DNA of 34,841 nucleotides, taken from assembly GCA_020847415.1 (NCBI GenBank), contig JADLBZ010000090.1, forward strand, positions 1-34,841. The letters are read 5' to 3'. The position numbers were made by a program, and so were the translations under genes. The notes under the pieces are model-generated. The model worked only from the letters and a program-made list of their open reading frames with translations. It searched no databases and was not told the origin of the DNA. This stretch comes from Planctomycetota bacterium. Its GTDB lineage: Bacteria > Planctomycetota > UBA8742 > UBA2392. Below, piece after piece: positions 1 through 34,841 of the stretch. How positions within the stretch are numbered: the first letter of the stretch is position 1; each line of letters opens with the position of its first letter.

Positions 1-290
1 CCTGCTCGCGTGTCTACCCGCACAACAGCATGCGCGAGCTACTACAAGCCGATCCGCCGGGCTTCCTGTTCGCCTTTCTGCTCGGCACCAGCCTTTGGCG
101 TTTTGGCGCTTTGGCGGTATGCCATTGCCATTCTCAACAGCCACCACAGCGAAGAACCGAAGTGCCGCGTCAGGGCCGCAGCCGTTGCGTGGCGCGGTTG
201 CTTTTCTTCGCGTCGGCAGTTGCCGTTGCTGTGCTGCGCCCACACCGGCGAATCCACACCAAACAGCGAGGAGCCATTGAACCTGGGGGG

Positions 291-392
291 GTGTCGGTTC
301 CGTCCCGCTTCCGCATTAGGCCGCGACACGCGCCCTCCGGGCTTCTGTCGCTCGCTGTCGCGGACAAGACTGCACGCGATGGACGGAGCCAC
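291..392 (+). repeat. Dispersed intergenic repeat, copy A (core with CCGCGACA...TGTCGCGG inverted repeat)
   Basis: ccgcgacacgcgccctccgggcttctgtcgctcgctgtcgcgg at 321-363. The 37 nt upstream (291-327) align without gaps to 23274-23310 at about 70% identity, and the core is nearly the same as copies B and C. Confidence 0.65.
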
Positions 393-570
393 CCCTGAAT
401 CCAATCGCGACGCACCACAAGCTCCCGGTCACCTTCGCGGTCTTTGGCGCCCCGGCCCGCCTTCGCCCAAGCGCGAAGCCCGCCGCGCACTCGCCGTTGC
501 ATAAGGCCGCCGTTTTGCGAGACTGCTTCTCCCCTGAATTGACGCAACCGGCGTTGCCCCCGGGTGTTCC

Positions 571-1785
571 ATGCACATGCCTGGCAGCCCAACCGCGTCG
601 TACCGCGTCCTCCGGCGGGGCTTCAGCCTGCTGGAGCTGCTGGCTGTGATCAGCATCCTGGTCGTTGCCATGCTGGTGTTTGTCACCGTGCTGGGCAGCG
701 GCTCGGCAGGGCCGCCCCTCGAGCGCTCCTCGGTCCAGCTTTCCACCATGGTGGCGAACATCCGGCAGAATGCCTCGGTGCGGAAAGTGCACAGCGAGCT
801 GGTGCTGGATTACGTCAACGACCGCGCCGTGGCGCTGGCCCGTCGGCGCCTCATCACCTTCGCCTTCGAAGACGACGTGGCCAGCGGCAACATCATTGGC
901 CGCCGCGCCGGCGGCGCTGAAGTGCTGGCCAGCCGCTGGATGAACCTGCGCGACGGCAAGTGCCTCGACCTTCCTACGCCCCAGGCCTCGTTCACTCTGC
1001 CCTGGAACGAAACCTTTGAGGTCACCGGCGACTACGAGGGCCTGGCGGTCGCCTTTGACTACTGCCCCACCGGTGCTTCCACCGGCAATGTCGCCACCAT
1101 GGGCAGCGCCTTTGCGGTGACCGTGGCGGCTGCGCGCCCCGACAGCGTGCAACTGGCCCTGGCCTGCGGCGGCGCCAGCGTACAAAGCGCAACCTGGCTG
1201 GCCCTTTACCGCTGGCACACGGTGGAGGTGGCTGTCAGCCGTTACGGGGTGCACCTGTACATTGACGGGCGGCTGGACAGCGCGCCCATCAAGTCCAGCT
1301 TCACAGTGCCCTCGGCGGTCGGCTCGGACCTGCGCATTGGGGGCACGTCGTGCCGCGTGGACAACCTGGAGCTGTTCACGCTGGTTTCCAGCCAGACGCT
1401 GCAGCTGGAGGGCGTGCAGTTCATCGCGGAGGGCGTGGACCCTGTCACGGAAGGTACCGGCGGCGCAGAGGATATCTACCGCGACCTCACGCAGCCCCCC
1501 ACCAACGCGCCCGTCACAGGCCCGGGCAGCGGCACGCCGGGACCACCTGGCCTGCCGCCGGGCATGGACCTGCTGCCCGCCCTGGTGCACCTGTACTACG
1601 ACTCCTCGGGCAAGCTGGACCCCGCGCGCCACGCCGGCGCAGTGGACATCTACCTGGTGCACTACGAAGACGGCACCCTGCGCCGCATGCGCGTGCGCTT
1701 TCACCCCCTGGGTGCCGTTACCGCCGACGAACTGGACTACTTCCCCTGGGAAACCCCGCCCAACCCCCTTGGAGACGCCGGATGA
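571..1785 (+). CDS. Prepilin-type N-terminal cleavage/methylation protein (GspH-like minor pseudopilin) with LamG/concanavalin-like C-terminal region
   Basis: Leader then RRG^FSLLELLAVISILVVAMLVFVTV (class III signal peptide). C-terminal part has LYRWHTVEVAVSRYGVHLYIDGRLDSAPI...LRIGG...VDNLELF, typical of LamG-like jelly rolls. Confidence 0.8.
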   Translation: MHMPGSPTASYRVLRRGFSLLELLAVISILVVAMLVFVTVLGSGSAGPPLERSSVQLSTMVANIRQNASVRKVHSELVLDYVNDRAVALARRRLITFAFEDDVASGNIIGRRAGGAEVLASRWMNLRDGKCLDLPTPQASFTLPWNETFEVTGDYEGLAVAFDYCPTGASTGNVATMGSAFAVTVAAARPDSVQLALACGGASVQSATWLALYRWHTVEVAVSRYGVHLYIDGRLDSAPIKSSFTVPSAVGSDLRIGGTSCRVDNLELFTLVSSQTLQLEGVQFIAEGVDPVTEGTGGAEDIYRDLTQPPTNAPVTGPGSGTPGPPGLPPGMDLLPALVHLYYDSSGKLDPARHAGAVDIYLVHYEDGTLRRMRVRFHPLGAVTADELDYFPWETPPNPLGDAG

Positions 1786-4700
1786 TGCGCTCAGGGTTCC
1801 GCGGCGCAGCCGTGATGATGGTGCTGGTGGTGCTGGCCCTGCTGCTGGCGCTGGCCGTCTCGTTCACGTTCCTGATGATCCAGCAGGAGGGGTCCAGCGT
1901 GGCTGCGCTGGGCGGCGAAGAAACCCGCATTGTCACTCGCACGGGCGCCGACCACGCCATGGCGCGCCTGAACTATCGCAACCGCCTCAACGAGTTCGCT
2001 CGCTGGTGGGCCACCGACCCCAGCCAGGCAGCCATCACCGCCGACGACAACCCGTTCCTGGACTGGCAGGGCGAAAGCGTCGTGGACCTGCTCTACGACT
2101 TCGAGGGCGGCGGCGGCAACGCACCCCTGTTCCCCGGCCTTGCGCCCGTGAATGGAAAGCGGCCCTTTGCCGTGGAGGACCCCAAGTCGCTGGTGCTGGG
2201 CCTGAACGTGCAGGACGAGAGCGGCAAGGTGAACTTGAACTTCGCCACGCCCGAAGTGATCGCCAACCTGCTCGGTTCCGCCACCGTGGTGGAGGACTCG
2301 ATCCCGGCGGGCGGCGTGTACCCCACCATCACGCTCACCGACGCCAGCTTCCTGGCCGCCTACGACGAGGACAGCAACCCGCGCGACAACCGCTACGGCG
2401 GCGGCGTGGTGGTGATTGACAGCCAGCTGCTGATCTACGCCAGCCGCATCGGCAACGTGCTGAATAACGTAGTACCGAACCCGCGCTACAACGGCGCCGA
2501 CAACAACAGCAACTCGTTCTTCCGGTGGCACTCGCCCGACCGCGTGATCCGCGCCGGGGCGTTCGTCACTTCGCCCACGGCCTACAAGGTGGCCTATTAC
2601 CGCTACCTGGCGGCGCCGGGGCGCGTCACGCTGTTCAACACCCTGGACGACGTGCGCGAGATTGCCTCCCTGCCCCGCTGGCTGGCGCCTGCCGGCAACC
2701 TGGGCCCCACCATCATGGGCCAGCGCCTGGACGGCTGGCCGGAAGGGCTGGACCCGGTGCAGTTCCAGCACCTGGAGCGCACAGCCACCACCATGGCGCC
2801 CAGCCCGCGCTACGACGGCGGGTTCTTCTACCCGCATGTGGTCAACTTCGGCGGCATGTCCCCCACCGGCGAAAGCGGCAAGGACCACCTGCAGGTCAAC
2901 TACGACACGGCCCAGGCCTTCCAGTCCAACTATTATGTGCCCTTTGACCCGCGCATCGGCGCCAACCCGGCGCAACTGGACCCGCGCTACACCGGCCTGG
3001 GCGAGGGCAACCTGGTGCGGCTGCGGCTGGCTGACGGCACCACCCACATCGGCATGACCCTGCAGGGCGGGCGCGGTCAAATCGCCATCTGCACCGCCGG
3101 CGACCTCGAGATCGCCCAGGGCCAGCCCTGGCTGCTGGACGTGGCGGAGCGCGCGGGCATCAACATCAACACGGCGCCCTTTGAAGTGGTGGCCGCCGTG
3201 TTCCATGGCGTGGGGCCGCGCGGCAAGGATCCCACCCAGCAGCCCATTACGCTGGACCAGGCCCACGCGGTGGCGTCGGAGATCCTGGCCCGCACCCGAA
3301 GCGGCGACAGGGACGACGCCTTCGAGACCCTGGACGAACTGCACGCCTTCCTGATTGAGATGTCCCAGCGCAACCCGCCGGTGCTGCATTCCGGCCAGGT
3401 AGCGGCATTCATGAACACCCAGCGGTTTCCGTACTCGCCGGTGCAGGGCATCGTCACGGCGCCCTTCACGTTCGAGACCATGGACACCTACCTGCTGGAT
3501 GCCTTTGCCACCCGCTACATGCCGTCGGGCGGCGCCCTGGCGCGCGAGGCTTTCCGCGAGTGGGTCACGGTGGGCTCGGACACCCCCGTGGAATGGCACT
3601 GGCGCACCTACCGCGAACTGGCCGAGGAAATGCGCCGCCCCCAGGGCAACATCTTCAACTTGTTCGCCTCCGGCACCGCCAACGGCAAGCTCACCGGGGT
3701 GCTGGAGCTGCCCTTCGTGCACTACCTGCAGGACGAGCGCCTCATGCGCAAGCGCATGGATGCGCCCTGGAACCGGCCGACGCCCCAGAACCTGTACCAG
3801 CTTGCCGACGACCAGCAGCGGCCCGAGAAGTTCTTCAGCACCGTGACTACCCTGCAGATGCCCAGCGGCCAGCAGGCCGAAGTGGGCGACCTGGAAGCCG
3901 GCATGTTCAGCATGTGGTACCGCCCCCAATGGGAGGACTACACGCAGAACCACTACCTGTATGATTCGGCCGAGCAGGAGTACAGCAACCGCATCAGCCT
4001 GCTGTGGTGGGGTGCGCGCCAGCGCGGCTACCGCCTGGCGCAGCACAACTCGGGCCTGACCCTGCGCGTCAAGGACCGCACGCTGGAGGAAGCCTACACC
4101 GAGCTGCGCTACGAGCTGGACCAGGACGGCTTCCGGCATGGCGACTGGTACCACCTGAACATGAACTGGAAGGGCACCCACCTTTCGCACCTGAACATGC
4201 TGCTCGACGGCGATTGCATCTCGGGCGGCGCCAACCCAGCCCGGCCCGAGACCAACCACACCTTCCGGCAGATCAACGGCGCCTGGGTCAGCCGCACCAG
4301 CACCTTGCAGCACGACCTGGAGGACTGCCGCCTGGGCAACATGACCACGACCGAGATCCAGGTGGACCCCGACGACATCGGGGCCTTTCCGGACCGCGGC
4401 GTGCTCATGATCGGCGACGAGGCCATTGAGTACAACGGCAACAACGGGCTGGCCCTGCTGAACATCTACCGTGGCCCGGCGATCCCGACCATTCCTAACT
4501 CGGCGGCGGGCGCGCGCGGCACCATCGCGGGCTATCACCCCCGCGGCTCCAGGGTCACGGTGTTCGGCTATGTCAGCCCCCTGCAGCAGCACAACACCAA
4601 CGCCACCGGCAACAACGAGCCGCGCTGGCCCTTCCTGCCTGCCACGCGCGGGCAGCTTGGCTCCGGCATGGGCAGCACGGGCATTTACCGCGTCTCCAAG

Positions 4701-7025
4701 GTGGGCACCAACAACATCCAGTACTTCCGCCCGCTGGAGCTGGGCCCGGATGCCGGCTTTGCCGGGGCCGGCGACGACACCCGCGGCGGCGATCCCTACC
4801 ACCTGCCGCTGGCGGACTACACCGGCATGCCCGAGCGCGGCATCGTGGCGGTCTACGGCTTTGCCTGGCGCAACTACCACCCCCCCGGCACGCCGGGCAT
4901 CCCGCAACCCGGCGTTTCTTTTCCGGATTTCAACCCGAGCCTGCCGGGCGTGGAAACGCAACTCAATGTGCCCGGCGACCTGCAGTTCGAGTATGTCGCC
5001 TACGACCGCATTGACCCGCAGGGCCTGCACGTGGTGCGCCGCTACGACGCCCAGTTCAACTACAAGGACCCCACCACCTGGTGGCACTTCCTGGGCACCT
5101 ACACCAACCTGATCTCGCCTTCCAACCCCGCCGACCCGACCAACGTGAACCAGATCGCCTTCTTCACGGCCGGCACAGCCGTCATCCCGGTCAGCCTCGA
5201 CGTGGACAACGTCAGCGGCTACCACGACCGCAGCGTGGTGCAGGTGGACGAGGAGTGGTTCTTCTACAACCGCAAGTGGGACGCCACCCAGGCTGTGGAC
5301 GCGACGCCCAACACGCCCCTGGGCGACGACGACAACCTGCTGAACCTGCTGATCGAGATCAGCCCCAACATCACCATGCAGTACGTGCTGGCCAACGCCG
5401 CCACCGACACCAAGAATCCCGCCGGCATGGCCAACTTCCGCGGCTACATGGGCACCGGCATCTACAACCACAATGCCGGTTCGCCGGTGCTGCCCACCTT
5501 TGCCACCACCGTAAAGACCGGCGAGCGCGACGTGGTGACGACCATCAACGGCAAGAATTACGACAAGGAACTGCACGTCATCCGGCGCCAGCGCCTTTAC
5601 CCCGGCAACGACGGCATCCCCGGCAACGGCGACGACTGCGAGATTGCCGCCTTCTTCGAGCACTGCGGCCACAACTACCAGCCCAACCCGCAGGCCAACA
5701 ACCCCTACAACAACTGCAACCTGTGCAAGTTCCCCACCGGTGAGTTGCCCGTGGAGATCCCCACCACCTTCACGTTTGCCGGGGCTGACCCGCGCACGCC
5801 GGAAGGTGCCGCCACCCAGGGCCACGGCGCGGACTTCGATTCCTTCGAGTTCCGCATGTACACCAAGGGCAACTTCCGCCTCTCGCAGGACATGAACGCG
5901 GCTGTCCCGACCGAGGGCGGCGACCTGCAGGTAAACACCCTGTTGCCGCCCAACCTGGGCGTGGTGCGCATTGACGACGAGCTGGTCGCCTACCGCGGCA
6001 CTGAGACGCGCCGCGTGCAGTTCACGGACCCGGTGACCGGCCAGACCGTGCAGGTGGACACCTACTGGCTGCTGGATGTGACCCGCGGGATCCTGGGCAC
6101 GCTGCCGGCCGCCCACGCGGGCGGCACACCCCTCATGAACATGGCCAGCCTGCGCGTGGGCCGGCCCCAGCAGGCAGGCGACCAGCGCACCGACCGCATC
6201 AGCCTGATCCTGGGCGAGGAAACGATGCGCAGCTACGGCTTTGCCCGCATTGAAGAACCCGGCGCACCCACGGAAGTCTTTGGCTACCAGAAATACGTCG
6301 AGACCCAGCAACAACAGAACGGCCTGCCCATCCGCATCGGCAGCATCACCTGCGGCGAGTACCACGACCCGGCCTGGCAGCAGGCCTTGTTCCGGGGCGC
6401 TTACGGCACCCGGGCACGGGCCTATTCGCAGCGGGCGCTGTTCTTTGACCAGCCGGTGCGCTTTCCGGACTGGTTCCCCGGCTTCCACGTCGAGCAGGGG
6501 GGCGCCCAGGGCGCCTGGCACCAGAACGAACGCCAGGGTGTGCCCGGCGCCGTCACGCCCGAAATCTCGCACATCCAGGGCTCGCTGGCGGTGCGCGCCG
6601 GAGTGGTGAGCGAGTTCAAGTGGCGGCTGGCCTGGCTGCCCCACGCCGACCAGGCGCGCTACCAGGATTCCATCGGGGCCAGGCTGGTGTTGCGCTTCCG
6701 GGGTCGCGGGCAATGGTCACGGCTGCCCGAGTGGAACGAAGCCCCGACCAACCGGCCCGGCGGCCTGTATTCGTTTGAGTTCACGCCCGGTGCAAGCAAC
6801 ACGCAGGACCTGGGCATGACGCTGTTCGAGCAGACCGAGGACTTCACGCGTCTGCGCGAGTCGCCGGGGGGCATCCTGGCGGATCGCGTGGAGTGGCGCG
6901 TGTACTTTTACTTCAAGCAGGACGCCTTCCTCCGCGAGGATTACAAAGCCACACCGCAGTTCGGCGGGGCGTCCATGACCGTGCGCCAGCTTTCGCGCGT
7001 GCTGCGCCACGAGGAGAAGCGCTAG
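1782..7025 (+). CDS. Giant GspK-like minor pseudopilin (about 1,747 aa)
   Basis: Likely start ATG at 1782 overlaps the previous stop (ATGATG). N-terminal hydrophobic helix MMVLVVLALLLALAVSFTFLMIQQEG; GspK-type GININTAPFEVVAAVFHGVG and DQAHAVASEILARTRSGDRDDAFETLDELHAFL. The upstream part of ORF 1350-7025 overlaps the preceding gene in another frame and is probably not used. Confidence 0.8.
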   Translation: MMRSGFRGAAVMMVLVVLALLLALAVSFTFLMIQQEGSSVAALGGEETRIVTRTGADHAMARLNYRNRLNEFARWWATDPSQAAITADDNPFLDWQGESVVDLLYDFEGGGGNAPLFPGLAPVNGKRPFAVEDPKSLVLGLNVQDESGKVNLNFATPEVIANLLGSATVVEDSIPAGGVYPTITLTDASFLAAYDEDSNPRDNRYGGGVVVIDSQLLIYASRIGNVLNNVVPNPRYNGADNNSNSFFRWHSPDRVIRAGAFVTSPTAYKVAYYRYLAAPGRVTLFNTLDDVREIASLPRWLAPAGNLGPTIMGQRLDGWPEGLDPVQFQHLERTATTMAPSPRYDGGFFYPHVVNFGGMSPTGESGKDHLQVNYDTAQAFQSNYYVPFDPRIGANPAQLDPRYTGLGEGNLVRLRLADGTTHIGMTLQGGRGQIAICTAGDLEIAQGQPWLLDVAERAGININTAPFEVVAAVFHGVGPRGKDPTQQPITLDQAHAVASEILARTRSGDRDDAFETLDELHAFLIEMSQRNPPVLHSGQVAAFMNTQRFPYSPVQGIVTAPFTFETMDTYLLDAFATRYMPSGGALAREAFREWVTVGSDTPVEWHWRTYRELAEEMRRPQGNIFNLFASGTANGKLTGVLELPFVHYLQDERLMRKRMDAPWNRPTPQNLYQLADDQQRPEKFFSTVTTLQMPSGQQAEVGDLEAGMFSMWYRPQWEDYTQNHYLYDSAEQEYSNRISLLWWGARQRGYRLAQHNSGLTLRVKDRTLEEAYTELRYELDQDGFRHGDWYHLNMNWKGTHLSHLNMLLDGDCISGGANPARPETNHTFRQINGAWVSRTSTLQHDLEDCRLGNMTTTEIQVDPDDIGAFPDRGVLMIGDEAIEYNGNNGLALLNIYRGPAIPTIPNSAAGARGTIAGYHPRGSRVTVFGYVSPLQQHNTNATGNNEPRWPFLPATRGQLGSGMGSTGIYRVSKVGTNNIQYFRPLELGPDAGFAGAGDDTRGGDPYHLPLADYTGMPERGIVAVYGFAWRNYHPPGTPGIPQPGVSFPDFNPSLPGVETQLNVPGDLQFEYVAYDRIDPQGLHVVRRYDAQFNYKDPTTWWHFLGTYTNLISPSNPADPTNVNQIAFFTAGTAVIPVSLDVDNVSGYHDRSVVQVDEEWFFYNRKWDATQAVDATPNTPLGDDDNLLNLLIEISPNITMQYVLANAATDTKNPAGMANFRGYMGTGIYNHNAGSPVLPTFATTVKTGERDVVTTINGKNYDKELHVIRRQRLYPGNDGIPGNGDDCEIAAFFEHCGHNYQPNPQANNPYNNCNLCKFPTGELPVEIPTTFTFAGADPRTPEGAATQGHGADFDSFEFRMYTKGNFRLSQDMNAAVPTEGGDLQVNTLLPPNLGVVRIDDELVAYRGTETRRVQFTDPVTGQTVQVDTYWLLDVTRGILGTLPAAHAGGTPLMNMASLRVGRPQQAGDQRTDRISLILGEETMRSYGFARIEEPGAPTEVFGYQKYVETQQQQNGLPIRIGSITCGEYHDPAWQQALFRGAYGTRARAYSQRALFFDQPVRFPDWFPGFHVEQGGAQGAWHQNERQGVPGAVTPEISHIQGSLAVRAGVVSEFKWRLAWLPHADQARYQDSIGARLVLRFRGRGQWSRLPEWNEAPTNRPGGLYSFEFTPGASNTQDLGMTLFEQTEDFTRLRESPGGILADRVEWRVYFYFKQDAFLREDYKATPQFGGASMTVRQLSRVLRHEEKR

Positions 7026-8114
7026 GTGACTCGCGCACGCCCCAGCGGCTTCACCCTGGTCGAGCTGATGGTCTCCATCGGCATCCTGCTTGTGCTGGGC
7101 GTGATGGTCATTGGCTTCCTGCGCGGGGCGCTGACCATGAGCCGCACCGGCACCTCGCGCGGCCGGGCCTACGAGACCGCGCAGACGGTGCTGCGCCTGG
7201 CTGCCAAGGACTTCTCGCAGGTGGTGGGCGAGCCGGGTCACCCCGATGCCCCCACCGACGACCTCGCCTTCGTGGTGATGCAGGACCCCTGGGGGCGCCA
7301 GCTGATCGCCTTCACCCGCGCGTTCGGCGAGCAGGGCGGCTCCCTTGCGGGCTACGACGCCGCCCGCGCGGCACCCACCCAGGGCTATGGCAGCGACTAC
7401 ACCGGCCGCAACGTGAACAGCTCCCTGCGCGGTACCCACGGCAACCTGGAGGTAGTCTGGATGCTGGAACCTTCCCGCGCCGGCACGCGGCTGTATCGCG
7501 CCGAGCGCTCGCCGCCGCAGGCGGGCGGGCTGATTGACCTGATGCTGGCCTGGGTCCAGCGGTACCCCACATCCGACCGCGACGACCTGGTGCCCTCCGC
7601 CGCCCTGCGCGAGACCATGCTGGGCGGCGAGCCCCTGTGGGACCAGTTCGAGCTGGTGGCCGAGAACGTGCTGGCCTTCAACGTGGAGTGCTGGGACGAC
7701 TGGCAGGGCCGCACTGCCACCTGGGATGGCGGCCCCACCGGCCCTGTCACCACCTGGAGCATCAGCCAGCGCCTGCAGCAGGGCAAGTACGCCCTGCCGC
7801 GGGCGATCCGCCTGACGTTGATTGTCGCGCCGGAGGACCCCATCCGGGCCGAAAGCACCCTGCAGGCCAACATCTCGCGCTCGGACGGCTTTGCGCCCCT
7901 GGAGAGCACCGCCAACTTCCCGGATGTCACCTCGGGCAGCGCGTACATCCGCGTCAACGGCGAGCTGATGGCCTACGGCACGCGGGCCTCGGGCACGCTG
8001 GGGGCGCTGGCGCGGGGGGCGCTGGGCAGCCGCGCGCAGGACCATGAGGCGGGCTCGACCGTGCTGGCAGGCGAGGCTTTCCAACGGGTGATCCAGTTCC
8101 CGGTTTCGCGTTAA
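7026..8114 (+). CDS. Prepilin-type N-terminal cleavage/methylation protein (GspJ-like minor pseudopilin)
   Basis: GTG start at 7026 right after the upstream stop; PSG^FTLVELMVSIGILLVLGVMVIGFLRGAL; J-like length and position. Confidence 0.8.
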   Translation: MTRARPSGFTLVELMVSIGILLVLGVMVIGFLRGALTMSRTGTSRGRAYETAQTVLRLAAKDFSQVVGEPGHPDAPTDDLAFVVMQDPWGRQLIAFTRAFGEQGGSLAGYDAARAAPTQGYGSDYTGRNVNSSLRGTHGNLEVVWMLEPSRAGTRLYRAERSPPQAGGLIDLMLAWVQRYPTSDRDDLVPSAALRETMLGGEPLWDQFELVAENVLAFNVECWDDWQGRTATWDGGPTGPVTTWSISQRLQQGKYALPRAIRLTLIVAPEDPIRAESTLQANISRSDGFAPLESTANFPDVTSGSAYIRVNGELMAYGTRASGTLGALARGALGSRAQDHEAGSTVLAGEAFQRVIQFPVSR

Positions 8115-8126
8115 CAGGGGCGGCCG

Positions 8127-8597
8127 ATGCGCCGGAACAGAGGCTTCACGCTGCTCGAGATCATGATCGCCTTCAGCATCCTGCTGGCGGGCGTGGTGGG
8201 CGTGTATGCCGTGTTCGCCGCCGGGCTGGTGGCCCACAAGCGCGCCGTGGACAACACCACAGCCGCGGTACTGGCGGGCAGCCTGTTCGATGACATCGCC
8301 GCCAATTACGACGTGTGGTACTACGACCGCGACCACGACGGGACGCCCGACCTGGGCGAGGACGGCAACAACAACGGCACGCCGGACTGGTTTGAGCTGG
8401 ACAGCGGCGGCCGGCCCCGCTACCCGGTGCCCCAGCGCGGCGGCTATCGCTACACGGTGCGCTACGAGCGCAGCGACGTGGTGCCGCAGGAGCTGTTCGT
8501 GACGGCGCAGGTCTACTGGCGCCAGGAGAACGCCGAGAAGTCGGCGACCTTTCGGCGCAGCATCTTTCTGAAGAACCTGCCCGAGCTGGAGCCGTAG
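8127..8597 (+). CDS. Prepilin-type N-terminal cleavage/methylation protein (GspI/PilV-like minor pseudopilin)
   Basis: MRRNRG^FTLLEIMIAFSILLAGVVGVYAVFAAG; small size; internal DRDHDGTPDLGEDGNNNGTPDW Asp/Asn-rich loop. Confidence 0.8.
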   Translation: MRRNRGFTLLEIMIAFSILLAGVVGVYAVFAAGLVAHKRAVDNTTAAVLAGSLFDDIAANYDVWYYDRDHDGTPDLGEDGNNNGTPDWFELDSGGRPRYPVPQRGGYRYTVRYERSDVVPQELFVTAQVYWRQENAEKSATFRRSIFLKNLPELEP

Positions 8598-8605
8598 CCC
8601 GGCTC

Positions 8606-9844
8606 TTACCCGCAGTGGTTGCCGTCCAGGGCCGCCGGGTCCACCCCGGCGGGCACGTGCATGCGCGCCAGGCCGCCCTCGCTGGTCTCGCGGTAGCGCT
8701 CCTGCATGTCTTCGCCCGTGGCCTTCATGGTACGCACCACGGTGTCGAAGGGGATCTCGTGGCTGCCGTCCGAGAGCAGCGCGTAATCGGCGCAGTCCAC
8801 GGCGCGCATGGCGCCCACGGCGTTGCGCTCAATGCACGGGATCTGCACCAGCCCCGCCACCGGGTCGCAGGTCAGGCCCAGGTGGTGCTCGATGCCCATC
8901 TCGGCCGCGTACTCGATCTGCGCCGCGGTGCCGCCCATCATCTGGGTTGCCGCCGCAGCCGCCATGCTGCAGGCGGTGCCCACTTCGCCCTGGCAGCCCA
9001 CCGCGGCGCCCGAGATGCTGGCGTTGGTCTTGACCAGGTTGCCCACCAGGCCGGCCGTGGCCATGGCGCGGATGACCGCCTTGTCGTCCACGTTCAGCAC
9101 CTCGCGCAGATAGCGCAGCACCGCCGGCACCACGCCGCAGGCGCCGCAGGTGGGCGCGGTCACCACCGTGCCGCCCGACGCGTTCTCTTCGCTTACAGCC
9201 AGCGCGTAGGCAGTCAGCAGCCCCGTGCGTTGCAGCGGGCCGGGGCGGCCCTTGGCCTGCTGGTGGTGGCGGTGGGCCTTGCGGCGCAGCTTCAGTGCAC
9301 CCGGCAGCACGCCGTGGCCCTCAATGCCGCGCTCGATGGCCTCCTGCATGGCCTGCCAGCAACGGGCCAGATAGTCCCAGACCTCGCGGCCTTCGCACTG
9401 CTCGACGTACTTCCACAGCGGCGCGTTGTGCTTCTCGGCCCAGGCCAGCAGCTCTTTCATGGTCTGCAGCGGGTACACCGAGGCCGCGGTCGCGCTTGCG
9501 CCGTCTTCCATCAACGCCCCGCCGCCCACGCTGTAGACTCGCCAGCTTGCGCCCGCGCTGCCGGTGTCGTCCAGCGCCTCAAAGAGCATGCCGTTGGGGT
9601 GCAGGGGCAGGCGCTCCCTGGCGCGCCACTGCAGGTCCAGCTTGCGCCGCGCAAACACCTGCTGGATGGCGACGTCGGTCAGGTGGCCCTTGCCGGTGGC
9701 AGCGAGGCTGCCGTACAGGGTCACGCGGTAGGAAGCGGCGGCCCCGTGGCGGGCCAGGAACTGCTCGGCGGCGCGCTTGGGGCCCATGGTGTGGCTGGCC
9801 GAGGGCCCGGCGCCGATACGGTAAAGCTCGCGAAGGGATTCCAT
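8606..9844 (-). CDS. sdaA: L-serine dehydratase / L-serine ammonia-lyase, iron-sulfur dependent, single chain
   Basis: IGAGPSASHTMGPKRAAEQFL, TAPTCGACGVVPAVLRYL, GLVGNLVKTNASISGAAVGCQGEVGTACSMAAAA, LGLTCDPVAGLVQIPCIERNAVGA: conserved motifs and cysteines of the family. Start chosen at MESLRELY; the ORF extends to 9862. Confidence 0.92.
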   Translation of the reverse strand: MESLRELYRIGAGPSASHTMGPKRAAEQFLARHGAAASYRVTLYGSLAATGKGHLTDVAIQQVFARRKLDLQWRARERLPLHPNGMLFEALDDTGSAGASWRVYSVGGGALMEDGASATAASVYPLQTMKELLAWAEKHNAPLWKYVEQCEGREVWDYLARCWQAMQEAIERGIEGHGVLPGALKLRRKAHRHHQQAKGRPGPLQRTGLLTAYALAVSEENASGGTVVTAPTCGACGVVPAVLRYLREVLNVDDKAVIRAMATAGLVGNLVKTNASISGAAVGCQGEVGTACSMAAAAATQMMGGTAAQIEYAAEMGIEHHLGLTCDPVAGLVQIPCIERNAVGAMRAVDCADYALLSDGSHEIPFDTVVRTMKATGEDMQERYRETSEGGLARMHVPAGVDPAALDGNHCG

Positions 9845-9907
9845 GGTGTGGTGACGCGTCAACAGTCCGGCCCGGCCGCGCCAGCGTAGTGCGCGGGCCG
9901 CCGCTGT

Positions 9908-10318
9908 CTACGGGGAGACCAGCACCTTGACCTGGCTGGGGGCAATCTGCGCGCCGGCGGGCATGTTGGCGTTGCTGCCGTTGTGTGCCGTCATCGAGGT
10001 GATGTAGCAGGCTGCCTTGCCTTCCACTTTCACCTTGGTGCTGCCCATCTTGTAGATCACTTCACCCTGGAACTTGTTGGACACCACGCCGCCCAGCGTG
10101 CCGGCCTCGTCGCCCGAGGACATGGGGATCTTGGTGTTCACCAGGATGGCGGGAAAGCCGTCCACCTTGGCGCGGGTGGAGACGCCGCTGCCGGCTTGCA
10201 TGGGCATGGCGATGTTGGGGTAGGGTATGGGCACGGGCGGCGCCGGGGGCGCCGGCGTCTTGCACACGTCGGGCATGGCAAAGCACTGGCCGCCTGCCTT
10301 GGAAGATGCCGGAAACAT
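9908..10318 (-). CDS. DUF4150 / PAAR-like domain protein (T6SS spike tip)
   Basis: CFAMPDVCKTPAPPAPPVPIPYPNIAM...TKIPMSSGDEAGTLGGVVSNKFQGEVIYKMGSTKVKVEGKAACYITSMTAHNGSNANMPAG, characteristic of DUF4150; located in the vgrG cargo block. Confidence 0.85.
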   Translation of the reverse strand: MFPASSKAGGQCFAMPDVCKTPAPPAPPVPIPYPNIAMPMQAGSGVSTRAKVDGFPAILVNTKIPMSSGDEAGTLGGVVSNKFQGEVIYKMGSTKVKVEGKAACYITSMTAHNGSNANMPAGAQIAPSQVKVLVSP

Positions 10319-10334
10319 GGTCTTTCCTTTCCGC

Positions 10335-10481
10335 TAGCAGGCCGTTGAAGAAGTCGCCGTTGGCGCCTACCTCAACGGAAAGCAACTGCCCGGCTCGCGG
10401 CGTGAAGCCGCTCGCCGACCGGCCCGTGCAGCCGCGCGGGCCGGGCAGGGCGTTGAAAAGGACTTTTTCAACGCCCTGCTA
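10335..10481. repeat. Inverted-repeat (MITE-like) intergenic element with three copies of a GCAGGSCGTTGAARA motif
   Basis: TAGCAGGCCGTTGAAGAAGTC at 10335-10355 versus the reverse complement of GACTTTTTCAACGCCCTGCTA at 10461-10481, plus a direct copy GCAGGGCGTTGAAAA at 10445-10459. Confidence 0.65.
10445..10479 (-). terminator. Perfect 15-bp stem / 5-nt loop hairpin immediately 3' of the DUF3540 gene
   Basis: GCAGGGCGTTGAAAA-GGACT-TTTTCAACGCCCTGC at 10445-10479, touching the stop codon (10479-10481). No U-tract follows, so it may be a processing or attenuation structure and not a canonical terminator. Confidence 0.5.
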
Positions 10482-11003
10482 ACCCAAATGAATCCGCTCG
10501 CCGTTCACGCTCACATCCTTGGCGGCGCGAATGTGCCTGGCATTCGCACGCTCATAGGCATCGCCCTGCACCACCGTGTGGGTGCGCCCGGCCCGCAACT
10601 GGAACAGTTCCTTCACCCAGCGCGCAGCCTGCCCGAACTTCTCCACGGCATGGCGCGCCAGCAGCTCCAGCCGCCCGGCCGTCACCTTTACCTGCGGCGC
10701 CTGCAGCTCAATGCCGCGCCCAGCCGCCAGCGTGATGCTGCCGTGGGGCGCATTCAGGCTGACATCCGCCGGGAAACTGAACGCCGAGTCGCCGCGGCCC
10801 TGCAGCACGCCAATCACGTACAGCGCCTCATCCTGGGCAATCACCAGCACCATGTCGCCAGCCGCGGGCCGGTATGGAAAGGCCAGCGCGTTTACAGCCG
10901 CTGCCTCGCGGCCCTCGTGCTGCACGCGCAGGCGCGGGCCTTCAATGGCCAGCACCAGGGCAGGGCCCAGGCGGGGTGCGGCGATGGTTGCAGTGTCAGT
11001 CAT
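10479..11003 (-). CDS. DUF3540-family T6SS-associated protein
   Basis: ALVLAIEGPRLRVQHEG...FPYRPAAGDMVLVIAQDEALYVIGVLQGRG...SITLAAGRGIELQAPQVKVTAGRLELLARHAVEKFGQAARWVKELFQLRAGRTHTVVQGDAYERANARHIRAAKDVSVNGERIHLG; fits DUF3540 and its usual neighbourhood. Confidence 0.75.
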   Translation of the reverse strand: MTDTATIAAPRLGPALVLAIEGPRLRVQHEGREAAAVNALAFPYRPAAGDMVLVIAQDEALYVIGVLQGRGDSAFSFPADVSLNAPHGSITLAAGRGIELQAPQVKVTAGRLELLARHAVEKFGQAARWVKELFQLRAGRTHTVVQGDAYERANARHIRAAKDVSVNGERIHLG

Positions 11004-11023
11004 GGTTCTCTTCCTTCTTGCTG

Positions 11024-12934
11024 TCAGGCCTTTGCCGGCTTGAAATTCTCGGCTTCCAACTGGTCCGGGTCCGTGCGCTTGACCAGCTTCTGGTTGGCGC
11101 GGTCGTAGCGGGCGCCGGTGTCCAGCGCCGCGTGCAGGTTCGCACCCAGCAGGTCGGCCCCCGTGAAATCCGCCAGTTCCAGCCGCGCGTGCGCCAGGAT
11201 CGCGTAGTGCAGCCGCGCCCCGGCAAACTTCGCCTGAGGGGCCTTCACGGCCTCCAGCACGGCTTCGCGCAGGTCGGCCTGTTCAAAGTCGGCCCCGGCG
11301 GCGGCTGTGGCGGCGAAGCTGGCCATGCGCAGCCCGGCACCGGCCAGAATTGCGCCGGCCATGTCGGCTCCGTCAAAGGTGGCGCCCAGCAGGGCAGCGC
11401 CCGCCAGGCGGGCCTTGGGCAGCCTGGCATCCTTGAACGACGCCTGGGTCAACTCAGCGCCGGAGAGGTCCGTGGCAGAAAGGTCCGCGCCCGTGAAGTC
11501 GCAGCGGGCAAAGCTGCCGCGCTTGAGGTCCATCCCGGCAAGGACCGACTTGCGAAAGCTGCACTTCTCAAACACGCCGCCCGCCAGCCCCACCGAGCGC
11601 AGGTCGGTTTCATCAAGGCCCGTGCCGGTCACCTTCGCGCCGGCCAGTGAGGCACCTTCCAGTTTGGCGCCGTCCACGGTGGCCTCAAAGATCACCGCGT
11701 CGCGAAGCACCGCCCGGCGCAAGTCCGCCTGCAGGAACACGGCATCGCGCAACGACGCGCCGGTGAAGTCCGCGCCCTCGGCCTGGGCCTGGCTGAAGTC
11801 GGCAGTGTCAAGTTTGGCACCGCGCAAGTTGGCCCCGCCCAGCCTGGCCCCCAGGAAGTCCGCCCCGGTCAGGTCCTGTCCTGCGAAGTTGAAGCGCGTC
11901 AGGTCAGTCCCTTCAAACACGCACCCTGCCAGCACTGCCCCGGCAAAGTCCACTCCCGCCAGCAGCGCCTCACTGAACTGCGCCTCGCGCAGGTCACAAC
12001 CGGTAAACTTCTGCCCGGCCAGGTCGCAGCGGTTGAATTCGGCCTGCGTCAGCAGGGCATCTTGAAACGCCACGCCCTTGAGGTTCGCGCTGCCGAAGCG
12101 CGCGGCAGTCAGCGTCGCACCCGAGAAGTCGGCCCCGGAAAGGTCCGCTTCCTCCAAGTCCGCCCCGGTCAGCGTGGACTTGCTGAACTTGGAGCCCGCC
12201 AGCCTGCAGCGGCGGAACACACAGCCGTCCAGGGCGCGGCTGGCAAGATCGGCGGCGCCGAAGGTGCTGTTGGCGAAGCTGCCCTCGACGCGGGCCGGCC
12301 AGTCGTTGATGCCCGAGTAGTCGCCGTCATCGGCGATCACACGCTGCAGGGCGGCACCGGCCAGTTGGCACCCGGTCCACACGCCGCCGATCATGACCAC
12401 GTCGGCCAGCACCGCCTCGCGCAGGTCGGCGCGATCCGCCGCGGCAAAGTTCAGCGTGGCACCGGTGAGGTCCGCCCCGCGAAGGGAGGCGCCCGCCAGT
12501 TCGCACTGGTCCAGGCCCGCCTCGCGCAGGTTGGCGCCGTCCAGCCGGGCACCCGAAAGACTGCTCGTCTCCAGGCCGGCACCGGACAGGTTGGCCCCGC
12601 TGAAATCCGCCCTGGCGGCAGACAGGCCGGGGGCATTCAACGCTGGGGCGTTCAGGTTCGCGGCCTTGGCGTCGTCCAGCCGGCAGTCGGACAGCACTGC
12701 ACCCGACAGGTTGGCGCCGACCAGCTTCGCACCGCCCAGGTCACAGACAAACAGCCGCGCCCCGGAAAGGTCCGCGCCGGAAAGGTCCGCGTTGCGCAGG
12801 TTGCAGCGCACGAGGGTGGCACCGCCCAGGCGCGCTCCCTTAAGGTTGTCGCTGGAAAGCTCCAACCCATCCAGGGTCACGCCCTTCAGGTCGGCGCCGG
12901 AGGCAAGCTTGGCCAGCAGTTCGTCGCGCGTCAT
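11024..12934 (-). CDS. Pentapeptide-repeat protein (636 aa, almost entirely repeat)
   Basis: Continuous A(D/N)LXX-type pentapeptides (NADLSGADLSGARLFVCDLGGAKLVGANLSGAVLSDCRL...) along nearly the full length. Confidence 0.92.
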   Translation of the reverse strand: MTRDELLAKLASGADLKGVTLDGLELSSDNLKGARLGGATLVRCNLRNADLSGADLSGARLFVCDLGGAKLVGANLSGAVLSDCRLDDAKAANLNAPALNAPGLSAARADFSGANLSGAGLETSSLSGARLDGANLREAGLDQCELAGASLRGADLTGATLNFAAADRADLREAVLADVVMIGGVWTGCQLAGAALQRVIADDGDYSGINDWPARVEGSFANSTFGAADLASRALDGCVFRRCRLAGSKFSKSTLTGADLEEADLSGADFSGATLTAARFGSANLKGVAFQDALLTQAEFNRCDLAGQKFTGCDLREAQFSEALLAGVDFAGAVLAGCVFEGTDLTRFNFAGQDLTGADFLGARLGGANLRGAKLDTADFSQAQAEGADFTGASLRDAVFLQADLRRAVLRDAVIFEATVDGAKLEGASLAGAKVTGTGLDETDLRSVGLAGGVFEKCSFRKSVLAGMDLKRGSFARCDFTGADLSATDLSGAELTQASFKDARLPKARLAGAALLGATFDGADMAGAILAGAGLRMASFAATAAAGADFEQADLREAVLEAVKAPQAKFAGARLHYAILAHARLELADFTGADLLGANLHAALDTGARYDRANQKLVKRTDPDQLEAENFKPAKA

Positions 12935-12937
12935 GGG

Positions 12938-15190
12938 CTATTTCCCCGCCAGCTTGGTGGCTTTCAGGTTGGCCCCGGCGAAGTCCGCCCCCTGGGTGTT
13001 GGCGTCCAGGAACTCGGCTTCATAGAAATTGGAAGCCTGGAACTGCCCCCCCCGCAGGTCGGTCTGTTCCAGCAGCGCGCGCAGAAAGTTGGCGTTGCCG
13101 CCCTTTGCCCCGGCCAGCACCGCGCGCCGCAGGTTGGCCTCAGAAAGGTCCGCGCCAAAGAAGCGCGCACCCGTGAGGTCCGAGCCGGGGAACTGGGCGC
13201 GACGCAGGTCCGCCCCGGCAAAGTCTGCCCCCAGCAGCCGCGAGCGCTCGAACACCGCGCCTTCCGCCTGCACGCCGGCAAAGGCGGCCTCGCTGAAGTC
13301 CGCGCCGTCGCTGCCACGCAGGCCCGTCAGCACGGCTCCCGCGAACTTCGCCCCCTTGGCGGCGGCACCGTCCAATGCAGCGTCCGGCAGCTCGGCCTTG
13401 CTGAAGTCCGCCCCGGTCAGGTCCGCCTCGGCAAACACGGCGGCGGGCCACTTGCCGCCCGCAAACACGGCGCCCGGCGCCTTCAGGCCGGTGCAGATCG
13501 CTTCGCTTCCCTGGGCGCCTGAGAAGTCTGCCTTGGCGGCCTTTACGCCCGATAGCACGGCGTTGTCCAGCACCGCGTTCTTGAGCATGGCGTGCTCCAG
13601 GCTTGCCCCGGTCAGGTCCGCGCCGGACAGGTCCGCCCCGGTCAGGTCCGCGCCGGAAAGGTCCGCCCCCGACAGCACGGCATCGCCCAGCTTGGCGCCC
13701 GACAGCCGCGCCCCGCGCAGCTTGGCGCCGTTCAGGTACGCCTCGCGCAGGTCCGCCCCGCTGAGGTCCTGGTTCGAAAGGTCCGCGCCCGAGAAGTCGC
13801 CCCCTTTGCCTTCGCCGCTGCGGGCAATAGCCGCCAGCGACTGCGGCGCAGCCTTGGCCGGCGCGGCTGCAGCGCGCAGGGCCTCTGCCACATCGTCATC
13901 CAGCAGCGAGGACAAATTAGCCCCTGAGGTCGCCGGCACTTTCAGGCCCTCGGCCTTGGCCTGCGCCAGCGCCTGCGAAAGCTCAGCCACCAGTTGCTCG
14001 AACTTCGGGGCAGGCGGCGCCCCGGCCGGCAGCTTCAGTCCCGCTGCAGCCGCTTCGGTGGCGGCCTGGGCCTCGGCCTGTTCTGCCAGCTTGTCGGCCT
14101 TGGCGAAGTCCGCCTCCAGCGCGGCTTTCTCGGCTGCGGGGTCCATGCCCGCTTCTTCGGGTTCTTCGGCGGGCTCGGCGGGCTCCTCCAACAGAGGCAA
14201 CAGGGCCTGCGCCGGGGCGGCTGAGCTGCCCAGGGCCTCCGAGACAATCAGGATGTCGCGGGCTTCGTCCCAGTCTGTGCCCGCGATGTTGACCACGCCG
14301 CGCCAGAGCAGCGTGATCTCTGCCTTGTGCGCGTCCACAAACAGCGTGTCCAGGTTCATGGGGGCCTCGCGCAGCCGCAATTCGTCGCCCTCGCGCAGCA
14401 ACACGCGCACGCGCAGGCCCGGCAGGCGGGTGCGGAACAGCGGCTGTTCGGGCCGCAGGTTCTCCAGCACCACTTCTTCGTCGCCGCGCAGGAAGCCCTC
14501 AATCTGCTGGTCTTCCGGCGCCGCGTTGAAGTAGGTCCAGTCGAAGTCCTTGGGCTGGGCGGGCCAGCGCTCCTTCAGCCAACGGTTATCGCAGGTGCCC
14601 TGTTTGCCGCGGCGCAGCTTCCAGGTGCGGTGAATGGGCCCGAAGCCCGCCGGCTGCGGGCGATCGCGGCGGCCGCCAATGAGGTGGCCCGGCAGTTCAA
14701 TGTTGGGCAGCAGGTCGTCGTCCACGCCTTTTCCGGCGGGGTTGGCCTCGAAGCCGGGCCCCCCCAGGGCGTGCGCCCAGGTGATGTCCACGCGCGTAAA
14801 CGGCTGCGGCTCGGTCATGCGCGCCGAGAGCAGGCTGCGCTGCCAGCCGCGATTGCCGATGCAGGCCAGCGCCTTGGACCACCCGCCCACGGCAAACTTG
14901 ACGCCGCACACGGGCAGCGGCTTGCCCCCCGGCGTGTGGCAGGCACCGGCCAGCAGCACATCGGTGCGGGGCTTGAACAACGCCAGGTCGGCGTCGTAGA
15001 GGGCTTCAGGGCGCTCGGTGGCGGAGAGGACGTCGCCTTCCAGGGCCGGCTGGGCGGGCAGGGGCTCGCAGATGCCGCCGTCCACCATGCGAAAAGCGGC
15101 CTTGACCACCAGGGTGGCAGTGTGGGCGGGGTGGTTCACGCGGCCGGTGAGAAAGCCGAACGTGAACGGGGTGCGGTTGCGGATCTCCAT
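12938..15190 (-). CDS. DUF2169 domain protein fused to C-terminal pentapeptide repeats
   Basis: N-terminus MEIRNRTPFTFGFLTGRVNHPAHTATLVVKAAFRMVDGG...FKPRTDVLLAGACHTPGGKPLPVCGVKFAVGGWSKAL is typical DUF2169. Ala/Glu-rich linker, then ADLSGADLTGADLSGADLTGASL repeats. Start chosen at MEIRN; the ORF extends to 15211. Confidence 0.9.
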   Translation of the reverse strand: MEIRNRTPFTFGFLTGRVNHPAHTATLVVKAAFRMVDGGICEPLPAQPALEGDVLSATERPEALYDADLALFKPRTDVLLAGACHTPGGKPLPVCGVKFAVGGWSKALACIGNRGWQRSLLSARMTEPQPFTRVDITWAHALGGPGFEANPAGKGVDDDLLPNIELPGHLIGGRRDRPQPAGFGPIHRTWKLRRGKQGTCDNRWLKERWPAQPKDFDWTYFNAAPEDQQIEGFLRGDEEVVLENLRPEQPLFRTRLPGLRVRVLLREGDELRLREAPMNLDTLFVDAHKAEITLLWRGVVNIAGTDWDEARDILIVSEALGSSAAPAQALLPLLEEPAEPAEEPEEAGMDPAAEKAALEADFAKADKLAEQAEAQAATEAAAAGLKLPAGAPPAPKFEQLVAELSQALAQAKAEGLKVPATSGANLSSLLDDDVAEALRAAAAPAKAAPQSLAAIARSGEGKGGDFSGADLSNQDLSGADLREAYLNGAKLRGARLSGAKLGDAVLSGADLSGADLTGADLSGADLTGASLEHAMLKNAVLDNAVLSGVKAAKADFSGAQGSEAICTGLKAPGAVFAGGKWPAAVFAEADLTGADFSKAELPDAALDGAAAKGAKFAGAVLTGLRGSDGADFSEAAFAGVQAEGAVFERSRLLGADFAGADLRRAQFPGSDLTGARFFGADLSEANLRRAVLAGAKGGNANFLRALLEQTDLRGGQFQASNFYEAEFLDANTQGADFAGANLKATKLAGK

Positions 15191-15214
15191 GCCGCCGTCC
15201 TGTCGTTGCACTTG

Positions 15215-17569
15215 CTACTTGTACTGTCCGCCCGGCGTGCCCTTGCAGTTCAGGCTGCCGCCGGCCTTGACCTCGATGCTGGGGGCCTTGATGCGCGTCA
15301 GGCCCGGGTTCATGGTCTGGCGCGAGCCGCCCTTCTGGATCTTGATGCCCGCGGGCGTCAGCTCAATCTTGCTGCCGCCGCAGACCAGCGAGATCTTCAA
15401 GCCCGCCTCGATCTTCACTTCGCCCGCCACCGAGTTGATCTCGACGTTGCCCAGCGCCTTGGTGCTGGCCTTTTTGGCGCACTTGAGCGCCCAGTCGTCC
15501 TTGCCGATGTTGTGCGAGGTGGACTTGTCCAGCTTGATGGAGAGGCCCTTTATGCCCTCAAACTTGATGCCGCCCATGATCTTCGTTTCGTTGACCATCA
15601 CGGCCTCGGACTTGCTGCCCACGATGACCGAGAGCTTCATGCCGCCCACGAACTCCTTCTTCAGGCCCAGGTCAATCAGCTTCTCTTCGCCGGAGACGGC
15701 CTTGATGTTGTTGCCGTTCACGTTGAGGTTGTAGTTGCCGGTGATCACCTCGGTCTGCGAGCCGCCCACGAAGAAGTCCGTGTTGGCGCCCACGTGCATC
15801 TTGGTGTCGCCGCCGCTGTTCATGCCGATCTTGGCGCCCGCCACCAGGTTGATGTCGCCGCCGGTGCCGATGTAAACGCCGTCGGCGTTGGTCACGCGCG
15901 GGCCGGTGGACTCGCCCTGGCTCTTGCCCACGCGGATCTGCGAGCCCGCCACCGTGGAAAGCGCCACCACCGCCTCCGAGCCGTCGGTGCCGTCCATGCT
16001 GATCTTGGTCTTGTTGCTGGTGGTGTTCAGCACGATGCGCGGCGCGCCCTGCAGGTCGTCCAGCGTGATCATGTTGCCCACGGGAGTCTGGATCACGTTG
16101 GTGGTGTGGTTGTGGTTGTTCACCACGGTGGTGTGCTGGTTGTTGAACACGGCGCCCACAATGATGGGGCGGTCCGGGTCGCCGTCCACGTGGATCAGCA
16201 GCACCTCGGCACCCTTCAGCAGCGGGAAGTGCATGCCCTGGCCGGGGCCAGCGTAGCTTTCCGCCTTGCGCACGTACTTGCTGGCCTGGCCGTCCTGCGT
16301 GCCGCCGCGGTCCAGGGGCAGGCGCACCTTGTAGCGGCCCTTGTCGTCGAGCTGGGCATAGGGCGTGCCCTTGTCGGCGCCGTCCACCACGCCGTGCATG
16401 ACGCCCTTGATGCTGGGCCAGGCGGTCACGCGCTGGGGCCGGAACGAGGCCGACTTGGGCATGGCGGTAAACTCGTTGTGGTAGTGCGCGCTGCCCGAGG
16501 CGCTGCCCAGGGCCAGCGTTTGCGTGGCCGTGTGGCGCACCTGCACCAGCAGGTACTCCTGGTTGAAGTCGCCCCGGAAGTGCTCCTCCAGCTCAAAGCA
16601 CAACCCGGCCCGGAAGCCGCGGCAGTCGCCGCGCCCGCGGAACATGCGCCCGCGGCTGCCGTGCATCTCGGCTCTTGCCTTGGCCAGGCGCTTGCCCTCG
16701 TTCTCGTCGGCGTAGTGGTTGTTGTACTCGTACACGGTCCCCACGCCCTCGTCGCTGACGGTCTGCTTCACTTCCAGCGCCGTGGTGGGCGTCTTCCAGT
16801 TGTAGTCGTTCAGCACGACCTCGCGCGGGACAATCTTCTGCGTGCAGGCGTGCGACGAGACCACTTCCTCGCGGAACCAGTCTTCCATGGCCTGCTCGCT
16901 GTCGCCGTGCTCGCCGCGCGCGGTGTCTTCGCCCTGGGGCCGAAAGCGCAGGGGCGCGTTGCTCTGCATGGTGCCGTAGCCCTCGCGGTTGTCCGAGAGC
17001 ACCAGCTTCTCTTCTTCGTCGTCCTGCACGAAGTAGTAGTAAATGCCCTCGTGCTCCAGCCAGCGATGGATGAAATCCAGGTCGCTTTCGGCGTACTGCA
17101 CCACGTACTCACGCGGCTGGTAGGTCTCGTTCAGCTTCTTGTCGAGCTTGACATCATGCTCCTTCAACACCTTCTCGACGATCTCGACCACCGACATCTC
17201 CTGGAAGATGCGGTTGTTCTGGCCCAGCGAGAGGCGCCACAGCAGTGGCGTCAGCACAGCCCGGTAGCGCACCCACTCCAGTTCCTTGCCTACCTCTTCA
17301 AACGACGACAGGAAGCCGTGGATCTTCAGCGTGGTGGAGGCGCGCGAGTTGCTGCCCTTGACCCGTACACCCTGCTTGACGGCCACATGGGCGCGCTCGC
17401 GCAGCAGCTTGCCGAGGTCCAGGTCGGCCTTGCGGCTGGCCAGCTCGAGGCGGAACTCGTAGGGGCGCGAGATTTCCTCGGTGCCCTCCAGGCCCACGAG
17501 CTGCAGGTCGTCCTCGGCGACCGCCCCGGACACAAACTTCATCACCTGCGACGCGGCAATATCCGGCAT
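15215..17569 (-). CDS. vgrG: T6SS spike protein VgrG (TssI)
   Basis: LVGLEGTEEISRPYEFRLELAS, PREYVVQYAESDLDFIHRWLEHEGIYYYF, YKVRLPLDRGGTQDG...GPGQGMHFPLLKGAEVLLIHVDGDPDRPIIVGAVFN: gp27/gp5-like VgrG motifs. Confidence 0.95.
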   Translation of the reverse strand: MPDIAASQVMKFVSGAVAEDDLQLVGLEGTEEISRPYEFRLELASRKADLDLGKLLRERAHVAVKQGVRVKGSNSRASTTLKIHGFLSSFEEVGKELEWVRYRAVLTPLLWRLSLGQNNRIFQEMSVVEIVEKVLKEHDVKLDKKLNETYQPREYVVQYAESDLDFIHRWLEHEGIYYYFVQDDEEEKLVLSDNREGYGTMQSNAPLRFRPQGEDTARGEHGDSEQAMEDWFREEVVSSHACTQKIVPREVVLNDYNWKTPTTALEVKQTVSDEGVGTVYEYNNHYADENEGKRLAKARAEMHGSRGRMFRGRGDCRGFRAGLCFELEEHFRGDFNQEYLLVQVRHTATQTLALGSASGSAHYHNEFTAMPKSASFRPQRVTAWPSIKGVMHGVVDGADKGTPYAQLDDKGRYKVRLPLDRGGTQDGQASKYVRKAESYAGPGQGMHFPLLKGAEVLLIHVDGDPDRPIIVGAVFNNQHTTVVNNHNHTTNVIQTPVGNMITLDDLQGAPRIVLNTTSNKTKISMDGTDGSEAVVALSTVAGSQIRVGKSQGESTGPRVTNADGVYIGTGGDINLVAGAKIGMNSGGDTKMHVGANTDFFVGGSQTEVITGNYNLNVNGNNIKAVSGEEKLIDLGLKKEFVGGMKLSVIVGSKSEAVMVNETKIMGGIKFEGIKGLSIKLDKSTSHNIGKDDWALKCAKKASTKALGNVEINSVAGEVKIEAGLKISLVCGGSKIELTPAGIKIQKGGSRQTMNPGLTRIKAPSIEVKAGGSLNCKGTPGGQYK

Positions 17570-17583
17570 GTCCGCCCTCCCTT

Positions 17584-17749
17584 AGAGACTGATTCAAGAC
17601 CCACACGTGGCGACTGCCTTGCGGCGAACTTCGCATCTCCGCGGCGCGCTCCCTGCGCCGTATCGCTGCGGATATGGCTCGGTCGCGCTTCTTGACCTGC
17701 TCGTTCGGCGCTTCGGCATACGCTCACTCAGGGTTCTGAAACAGCCTCT
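17584..17749. repeat. Terminal-inverted-repeat (MITE-like) element between clpV and vgrG
   Basis: AGAGACTGATTCAAGACCC (17584-17602) versus the reverse complement of GGGTTCTGAAACAGCCTCT (17731-17749), 15/19 matches; about 166 bp, no credible coding content. Confidence 0.5.
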
Positions 17750-17757
17750 TTGGCTGT
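17741..17757 (-). terminator. Possible hairpin terminator 3' of clpV
   Basis: ACAGCC-TCTTT-GGCTGT (perfect 6-bp stem) 13 nt beyond the clpV stop; on the - strand the stem is followed by the short T-containing run TTC. Confidence 0.35.
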
Positions 17758-17770
17758 GCCAGCCTGACCG

Positions 17771-20515
17771 CTACCCCGTGAACGAAAAGCTGAAGCCTCC
17801 GTCCGCGCCGATGCCCACCTTCATCTGCGGCGGCAGCGAGCCCTCGGCCATCTTCTGCATCAGCACGGTGCTCATGCGGGGCAGCAAGGTGCCGCGCAGG
17901 ATGTGGTCAATGTTGCGGGCCCCCGTCTCCACCTCGGTGCAGCGCGCGGCAATGGTCTCAGTCACCTTGGCATCAAAGGCCAGGTGCATGCCGTGGGTGT
18001 GGGCCATGCGCTTGACGATCTTGCCCAGCTTCAGGTCCGTGATCATGCGCATGGCGGCCTGGTCAATGGTGTAGAAGGGCAGGATGCTCATGCGCGCCAG
18101 CAGAGCCGGCTTGAAGTGCGCGCTCAGGGGCGGGCGGATCAGCTTGACCAGCTCGTCCATGTCGGGGCGCTCGCCGTCGGCGCAGGCCTCGGTGATGATG
18201 TTCGTGGCCAGGTTGCTGGTCAGGAAGACCACGGTGTTCTTGAAGTCCACCTCGCGGCCTTCGCCGTCGTTCAACACGCCCTTGTCAAACACCTGGTAGA
18301 ACAGGTTCATCACCTCCAGGTCGGCCTTCTCCACCTCGTCGAGCAGCACCACGCTGTAGGGGCGCTGCCGCACCGCCTCGGTAAGCTGGCCGCCCTCGCC
18401 ATAGCCCACGTAGCCGGGCGGGCTGCCGATCAGGCGGCTGACCGTGTGCTTCTCCTGGAACTCGGACATGTTCACGGCGGTCATGAAGCGCTCGCCGCCG
18501 AACAGCAGGTCCGCCACCGCCAGCGCGGTCTCGGTCTTGCCCACGCCGGAGGGACCCACAAACAGAAACACCCCCATGGGCGCTTCCGGGTTGCCCAAAC
18601 CCGCTTTCGCCGATCGAATACCCGTGGCGATGGCCTGCATGACGTGGTCCTGGCCCTTCACGCGTTTCTTGAGATCATCTTCCATGGTCAGCAGCTGGGC
18701 CGCCTGGTCCTTGACCATGTTGCCGACGGGAATGCCCGTCCAGTCGCCCACCACCTTGGCCACCACCTCGGCGGTCACTTCCACCGGCACCAGGGGGTCC
18801 TTGCCCTGCAGCTCGCGCAGCTCCACCAGCCCCTTCTCCAGCATCTCGTGCAGCCGGCGGGGATCATCGGGCAGGTCCGGGGCCGCCGGCTGGGCTTCTT
18901 CGCGGGTCTTTAACGCGGTCTTGCCTTTGACCTTGGTTTCCTTCTTTGCGGGCTTGTCGGCCGCCTTCTCCGCCCCCTTCTCGGCGGTCTTGTCGGCTCC
19001 GCCGCCCAGCAACTTGGTTCGAATGGCCACCACCTGGTGCGCTGCGGCGCGCTCTTTCTCCCAGCGCCGGCGCATGGCATCAGCCTTGGCGCGGGCCGCG
19101 GCGATGCGCTTCTCGATCTCGGCCATGGCCTCCGGGTCGGCGTGGCCGCCGGTCTCGGCGTCGCGCTTCATGGCAGCCAGGGTGCGGCTGTCCGTCTCGG
19201 CGCCGCGCTCCAGGTCCTGCAGCTCGGCAGGCTTGCTGATAAAGGCAACCTTCACGCGGGCAGCGGCGGTGTCCACCAGGTCAATGCCCTTGTCGGGGTG
19301 CTGGCGGCCCGAAATGTAGCGCGCACCCAGCTCGGCGGCGGCTCCCAGGGCCTCATCGCGGATCACCACGTTGTGGGCCTTCTCGTAGTTGGCGCGCAGG
19401 CCGCGCAGCATGGTCAGCGTGGTGCTGATGTCGGGCTCGTCCAGCTTCACCAGCTGGAAGCGCCGTGCCAAGGCCGCGTCCTTTTCGAAGTACTTCTTGT
19501 ATTCGCTCCAGGTGGTGGCAGCCACGGTGCGCAGCTCGCCGCGCGCCAGGGCAGGCTTCAACAACTGGCCCGCGTCGCCGGTGCCGGCAGCGCCACCCGC
19601 GCCGATCAGCGTGTGGACTTCGTCAATGAACAGGATGATGGGCTTGGGGCTGGCCTTGACCTCGGAGATCACGGCCTTCAGGCGATTCTCGAACTCGCCC
19701 TTCACCGAGGCGCCTGCCTGCAACAGGCCCATGTCCAGGTTCAGCACCTCGACACCCTGCAGCACCTCGGGCACGTCGCCGACCACGATGCGCTGGGCCA
19801 GGCCCTCGACCACGGCGCTCTTGCCCACGCCGGGCTCGCCCACGCAGATGGGGTTGTTCTTGCGACGGCGGGCCAGGATGTCCACCATCTGGCGGATCTC
19901 GCGGTCGCGGCCGAAGACCGGGTCCAGCTCGCCCTTCTTGGCGCGCTCGGTGAGGTTCTGGCAGAACTTCTGCAAAGCGCTGCCGTCGCCGCCGCCCTGC
20001 GTCTCGCTGCCCGGCGCGCCGGCCGCCCGGGCCGTCGCGGTCTCCGCTGAGCCCTTGACCACCTCGTGGAAGTTGCGGCGCAGCTCGCCCACCGGCACTT
20101 CGCCCATCAGGTCCACGTAGTCGCCCGCGGCAAACCGCGAGGGCGAGGCCATCAGGGCCTCCAGCAGGTTGCCCGAGCGAATCTCGTTCTGCCCGTGGTC
20201 AATGCTGGCCAGCAGCCAGGCCTGCTGGAACCACTGGCTCAGCAGCGGCGAAAACACGGGCCGCCCCTGGTTGCCGGTCTTGAGGCGCTCGATGTCGCGG
20301 GTCAGGGCCTTGGCCACCCGGCCCGGGTCCACCCCGAACTTCTGCAGGGCCAGTTGCACGTCAGCAGCCGGGTCCTCCAGCAGCGCCCCCAGCATGTGCT
20401 CGATGGTGACCTCGTGGTTGGTGCGCGAAACGCAGTTGCCTGCCGCCGCCTCCAGGCCGCGCGTGCAGAAACGGTTCAGGCGCGCCACCAGCGCCTTCAG
20501 GTCAACGTCCACCAT
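17771..20515 (-). CDS. clpV: T6SS sheath-disassembly AAA+ ATPase ClpV (TssH)
   Basis: Two Walker A motifs (GEPGVGKSAVVEGLAQ and GPSGVGKTETALAVADLLFGG), N-terminal repeat domain, position next to tssG. Confidence 0.95.
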   Translation of the reverse strand: MVDVDLKALVARLNRFCTRGLEAAAGNCVSRTNHEVTIEHMLGALLEDPAADVQLALQKFGVDPGRVAKALTRDIERLKTGNQGRPVFSPLLSQWFQQAWLLASIDHGQNEIRSGNLLEALMASPSRFAAGDYVDLMGEVPVGELRRNFHEVVKGSAETATARAAGAPGSETQGGGDGSALQKFCQNLTERAKKGELDPVFGRDREIRQMVDILARRRKNNPICVGEPGVGKSAVVEGLAQRIVVGDVPEVLQGVEVLNLDMGLLQAGASVKGEFENRLKAVISEVKASPKPIILFIDEVHTLIGAGGAAGTGDAGQLLKPALARGELRTVAATTWSEYKKYFEKDAALARRFQLVKLDEPDISTTLTMLRGLRANYEKAHNVVIRDEALGAAAELGARYISGRQHPDKGIDLVDTAAARVKVAFISKPAELQDLERGAETDSRTLAAMKRDAETGGHADPEAMAEIEKRIAAARAKADAMRRRWEKERAAAHQVVAIRTKLLGGGADKTAEKGAEKAADKPAKKETKVKGKTALKTREEAQPAAPDLPDDPRRLHEMLEKGLVELRELQGKDPLVPVEVTAEVVAKVVGDWTGIPVGNMVKDQAAQLLTMEDDLKKRVKGQDHVMQAIATGIRSAKAGLGNPEAPMGVFLFVGPSGVGKTETALAVADLLFGGERFMTAVNMSEFQEKHTVSRLIGSPPGYVGYGEGGQLTEAVRQRPYSVVLLDEVEKADLEVMNLFYQVFDKGVLNDGEGREVDFKNTVVFLTSNLATNIITEACADGERPDMDELVKLIRPPLSAHFKPALLARMSILPFYTIDQAAMRMITDLKLGKIVKRMAHTHGMHLAFDAKVTETIAARCTEVETGARNIDHILRGTLLPRMSTVLMQKMAEGSLPPQMKVGIGADGGFSFSFTG

Positions 20516-21530
20516 GGCTCCACCCCGAGTAACGGAAAGTCACTTCCTGGTCCTGCGCGTCGGCCCGGCCCAGCCACGTGGACCAACCCAGCCGCGCGCG
20601 TTGCGAGTTAAGCTGCAAGCCCGGCACTTCCGGGCCGTGCAGCACCAGCGTGACCTCGTAATCAAGGCCGTCGCCGTTGAAGAGATCCACCAGCTCCCGC
20701 AACTGGGCCATGCTGTCGCCCGGCGGCAGGAAACCGTCAAAGTCGTCCACGGCCAGCGGGCCCACCCGGATGCCGAAGTTCCCGGCCCGGTCCAGCACGC
20801 GCTCGCCCACGGTAAGGTCAGTGCCCAGGCGGCAATTGGCGCGGCCCAGGGCGTTCCGCTGTCCAGCCGGCACTTCACACCACCGCGCGCGGCACGATTC
20901 GACTTCCACGCCGCCTTCGGGGAAGTGATCCGCCAGCAGGGCCTGCAGCGACGCGGCACTGCGCGGCTGTTGGGTCAGCAGGCCCGCGTAGGCCAGAAGC
21001 CGGCCCGGCCGCAGGTGCTGGTCGCGGGGCAGCATGGCGGGGTCGGCGCCCAGCAGGCCCAACAGGCGCAACGAGTACCAATCCTGACCGGCCGGGTCGT
21101 ACTGCACGGCGTGGCGGTACTTCTCCCACACGCGATAGAGCAGGCTGAGCAGTCGGTGATGAAACAGGTCCAGGAAGCCGCGCAGCAGGCTGTCGTCCTG
21201 CTCGTCGTCGAGCATTTCCTCGGTGTAGTGGGCGGGCAGGGGCGAGGCGGAGCCATAAAGGCCCATGAAGTTCACGGTCAGGCGGATGCGATCGAGGCCG
21301 CGGGGCGACTCGATGCCGTCCACGGTGGCGATGTCAGCGAGGCCGAAGTTGAGGTTCAGGGACGGGCGCAGCCGCACGCGCTCGCGCTCGGGCGGGCCCT
21401 GCGTTCCCAGGCGCGGGGCGTCCGGGTAAACGGCGTGCAGCAGGCGGATCGCCTGATAGAACGAGAAGCGGCGCCCCTGGCGCAGCAGCTCGTCTACAGC
21501 AGCACCCGGGCTCCCATCCGTGCCGGCCAC
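20502..21530 (-). CDS. tssG: T6SS baseplate protein TssG
   Basis: LLRQGRRFSFYQAIRLLHAVYPDAPRLG...LRPSLNLNFGLADI...LTVNFMGLYGSASPLPAHYTEEML; overlaps tssF and clpV ends. Confidence 0.93.
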   Translation of the reverse strand: MAGTDGSPGAAVDELLRQGRRFSFYQAIRLLHAVYPDAPRLGTQGPPERERVRLRPSLNLNFGLADIATVDGIESPRGLDRIRLTVNFMGLYGSASPLPAHYTEEMLDDEQDDSLLRGFLDLFHHRLLSLLYRVWEKYRHAVQYDPAGQDWYSLRLLGLLGADPAMLPRDQHLRPGRLLAYAGLLTQQPRSAASLQALLADHFPEGGVEVESCRARWCEVPAGQRNALGRANCRLGTDLTVGERVLDRAGNFGIRVGPLAVDDFDGFLPPGDSMAQLRELVDLFNGDGLDYEVTLVLHGPEVPGLQLNSQRARLGWSTWLGRADAQDQEVTFRYSGWSHGGR

Positions 21531-23236
21531 TCGAACACTCCCCCGAACTTGGCGCCCGTCACCTTCAGGCGCGTGAATGCATTCAGCGTCACGTACTGGG
21601 CAAAGAAACGCTCCAGCACCGCGGCAAAGAAGTACAGCTCGCCCTCGCCGCCCAGCAGTTCTTCGTCCAGCGTCAGGTCCACCTGCAACCCGCGCAGGGG
21701 CGTGCCCTTCAGCATGTGCACCGCAAGCTGGGCGCGCACCGCCTTGATGCCCTCCAGCAGCCGGGCGTGGGCCTGCTCGGCCTGCCGGTCCAGCCGCGCG
21801 CGCAGGTTGTAAAGGCCGACCACGGCCCGCAGCGAGTCCACCGACACCAGCGACAGGAAGTTCACGCTCAGGTGCCCGGCCAGGCGCCAGAGCAGATCGC
21901 CCTGCAAGGGCGGCGCAAGGGCAGGAGTGGGCTTGCCCACATTCCGGAACGTGGCGAACAGCGGGCTGTTCTGCGTCTTGGCGGCAATGTCGCCCGCTTC
22001 CAGCCGCGCGGGAAGCTGCCCGTTGGTGCAGGTCAGCTCAATCGAGACCGTCTCGATGGCCTTGCGGGCCTCGGGCGCCTCCGGCTCGATAAAGCTGATA
22101 CTGAGATGCGTGCCGCGGTCGTTGACCGCGCCGCGCCGCCGCACGTGATAGAACGCCTCGTCGCGCCTGGCCCCGCGCGCCAGCCGGAACTGCGGCGCAA
22201 AGTCGCGCGGCTGGGCGGTGCCGACCTCCAGGCCCCAGACGCGGTTCACCGAGAAGACCTCGTGATGGTGCGGGTTGGCGCCGGCGGGCCGAATCGTGTA
22301 CTCCGTGCGCGCCGGGTCCAGCCGCACCGGGTCGGCATCGTGGCGGTACAGGTTCACGGCGGGAGCGCAGTTCAGCAGAAAGTTGGCGCGCGAGACGGGC
22401 GGCATGGCCTCCGGCAGGCGCGTGAACTCGAACTCGACCGCGAACGAGTGCGAGCCGGCAAACCCGCCGACCTTGTTCAGCCCGGTCAGGTCCAGGAACA
22501 TGAACTTCACCGGTGCGGCGAAGTATTCCTGCAACAGCCGGAAGCCGGGAAACGACGGGCCGGGCCCGCGCAGCACAGCCTCGGGCTCTTCAAAGCCGAC
22601 CGGCACCACGGCAGAGGGCGGAAGCTCGAAGCTGCGGCCGGCAACTTCGACATCGCGCACCACGATGCGGCGCACAAAGCGCAGCAGCGACACATACAGC
22701 GCGCGCGTCACCACCGGCTCGCCGGCCAGGTGCAGCCGGACGCTCTCAAAGGGCAGCTTGTCCAGGGGCAGCTTGCCGGGGGCGTTGAAGGTGAGGGTAA
22801 GGCGCGCCGGGTTGTCGCGGCGCAGCTCGGCCTCTTTCACGTCCAGGGGCAGCAGGTTGACGTCGTAGCAGGTCTCGAAGCGGCAGCGCGTGCCGTCTAC
22901 GGGCACCGAGTCAATCTGCACGCCGCGCGGAATGGCCTTGACCTCGGCGGCCACCTGCGACTGGGGCGCAAACTGCATAACAGCACAGGCGGGCACCGGC
23001 CGCAGGTAGTGGGGCCAGAACATTTCCGTGAAGCTGTGCAGCACCTCAGGAAGCTCGTCGTCCAGCTTCTGGCGAAGCTTGGCGGTGAGGAAGGCAAAGC
23101 CCTCCAGCATGCGCTCGACATCGGGGTCGCTGCCGGGCTGGGCCAGAAAACGGGCGGCCTCCGGGTTGGCCTCGGCGAATTCGCGGCCGGAATCCCGCAG
23201 GAACAGCAGCTCGTCCTGGTAGTACTTGTTGAACAC
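21494..23236 (-). CDS. tssF: T6SS baseplate protein TssF
   Basis: MFNKYYQDELLFLRDSGREFAEANPEAARFLAQPGSDPDVERMLEGFAFLTAKLRQKLDDELPEVLHSFTEMFWPHYLRPVPACAVMQF, classic TssF N-terminus. Confidence 0.96.
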   Translation of the reverse strand: MFNKYYQDELLFLRDSGREFAEANPEAARFLAQPGSDPDVERMLEGFAFLTAKLRQKLDDELPEVLHSFTEMFWPHYLRPVPACAVMQFAPQSQVAAEVKAIPRGVQIDSVPVDGTRCRFETCYDVNLLPLDVKEAELRRDNPARLTLTFNAPGKLPLDKLPFESVRLHLAGEPVVTRALYVSLLRFVRRIVVRDVEVAGRSFELPPSAVVPVGFEEPEAVLRGPGPSFPGFRLLQEYFAAPVKFMFLDLTGLNKVGGFAGSHSFAVEFEFTRLPEAMPPVSRANFLLNCAPAVNLYRHDADPVRLDPARTEYTIRPAGANPHHHEVFSVNRVWGLEVGTAQPRDFAPQFRLARGARRDEAFYHVRRRGAVNDRGTHLSISFIEPEAPEARKAIETVSIELTCTNGQLPARLEAGDIAAKTQNSPLFATFRNVGKPTPALAPPLQGDLLWRLAGHLSVNFLSLVSVDSLRAVVGLYNLRARLDRQAEQAHARLLEGIKAVRAQLAVHMLKGTPLRGLQVDLTLDEELLGGEGELYFFAAVLERFFAQYVTLNAFTRLKVTGAKFGGVFEWPARMGARVLL

Positions 23237-23273
23237 AAGTTGTCCCTAGCGGTCCATGACCGAGGAAATCGGG

Positions 23274-23380
23274 GCGTCAGATCCGCTCCGCCGAAGCGTC
23301 AGGCCGCGACGGACGCGCTCGACACGCGCCCTTCGGGCTTCCGTCTCGCGCTGCCGCGGAAACGACTGCAAGCGTGGCAT
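23274..23380 (+). repeat. Dispersed intergenic repeat, copy B (in the tssE-tssF gap)
   Basis: aggccgcgac...gacacgcgcccttcgggcttccgtctcgcgctgccgcggaaacgactgcaagcgtgg aligns with copy A over its whole length except an 11-bp insertion. Confidence 0.65.
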
Positions 23381-23413
23381 CCAATTACCCATAGGTTCAA
23401 CAGTCATGAAGCA

Positions 23414-23839
23414 CTAGCCCGCGACCTCAATGTGGCCGGAGGGCTCGATCAGCGTGTCAAACGAGACATGCCCGCCTTCGCTGGTGGTGGCCAGCCGCGC
23501 CGAGATCTGGAAGCGCACCGCCAGGCGATGGTCGTCGCTGTCCAGCTGCAGCACCTGCACGTCTTTCAGGCGCGGCTCGTACTTCTCGATGCACTGGCGC
23601 AGCAGCTTCTGCAGCACGGTAACGGACTCGGGGTAGCCCTGGGCGATCTCGTTGGGTGCCGGGATGCCGAAGTCCGGCAGCGCGGGCGACTGCCCCCGGC
23701 GAGCGTTCAGGATGCGCGACAGGTTGTGCAGGATCGAGCGCAGCAACGCGCCGCGATCCTCCTGCATGGAGTACGCCCGCGTCCCTTCCGGGCTGCGCAG
23801 GCGCTCAAGCAGCGTCCGCTTCTGGAACAAGGCCCACAC
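23414..23839 (-). CDS. tssE: T6SS baseplate protein TssE (gp25-like)
   Basis: LLERLRSPEG...DRGALLRSILHNLSRILNARRGQSPALPDFGIP...LLRQCIEKYEPRLKDVQVLQ; GTG start. Confidence 0.92.
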   Translation of the reverse strand: MWALFQKRTLLERLRSPEGTRAYSMQEDRGALLRSILHNLSRILNARRGQSPALPDFGIPAPNEIAQGYPESVTVLQKLLRQCIEKYEPRLKDVQVLQLDSDDHRLAVRFQISARLATTSEGGHVSFDTLIEPSGHIEVAG

Positions 23840-23849
23840 CCCGCGCGCA

Positions 23850-23875
23850 GGGGGAGCGGGTTACCCCGCTCCCCC
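23850..23875 (-). promoter_or_regulatory. Perfect 11-bp hairpin (loop TTAC) between hcp and tssE
   Basis: GGGGGAGCGGG-TTAC-CCCGCTCCCCC; lies 12 nt 3' of the hcp stop and 10 nt 5' of the tssE GTG start. Confidence 0.7.
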
Positions 23876-23887
23876 CGGCGTCCGTGA

Positions 23888-24367
23888 TTAAGCGTCCGGG
23901 TTGCCGAAGTCGAAGGTCGTCGGCACCTGGCCGCCCGACAGCCACGTCCACTCGATCTGCCGGTAGGCAAAGCCGACCTGCTCCATGTGCGAGAACGTGT
24001 CGTTGGCCTCGGGGCCCGTGGGCATGTACGGGCGGGCGTACACGAGACGGCAGTCCTTGAGCTTGATGGTGAAGTACTTCTCGCTGCCGCCCTCACCGGG
24101 GTGGTCGCGCCAGAACTCGATGGTGATTTCCTTGATCTTCTTCTTCTTGGCCAGCGCCTCGTAGAGCTTGGGCGTGGCCTTGTCAATTTCCTTGGTCACC
24201 ATGCACTCGCCGTGCACCGGCTCGCCACGGCCCTTGTTCTCGCGCATGTCGAAGGGGTACTTCATCTCGTGCGAGAAGCCGCGCACGTCGCACCAGTCCT
24301 TGTAGTTCTTGTCCATCGAAGAACCGGGCATCCCGTCAATCTTCATGAACACTTTCATTGCCGCCAT
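23888..24367 (-). CDS. hcp: T6SS tube protein Hcp (TssD)
   Basis: MKVFMKIDGMPGSSMDKNYKDWCDVRGFSHEM...GRGEPVHGECMVTKEIDKATPKLYEALAKKKKIKEITIEFWR...YFTIKLKDCRLVYARPYM; strong Shine-Dalgarno AGGGAG upstream. Confidence 0.95.
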   Translation of the reverse strand: MAAMKVFMKIDGMPGSSMDKNYKDWCDVRGFSHEMKYPFDMRENKGRGEPVHGECMVTKEIDKATPKLYEALAKKKKIKEITIEFWRDHPGEGGSEKYFTIKLKDCRLVYARPYMPTGPEANDTFSHMEQVGFAYRQIEWTWLSGGQVPTTFDFGNPDA

Positions 24368-24438
24368 GGTCGTCTCCCTATGATTTTCTTACGTTTCGTT
24401 TACAATTCACGCACGCTTCGAATCTAAAGGATGCCTGA

Positions 24439-24467
24439 ATATTACCCTGCGAAATATTCTTTCACAA
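24439..24467 (-). promoter_or_regulatory. Candidate hcp promoter in an AT-rich intergenic island
   Basis: On the - strand: TTGTGA - 17 nt - TATTAC/TAATAT region (TTGTGAAAGAATATTTCGCAGGGTAATAT) inside a 131-bp gap that is conspicuously AT-rich for this window. Boxes are imperfect matches to the sigma-70 consensus. Confidence 0.4.
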
Positions 24468-24498
24468 GGCAAATCCGCCCAGTTCAGCCTGAAAGCCG

Positions 24499-25992
24499 TT
24501 ACTTCTTGTCCAGCTTGCCCACCAAGCCGAGCTGGAAGAACGCGCCCATGTACTTGAAGTGCGGCCGCACCATCAGCTTCACGCGGTACCAGCCCGCCTC
24601 GCCGGGGACGTCCTCCACCTCAATGCTGGCGCTGCGCAGGGGGCAGCGGCTGCGTATGGCGGCGGAGGGGTTGTCCGTGTCGGCAACGTACTGGCCGATC
24701 CACTTGTTCAGCTCGCGGTGCAGGTCGGACTTCTCTTTCCAGGTGCCGATCTGCTCGCGCTGGAGCACCTTGATGTAGTGCGCCAGGCGGTTGACGATGA
24801 ACAGGTACGGCAACTGGGTGCCCAGCCGGTAGTTCAGCTCGGCGTCCTTGCCCTCGGCGCTCTGGCCGAAGGTCTTGGGCTTCTGGCAGGAGTTGGCACT
24901 GAAGAAGCAGGCGTTGTCGCTGCCCTTGCGCATGGTCAGGCCGATGAAGCCCTGTTCGGACAGCTCGTACTCGCGGCGCTCACTGATCAGTACTTCCGTG
25001 GGGATCTTGGTTTCCAGTTCGCCCATGGCCTGGTACTGGTGCAGGGGCAGGTCTTCCACCGCGCCGCCTGCCGCCGGGCCGATGATGTTGGGGCACCAGC
25101 GGTACTTGGCAAAGCTCTCGGTCAGGCGCGTCGCAAAGGCAAAGGCCGTGTTGCCCCACAGGTAGCTCTGGTGGGCGTCACGGACGCTCTCCTCATAGTT
25201 GAAGGCCTTCACCGGACGCGTGTCCGGCCCGTAGGGCAGGCGCAGCAGGAAGCGCGGGCAGGTCAGGCCGACGCTGCGGGCGTCTTCGCTTTCGCGGAAA
25301 CTCTGCCACTTGGTGTACTGGGGGCCTTCCAGGATGGACTTCAGGTCCTTCAGGTTGGGCAGGCCCTGGTAGCTGTCCAGGCCGAAGAACTTGGGGCCTG
25401 CGGCGGCAATAAAGGGCGCGTGGGCCATGGTGGCCACCGAGGCCACCTTCTGCAGCAGGGCCACATCCTGGGGGCCAGGCCCGAAGTCGTAGTTGCCGAT
25501 GATGGCGCCGTAGGGCTCGCCGCCGAAAGTGCCGTACTCGGCGGTGTAAACGTGCTTGTACAGGCCGGACTTGACGATCTCGGGCGAGTCCTCGAAGTCC
25601 TCCTGCAACTGCTCCTTGCTGATGTTGAGGACCTCAATCTTGATGTTCTCGCGGAAGTTGGTGCGGTCCACCAGCATCTTCAGGCCGCGCCAGGCGCTTT
25701 CCAGCTTCTGCACGTGCTCGTTGTGCAGGATCTGGTCCACCTGGGCCGAGAGCTTCTTGTCAATCTCGGCGATCATCTGGTCCACGGCGGCCTTGTCCGC
25801 CTTGGCGAACTTGCTGCCCGGCGCCAGGATCTCCTTGAGGAACGCCTGCACGCCCAGCTTGGTTGCCTCGTAGCCCTCGTCCTTGGTCGTGAGCTTGGAC
25901 TGCGACATGATTTCGTCCAGCAGCGAGCCCTTGCTTTCCTGGGCCTGTGCCGCCTGCTGCTGCTTCTGTTGCGCTTCGCCGGCCATCTTCAT
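24499..25992 (-). CDS. tssC: T6SS sheath large subunit TssC (VipB)
   Basis: EKLESAWRGLKMLVDRTNFRENIKIEVLNISKEQLQEDFED-like core, EYGTFGGEPYGAIIGNYDF, FLLRLPYG, ending in the usual TssC C-terminus. Confidence 0.96.
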   Translation of the reverse strand: MKMAGEAQQKQQQAAQAQESKGSLLDEIMSQSKLTTKDEGYEATKLGVQAFLKEILAPGSKFAKADKAAVDQMIAEIDKKLSAQVDQILHNEHVQKLESAWRGLKMLVDRTNFRENIKIEVLNISKEQLQEDFEDSPEIVKSGLYKHVYTAEYGTFGGEPYGAIIGNYDFGPGPQDVALLQKVASVATMAHAPFIAAAGPKFFGLDSYQGLPNLKDLKSILEGPQYTKWQSFRESEDARSVGLTCPRFLLRLPYGPDTRPVKAFNYEESVRDAHQSYLWGNTAFAFATRLTESFAKYRWCPNIIGPAAGGAVEDLPLHQYQAMGELETKIPTEVLISERREYELSEQGFIGLTMRKGSDNACFFSANSCQKPKTFGQSAEGKDAELNYRLGTQLPYLFIVNRLAHYIKVLQREQIGTWKEKSDLHRELNKWIGQYVADTDNPSAAIRSRCPLRSASIEVEDVPGEAGWYRVKLMVRPHFKYMGAFFQLGLVGKLDKK

Positions 25993-26055
25993 CTCCTGCG
26001 GGGCACCTGGCCCCGGACTGGGATTCGTCAGTACTGGTCCTGTCTGTCGTCGGGC

Positions 26056-26553
26056 TTAAGCGCCTTCCTTGCCGCCGGACACCTCACCCAGGATCTTCTC
26101 GCGGGTGGCGGGATCCTTGATCAGCTCCTCGATCTTCTTGCGGAACGCGGGGAAGTTGCCCAAGGGGCCCTTCAGGGCAGCCAGGGCCTCGCGCAGCTCC
26201 AGCATGCGGGCCAGCTCGGGAACCTGGCGGGCCACGGCATCGGGGTCAAAGTCTTTCAGCGTGCTGAACTTCAAGCCGGCGTTCAACTCTTCGCCGTCCT
26301 TGCCGCTGAGGGTGTTCTTGACCTGCACATCCAGCTTGATGTTGTGGTTCTTCATCACGTCGTTGAAGTTGTCCTTGTCCACGCTCACCGGCTTGCGGCT
26401 CTCCAGCGGCGTGTCGTCGCGGCGCAGGTTGAAGTCGCCCACCACCAGCAGCTTCAGGGGCAGCTCCTTCTCTTCCTGCGCGCCGCCCGTGGCGGGCTTG
26501 TAGACAATGTTCACGCGTTCGCGCGGTGCGACTGAACCGTCATCTTTGGCCAT
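26056..26553 (-). CDS. tssB: T6SS sheath small subunit TssB (VipA)
   Basis: PRERVNIVYKPATGGAQEEKELPLKLLVVGDFNLRRDDTPLESRKPVSVDKDNFNDVMKNHNIKLDVQV. Start chosen at MAKDDG; the ORF extends to 26607. Confidence 0.95.
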   Translation of the reverse strand: MAKDDGSVAPRERVNIVYKPATGGAQEEKELPLKLLVVGDFNLRRDDTPLESRKPVSVDKDNFNDVMKNHNIKLDVQVKNTLSGKDGEELNAGLKFSTLKDFDPDAVARQVPELARMLELREALAALKGPLGNFPAFRKKIEELIKDPATREKILGEVSGGKEGA

Positions 26554-26654
26554 GGCTGATGCTCCTTGTTTGGGGGCGATTCCAGCCGCCCGCTGTCTAT
26601 CGCTCATTCCTGCCGCACCGGCCCGGCAGCCTCAGCCGCCGGCCCGTGTGGCGC

Positions 26655-27494
26655 TCAACCGTCTTGCTTCTTCTCTTCTTTGAGTCCCAGCGTCTCCAGG
26701 ATGTTGCGCAGGGTGTCGTCGTTCTTGACCAGCTCCGAAAGCACCTGCTCCAGGGGCATGTCACCCCACTTCACGGCCCGCTGCACCAGGTACGAGACCG
26801 GCGAATGGGGCTCGGTGCGGCGCAGGAACTCGGCCACCTGCCGAAGCTGCTCAAAGGCCGCCCGGCGGTTGTTCAGGGCGCCCGCCACCACCGCGGCTGG
26901 AGCCGACCCGCCCGATGCCGCCGACGCCACAGCCGCTGCCGGTGCCGCCACAGCAGAGCCTGCAGAGCGCGCCAGCAGGCTGCGCGTCAGGCCGTCAAAC
27001 ATGGGGTTGGGCGCTTCCAGCTTGCTGTTAAAGAAGCCGCCCAGGGCCGCCATGCGGTCCGCGGCGGTCTTGAGCGCTGCGGTATCGCCGCCCGCGGGCG
27101 CGCTTTCCAGGTGGCGATTCACCCGGTCAATGAACCACTCCAGGGCGCTTTCCCTGGCACGCAGGCGCTTCAGTTCCGGAAACAGGCCGTCCCAGAAGTT
27201 GCGGCACATGGCGTCCAGCATGCCGATAGCGTCAGCCAGGCCCGCGTAGCCGCGCTGCTGCAGCAGGGCAAACCCGTAATAGGACGCCACCAGCAGGTCT
27301 TTGGACTTCTGGCTGAGGAGTTTCTCGCCCAGGGAAAGCACTTCGCCCCAGCGCACCTCGCCGCCGGCCGGGTTTTCCAGCTTGGCGACTTCCGCCTGGA
27401 GCTGCTCGAACTCAGGTTCATAGCGGGCACCGGCTCCCGCCGGGGAAGACCCCGGGATGGGTTGCGTGCCAAGGTTAAGTGCCGCGTCTGCCAA
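26655..27494 (-). CDS. tssA: T6SS protein TssA (ImpA N-terminal family)
   Basis: PIPGSSPAGAGARYEPEFEQLQAEVAK...WGEVLSLGEKLLSQKSKDLLVASYYGFALLQQRGYAGLADAIGMLDAMCRNFWDGLFPELKRLRARESALEWF. Start taken as TTG at 27494 with GGGAGA Shine-Dalgarno 6 nt upstream; the ORF opens to 27572. Confidence 0.9.
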   Translation of the reverse strand: MADAALNLGTQPIPGSSPAGAGARYEPEFEQLQAEVAKLENPAGGEVRWGEVLSLGEKLLSQKSKDLLVASYYGFALLQQRGYAGLADAIGMLDAMCRNFWDGLFPELKRLRARESALEWFIDRVNRHLESAPAGGDTAALKTAADRMAALGGFFNSKLEAPNPMFDGLTRSLLARSAGSAVAAPAAAVASAASGGSAPAAVVAGALNNRRAAFEQLRQVAEFLRRTEPHSPVSYLVQRAVKWGDMPLEQVLSELVKNDDTLRNILETLGLKEEKKQDG

Positions 27495-27568
27495 GCCGCG
27501 TCTCCCGCCCTGCGTGCCCCTGCCCGGAAAGATGCGGGCAGTCACGATAGCCGCGCCATCGGGCCAAT

Positions 27569-28492
27569 TCAAATGCCTTTGCAGCGCGGAAGGCGCTGCA
27601 ACAGGTCTGAAAGCTTCAATGAAGTCTCGTTCAACACCGCGTCAAACGCACCGCCCTTGCCGGCTGCCGCGGGTGCACTGAAGTCGCGCAGGCCGGTGTC
27701 GGCGCGCGTGGGCAGCACGAAGGGCAGAAAACACCGCGGCGAAAGCTCGCCAAAGGCCAGGTGCAGGCGTGCCGGGGTTTCGCCCCCGCGTTCGTTCCAC
27801 ATCACCATGGTGGGCATGGACTTGGCGCGATTCAGCCGGCGCGTCAGTTCGGTCCAGAAGGCGGCTTCCGCCACCGGCTCGTTCAGGGGCAGCCGCAACG
27901 CCGTGCCTTGGCGCTGCTCGGGCCCATCCGCCACAGCCTGCACGGCGGCGACGCGGCGGGCATCGCCCTCTGCCCCGAACAGCGACGCCCACAGCCCCCC
28001 CGCAGTCTTGCCCAGCACAAAGCGGGCAAAGGCGCGGCGGGCTTCAGCCAGGTCCGGCTCAAAGCGCAGGCTGTCAAAGGCAGTCAGGAAGGTGTTGAGA
28101 TTGATGGCGCTGTCGGCCCACATGGCCACCTCGGTGGCCTTGGCCAGGAACGGCTCCAGCGCAAAGGGCAGGTAACCCAGGTCCGCCCCCAGCGCCGCGG
28201 CGTCCAGCATGGTGTAGACCAGAAACGGGTAGCGCCGCCCGGCTTTGTCCACGGAGGGCCGGAACAGCCCCGCCACCACCCGGTGGTTGCGCGGCGAGGT
28301 GTAGATGAAGCGGGCTGAGGGCGCCGTGTCAAAGGCGCCGTCCCAGCGCTGACCCAGGTCCTGGTAGCCGTGATAGATCCCCTCCTGCACCCAGTGGTCC
28401 AGCTCGTGCACCTCCGGCGACGCCGCATTGAAGCGGATGAAGTCGCCGTGCAGGGGCAGCTTGCCGAGGCATCCGGAGGGGTAAGCGCTCAC
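27569..28492 (-). CDS. tagF: T6SS-associated protein TagF
   Basis: GCLGKLPLHGDFIRFNAASPEVHELDHWVQEGI...FIYTSPRNHRVVAGLFRPSVDKAGRRYPFLVY, typical of TagF. Confidence 0.92.
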   Translation of the reverse strand: MSAYPSGCLGKLPLHGDFIRFNAASPEVHELDHWVQEGIYHGYQDLGQRWDGAFDTAPSARFIYTSPRNHRVVAGLFRPSVDKAGRRYPFLVYTMLDAAALGADLGYLPFALEPFLAKATEVAMWADSAINLNTFLTAFDSLRFEPDLAEARRAFARFVLGKTAGGLWASLFGAEGDARRVAAVQAVADGPEQRQGTALRLPLNEPVAEAAFWTELTRRLNRAKSMPTMVMWNERGGETPARLHLAFGELSPRCFLPFVLPTRADTGLRDFSAPAAAGKGGAFDAVLNETSLKLSDLLQRLPRCKGI

Positions 28493-31400
28493 TGGCTCAT
28501 CCCCTTGGCCATGGTGAACTTGGTGAACAGCCCCGGCTGGAAGGGGTTGACAGGCTTGGCGGCCTGCAGGAAGGCTTCGAGGCGGAAGATGGACGAGTCG
28601 CGGGCGGTGAACTCCCAGCGGCAGAAGTACTGCTTGCCGTCGCTGTTGGTCAGGGGGCCGGACAGCGAGCCGTCGCGCAGCAGGCGCAGCAGGCCCCAGT
28701 CGTCGTCCACGTTGCCCTTTTCCAGCGTCACCTGCTGCTGTTCACCATAGGTTACCGTCACTTTGCCGCCGGCCTTGGCGCGCGTGCCCTCGGGCTGGGC
28801 CCAGACGAAGTCCTTGCTCTGGTCGCGGTTGTCATTCCATTTCAGCACCTGGGCCTGGCCCTCGGCGTTGGCGCCCACCTGGATGCTGCTGCTGCGCAGC
28901 AGGCCGCGCTGGACCAGGGTGACCGAGAAGCGCACCTTCACCTTCTCGTCGCCCGGCCCGTCAAACATGGCGTCGCGGATAAGAGCCGCCGCCTTGATGG
29001 TGTCCTCGTACTCGGCCTTGAACACGAACAGGGGCCGGTCGTTGAAGCGCAGGGCCTGCACAGCCCGGAACAGCCGGTCTGCCTGCCAGATGCTGCCGGA
29101 CTTGGGGTTGAAGTGGGCCGAGAACTCCGCCATGGCCATGCCGGTCTTGGCGTCCTCAACAAACGGGAAGTGGTTGGCCAGCGTGTCCCAGCTGCTGGCG
29201 ATGCCGCTGTACCAGTCCCCCTCCAGCTCGCCCACGCACTCGGTGCGCAAAGCACCAAACACGGCATCTACCACGCGGTTCAGCACCTCGGCGCCGCCCT
29301 CGGCGTCCTTGGGGAAGGCATCGCGCACGGCGCGGGTGCACAGGTTGATGGCATCGCGCAGGGCCTCCAGGCGCTTGGGGTTGTCCATGTGCGAACGCAC
29401 GCGGTTGCCGCGGTCGGTAGCGGTCACAAACTCGTCCACGGCCTTGCGCAGCTCGTCCAGGGCCTTCATGGAGGCTTCCAGGGCCTTGATCTCGCCCTCG
29501 CCGGCTTCGCCCTGGCGCTCACCGGGCCCCAGGTTCAGGGCGCGGCGGTTCCAGGCATTGCGGAACAGCGTGCGGTAGGGGCTGGTCTCGCCGGCCAACT
29601 GGCGCATGGCGTCCCGGGCATCCTGCAGCGTGGCAAAGCTGCGTTCTGTGGGATAGACGCACGAGAAAAAGCGCTTCCACTCCTGGGCGTGGCGGGCCTT
29701 GTGGCGCTCGCGCAGGCTCTGCACCAGCTCGTCGGCCTTCTTCTCGACCTCGAGCTCGCGGTACATCGCCGACAGGTCGGCGGCGCGCTCGTCAATGAGC
29801 TGTTTCACCTGCGAGTCCCAGGCCTCCTGGGTGAATGCGTTCAGCAGTTTCTGGGGGTCTTCGCCCTCGCCGGGGCGCACCTCCAGCAGGTTGCGGTTGG
29901 GGTCACCCGCCAGCAGGGCCTGCAGGGTCAGTGGCTCCAGCTTCTCGCCGGCGCGCTGGATAATCGAGTCGTAGGCCACGCTTTCCCAGAACGCGTTCTT
30001 GAGTTCCAGGCCGACCCGCTGGATCAGGTCGCGATCCGTGGCCACATGCAGGGAATAAGCCTTGGGAGCGGCAACCGCCCGGGGCATCAACGACGCGTAA
30101 AACTCGAGCTGCTCGCCCGCCAGTTCTTCCAGCTCGCCGGCCTGGCTGCCGCCCAGGGTGCCGGTCCAGCGCTTGCTCTTCTTCAGCACCGACGCCACCA
30201 GGGCCACACCGGAAGCAATGCGGGCTTCGCGCCCTTCCTCTGATTCCGGCGCCATCGCTTCGCCGCCCATCATGCGGTAGACCCGCCACAGGTCGAGCAA
30301 CTGCTGGTACTCCTCGCTGGTGCGGGCGTTGCGCAGGTCCGCCAGGCGCTGTTCCAGCTCGGCCTTCACGCGCCGCGCGGCAGGCTCGATGTACAGGGGG
30401 CGCAACTGCTGCAAGTACGGCTGAACGCCGGCCTCAAACAGGCGGTCGCCCTGGTACATGCCAAAGCGCATGCCCAGGGGAACGCCCTGCTCCTGGCGGC
30501 GCTTCAGCGGCGCCAGCTCGGCGCGCAGGGACTCCAGGGCCTTGAGCTGCTCCAGCTCGGGGGCCTTGCGCCCGGCGGTTTCCGCCACGCCGACGGCGGC
30601 CGCCTCGGTCTGCGCGGTCATCTCGCGGTTCGTGAGGAAGCTCGCCACCAGGGCATAACCGCCCAGGGCCAGCGTAATCAGGCTGCCCAGTTGCAGGCCG
30701 GCCCGCAGGGCGCGCTGCTTGCGAAGCACCTGGCTGCTGCTGCGGGCCAGCACGCGGTCCGGGAAGATGACCCGAGTGAACAGGTTGTGGATGAAATAGC
30801 TCTTCTTCTCGACGCGCTCGTCGGCGGCCTGCACGGCGGGAGGCGTCCCCAATGCCGCGCCGATGCGCGCCAGGATCTGGTCAATGGGCATGCCCTTCTG
30901 GGTGCCGCTGCAGAAGTACATGCCGCGCAGCACGGCGCTTTCACGAAACGCCCCGGCGTGAAACAGCGCCGCCACGAACTCGCGCATGCGCCCGCGCGCA
31001 ATGGCGAACTGGCGCGGGAACAGGTAGATGGGCTGCTTCTTGGCGGCGGGGCGCTCGCTGGCCAGCAGGTCCAGCCGGCGCTTTTCCAGGGCCGCCGTCA
31101 TCTTGCCGCACTCGGCGTCAAACACCTCGGTGTAGTCGCGGTCCGGCACGGAGTAGGGAAGCGTGAAGCCCCACACCTGGTTGCGCTCGTCCTTGGTGAA
31201 GTCCTCGAAGAACTCGACAAAGCCCGGCACCAGGTCGCACTTGGTGAACATGACGTAGACCGGGAAAACCGCCTGCAGCCGCGCCGAAAGCTCATCCAGC
31301 CGGTTGCGCACATCCTTGGCAATCTGGTCCAGCTCGCCCTGGGTGGCCTTGAGCAGGTCTTCCACCGAGACCGCCACAATGGCGCCGTTGATGGGCTTCT

Positions 31401-32013
31401 GCTTGCGGCCCTGCTTGATCATGTCCAGGAAGGCAAACCACTCGGCCTGGTCTTCAGCCACGGTGGTATAGCGCCCGGCGGTGTCCAGCAGGATGCCGTC
31501 TTCCGTGAACCACCAGTCGCAGTTGCGGGTGCCGCCGATACCGCGCACCTTCACGTTGCCCTGGGCCGCCGGGAAGTTGAGGCCGGACTCCGACAGCGCC
31601 GTGGTCTTGCCGCTGCCCGGCGGGCCGATGATCACGTACCAGGGCAGGGTGAACAGGGCACTCTTGCCGCCCTTGGTGCGCTTAAGGGCTTCCAGCGACT
31701 CGTCAAACTTGCGGCGAAGCTCTTCTACTTCGGCCTTCTTGTCGGCGGCCGCCCCCTGCAACTGGGCGCCGGACTGCGCCTTGAGCTGCTGCTCGATGCG
31801 CATGGCGCTGCGAATGGCCACTACCTTCTGGGCGATGAACAGCACCGCAAACAGTGACAGCAGCACCACGCTGATGCCGATGCGCTCCTTCATCAGGTCG
31901 TTGTCGGCAGTCTTGAAATACTCGCCGCCCAGCCAGACCAGGGCCAGCAGAATGATCAGCACCACCACGCTGATCACGCCTTCCTTGAACAGGGCTGCCA
32001 GCAGGCTCTTCAT
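28489..32013 (-). CDS. tssM: T6SS membrane-complex protein TssM (IcmF)
   Basis: Two N-terminal TM segments; Walker A WYVIIGPPGSGKTTALSESGLNFP; NCDWWFTEDGILLDTAGRY; MFTKCDLVPGF; C-terminal IcmF/VasK region. Start chosen at MKSLLAALF; the ORF extends to 32118. Confidence 0.96.
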   Translation of the reverse strand: MKSLLAALFKEGVISVVVLIILLALVWLGGEYFKTADNDLMKERIGISVVLLSLFAVLFIAQKVVAIRSAMRIEQQLKAQSGAQLQGAAADKKAEVEELRRKFDESLEALKRTKGGKSALFTLPWYVIIGPPGSGKTTALSESGLNFPAAQGNVKVRGIGGTRNCDWWFTEDGILLDTAGRYTTVAEDQAEWFAFLDMIKQGRKQKPINGAIVAVSVEDLLKATQGELDQIAKDVRNRLDELSARLQAVFPVYVMFTKCDLVPGFVEFFEDFTKDERNQVWGFTLPYSVPDRDYTEVFDAECGKMTAALEKRRLDLLASERPAAKKQPIYLFPRQFAIARGRMREFVAALFHAGAFRESAVLRGMYFCSGTQKGMPIDQILARIGAALGTPPAVQAADERVEKKSYFIHNLFTRVIFPDRVLARSSSQVLRKQRALRAGLQLGSLITLALGGYALVASFLTNREMTAQTEAAAVGVAETAGRKAPELEQLKALESLRAELAPLKRRQEQGVPLGMRFGMYQGDRLFEAGVQPYLQQLRPLYIEPAARRVKAELEQRLADLRNARTSEEYQQLLDLWRVYRMMGGEAMAPESEEGREARIASGVALVASVLKKSKRWTGTLGGSQAGELEELAGEQLEFYASLMPRAVAAPKAYSLHVATDRDLIQRVGLELKNAFWESVAYDSIIQRAGEKLEPLTLQALLAGDPNRNLLEVRPGEGEDPQKLLNAFTQEAWDSQVKQLIDERAADLSAMYRELEVEKKADELVQSLRERHKARHAQEWKRFFSCVYPTERSFATLQDARDAMRQLAGETSPYRTLFRNAWNRRALNLGPGERQGEAGEGEIKALEASMKALDELRKAVDEFVTATDRGNRVRSHMDNPKRLEALRDAINLCTRAVRDAFPKDAEGGAEVLNRVVDAVFGALRTECVGELEGDWYSGIASSWDTLANHFPFVEDAKTGMAMAEFSAHFNPKSGSIWQADRLFRAVQALRFNDRPLFVFKAEYEDTIKAAALIRDAMFDGPGDEKVKVRFSVTLVQRGLLRSSSIQVGANAEGQAQVLKWNDNRDQSKDFVWAQPEGTRAKAGGKVTVTYGEQQQVTLEKGNVDDDWGLLRLLRDGSLSGPLTNSDGKQYFCRWEFTARDSSIFRLEAFLQAAKPVNPFQPGLFTKFTMAKGMSQ

Positions 32014-32062
32014 TCCCGGCTCTCCAGGCCCGCGCAGGGGCCTCATCTCACCCGTACTTGTG

Positions 32063-32749
32063 TTACTGCTTTGGCGCCATGGCCTCAGCGGCTGACGAGC
32101 CCAGGAAGTCCGCGGCAAAGGCCAGCCCCAGGGCCAGCAGAATCAGGGCAGCCAGGCAGATGGCGGGCGCCAGCCACACCGGGCTGCTGCGCACCAGCTT
32201 GGGCATCACGTCCGGCGGCTGCCAGGCGGGCGAAAGCTCGGCGGGTGCCGAGCCGCGTGCCGCGCGCAGCTCGCCGGCCAGGGCCTCCACCAGGGCCTTG
32301 CGCTCTTCCATGCCGCGCAGGTCCATGTACATGCCCTTGAAGCCGTGAATCAGGCAAAGCAGGAAGACCTCGGCGGCCTCGAGGCGCTCCGAGTCCTGGG
32401 AATCACGCACGGCCTTCAGCTTCTTGTAGAACTCCTCGCCCGCCGCGAAGTCGTTGAAGAACTCCAGTTGCAGCGGGTTGCCCGCCCACTCGTCCTTGAG
32501 CTGCCAGTTGGTGCTCAGGACCAGCTCGTCCACGAAGGCCGCCAGTGCATACTTGGCGTTGGCCACGCCCTCCGCCTTGAAGCCGTGGCTGCGGCCCGCC
32601 GTCTCGAACTCGGAGAACAGGCTGGTCACCTGGGCGCGCACGTGGGCAAAGGCCCCGGGGTCCTTGGTCGCCCGCAACTGAAAGGCCAGGGCAAAGATGT
32701 CGGCCGCCAGGTCCGAGAGCTTGGGGCGCGGCTCGCTGCTTTCGGCCAT
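32063..32749 (-). CDS. tssL: T6SS membrane-complex protein TssL (DotU/IcmH)
   Basis: ADIFALAFQLRATKD...NAKYALAAFVDELVLSTNWQLKDEWAGNPLQLEFFNDFAAGEEFYKKL...LCLIHGFKGMY; single C-terminal TM; no peptidoglycan-binding extension. Confidence 0.94.
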   Translation of the reverse strand: MAESSEPRPKLSDLAADIFALAFQLRATKDPGAFAHVRAQVTSLFSEFETAGRSHGFKAEGVANAKYALAAFVDELVLSTNWQLKDEWAGNPLQLEFFNDFAAGEEFYKKLKAVRDSQDSERLEAAEVFLLCLIHGFKGMYMDLRGMEERKALVEALAGELRAARGSAPAELSPAWQPPDVMPKLVRSSPVWLAPAICLAALILLALGLAFAADFLGSSAAEAMAPKQ

Positions 32750-32752
32750 GGG

Positions 32753-34108
32753 TTATTCCTTCACCGCCATCAGTTCCAGCTTCAAGCCCGCAAACTCGGG
32801 CGGCAGATAAACTGCAAGGTTGCGCGCCGCGCGCACGGCCTCCCAGTGCTCGCCCACTTTGTCCACCTGGAAGTACTGGCGCCCCGGCTGCACGGGAATT
32901 TCCGGCGGCGGGGCCGAAAGGTGCCGTACCGAGATGCCGCGCAGGGCCGCGGTGATGAGCTGGTCCACCCGGTCCTGGCTGCTGATCTTGAACTTCAGCG
33001 GGGCCTCGCGCGCCACCTTCTCGGCGGGCACGTTGGCCATGGCGGCCAGGTAAAGGCCGCCCTCCTGCTGCAGCACGCGGTCGTCCTGGATACCCGCCAC
33101 AAACAGCGTGTCGCGCACCTGCTTGAGGGCAATGTTCGTGCACTTGGTAGGGATAATGGTGTCCAGCAGCGCCTTGAGCTTGTCTTCCAGGCGCGCAAAG
33201 CAGGCCGCCGGGTCGTCGTGCTGGTAGGCGGGCAGGTCGCGCGGGTAGCCCTCGCTGGCAAACGTAAACAGGTAACCCGCCAGGCGCGACAGCTCCAGGT
33301 ACACCGTTTCGGGGTGCGTGTGGCCGGTCTGGAAGTAGTGCTGCAGGGGCGGAATGAAGCCGTTCACCGTGTGCAGCAGCCAGAAGCTGGCCGCCTCGGC
33401 CGTGGTGAAGCCGGCAAAGCCGGCACCCCGGTCGCGGCGCTGGCGCGAGAACTCCACGCACTTGGTGTTCAGCACTTCCAGCAGGCGGCGCAGAATGCCC
33501 ATCAGCCGCGCCGAGGCCCCCACCCGAAGGCAGGGCGGCGCGAAGCTCTCCACCAGCGCAAAGCCGCCGGTACTGCCGCGGCCCAGCTCGGCAATGCGCA
33601 TCCAGGTGTGGTCGTCCAGCGCCTCACCCTCAAACAGGATGCGGAAGTTGCCGGCCGCCAGGCGCAGGGGGCGGCGGTCCGGCCCGGCTGTTTCGTCTCG
33701 CAGCTCGACGTCCAGGGGCTTGTAGCGGGTGGCACGGCCTTCGTGCTGGCCGCCCTCCCCGCAGGCCACGCCGCCCTCAGGCACCGCGGGCAGGGCCAGG
33801 AACACGCCCAGGCGCTCAAGCTCGGGCTTGAACAGCGGGGCAATCGCGCGCACCGGCGGCGCGACGTCGGCACCCGGCAAATCCACGGGCTGGCCGTCGG
33901 GCAGCACACCGGCGCAGCGGCTCAGGGCAAACTCGCCCGCCGCCAGCCGCTCCAGGTCCACCCCCAGTTCGCTGATCCCCCAGGCCAGCGGGTGCAGGCC
34001 CTGCAGGCGTGTGGCCAGCAGCGCCTCATGGAAGCGGTCGGCCTGCTGGAAGTGCTGGGGCGCAAGGAACATGCCCTCAGACCACAGAACTCGGTGTCTG
34101 TGCTGCAC
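32753..34108 (-). CDS. tssK: T6SS baseplate protein TssK
   Basis: VLWSEGMFLAPQHFQQADRFHEALLATRLQGLHPLAWGISELGVDLERLAAGEFAL, hallmark TssK N-terminus. Confidence 0.96.
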   Translation of the reverse strand: MQHRHRVLWSEGMFLAPQHFQQADRFHEALLATRLQGLHPLAWGISELGVDLERLAAGEFALSRCAGVLPDGQPVDLPGADVAPPVRAIAPLFKPELERLGVFLALPAVPEGGVACGEGGQHEGRATRYKPLDVELRDETAGPDRRPLRLAAGNFRILFEGEALDDHTWMRIAELGRGSTGGFALVESFAPPCLRVGASARLMGILRRLLEVLNTKCVEFSRQRRDRGAGFAGFTTAEAASFWLLHTVNGFIPPLQHYFQTGHTHPETVYLELSRLAGYLFTFASEGYPRDLPAYQHDDPAACFARLEDKLKALLDTIIPTKCTNIALKQVRDTLFVAGIQDDRVLQQEGGLYLAAMANVPAEKVAREAPLKFKISSQDRVDQLITAALRGISVRHLSAPPPEIPVQPGRQYFQVDKVGEHWEAVRAARNLAVYLPPEFAGLKLELMAVKE

Positions 34109-34150
34109 GCGCGTCTCCCGCCCGGTGGCGCCCGTAAGCGCAAAGCCCGT

Positions 34151-34606
34151 CTACTTGCGCAAGCCGATGTGATAGCCCGTCAATTCAAAGACCACGTCAT
34201 CGGCCTGGTCCAGCGGCACGACAATCTTCTGCTCGCCGCTGTCGGCCGGCTGCTTGTACAGCGCCAGCACTCCAATGAAGCGCGTCTCGGCCTTCAACGG
34301 CTGCAGGGTAATGGTCTTGCCCTGCGGGTTGGCGTCCTTCTTCTCGGGGAAGATGGACTCGCCGATCTTTTCGTCCAGCAGGTCTTCCGCCAGGGTTTCC
34401 TTGGCCTTCTCCCAAAGGTCGTCCACGCTCGCGGCCTTGAAGCGCGCCTCGTCCTTGAGCTGGTACAGCCGCACTTCCACGGGACGCGATTCGCCCGGCT
34501 CCAGCTCGTTCACCGGGGCCACAGCCACCAGCTTCACGTCCACCGAGGTGCTGGAACACCCGGCCAGCACCAGCAACAGTGCCGCCAGCATCAGAGTCGT
34601 GCGCAT
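34151..34606 (-). CDS. tssJ: T6SS outer-membrane lipoprotein TssJ
   Basis: Lipobox LLVLAGC; VRLYQLKDEARFKAASVDDLW; AGGAG Shine-Dalgarno before the ATG at 34606. Confidence 0.92.
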   Translation of the reverse strand: MRTTLMLAALLLVLAGCSSTSVDVKLVAVAPVNELEPGESRPVEVRLYQLKDEARFKAASVDDLWEKAKETLAEDLLDEKIGESIFPEKKDANPQGKTITLQPLKAETRFIGVLALYKQPADSGEQKIVVPLDQADDVVFELTGYHIGLRK

Positions 34607-34734
34607 ACTCACTCCTTGGGCTTCCGCCGGCCCAGCCGGCAGATATTCAACGCGCGAGAAAATATAGACCTAGAGGATGCTTGGGTAGTGGTTCATGCCG
34701 TTTGAAAACGGCGACACCCTCGTGCAGCGCTTGC

Positions 34735-34800
34735 GGTTATCACCGCGACAGCGCGCGCCAGAAGCCCTGAGGGCGGTGTCGCGCGCGCCTTTCGCGACCC
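34735..34800 (-). repeat. Dispersed intergenic repeat, copy C (upstream of tssJ)
   Basis: Reverse complement GCGCGCGACACCGCCCTCAGGGCTTCTGGCGCGCGCTGTCGCGG closely matches the copy A core CGCGACACGCGCCCTCCGGGCTTCTGTCGCTCGCTGTCGCGG. Confidence 0.55.
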
Positions 34801-34841
34801 CGAAACAAAATGGACGTCCCGGCTTCGATGAGCATGCAACG

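Follow-up and report, generated by a model that had tools for sequence, protein, structure and literature searches.

Two neighboring minor pseudopilins of a planctomycete appear to be built in part from a repeated domain of bacteriophage tails. The window, i.e., the whole stretch of DNA analyzed (34,841 nucleotides), is one contig of a 3.58-Mb draft genome, and near its start four genes of pilin type lie in the order H-K-J-I, all on the + strand. Sequence comparisons show segments of the giant K protein and of the J protein to be homologous modules, with one copy in J and at least four in K, and sequence profiles and structural models together identify the module as a small beta-barrel known from the tail tips and fibers of phages. 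To judge from the genomes compared, the cassette is conserved across Planctomycetota. An initial annotation had pointed to a repeated motif shared by K and J; the observation was right, if understated, and a degenerate further copy in K (K4) and a probable half copy (K0) had been missed. The features are as follows, with amino acid (aa) positions counted in K or J.

571..1785, + strand: H-like minor pseudopilin, 404 aa; IV_pilin_GFxxxE at 22.6 bits, over the cut-off of 16.3
1782..7025, + strand: giant protein K (1747 aa), GspK-like; Glu is missing from position 5 of its N-terminus, RGAAVMMVLVV
2325..2462, + strand: K0 (K aa 182-227), probably the decayed half of a module copy; 0.8 bits, which by itself is not significant
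4347..4574, + strand: module K1, K aa 856-931; 40.2 bits with the other-family profile, E=7.4e-10 in the own-genome profile search
5193..5495, + strand: module K2, K aa 1138-1238; 28.2 bits across the full profile, K1-K2 hhalign E=3.6e-5
5934..6146, + strand: module K3, with a beta-hairpin insert, K aa 1385-1455; 38.3 bits, own-genome E=1.3e-12
6234..6437, + strand: K4, a degenerate module at K aa 1485-1552; 10.3 bits with the other-family profile, against a maximum of 5.6 for shuffled K
7026..8114, + strand: GspJ-like pseudopilin J, 362 aa; N_methyl at 26.7 bits, over the cut-off of 21.2
7872..8066, + strand: module J, J aa 283-347; 40.1 bits, own-genome E=2.2e-19
8127..8597, + strand: I/PilV-like small minor pseudopilin, 156 aa; N_methyl at 33.0 bits, over the cut-off

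Besides its IV_pilin_GFxxxE match, the H-like protein matches N_methyl with 20.3 bits, slightly under the cut-off, and the I-like protein matches PilV (TIGR02523) with E=4.4e-8, under the cut-off of that model. K has the GspK-type trait of a prepilin N-terminus without Glu5, read from the sequence as RG/AAVMMVLVVLALLLALAVSF, and contains two 'N.N.A..EV' stretches, at aa 149-165 and aa 460-475. J, which is 53-61% identical to its counterparts in named relatives (Planctomycetota metagenome genomes), is predicted to consist of a prepilin helix (11-64), a pilin beta-sheet, the module and a last strand, in that order, so that J combines a class III prepilin signal with a modeled pilin fold. The curated secretion families, on the other hand, are not reached. 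K scores 21.9 bits against GspK (NF037980; E=1.1e-4 at aa 7-65), with a cut-off of 130, and is sub-threshold against T2SSK; J scores 16.2 bits against GspJ (TIGR01711), with a cut-off of 64.85, and 16.9 bits once the module is removed, which is no informative change. Because these cut-offs are missed, we do not assign K to GspK or J to GspJ, and the tip position that we infer for the cassette rests on gene order, prepilin signals, the Glu5-less K and the modeled fold of J. The label 'pseudopilin' in the initial annotation is thus borne out by prepilin signals, gene order and the modeled J fold, though not by the curated GspK and GspJ thresholds. The set resembles the GspH-GspK-GspJ-GspI subunits of type II secretion systems (XcpUXWV; PMC6211770) in being a set of four, in the Glu5-less K, and in the prepilin signals of J, I and H; it differs from those minor pseudopilins in the length of K, about 1,750 aa, and in the barrel inserted into J.

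The H-like pseudopilin contains a LamG-like stretch, WHTVEVAVSRYGVHLYIDGRLDSAP, which lies below Pfam thresholds. The LamG/ConA-like candidate spans aa 192-260 (Laminin_G_3, E=0.048, sub-threshold), and an orthologue of the protein matches Laminin_G_2 with E=0.046. Because of this stretch the H-like subunit may be modular too, i.e., a third modular pilin of the cassette.

The cassette is followed on the - strand by an L-serine dehydratase (SDH_alpha and SDH_beta; 8606-9862) and by a type VI secretion cluster (10479-34108). The latter encodes VgrG (Phage_GPD), a ClpV-type AAA protein, TssG, TssF, Hcp, TssC (VipB) and TssB (VipA), together with an ImpA-N protein, a TagF-N protein, IcmF, DotU and VasE/TssK. 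Downstream of VgrG, at 10479-15211 on the same strand, lie genes for a DUF3540 protein and for two pentapeptide-repeat proteins, one of them a DUF2169 protein and the other a separate, long protein; the three may serve the type VI system as a loading or cargo set. The module profile matched none of the proteins of this cluster.

The homology of the segments in K and J was assessed by profile-profile comparison, with hhalign profiles built from 15 orthologue sets. The four peptides quoted in the initial annotation are in frame in the K and J translations, within a few bases of where it had placed them, and the repeat that it read by eye is recovered with E-values of 7.9e-9 for K1-J, 3.4e-9 for K3-J, 5.9e-8 for K1-K3 and 3.6e-5 for K1-K2. 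K2-K3 and K2-J match over the RG.GT half only, with probabilities of 40-53%. The true K1/K3/J pairs score 43-48 bits, whereas the best of 116 control comparisons reached 31 bits; the top-scoring controls were two places in K that are degenerate copies themselves. The half-coverage of K2 had prompted doubt that it is a genuine copy; this doubt was dismissed, as a profile made from 65 modules of 16 genomes from other families covers K2 in full. The same profile retrieves K1, K2, K3 and J with 28.2-40.2 bits and also picks up K4, against a best score of 6.1 bits when K and J were shuffled 2,000 times each. A family-seeded profile had served to detect the distant modules initially, so that this line of evidence is not entirely blind; neither the shuffles nor the phage matches described below depend on that profile. 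Across the 3.58-Mb draft genome, significant matches to the module profile occur in K and J only.

The copies differ mainly in what is inserted into them or has been lost from them. K1 has a loop insert, RGPAIPTIPNSAAGARGT, within the RG.GT turn, and in K2 an insert of about 45 aa separates the E..Y half from the RG.GT half. The inserts between these two halves lie at 5277-5450 in K2 and at 6006-6090 in K3, and their length differs among relatives, which suggests that the barrel tolerates large loops at this one place. K4 keeps FRGAYGT and lacks H..G..V; at its position, clear copies are found in five loci of relatives (L043, L047, L048, L051 and L052). The region of K0 aligns in the J-versus-K hhalign comparison with a probability of 25%, and relatives have full copies at this position (loci L043, L044, L046, L047 and L048). 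In alignments with related genomes all of the K and J segments are conserved, and the residues invariant across 15 J orthologues, namely R309, E313, R330, G334, H340 and G343, are those of the motif.

The initial annotation had also noted a resemblance to phage-tail proteins, which is upheld by tail families, by a phage baseplate hub and by viral predicted structures. J matches PHROG_1101 (tail) with E=4.5e-6 and PHROG_11439 (tail fiber) with 2.5e-5, whereas K as a whole matches PHROG_1101 with 6.1e-4 and its K3 segment with 1.4e-4. For 26 diverse modules, the commonest matches are PHROG_4406 (virion structural), 1101, 2885 (baseplate wedge) and 11439, each matching 11 to 18 of the 26, and 1101 or 4406 matching 15 to 18. 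When the PDB was searched with the module profile, a match was obtained to residues 495-554 of the baseplate hub of phage JBD30 (domain E=0.008), a segment that would correspond to domain VI of the hub, and two weak matches to a 1,296-aa minor tail protein; a BMC-H protein that scored better was set aside as a likely chance match (31 residues, domain E=8.5). A tblastn search of phages with the J module of the window gave no match, and a module consensus drawn by eye from the alignment matches structural proteins of cyanophages and pelagiphages. No Pfam model passes its cut-off on the module. The nearest is Rcc01698_C (PF23666) of a gene transfer agent, to which K3 scores 14.5 bits, against a gathering threshold of 27, and the best of the 26 modules has E=1.2e-4. 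The four PHROG families, the JBD30 hub and, weakly, the C-terminal domain of Rcc01698 share the sequence profile and the predicted fold of the module; those domains sit in virions or transfer particles, whereas the module of the window sits in cellular pseudopilins.

The structural evidence comes chiefly from the AlphaFold2 model of J, which has a mean pLDDT of 80.6, and of about 90 across the module. Compared with viral predicted structures (BFVD), this model gives 58 matches at E<=0.001, several of them with an rmsd of 1.2-2.3 A over 72-92 alignment columns and with TM-scores equivalent to about 70 residues; the named ones are tail, tail fiber and structural proteins. The aligned length and the sequence matches fit the module as the region that is aligned. 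The model of K is poor (mean pLDDT 54.7). In this low-confidence model the predicted strand order of K1, K2 and K3 resembles that of the J module, and 7 of its top 18 viral matches are also in the top 50 of J. The shared fold of the K copies, which the initial annotation had proposed to check by superposition, is thus supported indirectly. Taken together, these results bear on the possibility that the resemblance is a convergence of short, low-complexity motifs, an idea that draws on the shortness of the motif and on single-sequence Pfam searches, which return no significant match. Full-length profile scores far above those of shuffled sequences, profile-profile E-values down to 3.4e-9 and whole-domain structural matches refute a chance motif, and we give convergence a vanishingly small probability.

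We also surveyed other genomes for the extent of the arrangement. At E<=1e-4 the module is present in 187 of the 292 Planctomycetota genomes sampled; several genomes are without it. Sixteen further planctomycete loci were inspected, a non-random choice from the listed strong matches. In 13 of them K-like and J-like genes with modules are adjacent and a small I-like prepilin gene lies downstream; in two the contig ends at the J-like gene, and one is a lone 1,040-aa frame without pilin neighbors. J proteins in these loci have one module and K proteins 2 to 6, and several relatives have an extra prepilin gene, of about 170-270 aa, upstream. Another locus (L053, 7111-8737) has a 542-aa J-like frame with two modules, not one.

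In a tree of the modules, labels of five position classes change 15 times, versus 48.7 times when shuffled; the corresponding values are 3 versus 20.0 for J and 4 versus 16.0 for K1. That is, copies from the same position group together across families, which indicates an old set that has been inherited vertically. The tree is built from 60 columns, has few supported branches and does not show the order of the duplications. The duplication proposed in the initial annotation thus survives as an ancient, position-specific and vertically inherited set, with duplication within the operon and several captures not separated. Since the module is a phage tail domain, the segments could also be read as prophage remnants or as a recent capture from a phage. 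However, many families of the phylum have them at matching places in K and J, the position classes cluster on the tree, and beyond the module the cassette genes have only weak PHROG matches, to pilin or N-terminal parts. Positional conservation throughout the phylum and the clustering on the tree refute a recent origin of this kind, which we regard as highly improbable. An ancient capture may have taken place instead; the module would then descend from a phage tail of long ago, with transfer in that direction.

As a control, we searched Verrucomicrobiota, the phylum of a Spartobacteria genome, in which 10 of 145 genomes have the module; four Verrucomicrobiota genomes tested individually gave no significant match. 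Five of the six matches examined in this phylum show PHROG_1101 at the module only, in stretches of about 900-1,050 aa with no Pfam pilin match. Two of the six (L090 in genome G397 and L088 in genome G362) lie near LamG, CBM_11 or CBM_5_12 in large non-pilin proteins. The Verru_Chthon cassette proteins A to D (TIGR02600, 02598, 02599 and 02596) offer a partial likeness, in that the large A resembles the N-terminus of K, weakly, and C resembles J. The cassette was nevertheless rejected as the family, as its cut-offs are missed (TIGR02600, 7.7 versus 332.3 bits for K; TIGR02599, 24.1 versus 256.5 bits for J) and the four Verrucomicrobiota genomes lack the module.

The model of J suggests where its barrel would reside in the filament. 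The module (283-347) comes after strands 260-267 and 275-279 of the pilin sheet and ahead of the last strand, 350-357; since strands 275-279 and 350-357 flank it, the module is predicted to be an insertion into the final hairpin of that sheet. In the predicted structure J thus has an extra domain between the penultimate and the last strand, as does ComZ of Thermus thermophilus, a DNA-binding pilin proposed to be at the pilus tip (PMC6561018). ComZ further resembles J in that its gene adjoins those of other minor pilins, and the closest fold reported for it is GspK (PMC6561018). In contrast, the insert of ComZ is a large beta-solenoid, whereas here it is a small barrel of phage-tail type, repeated over two neighboring subunits; and DNA binding has been demonstrated for ComZ, while K and J are known from sequence and models. 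In XcpW, the GspJ homologue of Pseudomonas, strand 11 contacts helix 1 of the GspI homologue XcpV (PMC6211770). If strand 350-357 of J is the equivalent of XcpW strand 11, as the analogy suggests, a domain inserted just before this strand would adjoin I, near K.

We therefore propose, by analogy, that the barrels are probably brace and contact domains of an enlarged minor-pseudopilin filament tip. H-K-J-I would encode the minor pseudopilins that form the tip complex, either of a type IV filament or of a type II secretion pseudopilus, with K and J as modular pilins bearing copies of one phage-type small beta-barrel. At the filament top, the barrel of J would stick out next to I and K, and the barrels together would give K and J a large exposed tip in contact with substrates or surfaces, each barrel serving as brace and contact domain in the manner of the small barrel domain of the JBD30 hub. 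In JBD30 this domain reaches from one domain of the hub to touch the next, and is described as stabilizing, not binding (PMC11445458). The genome also encodes three secretins and six T2SSE-family ATPases, all elsewhere than in the window, so that a filament machine is available. Against the brace reading we count that neither K nor J reaches the curated GspK/GspJ thresholds, that the model of K is poor, and that the genome, with at least 16 prepilin-type genes, has other prepilin clusters. The latter, on contigs C223, C194 and C293, comprise two to five prepilin-type genes and are without the module.

The main rival is multivalent ligand binding, i.e., each barrel would bind a glycan or surface ligand, and the tip would be an adhesin comparable to modular pilins with lectin or vWA domains. 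Binding domains are frequent in modular pilins (PMC8179133), the module occurs in phage tail-fiber and host-interaction proteins, two Verrucomicrobiota genomes have it in proteins with LamG and CBM domains, and the H-like neighbor has its weak LamG match. However, the conserved residues E, R, G, H and G do not differ between the copies of phages, K and J despite very different contexts, and this suits a structural core better than a pocket for a ligand; the K copies carry long, unrelated loop inserts; and the JBD30 domain is described as stabilizing, not as a binding one. We consider adhesion possible, if somewhat doubtful. Unlikely, in our view, is that the cassette forms the tip of a type II secretion system, recruiting exoproteins and pushing them out, with the barrels as docking sites for these substrates. 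The gene order, the GspK/GspJ/GspI-like character, the secretins and ATPases of the genome and the extra upstream prepilin gene in several relatives are all consistent with it; yet those secretin and ATPase genes all lie outside the window, no pilin gene was recognized near the ones inspected, and a K of about 1,750 aa far exceeds known GspK proteins, which makes its entry into a secretin channel doubtful. Bracing and contact, ligand binding and exoprotein docking are overlapping readings of the barrels.

Grafted domains are a known and common feature of pilins (PMC8179133). In PilB and PilC of Streptococcus sanguinis a functional module is likewise grafted onto a minor pilin (PMC8179133), and modeling of PilB fits the filament tip only (PMC8179133); those proteins have one module per pilin, of known adhesion domains, whereas here the same module occurs in two subunits and in many copies. 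Searches of open-access full text for pseudopilins with phage-tail modules in Planctomycetes, or for the Verru_Chthon cassette, returned nothing relevant. Grafted-domain pilins, the architecture of ComZ and the phage module (unnamed in Pfam) were known already, and the combination described here, absent from the papers so searched, appears to be new. A link to the crateriform structures and dextran uptake of planctomycetes (PMC5394234) was considered and dropped, as our data hold no evidence for it and several genomes of the phylum are without the module.

The module connects phage tails with type IV filaments, two kinds of nanomachine usually considered separate, by a shared and repeated domain that many families of planctomycetes have retained. 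It also accounts for the difficulty of annotating the giant prepilin proteins of planctomycetes, because the repeated phage-type module escapes curated Pfam and NCBIfam models. Little is understood of pili and of the uptake of macromolecules in this phylum, for which the cassette provides a defined gene set for a filament tip, and the arrangement may show how planctomycetes built a large filament tip from virus-tail parts. We suggest, tentatively, that much of Planctomycetota has made a barrel of phage tail tips and tail fibers a building block of its own pilus-like filament tip, 3 to 7 times over two neighboring subunits, so that the end of the filament would in part be a recognition device of phage-tail type.
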